A stretch of 64,000 nt of DNA from positions 4,774,001-4,838,000 of the forward strand of contig NZ_CP017641.1 of NCBI RefSeq assembly GCF_001983935.1. Reading direction: 5' to 3'. The notes under the pieces are model-generated. The model was not told the origin of the DNA. It made no database searches and saw only the letters and a list, made by a program, of their open reading frames with translations. Position 1 is the first letter of the stretch. Each line of letters opens with the position of its first letter. The position numbers and the translations under genes are program-made. This DNA comes from Fuerstiella marisgermanici (GTDB lineage Bacteria; Planctomycetota; Planctomycetia; Planctomycetales; Planctomycetaceae). Shown piece after piece: positions 1 through 64,000 of the stretch.

Positions 1-83
1 AGGTACGCAACTCGCAAATAAAATGGCCAGCAAGGCAAATCGTACAACTCGCATTTTGGATTCCGTGATAAGACTTTGCGACA

Positions 84-130
84 GAAAAAATCAGGCAGCG
101 ACCACTCAAGGTCTGCAGACGACTGGTCGC
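84..130 (-). terminator. possible rho-independent terminator downstream of the pseudopilin gene
   Basis: Seven-base arms GCGACCA (98-104) and TGGTCGC (124-130) can pair, with a further GTCTGCAGAC palindrome in the loop. Read on the minus strand the hairpin is followed, after about seven bases, by a run of six T (complement of 85-90). It lies just past the end of the minus-strand gene at 185. The offset between stem and T-run makes this a moderate call. Confidence 0.4.
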
Positions 131-184
131 CCGCTTTACACATTGGAAGCGATCAGTCGGTCATACTGCAGGAAACACCGAGCA

Positions 185-1204
185 CTAAAATTCGCCCACT
201 ACATTCCCTTCGCCCATAGATGATAAGCTGTGCAACACACCGTTGATCCAGGTATCGTCGATGTTTTCTGAAAGGAAGCGAACTGATCCGTCGCCCATCA
301 AAACCTGGACTCCACCTGTATGAGGGCTGTCCAGCTGATTGTAATCATCGCCAAATCCCCAGCCAGTTGGAAACGCTCCGTTATCAATCCACCAGAAGCT
401 GTAATCTGGACCGCCCGTGACTTCGGTAAACGCGATGGTGTTGCTTGACCCGTCCGTGATATCTCGAAATCTTGACTTCGTGCCGCTTCCGAACAGACCT
501 TTGTAGCGAGAGAAACTGTTATCGAGGTGGCCACCGATTGGGCCGCCCATCGGCAGGTAGTTCGTCTGGCCTATTTCAGGAACATCCCCAAACCAGAACG
601 ATGACCCCCAGGTTCCGCTGCTACCTGAGCCACAACCGCCGCCGCTACCATCCGCGTCGGTGCACCACGAGTGCAATCCTGGCAGTTGTCCGGAGTTCGC
701 GATGCCTGGGTCAGACGGACACAGGTACATCGGAAACGTGATTTGAGCATCATCCCAATCAACGTCCCACCAGTTTTGACGACGGTTTTGTGGATCTGGG
801 TTCGGCAGGACGTCATAGCCCTTCCATGATGTGATCTTCTCGTAAAGGTTACCCTGCTCCATGTAGGGCAGCAGCAGTGCGTGAGCACTTATCGATGAAT
901 TCTGTTTCGTAATCGAAAGATCCCAGGAATCAAGCTTGGCTGGGCTCGGGCTATCTTCAAATGCGACTTTCGCCGGTGGGAAGTGATTGTAAGTATCGTG
1001 GTGGTTGTGAAGAGCTAAGCCGATTTGCTTGAGGTTGTTCTTGCACTGCGTCCGGCGGGCCGCTTCGCGAGCCTGTTGCACGGCAGGCAGCAACAGCGAA
1101 ATGAGGATCGCAATAATCGCAATCACAACCAAAAGCTCGATTAGGGTGAACCCGCCACGTGGGGCAGGAGCGGGCCGACCGCTTCTTGATTTCGTTCGAT
1201 TCAT
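185..1204 (-). CDS. DUF1559 domain protein with type IV pilin-like N-terminus
   Basis: A pseudopilin-like exported protein of about 339 residues. A short basic leader ends at a glycine followed by [16 protein letters not shown], the classic prepilin cleavage and hydrophobic helix. Near the C-terminus [12 protein letters not shown] fits the H-X9-DG signature of the planctomycete DUF1559 family. The middle carries paired cysteines and many Gly/Trp residues, as is usual for that family. I chose the ATG at 1204 because AGGAG (1214-1218, minus strand) sits nine bases upstream; the ATG at 1210 is only three bases away, and the longest frame to 1240 bypasses this site. Members occur in many copies per genome and their role (surface or pseudopilus component) is not established. 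Confidence 0.9.
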
Positions 1205-1569
1205 CAACATTTTCTCCTCTCGGAAAATCAATAATAACAACAGACCGGGACGATCAACGCGTCCATACTAAGCTGAAAAAACGCGCCACGTAAGTAGTTA
1301 CTGGCGGATTTGCGGGCATCCGCGACAACTCCGATATTGGTGCAAACAGTCGCTTGCCCGCCGGTTGGCCCACTCGAAAGGCGGATGAACTCTGCCGCTC
1401 GCACCAAATCAAAAGAACGCGTTTACCGCTCCTCTACATGTAACACGCAAATTTCGTGCCCAGTCCGCAAAGCAAGGTTTCACGTGCTGTATGCTGCACG
1501 GATTGCCTGTTCACTCGGCGATTTGCGCTGTTTTAAGAGCAACGCAGCCTGGTTCACACCGTTGCTGCG
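1205..1569. other. intergenic, no gene supported
   Basis: These 365 bases separate two minus-strand genes. Open frames on the plus strand here lack a ribosome-binding site and any recognisable protein character. A six-base inverted repeat (GCAACG near 1539 with CGTTGC near 1560) lies just beyond the exporter stop codon but has no T-run, so I do not call a terminator. The promoter of the pseudopilin gene must lie in the right-hand part. Confidence 0.5.
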
Positions 1570-3969
1570 CTAGTTGTCGCCTTGCGGCTCGCCCAAATCC
1601 GTGGGCGTCTCTGTCTGCACCTGACGGCGGCCGCGTCCGGCAAACAGGTTCAACAGCGCGGGCAGAAGGATGACATCGCCGGGCAGGGCGGAGCACATCG
1701 TGATGGCGGTTAACTCTGCAAAGCGGCGAGTCGGGACAAAGTCTGAGAAGATCAGAACACTTAAACCGCTGACAACCAGCACGCTTGTCAGCACGATTGC
1801 TCGACCACTGGTATGAAGCGTGTTTCGCACGGCTTCCAGTGGTTCGGCATTGCGGCGCTCGTCGCGGAAGCGAGCCAGAAAATGGATCGTGTCGTCCACA
1901 GCAATCCCGAGGCTAATTGCAAAGACCAAAACGTTGCCCGCCGTGAGTTCGTAACCTCGCAGGTGCAGGTAGCCGAGTGTCATCACCAGCGGAAACATGT
2001 TCGGCACAGCAGCGATCAGGCCAATCCGTAGCGAACGAAACAGCAGAGTGATCAGCAAAAAGATAACGCCCGAAGCCGTCACCAACGACGTAAATAAATC
2101 GCGTACGAAGGCGTCCATGCAAAAGGCGTGCAGGTAGGCGTCGCCCGTGATGGCAAAGGAGATATTTTGTGGTAACTCCTTTTTCAGAATCACATCAACA
2201 TCAGCGATCAGAGCTTTCATACCCGCACTGCCAACGTCATGAATTCTCATCATCACTCGCGCGGCCGGTTCTTCGCGAGCAAGAAACGAAGACGTCACTT
2301 CGGGGTCACCGATTTGGCGCAGAGCCAGTTGGATACGTTTTAGGGACGCACCGATCGCCTCAGAATCACCTTCCAACGTGCGGCCGCGATCAAAGGACGA
2401 CAGGAACTCAATGTAATCGCGATAGAAGGTAACTCGCTCGTCCAGTCCGATCGCCTCACGAACTTTCGCCAGTGCCAATGCGACTTCCGGTTGAAAGAGT
2501 TCTTCGCGCGTGTCGGCCTGCAACTGGATTTCCAGCGAGATCAAGCCGGACATGTGTTCGTCGATTTTCCGAACGGCTTCCATCGTGGGATGGTCACCAT
2601 CATAGGTTTCAAACATATAAGAATTGACGGGAATGTTCCGAGCACTCCAGACCGTCCACCCGGCAAGCAGCAGATGAAAGGCCACGATAGCCACCGAGTA
2701 CCGACCAATCATCGTGCCGAAAGTTTTCCACATCGTGTCCAGTCGAGATGTCTTGAGACGGACGTTTTCGGTTGTTGCCGGGACTGTCGAATCTGCTGCA
2801 GGCGACGACTTTTTATGGTTATTGTCTGCACGGCGAGCGAGGGCCGAGCCGCAGAGAATGAGTGTCTGTGGGAGCACGAACATCAGACCGAAATAACAGC
2901 AGGCCATGCCAGCGGCCGCCTGCACGGCCAGCGATTGAAGCAGTTCGGATCGAGCGACCAGCAGGCTGCCGAAACCGATCCCCGTGGTGGCCAGCGTCAG
3001 CAAACAGGTCCTGCTCATTTCCATCATCGTCGTTTTGGCACAGGTCGCGTAGTCGTTTCCGGACTGCCGCACTTCCACCTGAAACCGGCTAAGCACGTGC
3101 ACGTTGTTCGCCGCGCCGATAATCAGCAGCAGCGCGGGAATCATGTTGCTCATCACAGAAAACATGATGCCGAACCAGCCCATCAGCCCCATCGTCATCA
3201 CGACAGACGTGAGTGCGGCGACGAGGCACAGCAGCGTCACCTTGAAACTGCGAAAAATGATGAACGACACAACCAGAAACAGTGCACTGCACAGCGGGAC
3301 CATTTGTGTCTGATCGCGAATGATGCTGTTGATCACATCCACTCGAATCGCGGGCACGCCGGATACAAATGTGTCTGTGTTCGCCGGAGTTGGCAGCCGC
3401 GCGATCACATCGGTGATCGCGTTGACTCGCTCTGTCACGGCCGTGATCGAACGAGCGGCCGGGTCGAGGTCGATAAGCGTCATCATCATCTGATTGTCAG
3501 AACTGATCAGCGTATCGTTCAACAACGGAAGACGTTCAACACGATCGAGCAGGTAGTCGCGGTCAGAATACAGTTCTTCGCTTAACAAATGTGACCATGT
3601 CACTCGATCGTTACCACGTATGTTGATGCGCGGGCGTTCCAGAGTTGCCAGCGAAGTGACGACGCGCACGCCTTCAAGGTCGCGCACTCCGTCGGCCAGA
3701 TCTTTCATCCAGCGCAGGCAATCTTCTCTTAGCAGCGACTGCTCATCGACAGCTTCCAGCACGACCAGCACGATGCTGTCTTCAAAGCGAAACATCTTCT
3801 TGTGTGCTTCGCTGAATTCGACTGAGTTGTCCTCACCGATGTACACCTGCTGCGGCGAAAAATCGATTCGAAGTCGCAGCGCACCCAGGCCGATCAGCAA
3901 TGTGAACGTTGTCACCGCCAACAGTGTCGACTTAGGTCGTGCGATCAGGAAGTCGAACAGGCGGGACAT
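1570..3969 (-). CDS. RND/MMPL superfamily membrane transporter
   Basis: An inner-membrane exporter of about 799 residues with the duplicated RND plan: a first helix near residues 9-28, a large periplasmic loop, a block of helices from about 225 to 390 (with a sterol-sensing-domain-like stretch), another helix near 430, a second large loop, and a final helix block from about 645 to 785. The single-chain length fits MMPL/HAE-type permeases, which move lipids or hydrophobic substrates by proton motive force; the substrate cannot be read from sequence. An ATG at 3969 is preferred to a TTG one codon earlier. No adaptor or outer-membrane partner gene is adjacent. Confidence 0.88.
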   Translation of the reverse strand: MSRLFDFLIARPKSTLLAVTTFTLLIGLGALRLRIDFSPQQVYIGEDNSVEFSEAHKKMFRFEDSIVLVVLEAVDEQSLLREDCLRWMKDLADGVRDLEGVRVVTSLATLERPRINIRGNDRVTWSHLLSEELYSDRDYLLDRVERLPLLNDTLISSDNQMMMTLIDLDPAARSITAVTERVNAITDVIARLPTPANTDTFVSGVPAIRVDVINSIIRDQTQMVPLCSALFLVVSFIIFRSFKVTLLCLVAALTSVVMTMGLMGWFGIMFSVMSNMIPALLLIIGAANNVHVLSRFQVEVRQSGNDYATCAKTTMMEMSRTCLLTLATTGIGFGSLLVARSELLQSLAVQAAAGMACCYFGLMFVLPQTLILCGSALARRADNNHKKSSPAADSTVPATTENVRLKTSRLDTMWKTFGTMIGRYSVAIVAFHLLLAGWTVWSARNIPVNSYMFETYDGDHPTMEAVRKIDEHMSGLISLEIQLQADTREELFQPEVALALAKVREAIGLDERVTFYRDYIEFLSSFDRGRTLEGDSEAIGASLKRIQLALRQIGDPEVTSSFLAREEPAARVMMRIHDVGSAGMKALIADVDVILKKELPQNISFAITGDAYLHAFCMDAFVRDLFTSLVTASGVIFLLITLLFRSLRIGLIAAVPNMFPLVMTLGYLHLRGYELTAGNVLVFAISLGIAVDDTIHFLARFRDERRNAEPLEAVRNTLHTSGRAIVLTSVLVVSGLSVLIFSDFVPTRRFAELTAITMCSALPGDVILLPALLNLFAGRGRRQVQTETPTDLGEPQGDN

Positions 3970-4115
3970 CAACAGTGCAATATTCTTCGGTTATCACAAC
4001 GACGCGGCGGGCCGGCACAGAGATGTTCGCAAAGGCACGAGCTGATTCCCAGCATAGAATAGCCACAGAAGCCGATTTTGCAGCCGCCAGTGCGTATCGA
4101 AACGGTGGTTACAGA

Positions 4116-5315
4116 TTAACGTGCGTCGCTGGCCGGTTCGCGATTCAAAAACACGAAGCAGCCCAGCTTCGACGCGGTCAGCACATCGACCCGCCCGTCG
4201 TTGTTTACATCGGCCGCAGTAATCTGCACTCCAACGCCGGATTTGCTGTCGATTAAGTGTGGCACGAATTTTACGCCACCGTCTTTATCGCGTTGAAGCT
4301 GAAACCAGTAGACCACCTGAGCCGCGTTGGGTTCGACGTCGCCCTTTGGTCCATGAGCCCACATGCGTTTTCCGACGATGACGTCTTTCAGTCCGTCGCC
4401 ATCGATGTCTGCGTGAGCCAGAGCATGTGGCTGGCTGAATGCCGCGCCGAATTCCTTTTCTCGCGATCGGTCATGCATCATTAGGTGCTGAACAAACGGG
4501 AACTCGCCAGACGGACGCTGGTTTTCGTACCAGGCCAATCCCCAACCGTGCGCGTCAACGGCGGAGATCACATCGTTGTCGCCGTCCGCATCTACGTCGT
4601 CGACGAACATTTGAGCTCCGCCGACTTCGAGCGAAAATTTGCCTCGCGTGAACGGCCAGTTACCAGCCTGCGATTTTTCCGGCTGACGGTACCAGCCATC
4701 GTTGACGATCATGTCCAGCCGACCGTCACCATCCACATCGCCGACGCCCTGCCCATGATAGAACTGCGGCCAATCCTCGTTTTCGCCAACCGGAGTGAAC
4801 TTCCACGGTTCGTACGGCTCCGCAGGATTAGGCTGGATGTAGCCCCAGCGGCCGTCCCAGTGACAAATTAACTGAGGCACGCCATCGCCGTTGAGATCAA
4901 CCAGTTCCGGCGACTCACCGCGAACGCGTTCAAACACGAAGTGAGACTTCCAAAGCTCATCAGACTCGCCTGGATTTTCGTACCACTTCGCTTCGTGTTT
5001 GTGAACTCGGCCAAGGACCAGAACATCCGGCTTTCCGTCGCTGTTAAAGTCGTGAACGAAGGTAAACATCGCGTTGCTGGGACTGTCGGCCATCGGCAGC
5101 GCGACGGGTTCATAGATTTCGTGAGCGACTTTGAACTCCGGGCCTTCATACCAGAACGGCCCGGCGGCGATATCCGGATGTCCGTCGGAATTGATGTCGC
5201 CGGACGTGATACCGTCGCAATAGTAGCGTTCGGTCAGAACCTGTTTTTCGAAGCTGACATTCGGCTGGAAGAACGACGCACCAGCGAGTAGAGACCAAAC
5301 GGCAATAGCGTTCAT
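4116..5315 (-). CDS. secreted FG-GAP/VCBS repeat protein
   Basis: A protein of 399 residues with an N-terminal signal peptide (MNAIAVWSLLAGASFFQPNV) and at least seven calcium-binding loops of the form DxNxDGxxD, for example DINSDGHPD, DFNSDGKPD, DVDGDGRLD, DIDGDGLKD and DVNNDGRVD. Such repeats build a beta-propeller like the integrin alpha head and are common in extracellular planctomycete proteins; the ligand is unknown. The ATG at 5315 is preferred because AGGA lies seven bases upstream and a signal peptide follows at once; the longer frame to 5363 has neither. The divergent neighbour is the interrupted hydrolase. Confidence 0.88.
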   Translation of the reverse strand: MNAIAVWSLLAGASFFQPNVSFEKQVLTERYYCDGITSGDINSDGHPDIAAGPFWYEGPEFKVAHEIYEPVALPMADSPSNAMFTFVHDFNSDGKPDVLVLGRVHKHEAKWYENPGESDELWKSHFVFERVRGESPELVDLNGDGVPQLICHWDGRWGYIQPNPAEPYEPWKFTPVGENEDWPQFYHGQGVGDVDGDGRLDMIVNDGWYRQPEKSQAGNWPFTRGKFSLEVGGAQMFVDDVDADGDNDVISAVDAHGWGLAWYENQRPSGEFPFVQHLMMHDRSREKEFGAAFSQPHALAHADIDGDGLKDVIVGKRMWAHGPKGDVEPNAAQVVYWFQLQRDKDGGVKFVPHLIDSKSGVGVQITAADVNNDGRVDVLTASKLGCFVFLNREPASDAR

Positions 5316-5607
5316 GTTTATTCCTGAAATATTTAAAGCAATCAGCCGTTCAATGTGGGGCAATCGCCAATCAAAGTAAAGTGAGTCGCCCGGTGGGGTT
5401 CAAGTTTTGCAAACGCCGCGACGAGTCCAGTTCGCTATTCACCGGCTGTGGCGGATCACAATAGCATTGTCGGTTGACGGAAAAATGTTGCGAAGGAAGA
5501 ATCGCGTTCGTGAATTCTGCGCAGCTGCAAAATCCCAGCACGCCTGCCGCATTGTGCTCATCGCCAAACGAACGCTCCCTGACAACGCTTACTAAATACA
5601 ATTACCA

Positions 5608-6000
5608 ATGCCCGCCACCCCGTCACTCATCGCCGAACGAATTCAGCACGTCGCTGAATCGTCCAACATTCAGCAACTGGACGTCTGCTACGGCGGCGCG
5701 GCGGATCAGATTGGTGTTCAGTACTCGGCCAAAACAAGTTCAGCGTCATCAGAAACGGACGCCTCTGCCGGCAACCGCCGGTATCTGATCGCGTCGATTA
5801 CCAAACCGATCGTGGCGATGGCCGCGTTAATGCTGGCGGCGGAAGGTGAGTTCAGTCTGGTGGATCGCATCGATTCACTGTTGCCAATGTTTCGGAAAGC
5901 CGCCTTTCGACGCATTAAAGTTCGGCACCTGTTGACTCATACTTCCGGCTTTCCGGACATGCTTCCCGCCAATACGGAACTGCGGGCCGCTCATGCGCCG
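5608..6000 (+). pseudogene. serine hydrolase (beta-lactamase/class C-like), N-terminal half, disrupted by IS
   Basis: The first 131 codons of a serine hydrolase of the beta-lactamase family (PF00144-like esterase/DD-peptidase group). The catalytic SxxK motif is present as SITK in IASITKPIVAMAAL, and VRHLLTHTSGFPD is the typical loop that follows. The frame runs into an insertion sequence at 6001, whose first three bases (TAG) end it. The missing half resumes at 7268 in the same frame. No strong ribosome-binding site precedes the ATG at 5608. The fragment lacks the YxN-type motif and should not be active. Joined across the insertion the protein would have 374 residues, normal for the family. 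Confidence 0.9.
5991..6000. repeat. 10-bp target-site duplication, left copy
   Basis: TCATGCGCCG at 5991-6000 is repeated exactly at 7258-7267, immediately outside the two ends of the insertion sequence. A 10-bp duplication is within the range known for ISAs1-family elements. The perfect match suggests a fairly recent insertion. Confidence 0.95.
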
Positions 6001-7257
6001 TAGGCGGATTGCGCGACATTGGATAAGATGGTATAGATGGCAACCTTCAGTGTCAGTGTGATGTTTCACGCTGCTATGTGTGCTGAAATGTTTGAGCCGC
6101 GAAAGGATTCCTGCCATGCCTTTGTCCACCAGTTTTGTCGATCATTTCTCTGATGTTACGGATCCAAGGCGCGGTGAGCCGGTCTATCCGCTTCAAAATA
6201 TTCTGTTCATTGCAGTCTGTGCTGTGATCAGTGGCGCGGATGATTTTGTCGCGATTGCGAAGTTTGGCAGAACGAAACGAGATTGGTTTGCGAAGTATCT
6301 CGATCTGTCCGCAGGGATTCCGTCGCACGATCGTTTCAACGCCATCCTCGCTCTGATTCGTCCTGCAGAATTTGAAAAGTGCTTACTGAATTGGATCACT
6401 TCTCTGCAGAAAATCAGTGACGGACAAATCATCGCGATCGATGGTAAGACACTCCGTCGCAGCTATGACAAAGCCAGTGGCAAGTCGGCCATCCACATGG
6501 TCAGTGCATGGGCCACAGCCAATCATATCAGTCTCGGGCAAGTCGTCGTCGATGCGAAGAGTAATGAGATTACGGCGATTCCCAAACTGCTGGAATTGAT
6601 CGAGGTTTCCGGTGCTTTAGTGACGATTGACGCCATGGGTTGCCAAACGGAAATCGCGTCGAAGATTGTCGACGCAGAGGCGGACTATTGTCTTGCCGCG
6701 AAAGGCAATCAGCCCACGCTACACGCAGGTCTTGTCGCGTTCTTCGCCGACCATTTGGAAGATGACTTTGCACGCTGTCCGGTGCGACGATTTGAAACGA
6801 AAGAAAACACCGGCGGCCGCGAAGATTTGCGACAGTATCTGATCTGTCGTGCGCCGGAGGATCTTCCGGACGCACATCGCTGGAAGAACCTGAAGGCGAT
6901 CGGGATCGCGATCAACAACACTCTCCGCGACGGCAAAATGTGCATCGGCATCCGCTATTACATTTTAAGCCGTTATGTCTCCGGCCGTCGTTTCGCCGAA
7001 GCTGTGCGGAGCCATTGGGGTGTCGAGAACAATTTGCATTGGCAACTGGACGTCACTTTCCAGGAAGATCAATCGAGGATCCGTAAAGGCCACGCAGACA
7101 TGAACTTCAGCATCCTTCGCCGCACGGCGTTGAGTCTTCTGAAAAACGAATCCACAGCCAAGGTGGGGATCAAAAACAAAAGACTCAATGCTGCCTGGGA
7201 TGAGACATACCTCGCGAAAGTCCTGTTCGGCAAATGACTTAACGTGCAATCCCCCTG
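6001..7257 (+). mobile_element. ISAs1-family insertion sequence, complete, 1257 bp
   Basis: The element is bounded by imperfect terminal inverted repeats: the left end starts TAGGCGGATTGCGCG and the right end, read inward on the minus strand, starts CAGGGGGATTGCACG, matching at 12 of 15 positions. It carries one transposase gene on the plus strand that fills most of its length. A perfect 10-bp target duplication flanks it. It inserted in the same orientation as the host hydrolase gene. Both ends and the transposase look intact, so it may still be mobile. Confidence 0.95.
6116..7237 (+). CDS. ISAs1-family transposase
   Basis: A DDE transposase of 373 residues, full length for the ISAs1 (H-repeat-associated) family. 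The three acidic positions are visible: IAIDGKTLRRS, VTIDAMGCQ, and the glutamate in HWGVENNLHWQLDV. The N-terminal DPRR and LGF-like hydrophobic stretch also fit the family. I chose the ATG at 6116 because AAAGGA lies eight bases upstream and the protein then starts MPLSTSFVDHF; the longer frame from 6080 adds twelve residues without a ribosome site. No frameshift or stop interrupts it. Confidence 0.95.
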   Translation: MPLSTSFVDHFSDVTDPRRGEPVYPLQNILFIAVCAVISGADDFVAIAKFGRTKRDWFAKYLDLSAGIPSHDRFNAILALIRPAEFEKCLLNWITSLQKISDGQIIAIDGKTLRRSYDKASGKSAIHMVSAWATANHISLGQVVVDAKSNEITAIPKLLELIEVSGALVTIDAMGCQTEIASKIVDAEADYCLAAKGNQPTLHAGLVAFFADHLEDDFARCPVRRFETKENTGGREDLRQYLICRAPEDLPDAHRWKNLKAIGIAINNTLRDGKMCIGIRYYILSRYVSGRRFAEAVRSHWGVENNLHWQLDVTFQEDQSRIRKGHADMNFSILRRTALSLLKNESTAKVGIKNKRLNAAWDETYLAKVLFGK

Positions 7258-7267
7258 TCATGCGCCG
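7258..7267. repeat. 10-bp target-site duplication, right copy
   Basis: TCATGCGCCG, identical to 5991-6000. Codon phase runs from CCG at 5998-6000 to CTT at 7268, so loss of the element and one copy of this repeat would rejoin the hydrolase frame without change. Confidence 0.95.
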
Positions 7268-7999
7268 CTTGACGACTTTCTGCGACACGCAGCCGACGTG
7301 CCACTCGATTTTTCGACGGCAACGGACTGCCGATATTCGAGTGTCGGGTTTTTGCTGTTGGGAGCGATCGTTGAAAAGGCAACCGGATTGCCGCTGCCAG
7401 AAATTCTGCGGCGAGAGTTCTTTGGTCCTTTACGAATGCAGGATACATGGCTGGGCGTCCCGGAAAATCGAGCGGACGAACTACTACCAACGGTGCTGCC
7501 GTCCATCCTTCCCGCGTGGCAGGCAGAGCCCGACACCGGCGAGGACGCTGTTGAAAGTGGCAACGACTGGGGCTGGAACAGCCGCTATTGGCGCACTCTG
7601 GGAGCACCGTGGGGCGGCATGATTTCTTCCGCCGGCGATCTGGGACGGTACGCCGCCATGATGCTAAGCGGAGGTTTCAGCGACGCGGGAGAACGCATTC
7701 TGCCGAACGCCGTCGTGCAGGCAGCGATGGCAAATCAGACCGGCGAATTGGCGGCGCAGGCAGACTTCGTCGGCGCGGCGCGAGCGTGGGGGCTTGGTTG
7801 GCGGCAAAACTGGCCCGGACATTCGGCTTCGTTTGGCGATTTCCTTTCGCCCACTGCCTTTGGTCATTGGGGAGCCACCGGAACCACGATGTGGATGGAT
7901 CCGGCGAGTCAGCAGTTCGCCGCCATCCTGACCACGACGCCGTACGAAGAAAGCTGCTCAGCGATTCAACGCGTATCCAACATCGTGACGGTGTTGTAA
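7268..7999 (+). pseudogene. serine hydrolase, C-terminal half, disrupted by IS
   Basis: The remaining 243 codons of the hydrolase begun at 5608. The frame starts LDDFLRHAADVPLDF and soon shows YSSVGFLLLGAIVEKATG, the tyrosine motif region (YxN/S) that in beta-lactamase-like esterases helps activate the SxxK serine. HWGATGTTMW near the end corresponds to the third conserved (KTG/HxG-like) motif. An ATG at 7244 inside the IS end and target repeat is in frame and could allow translation of this half, but without the catalytic serine it should be inactive. It converges with the histidine kinase gene, which ends 34 bases away. Confidence 0.9.
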
Positions 8000-8032
8000 C
8001 GACGGACGTTGCAATGAGGATTGCGGACGCAG

Positions 8033-10702
8033 TCAGACGGGGCACTCTGTGAGCCCGCGAACGTGGATCTGCGACGCGATCTTTGTGATTTCCAACAGCT
8101 CCTCCGACATACCGGTCGTCACTTTGTCGGCGGCAAGCTGGTGCAGGCGTTGAGCCGGGCCGGTGAACGCAGGGAAGCCGACCGTGCCGCCCGTACCCTT
8201 CAGCTTGTGCGACAGATCCAGAATCCTGGTGAAGTCCTCCTGTTCGATGGCGTCAGAAATCTGCCCCAACGTCTGAGGCAATGACTGCACGAACTGCACA
8301 ACGATTTCGAAGAACTCAGGGATCTCAAGTGGAAGCGTCGATTCAACAGGCGGCAACGCAGCTGCAGGTCGCTCCGGCTGATATTCTTCGTCACGGTCGC
8401 TGAAGTGTGCCGACGGTGAAGCAGTGGCTTCTGGTAACTCGGCAAGCATTTCGTCGATAGGCGTCACTTCCGCAATCGGCTCCACAGCACACAGCGAGTG
8501 GGTGCTCGGTTCATCAGTGCTTAGCAACGAAGGACTATCTTCCTCTATTGGCGTTTCGTCGAGCGGTAGAATCTCGGCCAGCGTGGCTAACAGCTTGTCG
8601 ATGTCGATAGGTTTGGTCAAAAACCCCGAACAACCAGCCTCAGTACAGCGATCGCGGTCCGACTGCATCACGTTGGCCGTAAGCGCCATAATTGGCGCCT
8701 CGATACCGGCGGCGCGCAGTTTTCTGGTGGCCGTAAAACCGTCCATCACCGGCATCTGCATGTCCATCAGCAGCAGGTCGAAGTCTCCGCCGCTCGCCTT
8801 TTCGACGGCTTGCAAACCGTTTTCCGCCTGGTCGACGATCAGCCCGGATTTCGTCAGCACGAGGCTAACCAGCTGACGGTTGGCAGGCGTGTCGTCGGTA
8901 ACGAGCACTCGCGACGGCTGAAAGCGAATGGTCAGCCCCGACTGCTGACCAGGTTGGTTCAATCGTGCAGTCTGCTGAACGGCGGTTTCATGATCGATCA
9001 AGACAACGTCAGCAAGCTCACCCGGCGAAACGGTAAACGAGAACGTGCTGCCTACGCCCGGCTGACTTTCGACGGCGATGTTCCCGCCCAACGCCTCCGT
9101 TAAGCGTTTGCTGATGGCCAGCCCCAGACCGGTGCCACCAAATCGTCGAGTAACCGAACTGTCGGCCTGCACAAATTCCTGAAAGATCTTCCCACACTGT
9201 TCGCTGGTCATCCCCACACCGGTATCGGTCACTCGAAACCGCACGCGAGGCTGACCGGCTTCGACAACGGTGTCGGCCACCAGACGCACACCGCCGGTTT
9301 CCGTGAACTTGACCGCGTTGCCAACCAGGTTCATCAAAACCTGACGCAGCCGCGTGGGATCAGATTCGATGGTCGATGGAATCTGACCTTCGATCACGTG
9401 ATCCAGTGTGATGCCCTGCTCGACAGCTTTCATCTTCATCACGCTGACAACTTCGGTCATCAGTTCCCACGGATTGCACGGACGAATTTCCAGTTCCATG
9501 CGGCCGGATTCGATCTTGGACAAGTCCAGAATGTCGTTGATCAGACCAACAAGGTGAGTCCCGCTGGCGTGGATCGTGTTGAGGTATTCTCGCCGAGTAA
9601 CTTCATCGTCTTCCATGCCGCGGCGCAAAATGTCGGTGAAGCCCACGATGGCGTTCATCGGGTTACGAATTTCATGGCTCATGTTCGCCAGAAAACTACT
9701 CTTGGCTTCGTTGGCCGCTTCGGCTTCGTCCTTGGCTTCGCGCAGTTCGATCTTATTTTTCTCAAGCACGGTGACCTCGTCGAATGTCACCATGACGCCG
9801 CGGTTTTCGCCGTTGTTGCCCGCAAGCGGAGAACAGTTGACTCGCAGAATCCGCGCCGGACCACCGCCGTCGTTGCACAATTGCATCATGACGTTGGAAA
9901 CGGATTCCTGCGTCGCCAGCGTGTTCGCCCACGGCATGCTGCCTTCGTCGCCGTCATTTTCGATGAGTCGAAAATTCAGTGCGGACGCTTTCTCTCCGAT
10001 CAGTTTGTCGGTGTCATGCCCGGTCAACTTTTCCATCGCGCTGTTGGCCAGCAGGACGCGATCGTTCAGCCCGACAATCATTAGACCTTCCGACAGAATG
10101 TCCAGGGCTTCTCGCACGCGCCGCGGGATGGCGTGCGATGGGTCCAGGTTCTTGAGGACCATGGTCAGAAACCAGCGGAACGAAAAGAACGCGACGGGAC
10201 CGCAGAACACAAGCAACGTAGTCATGCGCGACTGGAACTGCCCGAATCGCCCCGCCGGACGCAGTGGTTCGAACGCGACTTCGATACGGCCCCAGTTGTC
10301 CTGTCGCTGAGCAGACAGGGTCACGTGCATAAATCGTTCAGTTGAATGTTCGCCAAAATCAGCGGGCCAGGTTTCATTGTGCGGCCCGGCCTGGAGGATT
10401 AGCTGACCGTCATTCGTGCGGACTCCGGCGGACAGAAGCTGTTTGTGTCGGTTGACCAGAAGTTCCATCACGCCCTGCAGCTTTTGCAGTTGCCCTGCTT
10501 CAATAATCGGCGCACTGCTGAAAGCCAGCGATTCCACAATTTGAACGCGATTCGCGGTCACGATCCGTTCTTCATCGGGGATGAGCTTCAGATAGTTGGC
10601 GGCCATCAAAATGCCCAGCATCGAGCACACCAGGCCAAGCGTGATTCGCGTGGCGGCGGTGAAGCGGAACATGGCAGGGAGTTTTAACTTGAGGTTTGGC
10701 AT
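8033..10702 (-). CDS. hybrid sensor histidine kinase with receiver and HPt domains
   Basis: A membrane-bound phosphorelay kinase of 889 residues. Visible in order: helix at 15-38, a short extracytoplasmic region, a second helix at about 160-182, a PAS-like domain at 200-315, HisKA with phospho-acceptor His343 in MSHEIRNPM, an ATPase domain with N box [10 protein letters not shown]1 DTGVGM and G2 GTGLGLA, a receiver domain with Asp647 in LLLMDMQMP and Lys in LTKP, and a C-terminal HPt domain with His832 in SHKLKGTGG. All phosphotransfer residues are present, so the chain can carry out most of a relay itself; the output regulator is not nearby. It starts 24 bases after the stop codon of the giant surface protein gene on the same strand, suggesting co-transcription. 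Confidence 0.93.
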
Positions 10703-10726
10703 TGTTATTTTCAGGCTCGTGGCCGG

Positions 10727-13700
10727 CTATTCGTTCTTCTTTTTGTCGCCGGCATTTTGACGGTCGACGATATCCTGCAGCGAGTCGCCTTCCTCGCCGC
10801 CGCCAACGCCGTCCATGACCAACAGCGGGTCAAACCATGTCCAGACTGGCAACTGACTTAACAGCCCCAGGGCCAGCATCCCGGTGCGCATTGCAGTCAG
10901 GACAGAACCGATCACAATCGATGTCCCCGCGACCGCCACCGTGCTGGTTGTGATGTCGTTAAAGGTGTATTCAGAATCCAGTTTGTCTTCAAAACCGGTC
11001 ACGTGGTGCACAGTGCCTCGCAGTTCGGCAAAGCGTTCGTACCCAAACAGCTGAGTGTCAACCGACGTGACCAGGCCCTTCGGGTCACCGCCGTTAAGCA
11101 GCCATAGTTCTCGAGCTTGCTGTTCCAACGACTTCAGCGCCGAGTTTTCAACGCGATCCGAGCCTTCCGCAGCCACTGCGACCGTCAGGTCAAAGCCAAA
11201 CTCGTATTGAGTTTCTCCCGCCAGCGTCGCCTGAAATGCAGCAAATGCATCTGTGTCGTCGTCCTCGCCCACCACAACCTGCGGGACTTCGTCATTGTCA
11301 TCGTCATCAGTGAAGTTCGGCGCGGTCGCCGTTGGCGTTGTGCCATCTGGTGATTCTGATCCGTCAGACGCATTCGCGTCATCACCGGAATTGGTTTCAT
11401 CGCCCGCCGTGGGCTGTGACGCTCCGTCCTGTGGCATCGTACCGGTGTCGGTGGATGGAGCAGGTACCGTGACCGGGGCCTGCACAATTACAGTTCGGGC
11501 AGTGCTGTTGCCACTGCCGTCAGAGACGTAGAACCGAAACGAGTCTGAACCGGTGAATTCAGTATTGGCCTGGTACGTAAACGATCCGTCGGCCTGAACC
11601 GTCAGCGTTCCCTGACTCGGCATCGTATCAAGTACGACTGTGAGCGCGTCACCTTCGACATCAGTGACCCCCGCCAGCAATCCGGGAGAGGACACGAGGA
11701 CTGATTCACCGGTGCCCAGGTCGTAGCGATGATTCACCGGTGACGAAAACACGGGCACATCATTGACGGGAAGAACTGTCACATCAAAAGTGGTAGAAGC
11801 CGAAGCGATTCCGTCTGAAACCGTGACCGTGATCGTAGCTGGCCCACCGAAAGCATTCGCCTGCGGCGCAAACTGAACCTGCCGAGTTCCTCCGCTGTTT
11901 CTGACGACGATGTTGGAATCTGAAATCAGGCTCTGGTTGCTGGACGTCGCAGTGACATTTAAAGCGGAATCAGATGTATCGATGTCGCTAACCGTGAAGT
12001 TGGCAGATGCGGTCAACGTATCTTCAGTGGTGACAATGTCCGGAATGGAAGCAATCGTCGGCGCGTCGTTGACCGGAGTCACCGTGACATCAAAGTTGGT
12101 CGTGGTGATTGAACTTCCATCTGATACAGAAATGGTAATCGTGGCGGTCCCCACGGCGTTGGTGACGGGCGACAAGCTAACACTGCGGTTCGCCCCGGTT
12201 CCGGTTATGGTGATGTCCGCGTCGGCGATGACGCTCTGGTCATTCGATGATGCAGTGACAATCAGGCTATTTACTGCCGAGTCGTTGTCGCCAACGGTAA
12301 AGTTAATCGGCCCCAGCGGAGCATCTTCCGTCGTTGATGCATCGGCAATCGCGGACACGGTGGGTTCGTCGTTGGCCGGCGAAACCGACAGTGTTACCGT
12401 TGCGGTCGCAATGCCTCCGAAGCCGTCCGAAATCTGGTACGTAAATGAATCATTCGTGGTCTCGCTGCCGTTGTGCGTGTAGCTGAATGATCCATCCGCG
12501 TTTAGTGTGAACGCGGATGCGAACGCCGGGCTGCTGATCAAAGTGACGGCCAGCGGGTTGCCATCGACGTCGCTGTCGTTGTTGATCACGCCCAGCAATG
12601 CGGACGCATTCAATGAGTTGCCTTCGGTGACCGAATAGCTGTCATCCTGAGCAACCGGCGTTTCATTCTGGTTAGTCACCCCAATAAAGATCGTCTGCGT
12701 GGATGACGTATTGGTTCCGTCGGATACGGTCAGGCTTAGCGTGTAGCTGGTCGTCGTTTCGAAGTCGAGGTTGCTGTTGTCCGTGACGGTAATCTCACCC
12801 GTGCTGCTGTTGATCCCGAAAATACCGTCCGTGTTTCCGCCGGTAATCGTCCAACCGCTGAAGGTAGTTCCGGCTTCACGGTCCGTGGCAACGGCGGTGC
12901 CGAGTGACGCACCATTGGCCGCGGCTTCACTCACGCTAAAGGACTGACCGTCCGCGATTACCGGCGCACTGTCGTTCACGTCTGTTACTGTAATCGCCAC
13001 TGTCTGCGACGACGACGTATTGATTCCGTCGGATACGGTCAGGCTCAGTGTGTAGGTCGCCGCCGATTCGAAGTCGAGATTGCTGTTGTCCGCGACGGTG
13101 ATTTCGCCCGTGCTGCTGTCGATCGCGAAAATGCCGGCCGTATTGCCGCCCGTGATCGTCCAACCGCTAAAGGTGGTTCCGGCATCTGGGTCAGTCGCCG
13201 TAACCGTACCCAGCGACGTGCCATCGGGCGCAGCTTCACTAACACTAAAAGTGTGGCCAGCCGTAATCACCGGAGCACTATCGTTGGCAGCCGTAACCCC
13301 AATGCCCACCGTTTGCACAGTCGACGTATTGGCCCCGTCGGATACGGAAAGGCTTAGCGTGTAACTGGTCGTCGTTTCGAAGTCGAGGTTGCTGTTGTCC
13401 GCGACAGTGATCTCACCCGTGCTGCTATTGATCGAGAAAATGTTGTCTGTGTTGCCGCCTGTGATTGTCCAATTGCTGAAGGTGGTGCCGGCATCAGCAT
13501 CCGTAGCCGCCACCGTTCCCAGCGAAGTCCCATTCAACGCCGATTCACTCACGCTGAAGGTCTGACCGCCCGTGATCGCCGGCGTGTTGTCATTGGCGGC
13601 CGTGATGCCAATTGCAACGGTCTGGCTGGATGATGAATTCGTTCCATCCGAGACTGTCAGGCTCAGCGTGTAACTGGTCGTCGTTTCGAAATCGAGGTTG

Positions 13701-16700
13701 CTATCATCGGCGATGGTGATTTCGCCTGTGTTGCTGTTGATCCCGAAGATGCCGTCCGCGTTGCCGCCTGTGATTGTCCAGCTGCTGAAGGTGGTGCCGG
13801 CATCAGCATCACTCGCGACCACAGTCCCCAGCGACGCACCGGTCACCGCCGCTTCGCTCACGCTGAAAGTCTGACCGCTCGGGATCACCGGCGCACTGTC
13901 GTTCACATCTGTTACGGTAATCGCGACTGTCTGCGACGACGACGTGTTGCTTCCGTCGGATACGGTCAGGCTTAATGTGTAGCTGGTCGTCGTTTCGAAG
14001 TCGAGGTTGCTGTTGTCCGCGACAGTGATTGCGCCCGTACTGCTATTGATCGCAAATATTCCGTCCGCATTGCCGCTGGTGATCGTCCAACTGCTGAAGG
14101 TGGTTCCGGCATCAGCATCCGTAACGGCCACCATACCCAATGATGCGCCATTGCCTGCCGCTTCACTCACACTGAAAGTCTGGCCGCCTGTGATCACCGG
14201 TGTGCTGTCGTTCACATCCGTCACGGTAATCGCCACTGTCTGCGACGACGACGTATTGGCCCCGTCGGATACGGTCAGACTCAGCGTGTAGCTGGTCGTC
14301 GTTTCGAAATCGAGGTTGCTGTTATCGGCAACGGTAATCTCGCCCGTGCTGCTGTTGATCGCGAAAATGCCGTCCACATTACCACCAGTGATCGTCCAGT
14401 TGCTAAACGTGGTTCCGGCATCAGCATCCGTGGCCGCCGCCGTTCCCAGCGATGTGCCATTTGACGCCACTTCGCTCACGTTGAAGGTCTGACCGCCGGT
14501 GATCACCGGTGCATTGTTGTTTAAGCCGGTGACGGTAATTGAGACTGTTGCCGTATCAGAGTTGCCGCCGTTTGTGGCGGTGTAGCTAAACGTGTCAACT
14601 CCCGTAAAGCCACTTTGCGGTGTGTAAGTAAACGACCCATTGCCGTTCAGGGTGACGTCGCCAATTGTGGCAGATGTGTCCAGGTTTGATGCGGTCAACG
14701 TGCTTGCTGCAGCAGTTGCAGTAGATTCGTAATTGGTATGGATGCTGCCGGACGGCAATGCCGATTCGTACAACCGAACGGCTGCGATTTCGCCCTGAAA
14801 GTTTGAGGTATTCGACGTCGCTGTCTCACCATTCACCGCCCCCAGTCCGCTGGCGTCCGCATTTGCCCAAGAAGTCAGTCCAGCGACATCCATAACGGAA
14901 TCGACGAGGTGCCCATTCACATACAGATAGACGTCTGGCACAGCCGACGCATTGTCGATAACTGCCATCACCTGAATGAATTCGTCCGCGGCAATCTCAG
15001 TTGCCAGGTCGTATGTTGCCAGAGCCGTCGTGCTGCCTTTCTGAACCAGTAATTCCAGCGTGGCCCCATTCAGCGACAAGGACGTCCCCTGTCCGTTTCC
15101 ACCTGTTTCGAAAATGATTTCCTGCCCGATGGCATCGGTCGGGTTGAACCAGATCTCAAAACTGGCCGGATCGTCGGTGGGGTTTCCGGCGATATCGGCA
15201 TAGGCCGCTGTTGTTCCGCCGCCCGTGCCATCGAAGACCCATGCCGCCTGAATATTGCTGAGTGATGTCGTTGGGGAAGTTGTGTAGGTAACGCCACCAC
15301 CACTGAAGTCCCAGTCATAACCGTTGGTTCCGGTACCGCTACTCCAAACATTGTCCCCATCGTTGTCGGTCGCAGCTGTGTACCCCAATGTATTGCCAGC
15401 CGTCGCTGCGGGCCCCTGAGCATCGTTCAACAGGACTCCGGCAGCGGAGATGTTTAGCGACACGTCTTCCATGGTTGAATAGGTGTCATCACTAGCTGTG
15501 ACGGCCAGGTCGTATCGCAGTTGGTGAACAACAGGGCCAGTGCTTTCCACCGGCCCGTCGCCACTCCACAAAACCAGGATATCGTCGATGTTCCGCATCG
15601 CGACCGATGTATCCTGTTGATTGCCGTTCACATTCACGTTAACGATCTGTCGAGCCTGTAGGGCCGCTTGAGAGGGATCAAAGCGGCGAATGAACACGGC
15701 GCTGCCATCCCCATCTCCATTGTCTGTCCCTTCAAACACGATCGCAAAGTTGCCCGCATCATCCATGGCGATTGACGGGGACGTGTGATCGATGCCAGCC
15801 CCGGCGCTGACATTCACGTACTCGATGCCCCCTGTAATATTGTTGCCATCGTGATCGAATTTAGCGGCCCAGACACCTGCGTTAACACCGGCAATTCCAC
15901 TTGATCGATATGTCACCACAGAATTGCCGGAAGCATCCATTGCCACTGCCGGCCTTGTGTCATTAGAGAGGGCACTGCCAAGCATCACGTCATTGTGTGT
16001 CGCTAAACCATCAGCATCGAAGTGCCTCACATAAGTGCTGCCGCTGCGTTCGTGCGCAATCACGAATTGTCCGGCGTCGTTCATGGCCACAGCCGCATTG
16101 GTCTGAGCCCCACCGTCCGTTGCAGCGGTTGTCACGTCCGCAACATCTTTGGCGGTGCCGTCTGCGTTGAATCGCCGATGGAACACATCGCTATTCAGCG
16201 GACCATCACCTTCCCACGCGATAACGAATTCGCCCGTCGCACCACTCATTGCAATGACGGAATCTTTTTGGGTTCCCGTATTTGCCGAGTTGGCTCGTAT
16301 CTCGTTTGAGAGTGCTGTTCCGTTCGCGGCGAAGCGACGGAAGTACACACTAGCTGCCGTGCCGTCCTGGTTCAGACTGGTCCACGTGACGATAAAATTG
16401 CCCGCGTCATCGGACGCGACTCTGGCCCATTTCTGGTCGTCGGCCATGATTTGGTTGACCAGGATTTCGTCGGTCGTCGCATTACCGCCTGCGTCAAAAC
16501 GCTGAGCGAACACGCCCCAGCCGCTGCCATCATGTCCGAGGCCTGACCAGGTCTTCACGTAACTGCCGTCAGCCGCCACCGCAATCGCATTTTGACTGCC
16601 TCGATCTTCCGCTGCTGATGACCGCGTGGTCCCCGCGACGACTTCAAAAGCACCGATGTCCGGATTCGCATCACGCGTGACCCCACGTTGATCAACGGTG

Positions 16701-18460
16701 GGCGCACCGGTTGTGGTTCCATTGTTGATCGCTGTGCTGCCAGTTTGAAGCATGTAAGCTGAGGTCTGCCCGCCATTCGACGTCAAAGTCGAACGGATCA
16801 GCGGATCAACGCCAATCTGATCCCCGGTCCCTGCAAGTCCGGCACTGCCATCACTGTCTATGTTGAACCCACCGGAATTAAGCGCCCTGTTTACATTCTG
16901 CGATGTCGGACTGTGCACAATGGTATTAGTGATCGTGACTTCGCCACCGTCCTTATCGAAAATGCCTCCACCGTCGGGGGCAACGTTATAAGCGATCGTG
17001 GAGTTGACAATGGTGATCTCTTTGTCCGTCCAAATGCCGCCGCCTTCCGAAGCTGCCGTGTTGTTGCCGATCGTAACATTGATCACGGCACCTCCGTCTG
17101 CACCGTGAAAGTAAATCCCCGCCCCTTTGTCCGCTGAGTTGCCGGCAATCAGAACTCGATCAAGATTCAGGGTTCCATGAACGTGGATCGCTCCGCCGTC
17201 GCCAGACTGGCCGTTGTTATTTATGACGGCGGAATCCGTCAGGTTTAGAGTGCTTGAGTCGTCGACAAAGATTCCTGCCCCGTTGTTTGATGCAATCCCG
17301 TTTTGAATGGTGACCCCGGATATAGTGACAACAGTCGAATTATTCTGCACGTGAAAGACCCGGTCGAAGGCATTGCCGTCAATGATGGTCGATCCAGCAC
17401 CACCGCCGATTACAGTGACACTCTCCAGGATGTCCAGGTCTCCCTCGTTGCCGTTGTCGTCGCCCGCTGAACCAAGCGACAATGTGTAGGTGCCGTTGCC
17501 CAGCAGAATCGTGTCACCACCGCTGCCCGAATTGGCCTGCAAGATCGCTTCTCGCAGCGAAGTAACGCCATCACCGCCATCGATGGTATCGTCAGTCGTA
17601 TCAACGGTGATCGTCGCCAGTTTGCCTTCCCAGTTCGCCTGGAGATCGGCAGTAAAGGCGACTGACGTTTCGATTTCGCCGATCGCATATTCCAGATCCC
17701 AGTCGCCACCGTATTTGGCGTGGCCCGTGTCGTCATCACTGGCTGCGACGTCGGTCCCCAACAGCGTGTTCAGGGATTCCGTCAGAGCGATCCCCTTATC
17801 TGACGCAGCCAGATCGCAGCCATAAATCAGCAGGTCCGCTCCTTCGGTCAATGAATGCTGCCATGTGACCAGTTCTGCCGCGTGACGGGAGATATTCTTT
17901 TGGCTTAGTACGCTGGTGCCGAGGAGTATTTCGCCGTCTTCACCGTGTGACACCAGATGGATGGCGGACACTCCGCTTCGCTCACCCAAAGCGTCCGTGA
18001 TCTGGCTAATTCCGTCGCGGCGAGGATCCAGAACAAGAATCTCGAAGTTACGGTCCATTTGCGACGTCAGGTCGGCCACGAGCTGTTCGTGATCGTTGGC
18101 CGACGGATCGATGACCACCAACTCCACACTGTGTTGAGCTTCCACGCTGTGTTGAGCGGCCGTGTCGTGCGGAGCAGTTTCTTCGCTTTGCTGCGCGTCT
18201 TCGCTGTGTGAGTGAGGACCAGCCACTGCGACTTCTTCAGCCGCCGGAGCATCACCTTCCTGCGCGTCAACAACATCCACCGGTTCCGCCACCACGGCCG
18301 CTGGCGAAGCACTCATAAGAATGCGTTGCTCGAGCTGCACCAACTGCGGCAGGTGCATTGCTTCCGTCGGATCGTCACGTAACCCGCTCCGTACCGCGCT
18401 GAGTGCTTCGTCCAGCAGCAGACGCGTTTTCTTTCGCAGGTTGTTGTAGTGAAGAGTCAT
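10727..18460 (-). CDS. giant surface protein: LEPR-XLL-like, DUF4347, CSLREA/beta-helix, LamG-like and cadherin-like domains
   Basis: A 2577-residue multidomain protein predicted to be exported. LEQRILMSASP at 43-53 matches the planctomycete LEPR-XLL N-terminal signature; no classical signal peptide is seen. A DUF4347 domain follows at about 110-270 (HLVSHGEDGEI, IYGCDLAAS), then a CSLREA-like start (VTSLREAILQAN) leading into a right-handed beta-helix rich in Asn/Gly. Next come repeats like a beta-propeller (FDADG-type), a LamG-like region, six nearly identical 103-residue cadherin-like units, and more Ig/cadherin-like domains. The C-terminus has a hydrophobic segment and ends in a Lys-rich tail. 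Such proteins are thought to act in adhesion or surface layers. Start ATG at 18460 lacks a clear ribosome site. The kinase gene downstream is likely co-transcribed. Confidence 0.9.
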   Translation of the reverse strand: MTLHYNNLRKKTRLLLDEALSAVRSGLRDDPTEAMHLPQLVQLEQRILMSASPAAVVAEPVDVVDAQEGDAPAAEEVAVAGPHSHSEDAQQSEETAPHDTAAQHSVEAQHSVELVVIDPSANDHEQLVADLTSQMDRNFEILVLDPRRDGISQITDALGERSGVSAIHLVSHGEDGEILLGTSVLSQKNISRHAAELVTWQHSLTEGADLLIYGCDLAASDKGIALTESLNTLLGTDVAASDDDTGHAKYGGDWDLEYAIGEIETSVAFTADLQANWEGKLATITVDTTDDTIDGGDGVTSLREAILQANSGSGGDTILLGNGTYTLSLGSAGDDNGNEGDLDILESVTVIGGGAGSTIIDGNAFDRVFHVQNNSTVVTISGVTIQNGIASNNGAGIFVDDSSTLNLTDSAVINNNGQSGDGGAIHVHGTLNLDRVLIAGNSADKGAGIYFHGADGGAVINVTIGNNTAASEGGGIWTDKEITIVNSTIAYNVAPDGGGIFDKDGGEVTITNTIVHSPTSQNVNRALNSGGFNIDSDGSAGLAGTGDQIGVDPLIRSTLTSNGGQTSAYMLQTGSTAINNGTTTGAPTVDQRGVTRDANPDIGAFEVVAGTTRSSAAEDRGSQNAIAVAADGSYVKTWSGLGHDGSGWGVFAQRFDAGGNATTDEILVNQIMADDQKWARVASDDAGNFIVTWTSLNQDGTAASVYFRRFAANGTALSNEIRANSANTGTQKDSVIAMSGATGEFVIAWEGDGPLNSDVFHRRFNADGTAKDVADVTTAATDGGAQTNAAVAMNDAGQFVIAHERSGSTYVRHFDADGLATHNDVMLGSALSNDTRPAVAMDASGNSVVTYRSSGIAGVNAGVWAAKFDHDGNNITGGIEYVNVSAGAGIDHTSPSIAMDDAGNFAIVFEGTDNGDGDGSAVFIRRFDPSQAALQARQIVNVNVNGNQQDTSVAMRNIDDILVLWSGDGPVESTGPVVHQLRYDLAVTASDDTYSTMEDVSLNISAAGVLLNDAQGPAATAGNTLGYTAATDNDGDNVWSSGTGTNGYDWDFSGGGVTYTTSPTTSLSNIQAAWVFDGTGGGTTAAYADIAGNPTDDPASFEIWFNPTDAIGQEIIFETGGNGQGTSLSLNGATLELLVQKGSTTALATYDLATEIAADEFIQVMAVIDNASAVPDVYLYVNGHLVDSVMDVAGLTSWANADASGLGAVNGETATSNTSNFQGEIAAVRLYESALPSGSIHTNYESTATAAASTLTASNLDTSATIGDVTLNGNGSFTYTPQSGFTGVDTFSYTATNGGNSDTATVSITVTGLNNNAPVITGGQTFNVSEVASNGTSLGTAAATDADAGTTFSNWTITGGNVDGIFAINSSTGEITVADNSNLDFETTTSYTLSLTVSDGANTSSSQTVAITVTDVNDSTPVITGGQTFSVSEAAGNGASLGMVAVTDADAGTTFSSWTITSGNADGIFAINSSTGAITVADNSNLDFETTTSYTLSLTVSDGSNTSSSQTVAITVTDVNDSAPVIPSGQTFSVSEAAVTGASLGTVVASDADAGTTFSSWTITGGNADGIFGINSNTGEITIADDSNLDFETTTSYTLSLTVSDGTNSSSSQTVAIGITAANDNTPAITGGQTFSVSESALNGTSLGTVAATDADAGTTFSNWTITGGNTDNIFSINSSTGEITVADNSNLDFETTTSYTLSLSVSDGANTSTVQTVGIGVTAANDSAPVITAGHTFSVSEAAPDGTSLGTVTATDPDAGTTFSGWTITGGNTAGIFAIDSSTGEITVADNSNLDFESAATYTLSLTVSDGINTSSSQTVAITVTDVNDSAPVIADGQSFSVSEAAANGASLGTAVATDREAGTTFSGWTITGGNTDGIFGINSSTGEITVTDNSNLDFETTTSYTLSLTVSDGTNTSSTQTIFIGVTNQNETPVAQDDSYSVTEGNSLNASALLGVINNDSDVDGNPLAVTLISSPAFASAFTLNADGSFSYTHNGSETTNDSFTYQISDGFGGIATATVTLSVSPANDEPTVSAIADASTTEDAPLGPINFTVGDNDSAVNSLIVTASSNDQSVIADADITITGTGANRSVSLSPVTNAVGTATITISVSDGSSITTTNFDVTVTPVNDAPTIASIPDIVTTEDTLTASANFTVSDIDTSDSALNVTATSSNQSLISDSNIVVRNSGGTRQVQFAPQANAFGGPATITVTVSDGIASASTTFDVTVLPVNDVPVFSSPVNHRYDLGTGESVLVSSPGLLAGVTDVEGDALTVVLDTMPSQGTLTVQADGSFTYQANTEFTGSDSFRFYVSDGSGNSTARTVIVQAPVTVPAPSTDTGTMPQDGASQPTAGDETNSGDDANASDGSESPDGTTPTATAPNFTDDDDNDEVPQVVVGEDDDTDAFAAFQATLAGETQYEFGFDLTVAVAAEGSDRVENSALKSLEQQARELWLLNGGDPKGLVTSVDTQLFGYERFAELRGTVHHVTGFEDKLDSEYTFNDITTSTVAVAGTSIVIGSVLTAMRTGMLALGLLSQLPVWTWFDPLLVMDGVGGGEEGDSLQDIVDRQNAGDKKKNE
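12670..14520 (-). repeat. six tandem 309-bp coding repeats (cadherin-like units)
   Basis: Within the giant gene a 309-bp unit (103 residues) recurs six times. The same sequence landmark, GTGTA(G/A)(C/G)TGG or a close variant, falls at 12741, 13050, 13359, 13668, 13977 and 14286, exactly 309 bases apart each time. Each unit encodes (A/T)PxI-GQTFSVSE, a DADAGTTFSxWTITGGN core, and NSNLDFETTTSYTLS. Constant spacing and high nucleotide similarity point to recent duplication or ongoing homogenisation by recombination. Confidence 0.92.
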
Positions 18461-18784
18461 AGGTGGGCATTTCGAGATTATTCAACTCTAAAACCTAAAC
18501 CATGCGACTCCCCTGCGCCCGACTTTTTGCCACGTATTCCCCAAGCCACATACCGAAACATTTGCCCAAGTCGGAACAAGTAGACTAACCAGCAGCCGCG
18601 ACCCTGACGCCAATTGAAAGCAACGGCTGGCGTGAAACCATTGCCCCCCACACACGTGAAAGATTAGTACTAGCCCGCAAAATCGGAGAATCCGTCGTCA
18701 GCGACTGGCATCGGGATACGGAAGTGGCTTCGATATATCCACACAGCGCGTGATATGGCTGTGATCAGGAACGGAGGCCAGTCG
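18461..18784. other. divergent intergenic region, no gene
   Basis: 324 bases between the divergently read surface-protein gene and Ser/Thr kinase gene. Promoters for both must lie here, but I see no convincing paired -35/-10 boxes. An upstream in-frame ATG for the kinase at 18755 is rejected in favour of 18785, which has GGAGG before it. Confidence 0.4.
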
Positions 18785-19741
18785 ATGGATGTGAATTCAC
18801 GGTCGAAAAAACAGCAACGACGGATCGGCAAATATGTTCTTCTCGAACGCCTGGGTTTCGGCGGCATGAGCCGTGTGTTTTCTGCAATTGCCGACGACAC
18901 GCAAGGCAAAGTTGCACTGAAGATCACGCCAGTTGATAACAACAGCGATGTTGAATTTATCGACTTCCAGCGTGAAGTGGCGATCGGCCGTCGTCTGCAA
19001 CACCCACACGTTGTCTCTGCGATCGAGTGCGGCTGCTGTGATGGACGCCTGTTCCTGGCGATGCCAATCGTGGAAGGAGCCACACTGTCGAATATGACTC
19101 GCCTGCGAGACCCGTTACGAAAGCCAGCGTCGCAGCGTTCGCGTGTTTTCGATGACGAATGGGCGCTACCGTGGGTCGAAGGCAACTGGCCACACCTGGC
19201 TCGCATCGCCGCACAGCTATCAAGTGCGTTGGCCGCCTGTCATGCGGCTGGGGTAATCCATCGCGACATCAAACCGAGCAACATCCTGATGGACCGCGAC
19301 GGCGATGTGTTCCTGGCAGACTTCGGGTTAGCCGTGATGCACGGACAGCCGTCACGTTTCGAGGTGACAAACAAAGACGGAACTGCTCGTTACCTACCAC
19401 CAGAAGTATTCAGTAAACAGCGCGATGGACGCAGCGACATTTATTCGCTGGGCCTGACATTGCATGAACTCGCGACTGGACGCAAACCGTGGGGCAATAT
19501 TCACCACGAAGTCATTCGAGCCACCCGAACAGAATTTCGTGTGCCATCCGTTCGCAGTATTCGACCTGAGGTACCGATAGAACTGGCTGCGTGTATCGAC
19601 CAGGCCGCTGCGGACAAACCGGGGCGGCGCTTCCAGACGGCGGATGCGATGCAACAGGCATTTCTGGCCGCGGCGAGCCGCATGCCATCCGACCGACTTG
19701 TGGCGCCGATCAAAATCGCCAGCAAGTCGATTGCTCGCTAA
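18785..19741 (+). CDS. Hanks-type serine/threonine protein kinase
   Basis: A cytoplasmic protein kinase of 318 residues. It shows a glycine loop (LGFGGMSRVF), the ATP-anchoring lysine in VALKI, catalytic loop HRDIKPSNIL, magnesium site DFG in LADFGLAV, an activation segment ending in the APE-like PPEVF, and SDIYSLG of subdomain IX. There is no membrane helix or sensor domain after the catalytic core, unlike PknB types, so it is a soluble kinase; its substrates are unknown. The ATG at 18785 is preceded by GGAGG with seven bases between. It is divergent from the giant surface protein gene and stands alone on its strand. Confidence 0.93.
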   Translation: MDVNSRSKKQQRRIGKYVLLERLGFGGMSRVFSAIADDTQGKVALKITPVDNNSDVEFIDFQREVAIGRRLQHPHVVSAIECGCCDGRLFLAMPIVEGATLSNMTRLRDPLRKPASQRSRVFDDEWALPWVEGNWPHLARIAAQLSSALAACHAAGVIHRDIKPSNILMDRDGDVFLADFGLAVMHGQPSRFEVTNKDGTARYLPPEVFSKQRDGRSDIYSLGLTLHELATGRKPWGNIHHEVIRATRTEFRVPSVRSIRPEVPIELAACIDQAAADKPGRRFQTADAMQQAFLAAASRMPSDRLVAPIKIASKSIAR

Positions 19742-19973
19742 TCGCGAGCTTCAACGCCACGGCACATTTCGATCCCGCTGCGCACGGTTCGCCCTTCCGT
19801 GCCGGTACAGGCAGAAACTGGGGATTGTTACACAACGCTACTTTCGGGCAGTGCACGGGAGCCCCCATTCTGCATTGCCACGCAAAGCGCAAGGGATCAT
19901 CGAAAGAGTCAGGCAGTGCCAGGAGGCATTTCCACCTCCGCTTTGACGGGGCGTCTTCCGACCTTGACCAGCA

Positions 19974-20207
19974 TTACTCAGCGGCGGCCGCTTCTTTGCG
20001 TTCTTCGGCGGCAGCTTCGCGCTCTTCCACTTCTTTTACGGCGTTGATGCGGCGTTTCAGAGTTCGCACATCGGCGTCCAGACTGCGCCATTTGGGATCA
20101 GTTTTTCGCTTGTCGGCTGGAACTTTGTCGGCGTCCAACTGCTTTTCCCGCGCCGCTCGCTTTTGTTCGGCCAGCTTGACTTGTCGTTCGATGCGTTCGC
20201 GGTCCAT
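19974..20207 (-). CDS. small charged coiled-coil protein, unknown function
   Basis: A 77-residue protein made almost wholly of charged helix: MDRERIERQVKLAEQKR at the start, a DPKWRSLDADVRTLKRRINA core, and an Ala/Glu-rich end. The heptad-like pattern suggests a coiled coil. No family is recognised with certainty. It is convergent with the kinase gene and divergent from the HisN-like gene. The length, a real ATG and coherent amphipathic pattern favour a genuine gene, but no strong ribosome site is visible. Confidence 0.6.
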   Translation of the reverse strand: MDRERIERQVKLAEQKRAAREKQLDADKVPADKRKTDPKWRSLDADVRTLKRRINAVKEVEEREAAAEERKEAAAAE

Positions 20208-20408
20208 GGTACAGCTACGTTATTCTGAGGATTGGGAAGACTGCCAGACCGCGATTCGGGTCGGCGTGTCAAAATTGAAGGCGGGCATTGTGGCAACATC
20301 GAACCGCTTGTTCAACGTGAAAATCAACGTTTCGCCGCATTCCCGACTTTGCCGCGAATTCTGCTATCATCCGCCCATCAACCTCAGAAACCCGTTCAGG
20401 AAGAAAAC

Positions 20409-21230
20409 GTGTCTCCGCCGTCCACTTCGCCGCACCAAAGTCGCCTCCAATTTGCACTCGATGTCACTGAAAAGGCCACCAAACTGATTCTTGGCCACTA
20501 CCAGTCCCAAACGCTGGGAATCGAATCCAAAGCCGACGATTCGCCAGTCACCGTGGCGGATCGAGGTGCGGAAACGCTGATCCGAGACGCTCTGGCAGAA
20601 AAATTCCCCGACGACGGAATCCTGGGCGAGGAATTCGACGACGTCGCTGGCAGCAACGGCTACCGCTGGATTCTGGACCCAATCGACGGCACCAAGCCGT
20701 TTATTTACGGCGTGCCGTTGTTCGGAACGCTGGTCGGCATCGAATTTGAAGGTCGCATGGTGGCCGGAGTTTGCCGCTTTCCAGCCTTAAACGAAGTCGT
20801 CTATGCCGCAGAAGGGGACGGAGCGTGGTGGCAAATCGGCGATGGCGAACCCGCGAAGGCAGCCGCTTCTACAGAAACCGACATTGCTCAGGCACGCCTG
20901 ATGTTCACGGAGCCGACGGGGGATCTGCGGTGTGGTCGAGGCGACGTGTTGCCGAAGTTTCTGAAACAGGTGCGGATCGCCCGCGGCTGGGGCGACTGCT
21001 ATGGCCATATGTTGGTGGCCACGGGCCGAGCCGACATCGCGTTGGATCCGCAGATGTCACCTTGGGACATCGCCGCCCTGATCCCCATCGTGCGAGAAGC
21101 AGGCGGCAGTTGCACAGACTGGAAGGGCAACGAATGCGTCACAACCGGCGACGGCGTTTCGATCGCGCCCGGTCTGAAGTCCACAGTTCTGGAAATGCTG
21201 CGTGACGCGCCGCCGCTGACAACGGGTTAG
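20409..21230 (+). CDS. hisN: inositol monophosphatase-family phosphatase, HisN-like (histidinol-phosphatase)
   Basis: A Mg-dependent phosphatase of 273 residues. Motif one is split as GEEFDD and WILDPIDGTKPF, and the C-terminal motif is SPWDIAALIPIVREAGG, placing it in the FIG/IMPase superfamily. GWGDCYGHMLVATGRADIA closely resembles the histidinol-phosphatase subgroup (HisN), which removes phosphate from histidinol phosphate in histidine synthesis; a broader inositol or sugar phosphatase role cannot be excluded. I use the GTG at 20409, preceded by AGGAAG at a suitable distance, since the family-matching sequence begins soon after; the longer frame from 20232 adds 59 residues of poor character. 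No other his genes are adjacent. Confidence 0.82.
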   Translation: MSPPSTSPHQSRLQFALDVTEKATKLILGHYQSQTLGIESKADDSPVTVADRGAETLIRDALAEKFPDDGILGEEFDDVAGSNGYRWILDPIDGTKPFIYGVPLFGTLVGIEFEGRMVAGVCRFPALNEVVYAAEGDGAWWQIGDGEPAKAAASTETDIAQARLMFTEPTGDLRCGRGDVLPKFLKQVRIARGWGDCYGHMLVATGRADIALDPQMSPWDIAALIPIVREAGGSCTDWKGNECVTTGDGVSIAPGLKSTVLEMLRDAPPLTTG

Positions 21231-21253
21231 CTTCCCCGACGGCAGCGGCTTGA

Positions 21254-22594
21254 TCAAAATTGCAGCACCAGCTTTTGAGTTTCCTTCAACGTGCGCGAAC
21301 GAATGAATACGGTGTCTCGCACGGTCGCATCCGCACTGACAATCGGAACTACAAATCTGGCGTAGCCGTTGTTGATGGGAAGAGCTCCCTGCATGGAACC
21401 AGGAATCGGCTTACGATAGCCGTCGCTGCCCACCACCACGCCCTGCAAGTCCGACAGATCGTAGCGTTGAATATTCTTCGGCAGCCGCACCTGAATAATG
21501 ATCCGATACGGTTCGCCGGCTTTGGGTGTCGACGGTTCGGTCCAGACAGAAAAACTGCCTTCCGAAACCGCTGACGGCGGCGCGGGGTTGTAGTCTCCAA
21601 ACGCAGACGCAGCCGCCGACTGTTTAGCAGCACTGTCGTTACTGCTTGAAGCACTGCTGGATGATTCCGGCGGCGGATCGGTGGCCACTTCGCTGACGAG
21701 GTCCGGATTCAACTCCAGCTTTTCCTCTTCCATTTCCGTGACGTCCGGTTCCTCTTCAGGCATGGATTCCGGTTCGGCTTCCGGCTGAAGTTCGGGCTCC
21801 GGCGATACGACTTCGAAGGTGGCAACTTCTGTTTCAACGGTCTCAGCGAACGTTGCGTCGATCAGCAAACTGACCGCGTTTTCCGGCCCATGCACCACGA
21901 TGGCGGCCATCAGCAGGAACAGCAACCAGTGAACGTAGAATGTTGTAAACCACGTCGTCCAGCGATGATTCGCGACCACTCGCTTAAACCATTCGCGATA
22001 CGTTTCTGGTTCTGGCGGCGGAGGATCAATCACCTGAAAGTCGCCCACCGCAGCGCTGGTGAGCGACTTTGACGCGACAACTCGCCCATCACCCGACGCC
22101 GTTTTCTTGCGCTCAGTCTTTGTCGAAACCTCAAAGGCGGCGAAGTCAGTCGCGACGGCCGCAGGCGCATGTCGCGCTGCAGACGTTTTGCGACTCGCGC
22201 GCCGTTTGGCGTCGCGGTCCTTACTCGACCGACTCGATTCAAGGTAAGCCGGCTTGAAGTCGGCTTCAGAAAACCGTGGCGCGGTGGTCGCATCAGTTTT
22301 GCCAGCCGGCTTGTCCGAGGCCGAAGAATGGTTCGTTTTTGCGCTGGCGGCCAGTTCTGTAACCGTCAGCTGCACGACGGCTTGTTCGGCTCTTTCCGCC
22401 ACGATGTTGCTGCGGATTCGTTCTAGCCGGCGGCGACGCTTTTCTGCGGACAACCCGGTCTTTGGCGTGAGTCGATTCAGCCCACCGCCGGTATTCGCGC
22501 CTTCTCTGTGTGATGAAGTGTGACGCGACGAACGATCTTTAACGGGCTCCTGTGCAAACAGCATGTCAACATCTTGAGTTCTTGACTGGATCAC
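21254..22594 (-). CDS. membrane-anchored protein of unknown function, long disordered N-terminal region
   Basis: A 446-residue protein. The first ~200 residues are basic, Ser/Thr/Ala-rich and probably disordered and cytoplasmic. A single hydrophobic segment (HWLLFLLMAAIVVHG) follows, then an acidic Glu/Pro stretch, a serine run, and a compact beta-rich C-terminal domain from about residue 345 (FSVWTEPSTPKAGEPYRI onward). The topology suggests inside-out anchoring with the C-terminal domain in the periplasm. A GTG at 22594 is used because AAGGA lies eight bases upstream. It lies 35 bases downstream of the next gene, which has the same architecture, so the two are probably one operon. I recognise no family. 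Confidence 0.75.
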   Translation of the reverse strand: MIQSRTQDVDMLFAQEPVKDRSSRHTSSHREGANTGGGLNRLTPKTGLSAEKRRRRLERIRSNIVAERAEQAVVQLTVTELAASAKTNHSSASDKPAGKTDATTAPRFSEADFKPAYLESSRSSKDRDAKRRASRKTSAARHAPAAVATDFAAFEVSTKTERKKTASGDGRVVASKSLTSAAVGDFQVIDPPPPEPETYREWFKRVVANHRWTTWFTTFYVHWLLFLLMAAIVVHGPENAVSLLIDATFAETVETEVATFEVVSPEPELQPEAEPESMPEEEPDVTEMEEEKLELNPDLVSEVATDPPPESSSSASSSNDSAAKQSAAASAFGDYNPAPPSAVSEGSFSVWTEPSTPKAGEPYRIIIQVRLPKNIQRYDLSDLQGVVVGSDGYRKPIPGSMQGALPINNGYARFVVPIVSADATVRDTVFIRSRTLKETQKLVLQF

Positions 22595-22629
22595 GGCAAT
22601 AGTCCTTATTGCGAATGGCTTTGACGTCT

Positions 22630-23976
22630 TTATCTGCGCACAAAGGTAAATTCACGCGAACGGCGAATACCTTCGGGGAGCTTCCGGAACTGTTTGGCGA
22701 TTCGGAATCGACGCACTTCGTCCGGCGAATCCAGAAACACAATTACCAGGTGATACACACTGCCAGGTATTGAATCTTCGTTGCCAAAGTTCACTCGCCC
22801 GGCAAACGCATTGCCGCGAGCACCCACCATTTGCTGCACCCACCAGTGGTCGTCGGGAAGGCCGGACCGCACCAGCGCAATCGGAAATCCGGTCGTGCGT
22901 GTCACGGCAACAAGGTTTTCAATTTTTGAAACGGGTCGCGATTCCAGCGGCTGCTGCAGGATGATGTCCACGACTTCCGCCGGCGTTTCTTCGCCCAATC
23001 CGGGAGCGAACGGGTTAATCATTCGAGGGCTCTCAATGACCGGTGCATCCTGAGACGGCGTGACCTCAGTCTTGTCCGGCCGGCGTGAACGACGGCGACG
23101 TGATCGACTTTCCGACGTTGCTGATTTCTCATCACCCTGCCGAACACCGACGTCGTCAGAACGAGGTGCGGCTGGCGACGTGACGGTTTTTGATGAGCCG
23201 CCAAGATTGCTGGCAACCCCGCCGACCATCGACAAGTGTCCGGTGGCATCAAATGCCGACGGTGGGCTGATTTCTGGTTCTACAAACGGTTCTTCGTCGG
23301 CATCGTCTTCCGCCATCACGACGTCTTTCGCAGAAGCCACGACATCGGCGGGTGCAGTTCGATCCTCGACATCGGCGTAAGTTGGCAGAGGCAGGTCGCT
23401 GTCGAATGGTGATTCGATGTTCCGCTCGGGTGTTGGTGTCGGAACATGCCCGCCGCCGGTGTGCTTTGATGAGACCGCATCAGCAGCAGCCATCGCCATG
23501 ACAGCGTCGGTGTCAGACTGCTTCTGCGGCGTGGTCGGTCGCAGATAAGTCGCCGTGCTGTCGGACGTAGTTGACGGTGTGTTCAAAACCGGAGGCAACG
23601 CTGCCATCCGCGTATCCGCTTGCGGCGGAACCACGGGCGGCCGCGCAGGCGCCACAACAGCAGGCGATGATGGCGGCGGAACGGTAACTGAAGCTGGTGG
23701 CGAAGCGGTATTCGCCATGACGCTGTCGAAGTTTGCGGATGCGTCGACGGAACCATGGACAGTGGCGTCAAGCACAATATTCGACGAGTCTTCGGCCAGC
23801 AGTGCGTCGAGTTCCCGATCGGCTGGGTCTTGTAGACACAGCAACAGGCACAGCGGCGCGATCGTCATAAATACGACGGCCAGTCCTGTGATATGTGGGT
23901 AGTATTTAGGCTTCAACAAAACAGGCCCTTCTTCCGAGTTCGCTTTCACAATGGGTGAAATCACTCTGGGCAACAA
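22630..23976 (-). CDS. membrane-anchored protein of unknown function, partner of the downstream gene
   Basis: Up to 448 residues. A helix near residues 28-46 (GLAVVFMTIAPLCLLLCL) anchors it, followed by about 300 Pro/Ala/Asp/Ser-rich residues that look disordered, and a C-terminal domain of about 110 residues containing DDHWWVQQM, RVNFGNEDSIPGSVYHLVIVFL and a basic end. That terminal domain looks like a small beta-sandwich and I believe similar ones occur in other planctomycete proteins, though no name is certain. The start is unclear: TTG at 23976 is the longest; GTG or TTG codons closer to the helix, after GAAGAAGGG, are as likely. It is the first gene of a probable two-gene unit. Confidence 0.7.
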   Translation of the reverse strand: MLPRVISPIVKANSEEGPVLLKPKYYPHITGLAVVFMTIAPLCLLLCLQDPADRELDALLAEDSSNIVLDATVHGSVDASANFDSVMANTASPPASVTVPPPSSPAVVAPARPPVVPPQADTRMAALPPVLNTPSTTSDSTATYLRPTTPQKQSDTDAVMAMAAADAVSSKHTGGGHVPTPTPERNIESPFDSDLPLPTYADVEDRTAPADVVASAKDVVMAEDDADEEPFVEPEISPPSAFDATGHLSMVGGVASNLGGSSKTVTSPAAPRSDDVGVRQGDEKSATSESRSRRRRSRRPDKTEVTPSQDAPVIESPRMINPFAPGLGEETPAEVVDIILQQPLESRPVSKIENLVAVTRTTGFPIALVRSGLPDDHWWVQQMVGARGNAFAGRVNFGNEDSIPGSVYHLVIVFLDSPDEVRRFRIAKQFRKLPEGIRRSREFTFVRR

Positions 23977-24127
23977 TACCCGCTGGTTGCCGTGCTTCCG
24001 TAGCTAAAGCCCGCCAATCGACTCGTTTCGCCTCAGATGCGGCCGGTCCGCGAAACCACGAAGTCCCTCCGCATTACCGCGAGTCTTCCGCCTGTAGCGA
24101 CGATGCGGGGGCGGGGCGGCCCGCCAG

Positions 24128-24668
24128 CCGGTTAGAGCTGACGCTCTGAAGAGAAGTTGGCGTTCCCGTTGGTCACTTGCCGGAACGGGTCAGCACTGGG
24201 GGGGGAATCGATGCCACAACCCGCGACCAACGGGAGCAACGCCGGCGATTCAGCCTTCGCCCGGCTCACCTGCCAACCACTCAAACCGCCCGCCGGTGCG
24301 TACCGGCACCGGTTAGAGCTGACGCTCTTAAGAGGAGTTGGCGTTCCCGGTGGTCACTTGTCGCAACAGTTCAGCGCTGGGGAAAATGATGCCACCTCCC
24401 GCGACCAACGGTAGCAACGCCGGCGATTCAGCCTTCACCCGGCTCACCTGCTCCCCACGCCATCCGCCTGCCGGGGCGGCCCGGCACCGGTTAGAGCTGA
24501 CGCTCTGAATAGAAGTTGGCGTTCCCGATGGTCACTTGTCGCAACAGTTCAGCGCTGGGGCAGATCGATGTCACAACCCGCGACCAACGGGAGCAAAGCC
24601 GGCGATTCAGCCTTCGCCCGGCTCACCTGCCAACCACGCAAACCGCCCGCCGGGGCGGCCCGGCACCG
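24128..24668. repeat. three tandem ~180-bp repeats with internal hairpins
   Basis: Units begin CCGGTTAGAGCTGACGCTCT at 24128, 24309 and 24487, giving periods of 181 and 178 bases, with the third ending near 24668. Each unit holds a short hairpin AGAGC-TGAC-GCTCT, a longer inverted pair CCCGTTGGTC / GACCAACGGG (perfect in copy 1, decayed on the left arm in copies 2 and 3), and a GCCGG/CCGGC pair around GATTCAGCCTTC. Unit-end-like GC-rich sequence also precedes copy 1 from about 24090. The last ~46 bases overlap the 3' end of the pectate lyase reading frame. It is not a CRISPR: units are too long and have no spacer structure. Confidence 0.9.
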
Positions 24669-26071
24669 ACAAAGGCGGCGATGGCTTCTAGATTTTTGGC
24701 GTAGGTGCGCATGTCGATGACAGGCAATCGTTCGGGCTGATGCTTCATCTTTCCTGACTCAACCCACGCACCGCGGTCGTCAAGCTGATCGATCGCCTGT
24801 TGCGCCTTTTTTTCGACCGACGCTGTCAGCTTTACCGGACGGCTTGGTTGAAACTCAGGCCTATCCCCCGCCGCCACAGACTTTTGCAGCTTGTTTAACT
24901 GACGTTCCAGCGAATCCAGTTTGGAACCGACCTTGAAGGCGTAATGAGTCGGCATGTCGGCGTCGCTGTCGGTCAGCTTGTAGTCCACGGTAAAATACAG
25001 CGGCCGATTTGTCTGCAGTTCGTAAAACCGAGCCAGCCGGCCGTCGGGGAGAAGCGATCGGCGATAGTAGTCGATCGCGGCCGGCAGAGTTTCGATAAAC
25101 TTTTCTTTGCCGGTGTATTCGTAGAGCTTTAACAATGACCTCATGACCGTCTGTGATTCGCCGCCCGTGATTGAAGCTGGTTCAAACTTGCGTGCCCACG
25201 CGGGATGCATGTCGCGGTTGTATTGTTGAGCCCAGCCGGGCTGCGGTTCCGGCATTTGAGCCAGCAGAAAGAAGTCGCCCGTCTTTTGTGCCGCTTGAAA
25301 ACAATCGTCGCGGTCATAGATGCGATTCGCTTCCAGCAGCATGTCGATGATTCGCGACATGTTGCTGTCATTAAGAGTGTAGTAGCCGACGTAGTTCTTC
25401 TTCGGATAGGTTCGCGACCAGGTCTTGGGGTAAGACGCTTTCAACACCGGAAACTGTGCCGGATCAGGCGGCTCAGAAAACTGCTGCGGCCATGCTCCGT
25501 TGGGATACTGCGATGCCAGCATGTGTGATAATGCGTACTCAACGGCTTCATGAATTCTTTCATCCTGAAAGTCCAAAGCCTCGTCGACATGCATCAGCAG
25601 CGTCACGGCCGATTGACTCTTGTTATCGTCAAACGTGGTGTAGTTCCTCTTACCACGCGATGCGCCGTCGACGCGATAGGCGTATCGGCCACGGCCCGCG
25701 GCACCAAGTTCAAACGAAGAACTCCATCCGCCAGATTCCAACTGGCTTCGCACCAGCGCGTCGGCGACTTCCACGGCGGCGTCCAGGCAGGCTTTGTCGC
25801 CCGAAAGTCGCCATGCTTTGAGATGGGCTTCTCCGACAAACGGCGTGCCCGGTGGTTCCGTCCAGCCGCTGGTGCGAGTCGCCGGCTCTTCGCCCTCCTG
25901 AGCGGAGAAATCGGCGGCGTACCGATACAGGTAGGCTCCTTCGTACCCGACCTTGCTGCGGTAGAAGTCGATGACTTTGTGCAGCACATCAGTGGCATCC
26001 GACTGAGTCAACGACTGAGCGGCAGCGAATGGAGAATGCAGTAAGACGAGCCCCAGCAGGAGATGTTTCAT
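24623..26071 (-). CDS. pelA: secreted pectate lyase, PL10-like
   Basis: A 482-residue exported polysaccharide lyase. The signal peptide is MKHLLLGLVLLHSPFAAAQ. The body is an alpha/alpha barrel-type pectic acid lyase, with GAWPQQFSEPPD, YYTLNDSNMSRIIDML and GWTEPPGTPFVGEA regions that fit family PL10 (PF09492). It would cleave polygalacturonate by beta-elimination outside the cytoplasm. GGAG stands nine bases before the ATG at 26071. The final residues (AGPPRRAVCVVGR and the stop) are encoded by the adjoining tandem repeat, so the native C-terminus has probably been altered; the catalytic region is far upstream and intact. It lies 77 bases downstream of pntB on the same strand. Confidence 0.85.
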   Translation of the reverse strand: MKHLLLGLVLLHSPFAAAQSLTQSDATDVLHKVIDFYRSKVGYEGAYLYRYAADFSAQEGEEPATRTSGWTEPPGTPFVGEAHLKAWRLSGDKACLDAAVEVADALVRSQLESGGWSSSFELGAAGRGRYAYRVDGASRGKRNYTTFDDNKSQSAVTLLMHVDEALDFQDERIHEAVEYALSHMLASQYPNGAWPQQFSEPPDPAQFPVLKASYPKTWSRTYPKKNYVGYYTLNDSNMSRIIDMLLEANRIYDRDDCFQAAQKTGDFFLLAQMPEPQPGWAQQYNRDMHPAWARKFEPASITGGESQTVMRSLLKLYEYTGKEKFIETLPAAIDYYRRSLLPDGRLARFYELQTNRPLYFTVDYKLTDSDADMPTHYAFKVGSKLDSLERQLNKLQKSVAAGDRPEFQPSRPVKLTASVEKKAQQAIDQLDDRGAWVESGKMKHQPERLPVIDMRTYAKNLEAIAAFVGAGPPRRAVCVVGR

Positions 26072-26148
26072 AGCAGGTGACTCCGTGGTTTTTCGTGAAG
26101 AAGATCCGGAACCTTTACGATGGCCATCCGAGGCGTTCGTACAGAAAT

Positions 26149-27555
26149 TTACGATTCGTCAAACGCCTTCGTGATTTCTGTAATCGCCTGCTTGCCGTCG
26201 CCGAACAGCATCAATGCATTGTCGGCCGCAAACAGCGGATTCGCGATGCCCGCAAACCCGGGACTGAGGCTGCGTTTGACGACAACGACCGTGCGAGCCT
26301 TATCGACGTCGATTATCGGCATGCCGGCGATCGGACTGTTTGGGTCTGTGCGAGCCAGCGGGTTGACCACATCGTTGGCGCCGAGAACAATTGCGACGTC
26401 AACCTGGTCCATCATCGAATTCACTTCTTCCATTTCTTTCAGGCGTTCGTAGTCGATGTCTGCCTCGGCCAGCAGCACATTCATGTGTCCTGGCATACGG
26501 CCCGCCACCGGGTGAATGCCAAACTGAACGTCGATGTCCTTTTCAAGAAGCTTGTTCGTGAGATCGCGGACTGCGTGCTGCGCCTGAGCGACCGCCATGC
26601 CGTAGCCTGGCACAATCACAACCGTCTGAGCGACCTCAAGCATCATCGCGACTTCGTCAGCCGACGTGGATTTGACGTTCGCGTAGACGTCGTCGTCAGA
26701 CTGCGAACTTCCGCCAGACTGCATCGTGCCAAACAACACAGCCCACAACGAACGGTTCATCGCGTCGCACATGATGCGAGTCAGAATCAACCCCGATGCT
26801 CCGACCAGCGAGCCCGCGATAATCAACAGATTGTTGTTCAGCACGAAGCCTGTCGCAGAAGCTGCCAGTCCGGAATACGAATTCAACAACGCAATCACGA
26901 CCGGCATGTCGGCACCACCAATCGAAATCACCAGCAAAATCCCCAGCCCTGTCGCCAACGCAGCCATTAACCAATACCAAAGATTGGCGTGCCCCGGCTG
27001 CTGCACGACCAGAACGCCAACACCAATCGATGCGAGCGCCAAAACCAGATTCAGAATCTTCTGACCAGGAAATGAAACGTCCTTGATGAACTTCAGTTCC
27101 TGCAACTTCGCGAAGGCAACAAGACTTCCTGAAAGAGTGATCGCGCCGATCAGTCCGGACGCTGCCGTGGCTGTCAGCACATCTGAAAAATGATCTCCGC
27201 TGGCCAGTCTCGCTGCGAATTCGTTGCCGGCAAGATACGCTCCCGCGACTAACACGGATGCTCCGCCACCGAGCCCGTTGAATAGCGCCACCAGTTGCGG
27301 CATCGCGGTCATTTCAATCTTCAATGCCAGCACAACACCAGCGGCCGATCCGATTGCGATGGCAACCAGAAGCCCGGTCACGCTGATGACGTCCTGATGC
27401 AGCATCGTCACAACGACAGCGATAAACATCGCCAGCGCACCGATCAGGTTGCCTCGCACGGCCGTACGAGGCTTTGTCAAACCCTTCAGCCCGATCACAA
27501 ACAGAATCGCGGCGACAAGGTAAATCAGGTCAATCAAATCGGGCTTCAGGGACAC
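26149..27555 (-). CDS. pntB: NAD(P) transhydrogenase subunit beta
   Basis: The 468-residue beta subunit of the proton-translocating transhydrogenase, which moves hydride between NADH and NADP at the inner membrane. The first ~270 residues form about eight or nine helices (FNGLGGGASVLVAGAYL is characteristic), and the C-terminal ~190 residues are the NADP-binding domain III, with VVIVPGYGMAVAQAQ, HPVAGRMPGHMNVLLAEA and the NDVVNPLA loop. Start is GTG at 27555. It follows pntAb after 81 bases. Length and motifs are complete, so a working subunit is expected, given a PntAa partner from elsewhere. Confidence 0.96.
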   Translation of the reverse strand: MSLKPDLIDLIYLVAAILFVIGLKGLTKPRTAVRGNLIGALAMFIAVVVTMLHQDVISVTGLLVAIAIGSAAGVVLALKIEMTAMPQLVALFNGLGGGASVLVAGAYLAGNEFAARLASGDHFSDVLTATAASGLIGAITLSGSLVAFAKLQELKFIKDVSFPGQKILNLVLALASIGVGVLVVQQPGHANLWYWLMAALATGLGILLVISIGGADMPVVIALLNSYSGLAASATGFVLNNNLLIIAGSLVGASGLILTRIMCDAMNRSLWAVLFGTMQSGGSSQSDDDVYANVKSTSADEVAMMLEVAQTVVIVPGYGMAVAQAQHAVRDLTNKLLEKDIDVQFGIHPVAGRMPGHMNVLLAEADIDYERLKEMEEVNSMMDQVDVAIVLGANDVVNPLARTDPNSPIAGMPIIDVDKARTVVVVKRSLSPGFAGIANPLFAADNALMLFGDGKQAITEITKAFDES

Positions 27556-27636
27556 AGTGAATGTTCCGTTTCAGGAAATGACGCGAAGGTGGACTGGCGA
27601 TTCAGACGTGGCAGAAAGCCGCAGTGCGGTGGAGGG

Positions 27637-28023
27637 CTATTTTCTGGATTTGAACATCGCCAGCATGCGATTTGTGACCACGAAACCGCCCACGACATTC
27701 ATAGTGGCACACACCACGGCGGAGAACCCGAGCACGCTGGCCAGAGTTCCGTTGTTGCCGCCTGCTGCCAAAATTGCACCGACCAAAGTGATACCGGAAA
27801 TTGCATTCGACCCCGACATCAACGGTGTGTGCAGCGTGGGCGGAATCTTGGTGATGATCTCCACGCCGAGAAAAACGGCCAGAGCGAACACAGTTAGCAG
27901 GAGTATCAAATGAGACGCACTGCCTGTCGCGGCACTGGCGGTTGTCGCGGCTTCAGCAATCTTTTCAGCCGTGCCGTTCGGATCGGCGGTGGCGGCCTGC
28001 AGGGCGAATGAAAGAATAGACAT
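27637..28023 (-). CDS. pntAb: NAD(P) transhydrogenase alpha subunit, membrane part (PntAb)
   Basis: A 128-residue protein with three hydrophobic helices: LILLLTVFALAVFLGVEII, the segment around SGITLVGAILAAGG, and LGFSAVVCATMNVVGGFVV. This is the membrane portion of the alpha subunit (domain IIa) in species where alpha is split in two. KIPPTLHTPLMSGSNAISG is strongly conserved in the family. It precedes pntB in the usual order. The NAD-binding part PntAa, normally just upstream, is absent: the divergent neighbour is a PLP enzyme. Confidence 0.94.
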   Translation of the reverse strand: MSILSFALQAATADPNGTAEKIAEAATTASAATGSASHLILLLTVFALAVFLGVEIITKIPPTLHTPLMSGSNAISGITLVGAILAAGGNNGTLASVLGFSAVVCATMNVVGGFVVTNRMLAMFKSRK

Positions 28024-28337
28024 GAAACTGTGGCTTCAAGCGATAGACGAAGGAAACACGAATTAGCGATTTCAAAGTCTACAAAGTGCCCGAAGAATGA
28101 CAAACCGCCGCGCACACAGACGTCCCAGCGACAAAAAATGGAGGATCAGATTCACGACGGCTTCAAAACCACAAACGAAGTCGCAGCTTTCAGCTCGACC
28201 ACCGTGAAACGTCGGCGCACGCTGGCCGATGACACCTTCGGTTAACTATCCTGTAGCCCCGTTCCGCTCGCGTTCCGCTAAGAGATTGTGGAATGCCCCG
28301 GCCCTCCTTCACCTGCCTGTAGAACTCACCTTGTACC
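28024..28337. other. divergent intergenic region, no gene
   Basis: 314 bases between pntAb (minus) and the PLP enzyme (plus). No remnant of a PntAa reading frame is visible. Promoters for both directions should lie here but no clear boxes were identified. Confidence 0.4.
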
Positions 28338-29339
28338 ATGCCGATTACCATTGCCGATATCCAGGACGTTCAACGCGCGGAAACCGTGATTCGGCAGCAT
28401 CTAAGTCCGGTGCCGCTGGTTCGGTCGTGGGCGCTGGAGCAGGAATTAGGACTGTCCGGCGACCGGCGAGTCTGGTTGAAGGACTACGGATGGACGCCGG
28501 TGGGGTCCTTCAAGCTGCTCGGTGCTTTGAACTGGGTCGCGAACAACGAAGAAGCCATCGGCGACCGCCCCATTGCCGCTCATTCGTCCGGCAATTTTGC
28601 ATCCGGAATTTCCTTTGCCGGACAGCGATACGGCAAGCGAGTCATCATTGTGATGCCGGATACCGCTCCTGAAGTGAAGTTTGCTTTGACACGTTCGTTT
28701 GGTGCCGAAATCCGCACATACAACATCGCTCGCGATTTTGAAACGGGCGAACGCGACAAATTGACTTCCGAAATCGCCGACACCGAAAACGCCGTACAGG
28801 CGTCGCCTTACGATGATCGCTGGGTGATTGCCGGCAACGGTGTGGGCGGGCTTGAGATTGTCGACGAACTGCAGCAACAGTCGCGAAGCCTGTCTAAGTT
28901 TGTTTGTCAGGTGAGTGGCGGCGGGCTGATGGCCGGACACTGCCTGGCGATTGCCGACGGCTTTCCGGATGCTTCAATTATCGGCGTCGAACCCGAGGGC
29001 GCAACCGACTTCGCTCAATCGCTGCAACAGGATCGACGAGTTCGCATTGATCGGCCGACCAGTATTTGCGACGGGCTGTTGTCCTACGACGTGGGTGCTC
29101 AAAACTGGCCAATTCTGAAGAAACACGTCAGTTCAGCCGTCGGCGTACCAGACTCAGAAACGCAGCAAGCCATGAAGTGGCTCTACAAAAAGCACGGCCT
29201 TCGCACGGAACCGTCCGGAGCCATCGGCGTCGCAGCTCTATTGTCCGGAAAGGTAAAACCAGACGGCGAAGGCGACATTGTCGTGGTTGTCAGTGGCCGC
29301 AATGTCGACGAACCTCAGTTCCGCGAATGGATCGCATAA
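28338..29339 (+). CDS. PLP-dependent fold-type II enzyme, threonine/serine dehydratase-like
   Basis: A 333-residue cytoplasmic enzyme of the tryptophan synthase beta superfamily. The PLP-binding lysine is in VGSFKLLGAL, the substrate/PLP loop is SSGNFASGISFAG, and the phosphate-binding glycine loop is VSGGGLMAGH. The layout matches threonine/serine dehydratases and serine racemases, which deaminate or racemise hydroxy amino acids. Lack of a C-terminal ACT domain argues against the allosteric biosynthetic IlvA form. SFKLLGA rather than SFKxRGA and KKHGLRTEPSGAIG near the end hint at a distinct subgroup, so substrate is left open. It stands alone, divergent from the transhydrogenase genes. Confidence 0.85.
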   Translation: MPITIADIQDVQRAETVIRQHLSPVPLVRSWALEQELGLSGDRRVWLKDYGWTPVGSFKLLGALNWVANNEEAIGDRPIAAHSSGNFASGISFAGQRYGKRVIIVMPDTAPEVKFALTRSFGAEIRTYNIARDFETGERDKLTSEIADTENAVQASPYDDRWVIAGNGVGGLEIVDELQQQSRSLSKFVCQVSGGGLMAGHCLAIADGFPDASIIGVEPEGATDFAQSLQQDRRVRIDRPTSICDGLLSYDVGAQNWPILKKHVSSAVGVPDSETQQAMKWLYKKHGLRTEPSGAIGVAALLSGKVKPDGEGDIVVVVSGRNVDEPQFREWIA

Positions 29340-29594
29340 CGAAGCGATTCACCCTCACACTTTTGCCGGTGTAATCGCTCGGATTCACGCTGGTTTGTCT
29401 TCCCAAAATGGATGCTTGCCAGGCGTGCGATTTTGCCTTATCTGAGAGACGGCCACAGCCCTCTGAAACTACTGTTTTCATTGCGTGAAACAGGGGCGTG
29501 CGAATTGTGAATCCGGTTCCGTTTTGCTATACTCGCCAGTGGCATTTGCGGCTCCGTAAATTCATTTGCTGCATAGACTTAAGGAGAATTCAGG

Positions 29595-32405
<2,811 letters not shown>

Positions 32406-32419
32406 GGCGGAAATCAGAC

Positions 32420-32452
32420 ATCTGCCCCCGGACACGTGTGCCGGGGGCAGAT
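32420..32452 (+). terminator. strong hairpin after gyrA, probable terminator
   Basis: A perfect 12-bp stem, ATCTGCCCCCGG at 32420-32431 with CCGGGGGCAGAT at 32441-32452, encloses a nine-base loop containing CACGTG. It begins 15 bases after the gyrA stop. Only a short TTTC follows, so termination may be weak or the hairpin may protect the 3' end. Confidence 0.6.
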
Positions 32453-32636
32453 TTCAAATAGCCCAACATCTGGCGGCGCCGCCAGCTTGCGGCCCCTCTT
32501 CGGCTTCGACGGCAGTAATTTCCAACAATTCGGTGATTCCGCAACACTTAACGCGTTGCCGCGGTGTTTAACTGGTCACGACATTGGTCGAAGTATCCCG
32601 TCTAACCGCGATTCGCACACCGTTAAGGAGTTACCT

Positions 32637-33554
32637 ATGAAGACAACGAGTTTACTGAGAATTTCGTCAACCGCCTGCCTGGCGGCCATGCTACTGACTG
32701 CTGTCGCTGAAGCTCAACCCGGCGGTGGGCGTGGCGGCCGAGGTGGTGGTTTTGCAATCAGCAAAGCCATGCTGTTGGCATCAGAAGACGTGCTGGACGA
32801 ACTGAAAGTCGACGAAACTCAGGCAACAACCATCAAAGCGGCCGTTGAGGCTTATCAGGCCGAACGCCGCGAATCGCGTCCGGACCGTGATGCGTTCGAA
32901 GGTAAATCAGCCGAAGAACGAACCGCGATGTTCGAAAAGATGCGCAAGGAAGGTGAGGAACTCGCGAAAAAGACGGACGAAATGCTGACGACGCTTCTGG
33001 AAAAGGAGCAAGTCGCTCGTCTGGACCAGATCGCTCTTCAAGTGAAGATGCGTTTTGGCCTGACTCGCGAACTTAAGAGCGACGAGATGCGTAAAGCGCT
33101 GAGCATCACTGATGAGCAGATTGCCAAAATCGAAGATGCCGAAAAGGCGTCTGAGGAAGCATCGAGCAAACTACGCGAAGAAATGGGAGCCATGTTTCGA
33201 CGTGGTGGCGGGGACGGCGAGCGTCCAAGCCGCGAAGAGATGCGAAAAGCTGGCGAAGAAATGAACAAGAAGCGGGAAGCCCTCCGCAAAGAAGGCGAAG
33301 CCAAAGTCATGGCTTTGCTGAAGGACGACCAGAAGGCGAAACTGAAGGAACTGACCGGCGAAGACTTTGAGCTCGATATGCAGGGACTGATGCGAGGCGG
33401 ACGTGGTGGCTTCGGTGGCGGTCGCGGTGGATTTGGCGGCGGCGATCGACGTGGTGGCGGTGAAGGTCGACGCGGAGGCGGTGACCGTGAAGGCGGCGGT
33501 CGCCGTGGCGGCAACCGTGAGCGACCACCAGCAGACTCTGACGAAGCTATCTAG
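32637..33554 (+). CDS. secreted helical protein with Gly/Arg-rich tail
   Basis: A 305-residue exported protein. The signal peptide is MKTTSLLRISSTACLAAMLLTAVAEA. After a short GGGRGGRGGG segment come charged helices with repeated LKVDETQ- and LLEKEQVARLDQIALQ-like stretches, reminiscent of LTXXQ/Spy-type helical chaperone-like proteins, though I am not certain of homology. The last ~60 residues are GGFGGGRGG/GDRRGGG repeats, like an RGG nucleic-acid-binding tail but placed in an exported protein. AAGGAG precedes the ATG at 32637 by seven bases. The longer frame from 32436 is rejected. It converges with the lipoprotein gene and shares a terminator with it. Confidence 0.82.
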   Translation: MKTTSLLRISSTACLAAMLLTAVAEAQPGGGRGGRGGGFAISKAMLLASEDVLDELKVDETQATTIKAAVEAYQAERRESRPDRDAFEGKSAEERTAMFEKMRKEGEELAKKTDEMLTTLLEKEQVARLDQIALQVKMRFGLTRELKSDEMRKALSITDEQIAKIEDAEKASEEASSKLREEMGAMFRRGGGDGERPSREEMRKAGEEMNKKREALRKEGEAKVMALLKDDQKAKLKELTGEDFELDMQGLMRGGRGGFGGGRGGFGGGDRRGGGEGRRGGGDREGGGRRGGNRERPPADSDEAI

Positions 33555-33660
33555 AGCAGTTTAGCTTTTGTCGTGGACGGTTCGGGCTCGTGGCAAACAG
33601 CATTGATAGCACGAAACGCTTGTTCCGCGGCCACAAGTCAGCGTAACAGGCTGTAGTCAG
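33551..33660. repeat. dispersed intergenic repeat, family 1, copy A
   Basis: About 105 bases beginning TCTAGAGCAGTTTAGCTTTT, overlapping the stop codon region of the preceding gene, match 47659-47768 along their length: shared blocks include GTGGACGGTT, GGCTC, TGGCAA, ACG and GGCCACAAGTCAGCGT. Roughly three-quarters of aligned positions agree by eye. No open frame spans it. Confidence 0.75.
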
Positions 33661-33683
33661 CTGAAATCAATCTGCTGCAGCAA

Positions 33684-33727
33684 AAAAATATGCGGCGACT
33701 GTCACATGGCAGTCGCCGCTTTTTTTG
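33684..33727. terminator. bidirectional rho-independent terminator between convergent genes
   Basis: A perfect 10-bp stem, GCGGCGACTG at 33692-33701 with CAGTCGCCGC at 33710-33719, is followed by T8 on the plus strand and preceded by an A-run that reads as T-run on the minus strand. It sits between the secreted protein gene ending at 33554 and the lipoprotein gene ending at 33780. Confidence 0.92.
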
Positions 33728-33779
33728 TGTCCACGCGGTGTCGTGCCCGCGAAGCCTTGAAGAATTTTCCCGCGATGGA

Positions 33780-36344
33780 TCACTTCGCAGACGCGGTGAC
33801 GGCAGGTGGTTCGTCAGTTTTAGATGGGTCTCGAGACTCCACCACAATGACTTCGATGCTGAATTGCGGGTTGGCTCCTGCGGCACCGCCACCCATGTTC
33901 ATCCCTTCACCACCGCCACCGAAACCACCATTATTGTTGGGACGCGCCTTGAGTTGCTCAAACACGACATCCATGGTGGTGATCGTGCCGTCAGTCCCCA
34001 CCTTGACACCGTCGAACCACAAGAGGCCCTTCGCGATGTCTTTGTGCTCAATGCCTTTGGTACGCCCCTGATAATGTTCAGCAAGCTTTTGCATATCCTT
34101 TAAACGCTGAGGAGTGGCAATCATTTTCGCGTAGTAGACCTTCGTTTCGTCAGGAGCCGCGTCGCCCAGAGATTCAGTCTGCGGGCCAGGCGCCACAATG
34201 CGAATTAGACTTTCCGGCACTGCGTCTCGATGCAAACGCACGGGCATGACACCGTCGTAAGCGAGATCCGGGTTGCCAGCCATTTTCTGAAGGCGTTCGC
34301 GCAGCGACAGCACCACATCCTGAGTCGCTCGTTCCCACGAATCCAGCGGCACCACGGCCTGCGGGTTGTCGTTGGCCGGTTTTCGGCGATTACGTGGCAA
34401 CGCCTTTAGCACAGACAACATCCCGGGGTCTCGCGCAAAGTGGCGGAACAAACCGCTGCTGACCAATCCGTCGGCTCCGGCGTCGTGAGACCGCGACAGC
34501 AGATCGAAGACCGACCGACGCACATTGTCAGAAGGGATCGTGCCTGCGAAGGCCAGCACATCAATGGCCGCATCCGCCGCAGGAGCCGCCTTCAACCAGC
34601 CGGCTACTCGATCAGCCGTTGACGGAGCCCAAATGACCTGCGCGACAGGCAGCAAAGCCGCTTCCGCAACAGGAATCGGTGGCGGTGCGGCGACAGTTGG
34701 CGTTGCACCCCCCGCTGCTCCCCGTCCGCCCATACCAGGCCCTCCCATCCCGGGACCGCCTTCGCCATACATTCCCATCTCCATTCCGGGTTCGCCACCT
34801 GCGTAGTTTTCTCCCCCGCCGCTCATTCCCATGCCCATATCCATCCCCATGCCGGGGCCCATTCCCGCACCGCCGCCCATCATGCCCATGCCGGGACGAT
34901 TTCCTGGCGGTGTGGCCGGAGCAGGTGGCTGTGGCTGGCCGAGACTAAGAAAATAGTCAGCCGGACGCTGAGCAACAATCGCCAGCAGTTGAAAGGTTGA
35001 GCCGTTCTGGCCCGGATTTCCGGACGCGTTTTGCAGGGCCGTTGCCAGAAGCTGTTCAGATTTTTCAATGTTTGGCGTGGGTGACGAGAATGCTTCACGG
35101 ACAGCGATTTCAGTGGCTGCCTGTGGCGGCAGCGCTGTGCTGCGAGACCCATCTACCAGGGACTGCACGATCGTCCATGCCTGCACGGTATTGTTGTTGA
35201 CGAGTGCTCGGATGACGGCTTTCACCAATTCTTCGTCCGTCAGGTTTCCCTGAGTCGCTTGTTGACCGCCCATTCCCATTCCGCCCGCGCCACCGTATCC
35301 ACTCGGACCGTAGCCACCCGGGTTGTAGCCTTCCATCTCCATGCCGCCCATTTCCTCACCACCAGGCATCGACATTTCACCACCAGGCTCGCCGGACATC
35401 ATTGCCGGATCCATGCCGGGGGCTTCCATCGAGCCTGTATTTTGAGCGGAATTCTGAAGGCGGCTTGCCGCGCCTCGCGTCCCTTGAGCTGCCTGCGGTA
35501 CGTAGGCCAGAAGAGCTTCCCCAATCATTGCGTCAAGGCTGGTCACGCTGCGGCCTGCTGCGGCGCGACTCGCTCTGTCCTGAGGAACCAGACGGTTTGA
35601 ATCGAACTGTCGACTTCGCGGATCAATAAACGCGCCTCCGGGCGGAACGGGTGGCTTACCATCCGGCCCCGCTTGAGGGCGCGGACCGCTGGGAAATCCG
35701 GCCGTGCCCGGCTGAGCACCGCTGCCCAACCCAGGAAGTCCTCCGCCGCCGCTGTCGGTCTTGGCCAAAACCTGATCCATCAGACTCACGAAGGCTGGAT
35801 CGCCCGGCGAACTCTTGGCCTTCATCTCAATAGCTTGAAGGACTCGCGTATCTTTCTCATCAACAGCGGTCAGAATATGTTCGTCCGTCCATTGTGTCAC
35901 ATCATTCGGACGACCATTCCTGGCATTACCACCGTAGCCGCCGCCAGCTCCTCCCGTACCGGGATAGTCAATGTTGCCGCCGCCATAGTTGCCGCCATAA
36001 CCACCGGGTTCGCCCGCCATTTCCATCATGGCAGGATCCATTCCCATCCCGTCTGCGCCGCCGGACATCATCATGCCGTCGGGATTTTCGCCTTCCATGC
36101 TCCCTTCCATTCCCATCTCGCCGCCAGGGCCTCCCATCATTTCAGCCCCGCCGCCCATGTCATCACCGGGAGGCATCATTGCACCGCCGGAGTCTCCGGG
36201 AGGCATCGTGTTGTCGGCGCCACCTCCGGCAGCGGAGTCTGACGAAGCAACATCGGCACCGCCTCCACAACCGGCGAGCTGACAAACAAACACGGCCATG
36301 GCCAGAAGGCTGACTCTGACGGCAATAGGTGCGATGGATCGCAT
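33780..36344 (-). CDS. Gly/Met-rich lipoprotein of unknown function
   Basis: An 854-residue lipoprotein. The leader MRSIAPIAVRVSLLAMAVFV ends at lipobox LAGC, so the mature protein is lipid-anchored. Residues ~20-170 and several later blocks (around 320-370 and 480-570) are low-complexity runs of Gly, Met, Pro and Glu such as GGGAGMGPGMGMDMG, separated by helical stretches that look folded (TDEELVKAVIRALVNNN; SPTPNIEKSEQLLATALQ). The C-terminal ~250 residues are ordinary folded sequence. GGAG lies eight bases before the ATG at 36344; the longer frame from 36587 lacks this and the signal peptide. I recognise no family. It lies 275 bases downstream of the OleC-like gene. Confidence 0.82.
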   Translation of the reverse strand: MRSIAPIAVRVSLLAMAVFVCQLAGCGGGADVASSDSAAGGGADNTMPPGDSGGAMMPPGDDMGGGAEMMGGPGGEMGMEGSMEGENPDGMMMSGGADGMGMDPAMMEMAGEPGGYGGNYGGGNIDYPGTGGAGGGYGGNARNGRPNDVTQWTDEHILTAVDEKDTRVLQAIEMKAKSSPGDPAFVSLMDQVLAKTDSGGGGLPGLGSGAQPGTAGFPSGPRPQAGPDGKPPVPPGGAFIDPRSRQFDSNRLVPQDRASRAAAGRSVTSLDAMIGEALLAYVPQAAQGTRGAASRLQNSAQNTGSMEAPGMDPAMMSGEPGGEMSMPGGEEMGGMEMEGYNPGGYGPSGYGGAGGMGMGGQQATQGNLTDEELVKAVIRALVNNNTVQAWTIVQSLVDGSRSTALPPQAATEIAVREAFSSPTPNIEKSEQLLATALQNASGNPGQNGSTFQLLAIVAQRPADYFLSLGQPQPPAPATPPGNRPGMGMMGGGAGMGPGMGMDMGMGMSGGGENYAGGEPGMEMGMYGEGGPGMGGPGMGGRGAAGGATPTVAAPPPIPVAEAALLPVAQVIWAPSTADRVAGWLKAAPAADAAIDVLAFAGTIPSDNVRRSVFDLLSRSHDAGADGLVSSGLFRHFARDPGMLSVLKALPRNRRKPANDNPQAVVPLDSWERATQDVVLSLRERLQKMAGNPDLAYDGVMPVRLHRDAVPESLIRIVAPGPQTESLGDAAPDETKVYYAKMIATPQRLKDMQKLAEHYQGRTKGIEHKDIAKGLLWFDGVKVGTDGTITTMDVVFEQLKARPNNNGGFGGGGEGMNMGGGAAGANPQFSIEVIVVESRDPSKTDEPPAVTASAK

Positions 36345-36619
36345 GGAAGAAACTCCAAAGTGGATCATTGCGGTATGAGGCGAAGGTCTATTCGATCGAA
36401 ATGTTGTGAGCAGCATGGCGTTAGCCGCCGAATGGGCCAGCGTTTTCCAGCGCGGCACGCGAAACAGTACGCGCATTTTCTGCGCATTCATAGTAACAAA
36501 ACCAGCCCCCAAGCGCACACTAATCCCGGGATTTGCGACTGGTTTCAGACTGCGGGCAGGCCGAATACAGCAGCCGAAGGGGCTCAAACCATCCCGTCAG
36601 CAAAGTCAATTGCGTCCCT

Positions 36620-38293
36620 CTAAGCACTCGGCGTCCGCCGCTTCGCCGCCCAGACAGCCAGCAACTCGCGGTTAATTTTCACGTTGTGACGCGTGTCCAC
36701 GGGCAAAGACTTGTGAAACAGGACCTCGCCAATAGAGTTCGTTAGCTCATTCGCGGCCCCCAGGGCCAGCAGTTCTGTTCGCATCGCATCGACGGCCGCC
36801 CGGCATTCGGGAAAATGGCCCGCTTCCGGTTCTGCCACGATGACAGGAATCTGTTGGCCGCGTGATCCTATTCCCACCAAAGCACAGCGGTAGGTCTTTG
36901 GGTGTTGGTTGAAGATCGCTTCGCAGCGCACGGAATGTAGCGGACCGGATTCTGTGAACACGATATGAGCCTTCCGACCGCAGAACCACAATCGCCCCTC
37001 GTCGTCGAAGTATCCCGTGTCACCCATGCGGTGCCAGAAGCCATCGCCGTCCGAAATCTTAGCCAGCGCCGTGCCATCCGGTCGACGAAAGTATTCTCGA
37101 GTGGCCACGGGGCCTTTCACGATAATTTCACCAATCTGGCCAGGTCCGCATTCCTTCGCTTGTGAGATATCAGCGATCGGATCGAACGTCACATCAATGA
37201 TGCGAACCTGCATCCCGGTAAAGACGGTTCCAACGCACGTGCCCGCTCCTTGCGCCGTTTGAGCGGCCGTCTGCTCCAGCACCTGTCGTCCGCCGATGGC
37301 TGACACCGGCAAACATTCGGTCGCGCCATACGGCGTAAAGATATCCGAATCGCCGCTCAGCGCACTGGTCATCCGGTGCAGCACGTGGTTAGGCACTGGC
37401 GCACCGGCTGAGAGAACTCGGCGCAGCGTAGGCAGCTTGACAGCATTCGCTTCGCAATAGCGACCAACGCGGTTCCACAGCGCAGGCGAACCGAATGCCT
37501 GAGTGACCCCGTGGTCGTTGATCGATTCCAGAATTTTCACCGGATCAACGTCGGCAGGGCGAGTCGGGTTCATGTCCGGGATGACGGTCGTCACCTGCAT
37601 CGCCGTGTTGAACAACGCGAACAGCGGAAAGCCAGGCAGATCGACTTCTCCCGGCTGAATACCAAAGCGATCGCGAATCAGATCAACCTGCGAATCAAAC
37701 ATGCCGTGTTCGTAAGTCACGCCCTTCGGCGGTCCTGTACTGCCGCTGGTAAAGATAATGGCCGCCTGATCGGTCGCCTGAGTCTGTGGAAGGGGGCTGC
37801 TGTCGTCACGGCCTGACGCGATCAGTTCGCTGTACGAAAGACTACCCAGCTTCCCGGACTTCGGGCCGATGATCACGTTCAGCTTTGCGTGGCCGTACCG
37901 GCGGAACTTCAACTTTCGCACAACGTGAACGATGGGGATCGCGATAAACCCGTGCGGTTCGCACTGATCCAGACAGCGAAACACGTTCGAACGGCCCATG
38001 CCCGGATCGATCATGATGCACACGGCACCGGAACGAAACACGCCAAACGTCAACGCGATCGATTCCAGCGACGGCGGCACAAACATGGCCAACCGATCAC
38101 CAGGCTTCACACCCAACTTGATCAGCCCACGAGCGATCCGGTCGGCTTCCTGATCCAATTGAGTAAACGTCAGATGCGTGTAAGACACGCGGCCGGCAGC
38201 GTCTCGACCTTCCGGAAAGACAACCGCCTTCTGATAAGGCGCAGCAGCGGCAGATGTGCGAAGACGGTCGGCAATGTTGAGTGGGCGGGGCAT
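36620..38293 (-). CDS. oleC: AMP-dependent ligase, OleC-like (olefin beta-lactone synthetase family)
   Basis: A 557-residue adenylate-forming enzyme. The AMP-binding signature is [19 protein letters not shown], with adenine-contact [10 protein letters not shown] and [18 protein letters not shown] further on. [17 protein letters not shown] followed by [26 protein letters not shown] and the end [19 protein letters not shown] are the features I recall for OleC, which closes beta-hydroxy acids to beta-lactones in long-chain olefin synthesis. The other ole genes (oleA, oleB, oleD) are not in the window, so a related acyl-CoA ligase role remains possible. ATG start at 38293 without a clear ribosome site. 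Confidence 0.75.
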
Positions 38294-38378
38294 AGATTAT
38301 GAAGGTAGTGACCGGACGTGGTCGGCTTAACCAAGGGGTTTGAAGTCGGCAGCCATCGTTGTTTGAAATCCGAACGAG

Positions 38379-38732
38379 TTAGCCTAACCCTCTGAGTAGC
38401 ATTTCAATCTGCTTCCAGAGTGTTTGGAGTTCTTTCTGTTGCGAATCCGGCCACGGGAAACTAAGTCTCCGCTCCAATCGAGTAACAATCGCCTGAACCA
38501 GTTCGCTCTCATCAAATCCGGACCAGTTTCCAGCGACAGACTTAAGGTTTTCAGCGCAAACCGGATGCACCTCGTGAAATAATATCTGCTCAAGTTCACC
38601 AATCGAATAGGCAGAAGCATGCAAGGTGCTGGCGATGCGTTTTAAAGGCGCGTCATCGATCGGAGCGTCAAGATACAGATCAGAGAGTGCAACCCAAACC
38701 GGTACGCGCGTATTGATTTCTTCTTCAGTCAC
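38379..38732 (-). CDS. DUF7079-like small protein
   Basis: A 117-residue soluble, acidic, helical protein. WVALSDLYLDAPIDDAPLK at the start, SIGELEQILFHEVHPVCAENL and VAGNWSGFD in the middle resemble the DUF7079 family as I recall it; function is unknown. In some bacteria relatives sit near contact-dependent toxin or immunity genes, but nothing of that sort is adjacent here. Start is GTG at 38732 without a strong ribosome site. It lies upstream of the OleC-like gene on the same strand with 85 bases between. Confidence 0.7.
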   Translation of the reverse strand: MTEEEINTRVPVWVALSDLYLDAPIDDAPLKRIASTLHASAYSIGELEQILFHEVHPVCAENLKSVAGNWSGFDESELVQAIVTRLERRLSFPWPDSQQKELQTLWKQIEMLLRGLG

Positions 38733-38753
38733 TTTCAGTCTGACAGTTCCTGT

Positions 38754-38933
38754 ATGGTTGACGTCATTGCGTGCGTTTCAGTATCGCACAGCATCCTGCA
38801 AAAAGAAAACATCACGCAGCCGGGAACCACCGATGAAGTCGCGCGCACACCGCCACTAATTCCAACACCAGAATTCGAAGAAGCCTCGCCCGAGATGACT
38901 AGTCCTTACGAGCTACTGCCCCTGCCAGGTTAG
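38754..38933 (+). CDS. candidate small protein, 59 residues
   Basis: An ATG-initiated frame of 59 codons encodes MVDVIACVSVSHSILQKEN, then a Thr/Pro/Glu-rich tail with TPPLIPTPEFEEASPE and end LLPLPG. Codon choice resembles neighbouring genes. Against it: no ribosome-binding site, and its start is only 21 bases from the divergent GTG of the neighbouring gene, leaving little room for promoters. It may be a chance frame. Confidence 0.25.
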   Translation: MVDVIACVSVSHSILQKENITQPGTTDEVARTPPLIPTPEFEEASPEMTSPYELLPLPG

Positions 38934-39239
38934 CGGATTACTGCGCAATCACTGCGACCGTCATAACCCTCACGACCGTCATCGTCACAGTCGGCACCGT
39001 TGGAACAAACCGGCTGAAGTTGTGGTCTGACGGTCTGTCGAGCAGCAATTTTCGCAGAAAGTCGTCGCCAACGGCCGATCTTGCTTTTTAGACTCAGACA
39101 CGACGGACGGATAGCGTCCGCAAAGGACCATGCGTTCTGTTTGGCACGGCTTGCCCTTGTCGGTTGCGACTGTAGGAATCGGCGATGTTGGGGACGGGCG
39201 GCGATCATTCAAGAAGAAAGATTGACCGAGGATTTTGAA
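38934..39239. other. intergenic region upstream of csrA, no gene
   Basis: About 300 bases without a supported gene. It carries the csrA leader; GAGG at about 39226 serves as its ribosome site. Frames on the minus strand that cross csrA are shadows. Confidence 0.4.
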
Positions 39240-39437
39240 ATGCTTGTACTCAGTAGAAAAAAAGACGAGAAGATTGTAATCGGCGACTCCATCACGTTGA
39301 TGGTTATCGAAATCCGAGGCGACAAAGTTCGCCTTGGCATCGACGCCCCGCGTGACGTCAGCGTGCATCGTGAAGAAATTTACGAAGCGATTAAACGCGA
39401 AGCGACGGACTCGTCCGAAAAGCCAGCAGTGGACTGA
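39240..39437 (+). CDS. csrA: carbon storage regulator CsrA
   Basis: A 65-residue RNA-binding regulator. MLVLSRKKDEKIVIGDSITL and VRLGIDAPRDVSVHREEIYEAI are unmistakable. CsrA dimers bind GGA motifs in mRNA leaders and block or alter translation. The RNA-contacting N-terminal strand and C-terminal VHREE motif are intact. The start is ATG at 39240, with GAGG eight bases upstream. A terminator lies about 110 bases beyond its stop. No flagellar genes or fliW, its usual neighbours, are present. Confidence 0.96.
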   Translation: MLVLSRKKDEKIVIGDSITLMVIEIRGDKVRLGIDAPRDVSVHREEIYEAIKREATDSSEKPAVD

Positions 39438-39545
39438 AGGCATAGCCGCCGTCAATCTGCAGAACGCCGCAAAATACCACTCCGGTCTTCGCCGAACCTT
39501 CCCGTCCCCTCAATCGGTGGCGGAGTGGCCATTTGCAACACACAA

Positions 39546-39581
39546 AACGCCGACCCGTTTTAAACGGTCCGGCGTTTTTTT
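39546..39581 (+). terminator. rho-independent terminator after csrA
   Basis: CGCCGacCCGTTT (39548-39560) pairs with AAACGGtcCGGCG (39562-39574) with two mismatches in the stem, followed by seven T. Confidence 0.88.
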
Positions 39582-39656
39582 ATGCGCGATGCTTCGATCG
39601 TGAGGCGGCTAGCGCAAACCATCCTCCTGGCGGGTTGAATGCCCGCATGGCTGGGA

Positions 39657-41420
39657 TCACGAAGTGCGTTTGCCCACAGTGACCGTTTCCCGTTCTGATC
39701 GTTCAATCGGCGCGCTAGGATCGGCGTAGCGGTGAGCTGAAATTTTCGGGCCGCGCAAAGCCTGCTCCGTGACGTATTCGATCCTCATTAACTGTTCACC
39801 CAGATTGTTAATGCGTGCCGAAACGTCATCGTTGTTCTGTTCGATGCCACCGGAGACCAGATTGATGACGCCCAGGAACAGCATCATCTGAGCCACCGTG
39901 GTGACCAGCCAACCTGTCGGCGTGTATTCTGAATACCCGCCAAAGTGGCCGTAGATGACCATCGCCGTTCCGATGGTCAGGCCCAACACGCCAAGGTACG
40001 CCAGAAACTGTCCGGTCAGCGACGTCATGTTCGAACGCTTCGGTGCGGTGACCTGAAAATGAGGTCCGCGGAGTGCCGTGTCATGAGCTTCATCGATGAA
40101 ACGGTCACGGTGCCGCGAGTCTGTGCGAGTTCGCCCGTCGCTGGTGCCGAGCGTCTGCTGCACGTCTTCGCTGTCGTCAATACGAAACCGTCGTCCACCG
40201 GTTGGCGAGTTGCTTTGAATGCGGCTGCCGGAAACCGACTGAGCTTCATCGTCGGTGGTTTCAGGTTCCAGTTCGCTATTCGAATCCACGCGAAGTTTTC
40301 GGCTCACAGTTGCTGGTCCTTTGTCGGAATTTGTCTCGGTGCTGCGACGTGGTTGTTGCTGCCGCCGTTGAGGAACTCGCCGCTGAGTCCGCCGTTGCTT
40401 CTGGACAAGAGGAACGACGACCGGCTCCGGTTGAATCGTCGACGGCGCTGATGATGTGTCTTCTGGTGTATCGTCCTGCAGCTCCGGCTGACTGGATTCT
40501 GGCTGGCTCACTTCTGCCTGACTGGTTTCGGGCTCGTCTGGTGCTGCAATCTGCAAAGCCGTGTCTGCTTTTTCCTCGGAAGCTTCCGGTACCTCAGCCA
40601 ATTCCGATTCTTCAGCGGCGACCGGTGTGTTCGATTCCTGCTGTGGCGGAGGCGAAATCGGTTCGGCAGGTTTCTGATCCGGTTCCGGAGCAGACTCAGT
40701 TGCATCTGCAGTTTTCGCAGCGTTATGCGGAGCAGAGGCGGGAAAGAACTTCGGTTGAGCGGCCGTCAGCCCGAACTGCTGCGAAAGCTCTTCCACGGAC
40801 AGCGCCGACTTTGCAGTGGCACTGGTGTTTGCGACTGGTTCCTGCGTCTCTTCCGGTTTGCGGGGCGTGGAGACCACCGGCGTTTGTTCTATCGCGGCGT
40901 CGGTCTTCGGTGCGGTGTCTTCATTTGTGCTCGCGACCGGCGCCATTGCTGGACTGTCGTCCGTAATTTGTTGATCACGAGTTGGCTCATCCGAAATGCG
41001 ATCCGACTCTTCCATCAAGCCCTGAGTAGAGTCCTGCTGGTCATCTACACTGTTATTCTGCTCATCAGTCGCGGTAGGCTCGGCCGCTGGCGGGGCAGGG
41101 CCATCGGCCTGAGTTTGCTTACCTGAAGGATTGACGTCGCTGGCTCGCTGTTCGTTATTTTCAGCGGAACGTTCCCCGTGTTGTTCACGTTGCTCGATTG
41201 CAAAATGCGGCTTCGGCATCGCGGGGATATCAGGAAGCGACGTAATGCGATCCAGCAGATCATCGGACGACCAACGAGCGATAATATCCCGCGCCTGGCG
41301 GATACTCGAATCTGACGGCTTGCTGGAAATGAAGGCTTTACCGCACGATTCGCAGCGCAACTTCTCCGATAAGCCGGAGCCGACAGCGTTGGTTTCTGAT
41401 TGACAGTGGGGGCACCACAT
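39657..41420 (-). CDS. zinc-ribbon membrane protein with long disordered linker, unknown function
   Basis: A 587-residue protein. The N-terminus MWCPHCQSETNAVGSGL then LRCESCGKAF gives a CxxC...CxxC zinc ribbon of the type seen in MJ0042-like finger proteins. About 400 residues rich in Glu, Ala, Pro, Gln and Ser follow, probably disordered. Two hydrophobic helices (FLAYLGVLGLTIGTAMVIYG and WLVTTVAQMMLFLGVINLV) lie near residues 470-530, then a short coiled coil ending in a basic tail. The zinc ribbon should be cytoplasmic. No function is assigned. It is convergent with csrA. Confidence 0.75.
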   Translation of the reverse strand: MWCPHCQSETNAVGSGLSEKLRCESCGKAFISSKPSDSSIRQARDIIARWSSDDLLDRITSLPDIPAMPKPHFAIEQREQHGERSAENNEQRASDVNPSGKQTQADGPAPPAAEPTATDEQNNSVDDQQDSTQGLMEESDRISDEPTRDQQITDDSPAMAPVASTNEDTAPKTDAAIEQTPVVSTPRKPEETQEPVANTSATAKSALSVEELSQQFGLTAAQPKFFPASAPHNAAKTADATESAPEPDQKPAEPISPPPQQESNTPVAAEESELAEVPEASEEKADTALQIAAPDEPETSQAEVSQPESSQPELQDDTPEDTSSAPSTIQPEPVVVPLVQKQRRTQRRVPQRRQQQPRRSTETNSDKGPATVSRKLRVDSNSELEPETTDDEAQSVSGSRIQSNSPTGGRRFRIDDSEDVQQTLGTSDGRTRTDSRHRDRFIDEAHDTALRGPHFQVTAPKRSNMTSLTGQFLAYLGVLGLTIGTAMVIYGHFGGYSEYTPTGWLVTTVAQMMLFLGVINLVSGGIEQNNDDVSARINNLGEQLMRIEYVTEQALRGPKISAHRYADPSAPIERSERETVTVGKRTS

Positions 41421-41595
41421 CCTGCGGATCTACCACGAACGAACGGACGAAGAACGTACCAAGCTCGATTTTTATCGCTGATCGCGTTTCCGTCGCAAGA
41501 TCAGAAGACAGGCAATGCCGTCGCCGTGCAGCCGGTTCTCATTCGGTTTTTACCAAATCGGCAGGTTCTGCGTGTTCGCGGCCAAGCATCGACAT

Positions 41596-42396
41596 CTACG
41601 AGTGCATAACGTAGCCACCGTCGACGTTGATCGTCTGCCCTGTCACCTGGGCAGCCAGATTCGACGACAGGAACACGACCATGTTGGCCACGTCTTCCGG
41701 CTGTTGCCAGCGGCCCAGCGGAACCAGTTGAGCGATCTTCTCGGCCGCCCATTCGTCGTAAGTCCGCTTGTCGGCTTCACTTTGCCGGTCGTTCCATGAC
41801 TGCCACACGTTTCTATTAAGAGGTGTCTTGACCATTCCGGGACACACCGTGTTAACTCGCACACCGTCGCCCGCGAGGTCTTTCGCCATCACCTGAGCAA
41901 AATTAATGTTCGCCGCCTTCGACGCGCTGTACGGCGGATCGGTGGGAGAACCAATTTGCCCGGCAACTGACGCCACAAACACCATTGTCCCCTGACGCCG
42001 GTCGACCATTCCGGGAGCGATCGCGTGAGCCACATTCACCATGCCATTGATATTGACGTCCAGCACATTGGCCCAGTCTGAAGGCTGCAGCCTGGTAAAC
42101 GGGGCGCCAAACTGCCCGGACCCGATAGCAGCTGCGTGAACCAGATGCTGAATCGGTCCGAATGCGGATTCCGATTCTGCCGCCGCAGCGGCCACGGCGT
42201 CAAAGTTTCGCACGTCAACTGTCAGGCCGAGGCAACGTTCGGCGTGCAGGTCCGCCGCCGTTTCTGCGACATTCGGGGCGACATCCCACACGACGACATT
42301 CGCGCCTTCGTTCAGGAAACCTTCAACGCACGCCCGTCCAATACCGCTGGCGCCGCCGACGACAATGACGCCGGAATCTTTCAGTTCGGTCTCCAA
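41596..42396 (-). CDS. short-chain dehydrogenase/reductase
   Basis: A 266-residue NAD(P)-dependent oxidoreductase of the classical SDR family. The cofactor loop is VVGGASGIGRA, an acidic residue at the end of strand two (VVWDVA) suggests NAD rather than NADP, and the catalytic serine and YxxxK lie in VASVAGQ and PYSASKAAN. PGMVKTPLN and the C-terminal QVTGQTINVDGGYVMHS are typical. The substrate is unknown. Start appears to be TTG at 42396 with GAGG close upstream. It is downstream of nothing obvious and convergent with no partner. Confidence 0.92.
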   Translation of the reverse strand: METELKDSGVIVVGGASGIGRACVEGFLNEGANVVVWDVAPNVAETAADLHAERCLGLTVDVRNFDAVAAAAAESESAFGPIQHLVHAAAIGSGQFGAPFTRLQPSDWANVLDVNINGMVNVAHAIAPGMVDRRQGTMVFVASVAGQIGSPTDPPYSASKAANINFAQVMAKDLAGDGVRVNTVCPGMVKTPLNRNVWQSWNDRQSEADKRTYDEWAAEKIAQLVPLGRWQQPEDVANMVVFLSSNLAAQVTGQTINVDGGYVMHS

Positions 42397-42887
42397 GCTA
42401 CCTCGTCCCTTTTTCAGTGCGTGAACTTTGTCGAATAAATGGATCAGAACAGAAAAATCCGATTCTTCGGGAATGCGAGCTGCAGATCCCGCGTCGCAGG
42501 CAATATCCTGTGGCGTTTTGCGGTAGATTTGTTAGTCTGGCCGAACACTGGACGGCAATCCTTCAACCTGTCATTCTAACGAGCCCAGTGCCTCAGATCA
42601 TTCAATCCGACGCTCAAATCTGCGTGCGTCGGCTGTTCTGAAAACCTGACTTCATAAGAAATAGTGTCTTCCAATATGCGTAGCTAGCGCGGCGAAGCGA
42701 GCGGCGATAAGTTCGCCGGATGTTTTTGCCGTTTACTGATAACCCCCATTGCTCACGGAAAGACGTCTGCGGATGACCTGCCGGCGAGTGAGTTTTTCTG
42801 ATTGGCCGTGAATCGTTGGTTCTTATCGACAGCGTATCAATTGGTGAATCGTCGAGACAAAGACGTCTCACAGACCTGGTGGGATTT
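42397..42887. other. divergent intergenic region, no gene
   Basis: About 490 bases between the SDR gene (minus) and the secreted protein gene (plus). Small frames here lack ribosome sites and protein character. No repeat or terminator was recognised. Confidence 0.4.
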
Positions 42888-44360
42888 ATGCCGATAACAG
42901 ATCAAGTTGAACGATGGCCCGCGACTCTGCTGCGAGTCGTGCTGTTAATAGCCACCGTCGGCGGACCGCTGACGAATGCTCGCGCCTTTGACGAAGGTGC
43001 CGCCGCTGGCCAATCTGCGCCCCCGGCAGCTGCAGCCGGCGAAGGTGATGCCACTGGTAAAGAGGCAGCGAAACCGGCCGCCCCGAAACCTCTGCCCGGC
43101 ATCGCACCGGAGGTCGCTCCCACAACTAAAGATGATTATCTGCGAGATCAGCGGCGACGAGTTCAGGAATTGCGTCGCCTGCAAATGACCATGACGCCTC
43201 AGGTGTTGACGGACTATCAGAAGGTCCAACGTGACTTCCGCAGTCTCCTGTTTCAGGGCGACATGCCGAAGCAGAAGGATCTGGAGACCATTAAGACCGG
43301 ACTAAAGTTCATGGTGCTGTCGTTGTCAGACAAGGACGTGCAGGCCGTTCCGCTGGACTTCGAAAATGCAGTGAAAAAACTGCGAAACGAACTGGGGCGG
43401 GCAGGCGCAGGAAAAATCAATCCGGCAGCCAAGGCAAAGTTCCGTGAACTCGTGATGGGCGAAACGTTCACGCTTTTGCAGGGTCTAATGAAGCATAATC
43501 TGTTGGCTCGGTCCGCCGCGATTGAAGTGTTGCAGGATCTGGAAGTGGTTCCTTCCACCGGCGGCGCACGACTGACGATGTACGACAAGGTCGATGACGA
43601 ACTTGTTCGCATCATGATGGACAAAGATCAACCGGATGCAGTCAAGGTGCGAGTGGCCAATACAATGGTCAACTATCTGGAAAAGGCTGACGCCATTCCG
43701 CAGATTCAGGCCGCGTTTGCTCGAGCCGTCGCGACAGAACTGGATAAGCCGTTTCTTGATGAGTCGTATCAGGTGTTCCTGCTGGCCACTCTGGAAAAAG
43801 TCACGATCGCTCGCGAAGTTGTGGCGCCGCAGCAGGCGATTGCGATTTGTGCGGCGGCCAAATTTCTACGCAATCCGTCGTTCGAACTTCTACCTCGCTG
43901 CCGTGCGGCACGAGTGCTGGGGCGAGCGGGCTATGACGCTCAAATGAATTTCGACGTGCTGGCCTGGGCAACCGCTGATCTGGCAACAGAAACGGCATTC
44001 AAGTTTAACCAGGCACAGGACAAGAAAGATCAAAAATGGGTCCTCTGCGCATCCTATCTGTACACGGCTTTTCATCACTGGGACCGCGATGAAGCGACGG
44101 GCCGCCCGGCCGATGCGTTGCCAAAAGGATTTCTGAATCGAGCAGACAAGAGTGAGGTTGTCCGCGAAGCCTACAATAGCGCGATTCCGTTAATCCATCA
44201 CATGCTGTTTCAGACCAAAGGCATATCGCGCAACGACTTAGGCAAGCTGTTTCAATGGGTGACCGCAAACAAACCCGCCAATTTGAAATTCGATCCGTCC
44301 TGCCCACCGCTGGCTATGCCCGCCGCAAATCCGCCTGCTCAGGGCGGCGGCGGTAACTGA
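42888..44360 (+). CDS. secreted helical protein of unknown function
   Basis: A 490-residue exported protein. From the ATG at 42888 a signal peptide is seen (ERWPATLLRVVLLIATVGGP then TNARA), after which come a Gly/Ala/Pro linker and a long helical region with leucine-rich, HEAT-like helix pairs (for example VKVRVANTMVNYLEKADAIP and FELLPRCRAARVLGRAGY). The C-terminus is Pro/Gly-rich. The longer frame from TTG 42816 lacks a ribosome site. Twenty bases separate it from the following beta-propeller gene, so they probably form an operon. I recognise no family. Confidence 0.8.
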   Translation: MPITDQVERWPATLLRVVLLIATVGGPLTNARAFDEGAAAGQSAPPAAAAGEGDATGKEAAKPAAPKPLPGIAPEVAPTTKDDYLRDQRRRVQELRRLQMTMTPQVLTDYQKVQRDFRSLLFQGDMPKQKDLETIKTGLKFMVLSLSDKDVQAVPLDFENAVKKLRNELGRAGAGKINPAAKAKFRELVMGETFTLLQGLMKHNLLARSAAIEVLQDLEVVPSTGGARLTMYDKVDDELVRIMMDKDQPDAVKVRVANTMVNYLEKADAIPQIQAAFARAVATELDKPFLDESYQVFLLATLEKVTIAREVVAPQQAIAICAAAKFLRNPSFELLPRCRAARVLGRAGYDAQMNFDVLAWATADLATETAFKFNQAQDKKDQKWVLCASYLYTAFHHWDRDEATGRPADALPKGFLNRADKSEVVREAYNSAIPLIHHMLFQTKGISRNDLGKLFQWVTANKPANLKFDPSCPPLAMPAANPPAQGGGGN

Positions 44361-44380
44361 AGACTGACTCAAAATTTCGC

Positions 44381-45289
44381 ATGACCAGCTTTCGAGTCAT
44401 CACGCTTCTGGCTTTCGCCCTCTGTTGCTTGCCTTCCTTCGTCTTCGGCCAGAATCTGCCCGTCGAGTTCCGCGAATTCGAAGCGTACGAAGATAACCCC
44501 GTCTTCAAATCCGCTCCGGGCGAATGGGACGCGCTGATCCGTGAGCGAGGCTGGATACTAAAGGACGGCGACCAGTATCGCATGTGGTACACCGGCTATA
44601 ATCCGGATCAAAAACCACTCACGATGAAACTGGGCTACGCGACGTCGCTCGATGGCATCCACTGGACGCGGCACTCGGAAAACCCGATCTACGACGACTT
44701 TTGGATCGAGGACATGATGGTCGTCAAGCGGCAAGACACCTTCTATATGTTTGCCGAAGGCCAGCGCGATCAACCGCATCTGCTCACATCCGAGGATGGC
44801 ATTCGCTGGACGCGACAAGGGGGGCTGGATGTGCGTTTAACCAGCGGGAGAAAGATTCCGGCGGGACCGTATGGAACGCCGACCGCGTGGTTCGAAAACG
44901 GCACATGGTATCTGTTTTACGAACGACGCGACGCCGGCATCTGGTTGGCCACGTCGACAGACATGCAGGTCTGGACAAACGTCAGCGACGATCCGCTGAT
45001 TGTTCCCGGTCCGGAAAAATACGATCGACTGATGATCGCGATGAACCAGATCGTCAAGCACAATGATCGCTACTTCGCTGTGATGCACGGCACCGGCACA
45101 GCGACAAAGCCGCGAGACTGGTGCACATGGTTTGCCGTGTCTGACGATCTGAAGCACTGGGAAAAGTGTGTCGGCGGCCCCGTACTGCCGATCGCCGAAA
45201 ACAAATCCAGCGGCGTACTGGTCCACGATGGCCAGCGGTTTCGACTGTACACAATGCACGCCAAGGTCGACCTGCACTACGCGAAATAG
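44381..45289 (+). CDS. secreted five-bladed beta-propeller, glycosidase-like
   Basis: A 302-residue exported protein with signal peptide MTSFRVITLLAFALCCLPSF. Repeating blade motifs such as YRMWYTGYNPD, LGYATSLDGIHWTRH, FYMFAEGQ, LLTSEDGIRWTRQG, TWYLFYERRDAGIWLAT and FAVSDDLKHWEKC mark the GH43/GH32/GH130-like propeller fold. Acidic residues in WDALIRERGW and WIEDMMVVK could be catalytic. It may act on plant or algal polysaccharides, in line with the pectate lyase elsewhere in the window, but the substrate cannot be read from sequence. No ribosome site is obvious; the preceding gene is 20 bases away, so translation may be coupled. Confidence 0.8.
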   Translation: MTSFRVITLLAFALCCLPSFVFGQNLPVEFREFEAYEDNPVFKSAPGEWDALIRERGWILKDGDQYRMWYTGYNPDQKPLTMKLGYATSLDGIHWTRHSENPIYDDFWIEDMMVVKRQDTFYMFAEGQRDQPHLLTSEDGIRWTRQGGLDVRLTSGRKIPAGPYGTPTAWFENGTWYLFYERRDAGIWLATSTDMQVWTNVSDDPLIVPGPEKYDRLMIAMNQIVKHNDRYFAVMHGTGTATKPRDWCTWFAVSDDLKHWEKCVGGPVLPIAENKSSGVLVHDGQRFRLYTMHAKVDLHYAK

Positions 45290-45396
45290 CCGTGCAGCTT
45301 ACTATCGCGAAACGTGGCAGATGTACACTGCCCGAACGATAGGGCAATAAGCCGCGAACAATCGTCGAACAGAAGCACCGCCGATGCTGCGCACCC

Positions 45397-45792
45397 TCAT
45401 TCCACAATCTGCAATCGTGCCTCGTGCAAGCTATGACTCTTGCCGTCGTCTGGTTGAGACACTCGAACTTCCAGCGTGTTGAAGTCGGCCGCTGCGGCAG
45501 TGATGTCAAACAGATAGATTGCAGGGTTCGATGCGCCGTCCTGCTGCTCAGTCAATTCAATGACCGCCTGGTTGATGACAACCTCCTGCAGGGAAATGTC
45601 AGCATATAAAGCCAACACCAGTCGCGATGCAGCTTCCAGTCCACTGGGCCGATGGAACTTTCGACGCAAACAATGGTCGCTGGTTGCAGCGTCGATTTGA
45701 TACGGCAAACGGGTTCGCTGCCAATCGTCGGCGTCGTTAGACCGCTGTTCCCACGGCCCGGCTAAACGAATTTCGTGTACGATCTGCGGCAA
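45397..45792 (-). CDS. small beta-sandwich protein, unknown function
   Basis: A 131-residue protein with the look of a galactose-binding or GH2-type beta-sandwich: LAGPWEQRSND, RTRLPYQID, LRRKFHRPSGL, RLVLALYADISLQEVVINQ and NTLEVRVSQ. There is no signal peptide. A TTG at 45792 follows AAGGAG by eight bases, which supports both the gene and this unusual start. It lies convergent to the beta-propeller gene; a role in carbohydrate binding is only a guess. Confidence 0.68.
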   Translation of the reverse strand: MPQIVHEIRLAGPWEQRSNDADDWQRTRLPYQIDAATSDHCLRRKFHRPSGLEAASRLVLALYADISLQEVVINQAVIELTEQQDGASNPAIYLFDITAAAADFNTLEVRVSQPDDGKSHSLHEARLQIVE

Positions 45793-45844
45793 ACTGCAGG
45801 CTCCTTCATGTTAACAAATGCGGCATTCTTACTGCCCGTTTCCT

Positions 45845-46441
45845 TCACACTGCCCAGCGATGCAAGCGTCCCTCAAGGTGCTTTTTGACGTCGGGCCATT
45901 CCTGTTTCAGAACACTGTACATCACCGTGTCACGAACAGAACCGTCTCGGCGCGGCGAATGATGTCGAATGACGCCATCCTTTTTCGCTCCCAACGCTTC
46001 GATGGCTTTCTGCGATTGGAAGTTAAAATTATCGGTTCTTAAACCCACAACCGCACACCCCAGCGTTTCGAACGCGTGCGTCATCAGAATCAACTTGCAC
46101 GTTGTGTTGACATAACTTCGCTGCCACCGTTTCGCGTACCACGTGTAGCCGATTTCCACACGATCGATTGGCGGGTTAATGTCGTGATAGCGAGTTTCCC
46201 CGACGACCTCACCACTGCTCAGGTCTCGCACGACCCACGGTAGCATGTGACCATCAGCCTGCTTCTGCAACGCATCCGCGATGTGTTGCGACATTTGTTC
46301 CGGAATTGGAACGGCCGTAAACCACAGTTCCCACAGGTTGCCATCGCTCGCAGCTGTGGCCAAATCAGCATGATGCTCAGCAGTCAGAGGCTCCAGCCGA
46401 ACGCCGTTGCCTTCGAGCGTGACGGATTCTATTGTGATCAT
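45845..46441 (-). CDS. GNAT-family N-acetyltransferase, RimJ/RimL-like
   Basis: A 198-residue acetyltransferase. VRLEPLTAEHHADL at the start, VVGETRYHDI, RVEIGYTWYAKRWQRSYVNT and LGCAVVGLRTDNFNFQSQKAIEALGAKKDG in the second half follow the GNAT plan of RimJ/RimL-type enzymes acting on protein N-termini or small amines with acetyl-CoA. The usual acetyl-CoA loop RGxG is replaced by KRWQRSY, as in several members of this subgroup. I use the ATG at 46441, since the longer frame to 46612 overlaps the rhomboid gene end and has no domain match. Confidence 0.85.
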   Translation of the reverse strand: MITIESVTLEGNGVRLEPLTAEHHADLATAASDGNLWELWFTAVPIPEQMSQHIADALQKQADGHMLPWVVRDLSSGEVVGETRYHDINPPIDRVEIGYTWYAKRWQRSYVNTTCKLILMTHAFETLGCAVVGLRTDNFNFQSQKAIEALGAKKDGVIRHHSPRRDGSVRDTVMYSVLKQEWPDVKKHLEGRLHRWAV

Positions 46442-46595
46442 GATTGAGCTTTGAATGGTTTTGGGAGAAGCAAACACCTGGCTGCGCGACACGCTCGCGG
46501 CGTGAAGGTTCGCAGCGCTCTGGAGGTTCAGCCCTCGCGATTCGCCGTCAGTGATCGCGGAACTTGAGCACTGGACGGTGGTCGCATGAGCGTCG

Positions 46596-47642
46596 TTAGC
46601 CTCGACGGTCACGCAGCTCGCGACTGGCTTGTTCCAAGGTTTTACGTTCGCCCTTCGTCAGGGACGCTTCCCCTTTTTCACTGATCTTCGCAAGGATGCG
46701 GTCCATCTCGTTCGCGAGCTTCGTTGTCTTTGCTGAGCTTCCTGAACTGTCCGGCCGCACGACTTTAAAACCCCGCCGCTTGCCTTTGAACCACGTTTGA
46801 GTGTTCTGCCAGAAGGGAGCCAGTCGGAAGTTGCGTTTGGAATAAAAGTAACCGAACCCCAAACCGCCCAGATGAGCCGCGTGAGCTACCGAGTCGCCCA
46901 CTGGCTCGCCCGACAGCATTCTTAACACCGGATACAAATCGAACACCGTGATCAAAACCACGACCCACCGGACTTCGATCGGGATGATCAAAAACAGCTT
47001 GATAATCTGCGTCGGAAAATGACACGCATACAGCATCGCCACGGCCAGCACGGCTCCCGACGCGCCGATCATGGGCACGTTGTCGCCGGTCACAAGGTCC
47101 AGGCCGAGATACGCGACGCTCGCGGCCACAGCAGACGTCAGATAGAAAATCAGAAATTCTGTCGACCCGTAAATCGCTTCCAGCCGGCGTCCGAAGACCC
47201 ACAGCAGCAGCATGTTAAACGCAAGGTGAAGCAGGTCGTTGCGGTCATGGCAGAAGGCGTAGGAAAGCAACCGCCAAATTTGTCCCGTGAAGACGCGCGA
47301 CGTATGCATTTCGAACCACTGCTGAACGATCGGCACTGCGGGAGGAAGTCCCAATGTTCGATAGTCAAGCGGTGTGTTCTGAGTGATGCGGTTGTCGCGT
47401 CGAAGGTCGTTGCCAACAGCCAGCTCGTCCGCCGCATCAATCTGTTGTTCAGCGATCAGTGAGTCTCGCCGTTCAATCAATTCGTCCTGCGTCCATTGGC
47501 GCGTACCCAGCACCTGAGCGACAAAGACGACCAGTGTGACGATGATCAGCTTTCGACACGTCGGCGAATCGCTGCCGTACGATGGCCCGGACGAATAGCG
47601 GAAGCTTTCGTCTCGTAAGTAGTCGCGATTTTCCAGTCCCAT
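46596..47642 (-). CDS. rhomboid-family intramembrane serine protease
   Basis: A 348-residue membrane protease. Helix one is RKLIIVTLVVFVAQVL, followed by a ~70-residue insert, then a six-helix rhomboid core: WRLLSYAFCHD in the loop, catalytic serine in GASGAVLAV, and catalytic histidine in VAHAAHLGGLGFGYF. Rhomboids cut helices within the membrane; the target is unknown. A charged coiled-coil tail follows the last helix. I prefer the ATG at 47642 with AGGA immediately upstream; the frame to 47819 overlaps a dispersed repeat. It precedes the GNAT gene on the same strand. Confidence 0.92.
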   Translation of the reverse strand: MGLENRDYLRDESFRYSSGPSYGSDSPTCRKLIIVTLVVFVAQVLGTRQWTQDELIERRDSLIAEQQIDAADELAVGNDLRRDNRITQNTPLDYRTLGLPPAVPIVQQWFEMHTSRVFTGQIWRLLSYAFCHDRNDLLHLAFNMLLLWVFGRRLEAIYGSTEFLIFYLTSAVAASVAYLGLDLVTGDNVPMIGASGAVLAVAMLYACHFPTQIIKLFLIIPIEVRWVVVLITVFDLYPVLRMLSGEPVGDSVAHAAHLGGLGFGYFYSKRNFRLAPFWQNTQTWFKGKRRGFKVVRPDSSGSSAKTTKLANEMDRILAKISEKGEASLTKGERKTLEQASRELRDRRG

Positions 47643-48140
47643 TCCTGTACGTGTCCGTCTAGAGCAATTTACGTTTTGTTGTGGACGGTTCTGGCTCCTG
47701 GCAACCGGCCCACGTAGAACAAAAAACGATTTCCACGGCCACAAGTCAGCGTGAAACGCTGCAACGCCCGATTGATGGTATTCCGTGTCTCCACATCTTA
47801 TCCACCCCCGGTCACGCAATCAAAGGCCGGGCCGGTATGCAGCGGGGGTCGGTATGCACCGACGGGCGATTGGCGTGGCGGGCGGGTGACGGTGCGGAGG
47901 CCAAAGCGCCGGCGGTGCTCCTGTGGGTCGCTTCAGGAATTGTCGTCCTGCTTCCTCCTCGCGCCTCGGTCGCGGTCTTCGGCGATTCCTACGCTCGGAT
48001 CGCCGCCCCACTGAGCCTCCCTTCGCCATTCGACATTATGCTTCGGCCTTCCGGTCCGGACCTCGACTTCCCTCCCTTTCTCGGAACTGTCCCGCATTCT
48101 AAACTCACCGCTTTCCACCTTCGCTTAACTGAGAACCGCC
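47643..48140. other. intergenic region with dispersed repeat, no gene
   Basis: About 500 bases. The left part (47659-47768) is a copy of the family 1 repeat; the centre is GC-rich with several overlapping frames on both strands, none with a ribosome site or recognisable protein. The right end holds the upstream region of mazG. Confidence 0.45.
47659..47768. repeat. dispersed intergenic repeat, family 1, copy B
   Basis: Starts TCTAGAGCAATTTACGTTTT and aligns with 33551-33660 over about 105 bases, sharing GTGGACGGTT, GGCTC, TGGCAA and GGCCACAAGTCAGCGT. It follows the 5' end of the rhomboid gene, while copy A follows the 3' end of a secreted protein gene, so position relative to genes differs. 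Confidence 0.75.
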
Positions 48141-48440
48141 ATGACGCTTGACGAATTGCAGCAATTGATCGACCAGATGTACTCACGCAAAGACGAAGCT
48201 CGCGGCGTGGAAGGCACGTTTATGTGGCTGATGGAAGAAGTGGGCGAGCTGGCGGCGGCCTTGCGAGAATCATCGAAAGAAGAACAAGCGAAGGAATTCG
48301 CCGACGTTCTGGCCTGGCTGGCGACAATCGCCAACGTGGCCGGCATCAATCTGACGGAGGCCATGCAGTTGAAGTATGGCAGCGGCTGCCCCGGCTGCGG
48401 ACGCATGGTGTGCGAGTGCTCTGACGCCGAAAAACCCTGA
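48141..48440 (+). CDS. mazG: MazG-like nucleotide pyrophosphohydrolase
   Basis: A 99-residue all-alpha NTP pyrophosphohydrolase. The metal-binding acidic motifs are EEVGEL (EExxE-like) and EFADVLAWLATIANV (ExxD). Such enzymes hydrolyse (d)NTPs to monophosphates and pyrophosphate, in housecleaning or stress control. The C-terminus adds GCPGCGRMVCEC, five cysteines suited to metal binding, not typical of the minimal MazG domain. ATG at 48141. It stands alone on its strand; a hairpin lies about 100 bases past the stop. Confidence 0.88.
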   Translation: MTLDELQQLIDQMYSRKDEARGVEGTFMWLMEEVGELAAALRESSKEEQAKEFADVLAWLATIANVAGINLTEAMQLKYGSGCPGCGRMVCECSDAEKP

Positions 48441-48780
48441 GTGCGAATCGGGGAAGTGGGGAATGGAGAATTGGGGAAGACCTGCAGCGGATAGATGGCG
48501 TTAGAAGTCGGACGGGGACGCTCAAATGGTGAAGGGACGCGCGACTCACGTTTAGGCTGCTGAGTCGCCCTTTTCTGCATTCTGGTGGCTCAGATTTTGA
48601 GACGCGGGACATCGTCGCGGCGATTTCTGACTGCGACTCTCCGTCCCTGTCGAAGATTCCCTGCTCAGCATTCGGTATTCAGGAATCCTTATTCGCGAAT
48701 TTTCTTTCAAATTCAGCGTTGACGAATCTGCCCCGCACGACTACCGTAATAGGTGACTATTACACCAGTCGGAGCGAGAC
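48441..48780. other. intergenic region upstream of the GntR operon
   Basis: 340 bases. It contains a hairpin with arms GCGACTCA (48541-48548) and TGAGTCGC (48561-48568) followed by CCTTTTC, which might end mazG transcription, and near its right end the palindromic operator candidate of the next gene. No reading frame is supported. Confidence 0.5.
48746..48763. promoter_or_regulatory. palindromic operator candidate for the GntR regulator
   Basis: A perfect inverted repeat, GTAATAG-GTGA-CTATTAC, lies 18 bases before the start codon of the GntR gene. Seven-base arms with a four-base spacer suit a dimeric winged-helix repressor. Its place between promoter and gene suggests autoregulation of the whole ABC operon, as known for YtrA-type regulators. 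Confidence 0.8.
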
Positions 48781-49176
48781 ATGATTTGTCACATTGATGC
48801 CGGCAACGGGATTCCCATCTACGAACAGATTGAGCGGCAGGTCAAGTTCGCCGTGGCCAACGGTTCGCTGCTGGTGGGAGAACGAGTGCCCTCCGTCCGC
48901 GAACTGGCGACTCAAACGGCCGTGAACGTCAACACGGTGGCCCGAGCTTATCGCGAACTGCAGCAGCAGGGCGTGTTGAATTCCATACGCGGCACCGGAC
49001 TGGCGGTGTCGATGGAGGCGAAGAAAATCTGCCAGCAGGGACGGTTGCAGATGATCCGCGACCGACTGCGGTCGGTGCTGCAGGAAGCTCTTCAGAACCA
49101 AATTGCCGTCGAAGAAATCCGAACTCTGGTAGACGAAGAATGGACCGAGCTGTCTCAGAATGTGGGGCCCCCTTAG
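48781..49176 (+). CDS. GntR-family regulator, YtrA type
   Basis: A 131-residue transcriptional regulator. The winged helix-turn-helix covers about residues 10-75 (GIPIYEQIERQVKFAVANG, VPSVRELATQTAVNVNTVARAYRELQQQGVL), followed by only ~55 residues of helix. That short C-terminal part, with no ligand-binding domain, is the mark of the YtrA subfamily, which usually represses an adjacent ABC transporter operon. GGAG lies six bases before the ATG. The ABC ATPase gene starts about 100 bases downstream. A perfect palindrome just upstream is its likely operator. Confidence 0.93.
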   Translation: MICHIDAGNGIPIYEQIERQVKFAVANGSLLVGERVPSVRELATQTAVNVNTVARAYRELQQQGVLNSIRGTGLAVSMEAKKICQQGRLQMIRDRLRSVLQEALQNQIAVEEIRTLVDEEWTELSQNVGPP

Positions 49177-49282
49177 CGAATGCGCATCGCAGTGGACTTC
49201 GCCAGAAGTCCTTTTTTGTACATGTCGGCGGCACAGAAGGTTTGGCGACTTCGACTACAAATTTTTCTTCAGGGACACACCG

Positions 49283-50230
49283 ATGCAACCCGTTGTTAAA
49301 TTCAAGAACCTAAGCAAACGTTTCGGCCAGACGGTCGCTCTTAACGACGTCACCTTGGAAATCCCGCCGGGAGTCGTTTGTGCCGTGCTGGGAGCAAACG
49401 GGGCGGGCAAGAGCACTGCGATTCGCATTCTGCTGGGCCTGGACAAACCCGATGCCGGTTTCGCAGAAGCCCTCGGCATGGACAGCAAAACTCACGCGTT
49501 GGAAATTCGTGGTCGAGTCGGCTACGTGGCTGATCAACCGCCGCTGTACGAATGGATGACGGTTGCGGAAATCGGCTGGTTCGCAGCCGGCTTTTATCCA
49601 ACCGGCTATAAGGCCGAATACGACAAGCTCACCACGAAGTTTGATCTCGACGGAAAGCAAAAGATCGCCAACCTGTCGAAAGGCATGCGAGCCAAAGTAG
49701 CGCTGTCGCTCGCGATGGCTCATCGACCGGAGTTACTTATTCTGGACGAACCGACTTCCGGCCTGGACCCGCTGGTGCGGCGTGAGTTTCTGGAAAGCAT
49801 GATCGACGTTTCGGCGGAAGGTCGCAGCGTGCTGCTGTCCAGCCATCAGGTTTCGGAAGTGGAACGCGTAGCCGACATTGTTGCAATTCTGCTGAATGGA
49901 AAGCTGGTCTGCGTAGAACGGCTGGACGACCTGAAACGCGACACGACCGAGGTTGCCATCAGCATGCCGGACGAAACAACTCCGCCACCCGCGATGCCCG
50001 GCATCAACCTCGCTCATGTGTCATTCGGGCACGATCATGTTTGGATGGTACGCGATCTGAATGAAGCTCAGCTTCGGGAATCATGCCGATCGGCCAGCCT
50101 ACCGGAACCGCAAATACGAAAGCCGAACCTCGAAGACATTCTGCTGGCAATCCTGCGTGAATACCGCCGCGATCCGTTACAGAAGACGGCACAGGTTAAA
50201 ACAGATACTGCTGTAGAGAACCACGGATGA
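49283..50230 (+). CDS. ABC transporter ATP-binding protein
   Basis: A 315-residue ATPase. Walker A is GANGAGKST, Walker B LLILDEPTSGLD, and the switch histidine is in LLSSHQ. The signature motif reads LSKGM rather than LSGGQ, as in several export-type YtrB-like ATPases. After the core (~residues 1-220) comes a C-terminal extension of about 95 residues. The start is ATG at 49283 with AGGGA seven bases upstream; the longer frame from 49160 overlaps the GntR gene and is rejected. It should pair with the large permease gene downstream. Cargo is unknown. Confidence 0.94.
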   Translation: MQPVVKFKNLSKRFGQTVALNDVTLEIPPGVVCAVLGANGAGKSTAIRILLGLDKPDAGFAEALGMDSKTHALEIRGRVGYVADQPPLYEWMTVAEIGWFAAGFYPTGYKAEYDKLTTKFDLDGKQKIANLSKGMRAKVALSLAMAHRPELLILDEPTSGLDPLVRREFLESMIDVSAEGRSVLLSSHQVSEVERVADIVAILLNGKLVCVERLDDLKRDTTEVAISMPDETTPPPAMPGINLAHVSFGHDHVWMVRDLNEAQLRESCRSASLPEPQIRKPNLEDILLAILREYRRDPLQKTAQVKTDTAVENHG

Positions 50231-50311
50231 ATGCGGAGAGAACGCAGTTGTCCGTCGCCGGGGCTTGTTCCGGCATGACGCATCGATGGCACACTCAGAT
50301 TTAGGCTTTAT

Positions 50312-50520
50312 GAGACTGCGATTGGCCTGGGCGAGGCCAAAGCACGTAGCCGTGGGCATGAGCCCGCGGAAAGCAAGAACAACGCACAGCAGCCCCGGAT
50401 GGGGCAAAAGCAAGTGCGGTACGAAACTGCTGTCGCCCCATCCGGGGCTTTGGCACATAGAAACTCACGTTCCGTCAACTGACGCCGACGGCTACGTGCC
50501 TGCGCCACTGCGTGGCGAAT
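50312..50520. repeat. dispersed intergenic repeat, family 2, copy A
   Basis: About 205 bases align with 53573-53776. Shared landmarks in order: A(A/C)TGCGATTGGCC, AAGCAC-TAGCCGT, a self-complementary GTGGGCATGAGCCCGC (GTCGGTATCAGCCGAC in copy B), AACAACGC, AGCCCCG-ATGGGGC, GCTGTCGCCCC-TCCGGG, and GCCGACGGCTACG-GC-TGCGCC. Several inverted segments suggest an RNA or DNA hairpin structure. It fills most of the gap between the ATPase and permease genes. Confidence 0.85.
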
Positions 50521-50542
50521 TTGCTACGGCGAGGAACCAAAT

Positions 50543-53524
50543 ATGAACAGCCCCTTCCTGCGACTGGTGTGGAAAGAATATCGATCCCAGCGAAACCTGT
50601 GGCTGGCGTTGCTTACGTTTGTTGCTCTGCTGGGGCTGCTGTTTTTGATGGTGCTGGACAAACCGCACCGCGAGATCGGTAGCGTCATGGCGGTTGTTTC
50701 GCTGCTCACTTGCGCCATCGCGTCGATTCTGTCGATCATGATCCTGTTCACCGGTGAAGAAGACAACCGGACCGCTCAATGGCTGCGGCATCTGCCGGTG
50801 AAAACGTCCACTCTGTTTTTCGCGAAGATCTTCACGACATTCACGGCGACTCTGCTGATGGCCGTCAGTTGCGGGGTGGTCGTGGTGTTGCTTCACGTAG
50901 CAGCCAGCCTGTGGGAAACCGGCGACCTACAGACATTCGGCACATCAATACACCTGCCTCCGCAATCAGACCTCGCAAATATGGTCGTGGGTGCGACGGT
51001 GTTGGTGCTGTTCAGCATCGTGTGGAGTCTGCTCGGTCGCCGAGTGCTGCCAGCGATGGGCTGGTGCGCCGCCACCTTTTTCGGTTACACGATGTTCGTG
51101 TCGATCGTCGCCAACGGCGCGGGCTCGCTGTGGAGCGTCCCGGTGATCGTCAGTGCGGTCGTTGCCTGCGGCATGTTAATGCCACGTTGGCATCGCGGCG
51201 TGGGACGGTACGGCAATGGCGGAAGTATATCTTCGGTGGTGGGCCGTATATCGCTGAGGCTACCCACTTCGACAACTAGTTGGTGGACCGCGGGCTTAGC
51301 GCGAGCGGCTTCGAAGTCTCCGTTGATGCGACGAACCTGGGCCGTGCTGGTGTGGCAGCAATTACGATCGGCTGTTCCGTTTGCGATCATCGGCCTGCTG
51401 TTGATCGTCCCGACGATTTTACTTCACCTTGAATGGGGAGACTTCCCGGCGACTCCGTTTCTGCTGGCCTTCTTCACGGTGGAATGCGGCCTGAGAACCT
51501 TCCGCAGCGATCAGAAACAACTGAACAGCTTGTTCTGGTCTCATGAAGGCGTTTCGCCGCTGACGGTTTGGCTGTCGCGGCACGCCGTGTGGGTTTCCGT
51601 GCTGCTGTTGCTGACAGCGGCACTGCTGCTAGCCGAGTCACTAGCATTTCCGGACGTAGCTCGCGTTGGCAAGGATCCGTTCCATGGACCGGGTCGGTTT
51701 TCTGTCACTCATTTGCTCCATCTGGTTTCACTGCCGATCAATGGTTGGTCAGTTCGAGGCGAAACATACACCGGTACTGGATTCGTCTTTACGTTCGCCG
51801 CCGCGTGGCTGTGCGGTGGCTACGCAATCGGGCATTTGTGTGCGGTGTGGTGTCGGCAACTGTTGATGGCCACTTGTGCAGCGTTTCTGTTGTTTCTGGG
51901 ATTCTACGTCTGGCTAACGCACCTGCTGTTGCAGGACGTCACTCCGTGGCTGGCCGCTTTCCCGCTGATTGTGGCCATGTTCGCCGCTGCGGCGTGGACT
52001 CGACGACAATGGAGTGACCGCCAGTGGTCGCTGCGAATCGGCATGGAACGAACGCTGTTGGTTGGGCTGCCGATTCTGTGTGTCTGGCCGTTGTATGTTG
52101 CGGGACGAGTGGCCGTGCCGGCCGCGCGGGTACACGCCAGCATCATTGCAGATTCCAACAACGGAAAGTCAACCGATACTGAACGATTCGCTAAAGGGCT
52201 ACACACGCAGCCTGCGCCGTCACCACCCGAATGGCAGGACGCATGGGAACGTGTTTACCAAGCGACGACTGTTTACCACGGATCAAAAGGAGTTCAGAGC
52301 TTTTACGTCGGGCACCAAGGGCTGGAAGTGCAAACGCCGCCGCCGCATCAAATCCGAAACGGCGTGGCGGCACTCGACGTGATCCTGAACAGCGATCGCG
52401 AAAAGTTGTGGCTGCCGATCCGACATCGCCTGCCCGGCGACCCGCACTTTTCGGGCCGAGTTGCAGGCCTGCTGATTCAGGAATCTGTCCGTGCGTTGAA
52501 AGCCGACGATTCTGAAACCTGCGTCACCCGACTAATTCAGGCAAAACAGTTGTTGAATTATCTGGGCCGGGAGAGCATCGGCTATCCTCAATTCGTCGAC
52601 GCCTTTACATGGATGCAAGTCGTCGACCAGGCAATTCAACAGGTGGTCGCAGACGATCGCATCTCAGTGGAACAACTTGACGAATTAACCGAGCGACTGT
52701 CTCCACTGGACACGTCGCCACCGTACTCTACGAGCATGCTCGCGAATCGATTGAACTTCTGGTACTCAATCCACAACCAGCAGGGGCCGATTTGGGATCG
52801 CTATGCAGAGTATCTAATGAAGCGGAAAATCGACATTGCACATAGTGGAAATCAGACTTTGCAGTTTTTCGTCCGCAGCAGTTGGACGGAGCGAACTCGG
52901 TTTCTGACGATCCTAAACGCGGCGACAGTGTTGAACTTTTCCGAAACGGAAAACGAGCAGGCGAAGTTTGAACTGCGACGAATGCTTTCGACTCAACGAT
53001 ACCTCAACCACTACCTGTCAGGCGATCTCCCCGACGTGTTCCCCCTCGGGTATCGGCTGAATATTGACAGTGACTTTCGGGCGGCTCACAACAGCCGCCG
53101 CGCGACGATGCTGATTATCGCTCTGCAAAAGCACCGCCGGCAGCATGGCGAGTTTCCGGAAGAGCTCACTGGGCTAGACGATCTGGAAGCATTGAGACCG
53201 TGGCTGCAGGATGCCGAATCGCACGGGTCGTTCAGCTTTGCTCCGAACGGGTTCGGCCGTGACTTCATTTTGCATACGCCTTCGCAAAGTCCCCGACTCG
53301 CCGTAAACGGCAGCCAGCCGTTGCTGTTGTCAAGTTCCACATTGAAGCCCAGGGTGGACGATGCCCATTCGCTTCGGCAAGCCTATCACATGCCATCGAA
53401 TCCCAACCGCATTCTCTACCCGGACCACATCTATGGCACCGCGTTCTTAGGCGTCGAAGAGGCCAGTGGAGAAGCGAAGAAGGAGGATGGCGAAAGGCCG
53501 AAGGCGGAAACGGGGAAAAAGTAG
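50543..53524 (+). CDS. large ABC transporter permease with extra C-terminal soluble domain
   Basis: A 993-residue protein. Residues 1-540 hold about a dozen hydrophobic helices in two blocks (first starting RLVWKEYRSQRNLWLALLTF, second around AVLVWQQLRSAVPFAIIGLL), like two fused ABC-2/YtrC-type permease units. Residues from about 545 to the end are hydrophilic, with helix-rich sequence and a final domain containing ARRATMLIIALQKHRRQHGEFPEEL, similar to the helical segment of secreted pseudopilin-type or planctomycete extracytoplasmic proteins. The Lys/Glu-rich tail is low-complexity. AGGA precedes the ATG by seven bases. It should work with the upstream ATPase. Confidence 0.85.
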   Translation: MNSPFLRLVWKEYRSQRNLWLALLTFVALLGLLFLMVLDKPHREIGSVMAVVSLLTCAIASILSIMILFTGEEDNRTAQWLRHLPVKTSTLFFAKIFTTFTATLLMAVSCGVVVVLLHVAASLWETGDLQTFGTSIHLPPQSDLANMVVGATVLVLFSIVWSLLGRRVLPAMGWCAATFFGYTMFVSIVANGAGSLWSVPVIVSAVVACGMLMPRWHRGVGRYGNGGSISSVVGRISLRLPTSTTSWWTAGLARAASKSPLMRRTWAVLVWQQLRSAVPFAIIGLLLIVPTILLHLEWGDFPATPFLLAFFTVECGLRTFRSDQKQLNSLFWSHEGVSPLTVWLSRHAVWVSVLLLLTAALLLAESLAFPDVARVGKDPFHGPGRFSVTHLLHLVSLPINGWSVRGETYTGTGFVFTFAAAWLCGGYAIGHLCAVWCRQLLMATCAAFLLFLGFYVWLTHLLLQDVTPWLAAFPLIVAMFAAAAWTRRQWSDRQWSLRIGMERTLLVGLPILCVWPLYVAGRVAVPAARVHASIIADSNNGKSTDTERFAKGLHTQPAPSPPEWQDAWERVYQATTVYHGSKGVQSFYVGHQGLEVQTPPPHQIRNGVAALDVILNSDREKLWLPIRHRLPGDPHFSGRVAGLLIQESVRALKADDSETCVTRLIQAKQLLNYLGRESIGYPQFVDAFTWMQVVDQAIQQVVADDRISVEQLDELTERLSPLDTSPPYSTSMLANRLNFWYSIHNQQGPIWDRYAEYLMKRKIDIAHSGNQTLQFFVRSSWTERTRFLTILNAATVLNFSETENEQAKFELRRMLSTQRYLNHYLSGDLPDVFPLGYRLNIDSDFRAAHNSRRATMLIIALQKHRRQHGEFPEELTGLDDLEALRPWLQDAESHGSFSFAPNGFGRDFILHTPSQSPRLAVNGSQPLLLSSSTLKPRVDDAHSLRQAYHMPSNPNRILYPDHIYGTAFLGVEEASGEAKKEDGERPKAETGKK

Positions 53525-53572
53525 ACCGCCCCTGGGTTGGAACACGGGTAGCAAAATTAGATTGCGAGTCGT

Positions 53573-53776
53573 GAAACTGCGATTGGCCCGGCAGGGCTGA
53601 AGCACTTAGCCGTCGGTATCAGCCGACGGTAAGAGACAACAACAACGCGCCAGCCCCGAATGGGGCGACAGAAGCCTCCGCCACGGTATTTGCTGTCGCC
53701 CCGTCCGGGCTTTCTCGCATGTGAACGCATTTTCCGTCGGCTGGCGCCGACGGCTACGCGCTTGCGCCCGCTGGGC
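53573..53776. repeat. dispersed intergenic repeat, family 2, copy B
   Basis: Second copy of the element at 50312-50520, in the same orientation, 49 bases past the stop of the permease gene. The internal hairpin here is GCCGTCGGTATCAGCCGACGG. The two copies flank the permease gene on both sides. Confidence 0.85.
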
Positions 53777-53878
53777 GGAAGCCCGGGAATCGCATCCAGC
53801 GATGCCACTAACTGTCGCGTTCGGTTATGCTCCAACGTTCAACCACAGCACGTTTCCTTACGGCGGAGCCACGGCGCG

Positions 53879-55585
53879 ATGGATACTCGATTTTCTATTT
53901 TCATTCTGACCACGCTGCTTCTCGCCTTCCAGCCCACAGCTCTGAACGCAGACGAAGAGAACGAAGCCGCAGAGGCAGCGCCGCCGATTGAAGTGCAGTT
54001 GATTCCGCTTATTACGTTGAAATCCGATTTGAGAACGACCATGAAGGCAAAAGAACACTTCATGGAATTAGCGCAGACGAATGATGCAAACGAAGTTGGC
54101 GATGTGGCAATTTTCGAATTGGCCAACATCGGCGGAGTAACGTCAGAGTCGCTGTTGGCCGACGAGGCACCTCGACGAATGATCTATGACATCCACTTCA
54201 CGTTCCCGAAGTTCAGCATGGTAGGAGACTTAGTGATTCCTGGCGGGGACGCGCAACTGGAAGAAGTGTTGGGCAAATCGAACGAAGAACAAGAGGTCAC
54301 GCAAGATGCGAATGGAATGACAACGGTTGATGGCGGTGCTTTCATTACGACGGACCGATATCTGGCTGTTCGGCAGCTTGAAGGAAACGTGACCGTCAAA
54401 GACACGGCCGCTCAGCTTCGACAGCTGCTCAAAGACGTAGAGTCGAATCGCCAGCAAAAGACGTTCACAATTTCAGGCAATCCGCGTAAGCTCGGCCGAT
54501 CGGCTCTGAAGCCAAAATTGGCAGCCATGCGAGCCACGATGCTGACGCAGGCTCAGGAACGCGACAATGACGATCCGCTTTCGGCGATGAGTCGTTCGTT
54601 GATGTACAGGATGTATGCCACGTGGTTCGATGCCTTCTTTGACGACACTGAGCGACTCGAACTGGTGTTCGACTATTCGGAATCCGACCGCACATCTTCC
54701 GTGGAATTAATTCTGGATGCGGTCAAGGGGTCGCCGCTGGCTCAGTATATTGGACGCCTCAGCAATGTGCGGTCGCGCGGAGCGTCGTATCTGCATCCGG
54801 AACACGAAGCGTTCGTCGCGTTCTCAATTCCGCTGCCGGAAATGCTAACCAACATTCTGCCGCAACTCTCATCGGCGTCACTGCTGTGGTTGCAAAAGGA
54901 ACTCGGCATGGGCGAATCGCCAAACCCGGCGGTCAGCGATGTGGTTCAGCAACTGGCCGATCGAGGTCAGCTGGACCTGTTGGCTCAGGTTGTCGCACTG
55001 CCGGACGGTGGTCGGACTATGATTTTTGTCATGCCGCTGGATTCGGCCAGTGCCCTGGAATCAACTTCGATTCAGCTTGTTTCGAAAATGAACGACAGCC
55101 ACTGGGAATTGAATTCCGGTGAAGTCGGTGGCTACCCAATGCATCGGCTGGACGGGCAGCAGTTTGGACTCAGCGGTGCGTATGGTGGCACCGACGGTGA
55201 CGTCTACTTCGTGATGACGGAACACTGCATCGCGATGGCCATCGGTCGTGAAGACTCGCTTGGCATCCTCCAAAAGATCATCGCTCGTGACTTCGACGCG
55301 GACACGGCCACCAGTCGACTCAGTCGCAGCGCTTTCGCAATGCAGTTTCCCGCGCGCGTACTGACGGAACTCGACATGACCGAACAACCGGCAGGCCTCA
55401 CCGCTCGCCTTGCGGACGATGAGGACTCGCCGATTCACGACAACGTCACCTTCGCCCTCAACGCTGCTCCACAGCAACTGACGATCACGGCGACGTGCGA
55501 ATCAGATGCCATGATTACGGCCCTGACGACACATCAATGGTTCATTGAAGTGCTGTCGGCAAGCATCGACACGATTAGCGACTGA
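53879..55585 (+). CDS. secreted protein of unknown function
   Basis: A 568-residue exported protein. The signal peptide is MDTRFSIFILTTLLLAFQPT then ALNADEE. The rest is mixed alpha/beta without membrane segments; stretches such as IDFTFP-like DIHFTFPKFSMVGDLVIP, FVAFSIPLPEMLTNILPQLS and GGYPMHRLDGQQFGLSGAYGG look folded. No domain is recognised. I place the start at ATG 53879, with GGAG ten bases upstream; the longer frame from 53660 reads through the dispersed repeat. It follows the ABC operon on the same strand, but the 350-base gap with a repeat makes co-transcription uncertain. Confidence 0.82.
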   Translation: MDTRFSIFILTTLLLAFQPTALNADEENEAAEAAPPIEVQLIPLITLKSDLRTTMKAKEHFMELAQTNDANEVGDVAIFELANIGGVTSESLLADEAPRRMIYDIHFTFPKFSMVGDLVIPGGDAQLEEVLGKSNEEQEVTQDANGMTTVDGGAFITTDRYLAVRQLEGNVTVKDTAAQLRQLLKDVESNRQQKTFTISGNPRKLGRSALKPKLAAMRATMLTQAQERDNDDPLSAMSRSLMYRMYATWFDAFFDDTERLELVFDYSESDRTSSVELILDAVKGSPLAQYIGRLSNVRSRGASYLHPEHEAFVAFSIPLPEMLTNILPQLSSASLLWLQKELGMGESPNPAVSDVVQQLADRGQLDLLAQVVALPDGGRTMIFVMPLDSASALESTSIQLVSKMNDSHWELNSGEVGGYPMHRLDGQQFGLSGAYGGTDGDVYFVMTEHCIAMAIGREDSLGILQKIIARDFDADTATSRLSRSAFAMQFPARVLTELDMTEQPAGLTARLADDEDSPIHDNVTFALNAAPQQLTITATCESDAMITALTTHQWFIEVLSASIDTISD

Positions 55586-55599
55586 CGTTGCCCGACGGT

Positions 55600-57003
55600 T
55601 TACATGATCGAGAAGTAGTTGGCGACCGCGAAGTCGAACGCTTCGTTCGTGATGACCAAAGGCTTCTGATGGTAGTTGCAGTAGTTCTGCACCTGCAGAA
55701 TCAAGTCGCGCGGCTGACACAGTCGGAACGGGCGATCCACCTTCTTGTAGTGCGTTTCAATCAGGTACTCAACGCATTCAGGCTTTGGTTCGAACCCGAG
55801 GACTCGTGTCATGATTCCGCACAACTCGCGGAATTCCTGCTCTGACGGATCCGGCACTTCGATTTTGTAGGGAATACGTCGCAGAAAGGCACCGTCGACC
55901 AGGTCGCGAGGTTCAAGGTTTGTGCTAAAGATGATGAGCTGGTCGAAAGGAACTCTTAGCTTCTTGCCGCTGGGCAGGTTCATAAAGTCGTAGCGTTTTT
56001 CCAACGGCACGATCCAGCGGTTCAACAGCACATCGACGGGCATCTTCTGGCGGCCAAAGTCGTCGATCACTAGCGTGCCGCAGTTACTCTTCAACTGCAA
56101 AGGTGCTTCGCAGATTTTTGAGATCTCGTTTTTCGTCACTTCCAGTTCATCCATCGTCAATTCCCCCCCCGCAATCACGGTTGGACGTTTAACGCGGATC
56201 CAACGACGGTCGATCTGCTGCGAATCCAGCAGCCCGCCCTGATTCTGATCTTCGAGAGCTTCGTGAACGCCGGGATCGAAGATACGAATGATCTCGCCTT
56301 CGACGTAGATGGATCGAGGCATCCAGATGGCCGATCCAAATGCGTCGGTCACTCGTTCTGCAATACTGGTCTTACCGTTACCGGGCTGACCGAACAGGAA
56401 CATACCGCGGCCGGAATTAACCGCTGGTCCCAGCTTATTCAGCATTTCCTGATTGATGATCAGTCCATCAAACGCCGCTTGAAGGTCGGTTGCTGTGACC
56501 ACTTGGCCGGCAATGGTTTGAGCGGCCACTGAGTTTACGTAGTCGTCGAGTGAGACCGGAGCCGCGCCGTAGTAGGTGCACTCTTCGTGGTACCGCTTGC
56601 CTCGTTCACGGCCGAAGTCAGTGATAACCCATTCTGAGTCGCCGGTGGTTGTGGTTCCGACCAGATCGATTTGCTTGTCGGATCGAAGCTGCTTCAGGAT
56701 CGGGTCGATCACTTTGAAGGCTAACCTGACCTGCGATGCGATGCCTCGACTGGGCGCCATTCCAACCTGAAACAGGTACTTGACGATCAATCGTTCCAGC
56801 AACGCCGCCGTGATGCCCGCTTCTCGCAATGTTTGCGGCTGTCGCGGAGTGAATGCTTCGCCGGGCACAGGTGCGGGAGCCTTTTGTGTAGCTTCGTCAT
56901 CGACATCCGGTGATCCGGGTCCGCCCAACAACTGGTTGACACGTTCGAAAAGATCATCCAGTCCGGCTTGTTTTGGTGCCGAGTCGTCTGCAGAAATTGA
57001 CAC
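55600..57003 (-). CDS. AAA-family ATPase
   Basis: A 467-residue ATPase. After a ~120-residue N-terminal region with a winged-helix-like part ([20 protein letters not shown]) comes the ATPase core: Walker [14 protein letters not shown] at about residue 210, Walker [10 protein letters not shown], sensor-1 [10 protein letters not shown] and arginine-containing FLRRIPYKI. The order resembles MoxR-like or ClpX-type single-domain AAA proteins that remodel or load other proteins. Start GTG at 57003 with AGGGG ten bases upstream. It is divergent from the TIM-barrel gene; no partner such as a VWA protein is adjacent, so its substrate stays open. Confidence 0.88.
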
Positions 57004-57253
57004 GATTCATGTACCCCTGAAAAAGAAACAACCACGTACGTTGCCTAACACGTTTGGTGTAGGTCGGGATTTCGGTCCGGTCAAACGGCCTGGTGGTATT
57101 TGTGCCCGCCGTTCAACCAGTAGGTGTTGAGAATGGTGGAAGATTCGCGTCGTGCGGTTGTTTCTGTTGCATTGATCGCAAATGATGCGACCTCACTAAT
57201 CGGAATACGTCGTACGATTGCTGTTGCACCTTTTGAAGAACCAGGAAGCAAAA

Positions 57254-58084
57254 ATGAAGTTCGCACTTTGCCAGGAACTGTTCGAAGACATGCCGTGGGA
57301 CGAGCAGTGTCGCATCATGGCCGAAACCGGCTACACGGGGATCGAAGTCGCTCCGTTTTCGATCTCAGATGACCTCGCCAGCGTGCCGGAAACCACGCTG
57401 ACAGACATGAAAAACACGGCTGAACGGCACGGTTTGGAGATAATCGGCCTGCATTGGCTGCTGGCCAAAACCAATGGCCTATACCTCACGTCGCCAGACG
57501 AATCCGTCCGCGCAGCCACCGCCGAATACCTAAAACTGCTCGCCAAAACGTGCGCTGCACTCGGCGGCCGAGTGTTGGTGTTCGGGTCGCCTCAACAACG
57601 CAACCTGATGGAAGGCGTGACAACAGAACAGGCGATGGAGTTCGCCGCCGAGGTCTTCCGCGCGGCAATGCCAACCTTTGCCGAACACAACGTGGTGTTG
57701 TGCATGGAACCACTGACGCCAAAGGAAACAGACTTCATCAACACGTGCGCGGATGCCGTTGCGCTGATGAAGATGGTCGACCACTCGTCGTTCGTTCTGC
57801 ATCAGGATGTCAAAGCCATGGTGGGCGCTGAATCTGCTTCGGTACCCGAACTTATCCATCGTTACAAAGATGTGTGCGGTCACTTTCATGTGAACGACAC
57901 CAACCTGTTGGGACCAGGCATGGGTGAAACGGACTACCATCCAATCTTTAAAGCGCTGCAGGAAGTCGGTTATGACGGCTGGGTATCCGTTGAAGTGTTC
58001 GATTACAGCCCTGGCGCAGAAAAAATTGCAAAAAAAAGTATGGCTTACATGCAGCAGGTTTTGAGTGATTTAAAAGCGTCGTGA
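57254..58084 (+). CDS. sugar phosphate isomerase/epimerase-like TIM-barrel protein
   Basis: A 276-residue protein of the AP-endonuclease-2/xylose isomerase-like TIM-barrel family. Metal ligands are suggested by CMEPLTPKE, LHQDVKAM, HFHVNDTN and VSVEVFDYS in the usual order. Relatives interconvert sugars or hydroxypyruvate; the exact substrate cannot be told. The ATG at 57254 is preceded by AGGA with seven bases between, and the longer frame to 57218 is not needed. Downstream lies the unusual intergenic region before the histone-like gene. Confidence 0.9.
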   Translation: MKFALCQELFEDMPWDEQCRIMAETGYTGIEVAPFSISDDLASVPETTLTDMKNTAERHGLEIIGLHWLLAKTNGLYLTSPDESVRAATAEYLKLLAKTCAALGGRVLVFGSPQQRNLMEGVTTEQAMEFAAEVFRAAMPTFAEHNVVLCMEPLTPKETDFINTCADAVALMKMVDHSSFVLHQDVKAMVGAESASVPELIHRYKDVCGHFHVNDTNLLGPGMGETDYHPIFKALQEVGYDGWVSVEVFDYSPGAEKIAKKSMAYMQQVLSDLKAS

Positions 58085-58706
58085 AGCGTTGCGACACGCG
58101 CGTTTAAAACACAACTTGATGGCGACGTTAGACGTACACAAACATTCCTGTTGCGCTAACGTTTGATGTTGCGACGTTCGTGTATGTGTTACGAGTTGCA
58201 ACAACTACGTAAAGAAATGCCAATGTTTTATGCGGTGAAACGCATGTTGCAACAAACACGATGTATGCATCGCGCATGTTGTCATCAACAACGTGAGCGC
58301 AACAACTTAAAGACAGCGCTAACACTTCGCACAGGCTTGTCGCGCGCTTCGTGAAGCGTTTTCGAATCGATTGATCGTCAATGGAAGCGGTGACTTAATC
58401 TTAAAAACTTTTGGATCGAGGCTGTTCACGATGCATAACAGTCTTGCACATTCCGGATCATTAAATACGATTCCGCCCGATAGATGACAGCAGATTCTGT
58501 TGCATTGCATTGAAGCATCGTGGCGAAGGACTTTGCCTTACAGCAGACTTCACGACGGTCGTCAGGCAAAAAAGAATCTGCGTCACCAATGCCATGGTGG
58601 CGTGGTGATTTGTTTCTTGACTCTTGGTGGTCTTGCCCTTGTGGTTTTACTGAAGCCCGGTGACTGCGGCAGGATGGCCATCCGTTGAAACGTTAAGGAG
58701 GAATCC
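58085..58706. promoter_or_regulatory. long intergenic region rich in TTGC/GCAA words, upstream of histone-like gene
   Basis: About 620 bases without a credible gene. Its left half is more AT-rich than flanking genes and crowded with TGTTGC/GCAACA words on both strands, including the perfect 8-bp palindrome GTTGCAAC at 58195-58202 and 58246-58253, and related sites near 58149, 58168, 58300 and 58498. I see no DnaA-box cluster of the TTATCCACA type. A regulatory function for the next gene is plausible but not shown. Confidence 0.4.
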
Positions 58707-58913
58707 GTGGCCAAGAAGAAAGCAGCGAAGAAAAAGGCAGCTAAGAAGAAAGCTGCTCCAAAGAAGTCAGCTAAGAAGAAGGCAGCTCCTAAGAAGTCTG
58801 CCAAAAAGAAGTCAGCCAAAAAGAAATCAGCCAAGAAGAAGGCTGCTAAAAAGAAGGCTGCTCCAAAGAAGAAAAAGGCTGCTAAAAAGAAAGCTGCCAA
58901 GAAGAAGAAGTAG
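58707..58913 (+). CDS. histone H1-like Lys/Ala-rich DNA-binding protein
   Basis: A 68-residue protein built almost wholly from AKKKAA, APKKSAKKK and related units, with no acidic residue. It resembles the C-terminal tail of histone H1 and bacterial Hc1/Hc2-like proteins, which bind DNA through charge and help compact the nucleoid. AAGGAGG lies six bases before the GTG at 58707, a very strong ribosome site, which argues for high expression. A terminator follows. Planctomycetes have condensed nucleoids, so a role in compaction is a reasonable inference. Confidence 0.9.
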   Translation: MAKKKAAKKKAAKKKAAPKKSAKKKAAPKKSAKKKSAKKKSAKKKAAKKKAAPKKKKAAKKKAAKKKK

Positions 58914-58937
58914 GTTTCTACAACTCACTTCCAACAA

Positions 58938-58973
58938 ACGGCTGACGGTGTCCTATCCGCCAGTCGTTTTTTT
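58938..58973 (+). terminator. rho-independent terminator after histone-like gene
   Basis: ACGGCTGACGG (58938-58948) pairs with CCGCCAGTCGT (58957-58967) apart from one G-T wobble and one mismatch, followed by a run of seven T (58967-58973). Confidence 0.85.
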
Positions 58974-59212
58974 ACGCGCCGACGACAATGCGCGGGCTTT
59001 GCAGGCCACGCCAAACCAGCTCAGAGCCCCCCAGACGCGACCGCCGCGTTACCGGTCGAGAAAGCCCTAAGTCGATTCCAGCAAGCGACATGCGGTCACA
59101 GAAGGCCTGCGTGACCACAAGCGACGGGCTGAGCCTTGTGAACGCCGGAAGATGCCACTATCGAGCGTCACATTTCGTCGTGGCGAGCAGCCAGATGTCG
59201 GTACCTGAGACG

Positions 59213-59243
59213 AAAAAAAGCCCGACGTATGATGACGTCGGGC
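59213..59243 (-). terminator. rho-independent terminator after Gfo/Idh gene
   Basis: A perfect 9-bp stem, GCCCGACGT (59220-59228) with ACGTCGGGC (59235-59243), is followed on the minus strand by seven T (complement of 59213-59219). It lies about 90 bases past the stop of the minus-strand oxidoreductase gene. Confidence 0.92.
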
Positions 59244-59334
59244 CTTAATGTTGTCTTTCCTTTGCAGAGCAGATACGGCGTCGAATTGCCGTTCTGTGTT
59301 AGGTGCAAATCACAACGGTCGCACGCTGTTTGCT

Positions 59335-60717
59335 CTAAGCGTACTCGCGATTCTTGACCAAACCTGGATAAGGAATCGGGTAGGTGCCGTCGGCCTTGGG
59401 TTGCAGTGGTGATTCAGATTCCAGCGTCAGTTCTTCGATACCCGGCGCGAAGTCGTGGTCGAGCTTCATCATCTGATCAAGCTTCATCACCTGACCGGTA
59501 TGGGCGGCCATGCGGCCCATGGATGTGACGATGCTGGCCATGCAGCCACGTTCGACTTCGTTGTACGCGATGTCGTTGCGAATAGCGTCGATCAGATGTT
59601 CCCATTCCGCCTGGTAAGGGTTGTGCTTTTCAGGTTGAGGGTACTCCCACGCAAGGTTCTGCTTGTCCGGGCTTTGACCGCTGTAGATGCGAGCCTTCGA
59701 CGGCCAGTGCGAACTGCTGGAGATCACGGCCATGCCTTTGGTGCCGTGAGCGTAGCTGGCGAATTCCTGATGGCAGCCAGGGATTGTACGCCCGTTCACG
59801 AACAGCTTCGCACCGTCTTCGAACGTGTATTCAATCGAATAGGTGTCGAAGTTTTGGTCGATGCTGTCGCCACGATAGTGCCTTCCGCCGCTGGCCTTCG
59901 CTTCCACTGGCCACGCGTTCTTCATCCAGCAAGATTCATCAATGTTGTGAATCAGAAAGTCACTCACAGCGCCACCGCTAAGCCACAGGAAGCCATGGAA
60001 GTGCTTAATCTGGTACATCAGATCGCTGATGCCTTCCGGTTTCGGAGGTGCGGCGGCAGAACCCGTTGGACCCGCCATCCGGTAGGCTCGCATAAAGTTA
60101 ATGTCGCCGATTTCGCCATCCTGAATGCGTTCCCACAGTTCGCGGCGAGCGTCGCAGTGGCGACACATCAAACCGACCGCCACCTTCAGATTCTTTTCCA
60201 GCGCCTTTTCATTAAGCGCCAGCATCTTTCGGGTAGATGGAGCGTCTGCGGTGACTGGTTTTTCCATGAAGACATTCAGCCCGCGTTCGATTGCGTAGCC
60301 GTAGTGCACCCAACGGAAAGCACAGGGCGTTGTCAGAATCACCACGTCGCCGGGCTTCAAACAGTCCATCGCCTTTTTGTAGCCGTCAAAACCGATGAAC
60401 TTTTGTTCGTCAGGGACTTCCAGCTTGTCGCTGTCGGGGAATTGCTTGGCAAGGTTGCCGTGACTGTTGTTCAGGTTACTTTCGAAGACATCGGCCATCG
60501 CCACCAGCTTGATGGGACCATTATCAACAGACAAAGCGTTCGTAGCTGCTCCGGTACCGCGTCCGCCACAGCCCACCAAAGCGAGCTGCACCGTGTTTTT
60601 TTCGTCCGCATAAGCGCGAGCGGACACGGCAGTCGAAAGCAGTGAGGTCGTCGCTGCGGCGGCTCCCGTTGTCTTTAGAAAACTGCGACGCGAAGCTTCG
60701 TGAGATTGAGTAGTCAT
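59335..60717 (-). CDS. Tat-exported Gfo/Idh/MocA-family oxidoreductase
   Basis: A 460-residue protein. The leader has a twin-arginine motif (SRRSFLKTTGAAAA), so it should be folded in the cytoplasm and exported by Tat with its cofactor. The Rossmann fold follows (LALVGCGGRGTG), and MEKPVTADAPST carries the lysine of the EKP motif typical of the family, which uses NAD(P) to oxidise or rearrange sugars. The C-terminal region from about residue 190 holds the substrate domain. ATG at 60717, with AAGGA eight bases upstream; the longer frame to 60855 overlaps the next gene. It lies 92 bases downstream of the SUMF1-domain gene, probably co-transcribed. Confidence 0.93.
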   Translation of the reverse strand: MTTQSHEASRRSFLKTTGAAAATTSLLSTAVSARAYADEKNTVQLALVGCGGRGTGAATNALSVDNGPIKLVAMADVFESNLNNSHGNLAKQFPDSDKLEVPDEQKFIGFDGYKKAMDCLKPGDVVILTTPCAFRWVHYGYAIERGLNVFMEKPVTADAPSTRKMLALNEKALEKNLKVAVGLMCRHCDARRELWERIQDGEIGDINFMRAYRMAGPTGSAAAPPKPEGISDLMYQIKHFHGFLWLSGGAVSDFLIHNIDESCWMKNAWPVEAKASGGRHYRGDSIDQNFDTYSIEYTFEDGAKLFVNGRTIPGCHQEFASYAHGTKGMAVISSSSHWPSKARIYSGQSPDKQNLAWEYPQPEKHNPYQAEWEHLIDAIRNDIAYNEVERGCMASIVTSMGRMAAHTGQVMKLDQMMKLDHDFAPGIEELTLESESPLQPKADGTYPIPYPGLVKNREYA

Positions 60718-60809
60718 CGACAGGGTCCTTGAATAAAGGTCGGAAAGAAGAATTACGGGGTTGTTCTGTAAGGAAGGATTCTTGAGGACAGGATGTACGG
60801 TACGTTTGC

Positions 60810-61856
60810 CTATTCCACGACGGGATCCAGTTGTTCCGGAGCCGTCTTGTCCCACAAAGTCGCTTTCTCTTCGTCAGACGGTGCCTTCAGTGGCCTGACA
60901 ATGCGAAAACCGACACTCAACGCATCAGTGTGGTACCAGATACTCTGCGGAATCTGCGGGTCCTGCTGCTTCCAGTCTTCATCAGAGCCCTCTCGAACGG
61001 CACTTCGCAGCAGGGTGGCACTGTCGTCCCATCCGCCGCCGCGGACCACGCGAGGAAACAGTTTCGACGGCACGACCAGTGGATTGCGAACGCCCGACTT
61101 GCGATTGGCATAAGTGTCAGGCACGTACTGATCCAGCGTCCATTCGGACACGTTGCCATGCATATCGTGCAGTCCCCACGCGTTTGGCTTCTTCTGACCG
61201 ACTTCATGGTAACCTTCGTCACTGTTGGCTTCGTACCAGGCGTATTCGTCCAGCTTCGAAACGTCGTCACCAAACGAGTAAGCAGTGGTCGTTCCGGCGC
61301 GGCAGGCGTATTCCCATTCGGCTTCTGTGGGCAATCGGTAGTATTGACCCGTCTTGACAGACAACCATTTGCAGTACATCCTGGCGGCGTGTTGAGTCAT
61401 ACAGATGGCCGGATGCTTCTGCTTGCCCATGCTGAAACTCATATCCGTATAAGGTGGCGTGGGACGAGTGACCGCGTCTGCCAATTCGTCGTTGGGCGTC
61501 GCCGGAGAACCGAAGATCTTGCGGCGAGCAATGTCGATTTTCTCGCCCCAGATTTCATACTGATTCCAGGTGATTTCGCACTTGCCCATCCAGAAGGGAT
61601 CGATTCGAACTTCGTGCTGAGGCCCTTCGTCCGCATTTCGACCGGCTTCGGATTCCGGACTGCCCATCTTAAAGGTGCCGCCAGGAATTGGCACCATGTC
61701 AATGGCAGCTTCCGTTTGAGCGATCGGCTGAGCGTATGGCTTCATCGCCGCTTCGGTTGTCGCTTGAGGCACCGCATTGTCTGCGGCAGTTAAGACATTA
61801 TTGGAAAGAAAAGAAGCGGCAAACAGCAGTGAAACTATGGTCCAGCTCAGTCGCAT
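60810..61856 (-). CDS. secreted SUMF1/FGE-fold protein lacking the catalytic cysteines
   Basis: A 348-residue exported protein. Signal peptide [19 protein letters not shown]. The FGE-sulfatase fold is clear: [29 protein letters not shown] at its start, [13 protein letters not shown], and [15 protein letters not shown]. In true formylglycine-generating enzymes the segment after GGS contains two catalytic cysteines; here it reads [17 protein letters not shown] with Asp and Leu in their places, so sulfatase activation is unlikely. AAGGG lies six bases before the ATG at 61856. It precedes the Gfo/Idh gene on the same strand, and no sulfatase gene is nearby. Confidence 0.9.
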
Positions 61857-61991
61857 GCGAAACCCTTGTCGTTCAAACGTCAGTAAACTTTTTACGGGGA
61901 TCGCCAAACAAAAAACTGCGCCCCGTCCGCACCTATGATAACCATCCTGGAGCCGGAAATCCCACGACTTTCGGCGATTCGCCGCACGAAT

Positions 61992-62441
61992 TCACGGCGC
62001 TTCGTTGAGAATTTCGCCCTCAGCTGGTTCCGTCGCTGAGCCATCCACGGTCGGCGCTGAATTCATCAGTGCCCCGGTCAGCAGCACGCCAAAGACACCG
62101 GACAGGATCAGAAAAGACATGATCGTTCCAATTCCGGCCAGCAGGCGAGACCGTTGCGGCATAAAGAGTCCAGCAACGCTTAATACGAACGCGACCAGTG
62201 TTAAGACGGCAATCGAGCAGCCAAGGATCAGCAGCCTGAGCTGAGCCAGCGTGTCTTCGTTAAACCGTTGCTGAAACGATTCGATATCGTCGGGAAGCTG
62301 TCCCACAAACCAAAGCAACAGGACCAACAGCACGGCAGACAGGCAGGCCAGAATGAATCCGATAAAGGCGACCGTGTTTGGTTTCACGGGCCGGTCTTCC
62401 GGACCAACCGTGCCCTCGGGATCGCCAGGTGCCGTCGACAT
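61992..62441 (-). CDS. small membrane protein, unknown function
   Basis: A 149-residue protein with three helices: FIGFILACLSAVLLVLLLWFV, LRLLILGCSIAVLTLVAFVLS and GIGTIMSFLILSGVFGVLLT. The N-terminal ~20 residues and the C-terminal tail are polar and acidic. Its gene begins four bases after the stop of the next gene, which encodes a similar small membrane protein, so they form an operon and may associate. No family recognised. Confidence 0.75.
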   Translation of the reverse strand: MSTAPGDPEGTVGPEDRPVKPNTVAFIGFILACLSAVLLVLLLWFVGQLPDDIESFQQRFNEDTLAQLRLLILGCSIAVLTLVAFVLSVAGLFMPQRSRLLAGIGTIMSFLILSGVFGVLLTGALMNSAPTVDGSATEPAEGEILNEAP

Positions 62442-62445
62442 CGCG

Positions 62446-62868
62446 CTACGCTCCGCCGGACGACATATTCAACACCAGCACAAACATCGTGACGGTGCCG
62501 ACGAAGAACGAGATACACAGCCCCATGCCGGCCAGCAGCTTCGGATAACCACGCAGCGTGCCATACAAACACAGGAACAACGACACGGCCGTGGCAAGCG
62601 TGCCCAGAATCAGCAGCGACGCAACAACCCACATCTGCCAGGAATCTCCGTCAAGTTGTTGCGTCTGTCCGGTGCTGTCAAGCCACGTGGCAAACCCGAT
62701 CCACGAAGCGTGGATGCACAACTGCAACAGGCTGAGCCCGAATCCAATCAGCCCCGCACGATTCCGGCCGAAGAACGCCCACAACTCGGACAGGTTCTCT
62801 GGTGGCGGCGGCGGCGGTGGTGGGGCCGCCTGGCGTGACTTTGATTTTGTTTTGCGTTTCGGAGACAT
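62446..62868 (-). CDS. small membrane protein with proline run, unknown function
   Basis: A 140-residue protein. A basic start (MSPKRKTKSKSRQ) and a run of eight prolines precede three helices (GLIGFGLSLLQLCIHASWIG, MWVVASLLILGTLATAVSLFL and GMGLCISFFVGTVTMFVLVL). ATG at 62868 is used rather than a TTG one codon earlier. It is the first gene of a two-gene unit with the small membrane protein downstream; both may derive from one ancestor, judging by size and layout. Confidence 0.72.
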   Translation of the reverse strand: MSPKRKTKSKSRQAAPPPPPPPPENLSELWAFFGRNRAGLIGFGLSLLQLCIHASWIGFATWLDSTGQTQQLDGDSWQMWVVASLLILGTLATAVSLFLCLYGTLRGYPKLLAGMGLCISFFVGTVTMFVLVLNMSSGGA

Positions 62869-63506
62869 CAAAAACTGGCAACCGCGATGATGCGGCCCAT
62901 CGTTCGAAGGTGGTATCAGTCCAGGGCGGGAACGCCGAGGCTAGCTGGCTGGTCCGTTCCGACAGCGGCGTCGCGTACGATCGAAACGACTGAAACGTAA
63001 ATCCGGAAGATTCGGAGCGGACGGACACTATGGCGATTGGTTGGCCGTCCTTCAAGCGACGTCCATTTCCCGCAAACCAGGCGCATCTGCAGCAAAATTC
63101 GACCTCGTGGGGTGGCACAGTCAAAGTCCATCGATTTGTTACGGTAGTTCTTAAATCAATCCCTTCAGAATTCCTAAAACGCACTGAGCCGGATTCCGTT
63201 TTGTTGCTTCGGTTCGGCAAAAGCGAGCATAACGTTCCTGACGTGCGTGTACGTCCACTTCGGCAGGAACCGCCGAACAGGTTCGGATTAGGGCAACTGC
63301 GAAGACTGCTCATGGCGATATCTGTAACGGGCACGATAGCCAGTGGTCGCGTTGACCGCTGAAAATCGTCACCACAAGGCACGCTGGCTGTCGGCAAATT
63401 GCCATACAGCACGTTGATGATCAGCAAGCCTGCGTGCCGTCCCGCCTGCTACGATTTCTGCCGTTCTGGTAGAAGTTTTTCTATCCGCACATTTGGAGGA
63501 ATAAGT
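62869..63506. other. divergent intergenic region, no supported gene
   Basis: About 640 bases. Two overlapping frames on opposite strands (63030-63362 plus and 62678-63427 minus) are open but neither has a ribosome site or recognisable protein, and the minus one overlaps the membrane protein gene. GGAGG near its right end (63495-63499) belongs to the next gene. Confidence 0.4.
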
Positions 63507-64000
63507 GTGAGTACCACGACCACGATTCGAAGAAATTCCAAGCAACAAGACAAGAGCTTCCGCAACTTCATGTGGATCTCAATGCTAATGTCACTGTCCG
63601 TCGTATTCTTCGGAATGCAGCTGATGATGGTCGGCCCGTTGAAGGGACGACTCGACGGAATTCACGCTCGCCTGGATTCTGCCGACCAGAACATGCAGCA
63701 ACTGGTCGGCACACAGCACGGCGTTCAGCAGACCAACACGCTACTGAACTCACTGCACGAACAATCCGGCAAGCTGTCACACATGACGGCCGCCATCAGT
63801 GACATGGCCACTTTAAGAAACAAGCTGGAATCGGAAGCAGAATCAGCCACGGCCGCGCTGTCGAGTCTGGATCGTCTCTCAGCCGTACAACAGCGAGTGA
63901 TCGCGTCGCGTCAGCAGACGGATTCAGCCATTGCTCAAATCGGCCAGCTTGAATCTCTTCGCGATGAAATCATCAGCGGCAGCAGCCAAACTGAAGTCGC
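63507..64000 (+). CDS. membrane-anchored coiled-coil protein, partial (runs off the window)
   Basis: The first 164 codons of a gene cut by the window end. GTG at 63507 is preceded by GGAGG with seven bases between. A short basic N-terminus (MSTTTTIRRNSKQQDK) leads to a hydrophobic helix at about residues 20-43 (FMWISMLMSLSVVFFGMQLM), then a long Gln/Leu/Ser-rich coiled coil (RLDSADQNMQQLVGTQHG, LSSLDRLSAVQQRVIASRQQ). The likely topology is a signal anchor with a periplasmic coiled coil. Function unknown; the frame stays open to the last base. Confidence 0.82.
   Translation, partial: MSTTTTIRRNSKQQDKSFRNFMWISMLMSLSVVFFGMQLMMVGPLKGRLDGIHARLDSADQNMQQLVGTQHGVQQTNTLLNSLHEQSGKLSHMTAAISDMATLRNKLESEAESATAALSSLDRLSAVQQRVIASRQQTDSAIAQIGQLESLRDEIISGSSQTEV

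Follow-up and report, generated by a model that had tools for sequence, protein, structure and literature searches.

In Fuerstiella marisgermanici, a giant surface protein and the hybrid histidine kinase encoded directly behind it probably form one outside-in receptor in which the kinase uses the anchored surface protein as its sensory arm. The pair is defined by two undescribed modules: a membrane module at the C-terminus of the surface protein (the C-module) and a sensor at the N-terminus of the kinase, in which a predicted Cache domain lies between two transmembrane segments. The window, the whole stretch of DNA analysed here, comprises 64,000 nucleotides. It contains, on the minus strand, the ORF of the surface protein (10727-18460, 2577 aa) and that of the kinase (8033-10702, 889 aa), both with an ATG start. 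The preliminary description had placed the kinase 24 bases past the stop of a 2577-residue protein, and both ORFs were found in that arrangement, with the gap at 10703-10726. A scan of 7600-10900 detected no terminator-like site on the minus strand within this gap and three elsewhere, each inside the kinase ORF; counting both strands, the four sites found are no excess over a shuffle mean of 3.9.

The surface protein carries a DUF4347 domain near its N-terminus (PF14252; aa 114-281, 17618-18121, minus strand), which matched the whole Pfam model with 182.1 bits against a cut-off of 24.6. The protein also has six Cadherin stretches and further Big_9, Ig- or cadherin-like repeats, and a choice-of-anchor Q stretch is present as well. 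A LEPR-like motif, LEQRILMSAS, is located at aa 43 (within aa 42-60, 18281-18337, minus strand) and is perhaps related to export. With 16.2 bits, it falls slightly short of the curated cut-off of 17 of the LEPR-XLL family (NF012209). The motif recurs in 25 of 30 related surface ORFs whose start lies inside the locus and in none of 493 windows of 170 aa taken further along the same proteins. DUF4347 is present in 26 of the 30, and in two loci (L097 and L104) it sits in the ORF immediately upstream.

A histidine in an SHG motif and a cysteine in a YGC motif of DUF4347, His172 and Cys215 in the window protein, are invariant in all 35 aligned rows, each right after a predicted strand. The predicted model of the domain (pLDDT 92.6) matched Tce1 (E 9.6e-6) and caspase-3 (E 2.0e-5) in Foldseek. 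In VIA, Tce1 was again the best match (9qpe_G; Z 14.0, 147 aligned residues, rmsd 2.6), above SAVED-CHAT (Z 9.7), caspase-3 (8.1) and C11 and legumain (both 7.7); from the lists of both programs, only the presence of a match was used as evidence. We take these matches to be members of clan CD. DUF4347 is thus predicted to have the caspase-type fold of clan CD cysteine peptidases with a conserved His-Cys pair, and it may act as a catalytic protease in this surface protein. Neither DUF4347 nor the cadherins define the pair, because a third DUF4347 giant of the same genome has no C-module match and no adjoining sensor.

The C-module occupies about aa 2428-2577 (10730-11179, minus strand) and contains, by hydropathy, a membrane segment at about aa 2505-2543. 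Its consensus core reads GYVxWLxRGGxLLxSxLSSLPAWxxxDPLPVL and is followed by an acidic stretch with ESLE. Five core residues (G, P, W, D and P) do not vary among the 48 aligned rows, and Y, W, R, G, A and L are conserved in at least 90%; the window protein deviates from the consensus at Y and W (GSVLTAMRTG). None of the 48 members matched a Pfam or NCBIfam family at E 0.01, and no match was retrieved among PDB sequences with the C-module profile or among plasmids.

The N-terminus of the kinase has two hydrophobic segments flanking a domain predicted to lie outside the membrane (TM 16-37, Cache-type domain 38-158, TM 159-186; 10145-10657, minus strand). All 50 rows of the sensor alignment share one Glu and a Trp-Gly pair. 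Pfam matched nothing in this part of the window kinase and, among the sensor rows, no family in more than two members (SMP_2, best E 0.0012); the sensor profile retrieved only two chance-level matches among PDB sequences (E >0.5). The AlphaFold2 model (pLDDT 92.3) resembled WalK (Z 11.9, 103 residues, rmsd 2.5), the output domain of a LapD orthologue (4u64; Z 9.8, Foldseek probability 0.99, E 0.05) and DvhD (9rc2; Z 9.2), and values near 9.8 were common to many Cache domains in the same list. The outside domain is accordingly given as a predicted Cache fold of the PDC type.

The sensor is followed by a PAS domain (about aa 195-312, 9767-10120; PAS_4 at aa 202-312 with 32.9 bits, cut-off 23.1), HisKA (aa 333-400, 9503-9706), HATPase_c (aa 448-559, 9026-9361), a receiver (Response_reg, aa 599-708, 8579-8908) and HPt (aa 799-868, 8099-8308), all on the minus strand and each above its Pfam cut-off. 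The expected residues and motifs are in place: H343, NLVGNAVKF at 458, DTGVGM at 493, GGTGLGL at 522, D647 and H832. From their families, we take H343, D647 and H832 to be the phospho-acceptors of HisKA, receiver and HPt and assign the kinase motifs their usual roles. With all four domains and these residues, the protein is a hybrid histidine kinase, and the description of the two genes as a DUF4347/cadherin protein and a kinase with receiver and HPt was borne out, all of the Pfam matches concerned being over their cut-offs.

Conservation of the pair in relatives had been proposed as the check on this linkage, and the two genes are indeed kept together. We searched 58 genomes, including that of the window, with each half as query, the C-module query being the single window sequence. 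C-module matches were detected in 16 genomes and sensor matches in 20, two of them weak, and the two modules adjoined each other at 13 places, spread over 11 genomes, that of the window included. One genome (G006) has a C-module copy that is a broken fragment, and no sensor match. Sensor matches without a C-module match were found in G024 (E 6e-38), G030 (8e-16) and G043 (3e-25) and, weakly, in G051 and G054.

A scan of one genome per species retrieved 208 C-module relatives, the best 80 of which yielded 79 loci, many on short MAG contigs; by record titles, these belong to Planctomycetota, Gamma- and Betaproteobacteria, Desulfobacterota and Nitrospirota, four phyla in all. The sensor lies directly downstream on the same strand in 56 of the 79 loci (24 of the 31 from planctomycetes and 32 of the 48 from other groups), a count that is 55 under a criterion excluding L127 and 56 with the criterion relaxed. 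ORF ends were set by the first start, so gap lengths are approximate. No adjoining partner was present in the other 23 loci, two of which have less than 1.3 kb of downstream sequence. These 23 come from 21 genomes, and a sensor was found elsewhere in 19 of the 20 that were searched, the genome of L130 giving no sensor match. The remaining genome, that of L063 (probably G005), has a sensor on another contig. One genome (G455) holds four C-modules and two sensors.

Whole genomes gave the same association. In a sample of 392 Planctomycetota, the sensor was detected in six genomes, five strongly and one weakly (E 8.8e-6), and the C-module in five, the same five as the strong sensor matches. Among 398 Pseudomonadota, strong sensor matches occurred in four genomes, and these four were also the ones with a strong C-module match, a further genome having a weak one; this weak C-module match and seven weak sensor matches elsewhere (E 2.8e-5 to 7.8e-4) did not coincide. 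At most 8 to 11 first-look candidates were scored per genome in these searches, and the sensor profile, built mostly from adjacent partners, may miss other sensors. The genome of the window and G455 had been chosen for having the system; when both are set aside, 4 of 391 and 3 of 397 genomes make up the matching sets. The chance of exact coincidence would be near 1e-9 for Planctomycetota and 1e-7 for Pseudomonadota if genomes were independent, which they are not; G288 and G391 belong to one genus. Because adjacency and whole-genome co-occurrence agree, the link between surface protein and signalling receptor is well supported.

The two modules also show correlated evolution. For 54 pairs (62 minus 8 near-duplicates), C-module and sensor distances correlated with r 0.56 in a Mantel test (0.59 for the 25 pairs from planctomycetes, 0.55 for the 29 others), and none of 2000 shuffles, also when confined within groups, reached the observed values. 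In 42 kinase pairs, the C-module correlated at 0.62 with the sensor and at 0.51 with the catalytic core; the partial correlations were 0.46 for C-module and sensor given the core and 0.20 for C-module and core given the sensor. By these distances, the C-module tracks the sensor more closely than the kinase core, which supports physical coupling, short of proof; such tests leave part of the signal of common descent in place. The type of output is likewise mirrored. After one pair of unclear output was dropped, 24 planctomycete pairs remained, 13 with a kinase and 11 with a cyclase; in 23 of them the nearest C-module shared the output type, against an average of 11.5 and a maximum of 21 in 2000 shuffles.

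Behind the same sensor and a PAS domain, one of three outputs is found: the HisKA-HATPase-REC-HPt chain of the window kinase, GGDEF-HD, or GGDEF without HD. Among the loci from the best 80 of 208, GGDEF-HD fusions were detected in ten by motif, three of which (L057, L067 and L072) were also recognized by Pfam. GGDEF without HD was retrieved by Pfam in L188 and by motif in L189. The GGDEF and HD motifs of the fused partners are intact. Kinase loci often have a third gene. Within the best 80 of 208, a REC-EAL gene comes next in 26 of the 27 kinase loci outside the planctomycetes that extend 1.5 kb or more past the kinase gene, and a REC-HD-GYP gene was recognized by motif in 3 of 13 planctomycete kinase loci (L100, L116 and L134); both calls combine a phmmer receiver match with motif patterns of our own. 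By Pfam, the third gene of L104 encodes REC-GGDEF-EAL; no REC-EAL gene was found behind the kinase of L085. In G431, the sensor kinase is in two ORFs, divergent from a DUF4347 gene, and no c-di-GMP gene was seen. Where it can be read from domains and motifs, the output of the system is c-di-GMP turnover, so that the signal seems to act on the c-di-GMP switch by which cells change between a free and an attached life.

No third gene lies behind the window kinase. The site is occupied by an ORF matching part of a beta-lactamase model (7244-7999) and a DDE transposase gene (6080-7237, plus strand), convergent with the kinase; in G003 and G004, the corresponding region holds a response regulator gene. 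An orthologue of this regulator is encoded unlinked, 3 Mb away in the window genome (G000:C1:1736464-1738059, 532 aa), with the motifs HDVGK and HHEKWDGSGYP of a REC-HD-GYP protein. Homologues of it directly follow the kinase in G003 (79% identical), G004 (69%), G034 and G021, and the third gene of L116 has one close homologue in the window genome, 56% identical, the next being 35% identical. Judged by these comparisons, the regulator was likely separated from the window operon in its history and is probably the cognate regulator of the window kinase. It is not exclusive to genomes with the system: matches of E 1e-60 or better occur in 14 of 22 genomes with either module, yet also in 6 of 28 with neither, and a 77% match is present even in G002, whose sole detected sensor is of the GGDEF-HD type. 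Since related operons often have a c-di-GMP response regulator as third gene and that of the window is unlinked, it is doubtful that the phosphorelay is 'self-contained', as the preliminary description had it.

Another giant frame of the window genome, some 9820 to 9850 codons long, also carries a C-module (C1:287467-287901). This C-module most resembles those with GGDEF-HD partners in relatives, and no sensor adjoins it. At C1:3654260-3654829, a sensor protein that has GGDEF and HD motifs is encoded on its own; the two presumably form a second, separated pair.

Export-type genes (HlyD adaptors, a short SecA-like ATPase, M50-HlyD) were found near the surface gene in L079, L081, L092, L099, L101, L112, L118, L119, L125 and L192. 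None was found among the nine ORFs around the window pair or in the scanned upstream ORFs of L076, L088 and L093. SecA-like genes lie near the pair on the same contig in, for example, G018, G288, G391 and G455, and not near that of the window. A dedicated SecA-like exporter was considered as a fixed part of the system and not retained. Among planctomycetes, SecA-like genes with frames of about 590-790 codons were counted in all 16 genomes that have the system and in 9 of 14 that lack it; for other genomes, the corresponding counts are 8 of 15 and 5 of 14. The LEPR-like motif, together with linked HlyD, M50-HlyD and SecA-like genes in some lineages, hints at a special export route.

The receptor reading draws on the domain make-up, the conserved adjacency, the co-occurrence, the correlated evolution, the c-di-GMP outputs in relatives and the unlinked regulator orthologue. 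In the topology it implies, the giant protein would be exported and displayed, and the C-module would stay in the inner membrane, where it would meet the Cache-type sensor of the kinase, held by its two membrane helices. The displayed part might then bind, be loaded or be cut, possibly by its own caspase-like DUF4347; contact, a ligand, calcium (through the cadherins) and cleavage are candidate stimuli. A change of state of the C-module would lead the sensor to alter kinase activity. From H343, phosphate would move via D647 and H832 to a REC-HD-GYP regulator on a chain of its own, probably that encoded at G000:C1:1736464-1738059, which would change c-di-GMP breakdown and hence attachment. The pair had earlier been called a surface-contact sensing pair. 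Of that claim, the link between surface protein and signalling receptor stands, given adjacency and co-occurrence, and contact is a plausible stimulus, one of several possible. Against the receptor count the loci and genomes in which one module stands without the other, the regulator that is not exclusive to the system, and a surface protein whose C-terminus would be in the inner membrane, yet its bulk outside.

The kinase could instead sense whether the giant protein is exported or stuck and adjust c-di-GMP and envelope functions, the C-module being a secretion signal. That the C-module is the last part synthesised would suit such a monitor, as would the export-type genes near the surface gene in the ten loci named above; their absence from the nine ORFs at the window pair and from the upstream ORFs of L076, L088 and L093 speaks against it, and a c-di-GMP output would fit attachment better than secretion stress. 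We consider this reading unlikely. Control might also run inside-out, with the state of the membrane partner holding or releasing the surface protein, as LapD does via LapG. Kinases with a receiver and HPt are usually signal senders, which argues against this direction. The predicted protease fold of DUF4347 would agree with it, as would the likeness of the sensor to the output domain of the LapD orthologue, a likeness whose Z near 9.8 is common to many Cache domains. The GGDEF and HD motifs of the fused partners are intact, whereas the cytoplasmic module of LapD is catalytically inactive according to the available part of PMC13090378. Inside-out control appears somewhat more improbable than export monitoring.

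Least probable, and in our view quite improbable, is that the genes are merely co-expressed and serve attachment in parallel, in an operon without physical coupling. It gains from the fact that interaction of the modules is itself inferred in the receptor reading; against it, the co-occurrence holds even when the genes lie apart, and the C-module correlates more with the sensor than with the catalytic core. We retain the outside-in receptor as the preferred reading.

It has long been asked how bacteria recognize that they have touched a surface, and most giant genes of planctomycetes have no assigned job. Here, a defined and testable gene set in several phyla ties a giant surface protein genetically to a c-di-GMP transducer, and the finding adds two modules not described before and a possible role for DUF4347. 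The system is present in named strains of Marinobacter, Neptunomonas, Aquabacterium and Desulfosarcina. We suggest tentatively, as a possibility below even chance, that it represents a widespread, undescribed receptor class in which a giant cadherin-type protein with a caspase-like DUF4347 gate acts through its membrane module on a Cache transducer with exchangeable outputs that set c-di-GMP. Such receptors would be integrin-like in working outside-in: binding or pull at the cell surface would be passed on to a phosphorelay, a diguanylate cyclase or a phosphodiesterase.

The pair was introduced as a system not known to be described, and this agrees with our search of a mostly open-access journal literature, in which no description of it was found. 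Giant genes in Fuerstia are counted in PMC5177795, as far as the accessible part goes, and the words cadherin and histidine kinase are absent from its main text. For BapP of Pseudoalteromonas, the available part of PMC12153261 reports adjoining type 1 secretion genes, and the term histidine kinase is absent from it. Tce1 (PA0256), described as a DUF4347 protein in the accessible text of PMC8262886 and, in that of PMC13323088, as a putative cysteine protease possessing a His-Cys pair, shares the family name and is the top structural match of the window domain. However, Tce1 is a 310-residue injected effector candidate, whereas DUF4347 is here the N-terminal part of a surface protein with a signalling partner. 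Hybrid kinases of the BarA type likewise combine HisKA, HATPase, REC and HPt in one chain; the window kinase, with 372.8 bits, is far under the BarA equivalog cut-off of 890 and differs in its sensor and in having a giant surface protein as genetic partner.

In LuxP-LuxQ and YfiB-YfiN-YfiR, as proposed here, a membrane sensor reads an outside protein and not a small molecule alone. The outside partners of those systems are small, whereas the partner here, a surface protein that has a membrane module of its own, measures about 1200 to 9800 residues. LuxP with LuxQ is named in the title of a structure among the matches of the sensor model, and YfiBNR is named in the part of PMC5231407 that was available.

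The LapA-LapG-LapD system of Pseudomonas and DvhA-DvhG-DvhD of Desulfovibrio are similar in joining a large adhesin to a receptor of the inner membrane that has c-di-GMP domains as well as a domain in the periplasm, and by the predicted model their sensors are of the same broad Cache class as that of the window. No LapD/MoxY periplasmic or HAMP-GGDEF-EAL Pfam domain was detected in the window kinase at E 0.1 or in the sensor rows, so the kinase is not assigned to LapD, and no LapG-type periplasmic protease was named among the nine scanned window ORFs around the pair. In Lap- and Dvh-type control, as presented in the available parts of PMC13090378 and PMC5231407, c-di-GMP acts on a separate periplasmic protease. 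In contrast, the partner here is a kinase or cyclase with intact motifs, the surface protein has both a membrane module at its C-terminus and a protease-like domain of its own, and information would flow outside-in. The system would thereby signal across the membrane to c-di-GMP with a protein of unusual size as its input.

The window pair is probably not the only one of its kind in this genome. Another giant reading frame, roughly 9820 codons long (G000:C1:258934-287901, on the same contig as the window), ends in the same C-terminal module as the window surface protein, and G000:C1:3654260-3654829, which is not linked to it, encodes a sensor protein that carries GGDEF and HD motifs. The two regions are covered by loci L136, L137 and L139, and together they probably represent a second pair whose members have become separated. 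The genome encodes a third DUF4347 giant of about 3530 aa (locus L138, G000:C1:6085866-6086375), in which no match to the C-terminal module was detected and which has no adjoining sensor.

Downstream of the window kinase, and convergent with it, positions 6080-7999 contain a DDE transposase gene and an ORF that matches a beta-lactamase model only partially (positions 123-314 of 329). These genes fill the place where the REC-HD-GYP response regulator is found in two sister genomes.

On the other side, a serine/threonine protein kinase gene (18755-19741) lies divergent from the surface gene across a gap of 294 bases. Two adjacent minus-strand ORFs of 446 and 448 aa (21254-23976) had no Pfam match at E 0.001. 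In several lineages, genes for a short SecA-like ATPase, HlyD adaptors and M50-HlyD fusion proteins were found near the surface gene. Such export-type genes lie upstream of it at loci L079, L081, L092, L099, L101, L112, L118, L119 and L125; those of locus L192 lie within G018:C24 152-7205. This gene set may constitute an export route for LEPR-type giant proteins.

The genome carrying the window is a single contig of 8.92 Mb, and a published account credits Fuerstiella marisgermanicae with a genome of almost 9 Mb and 45 giant genes (PMC5177795).
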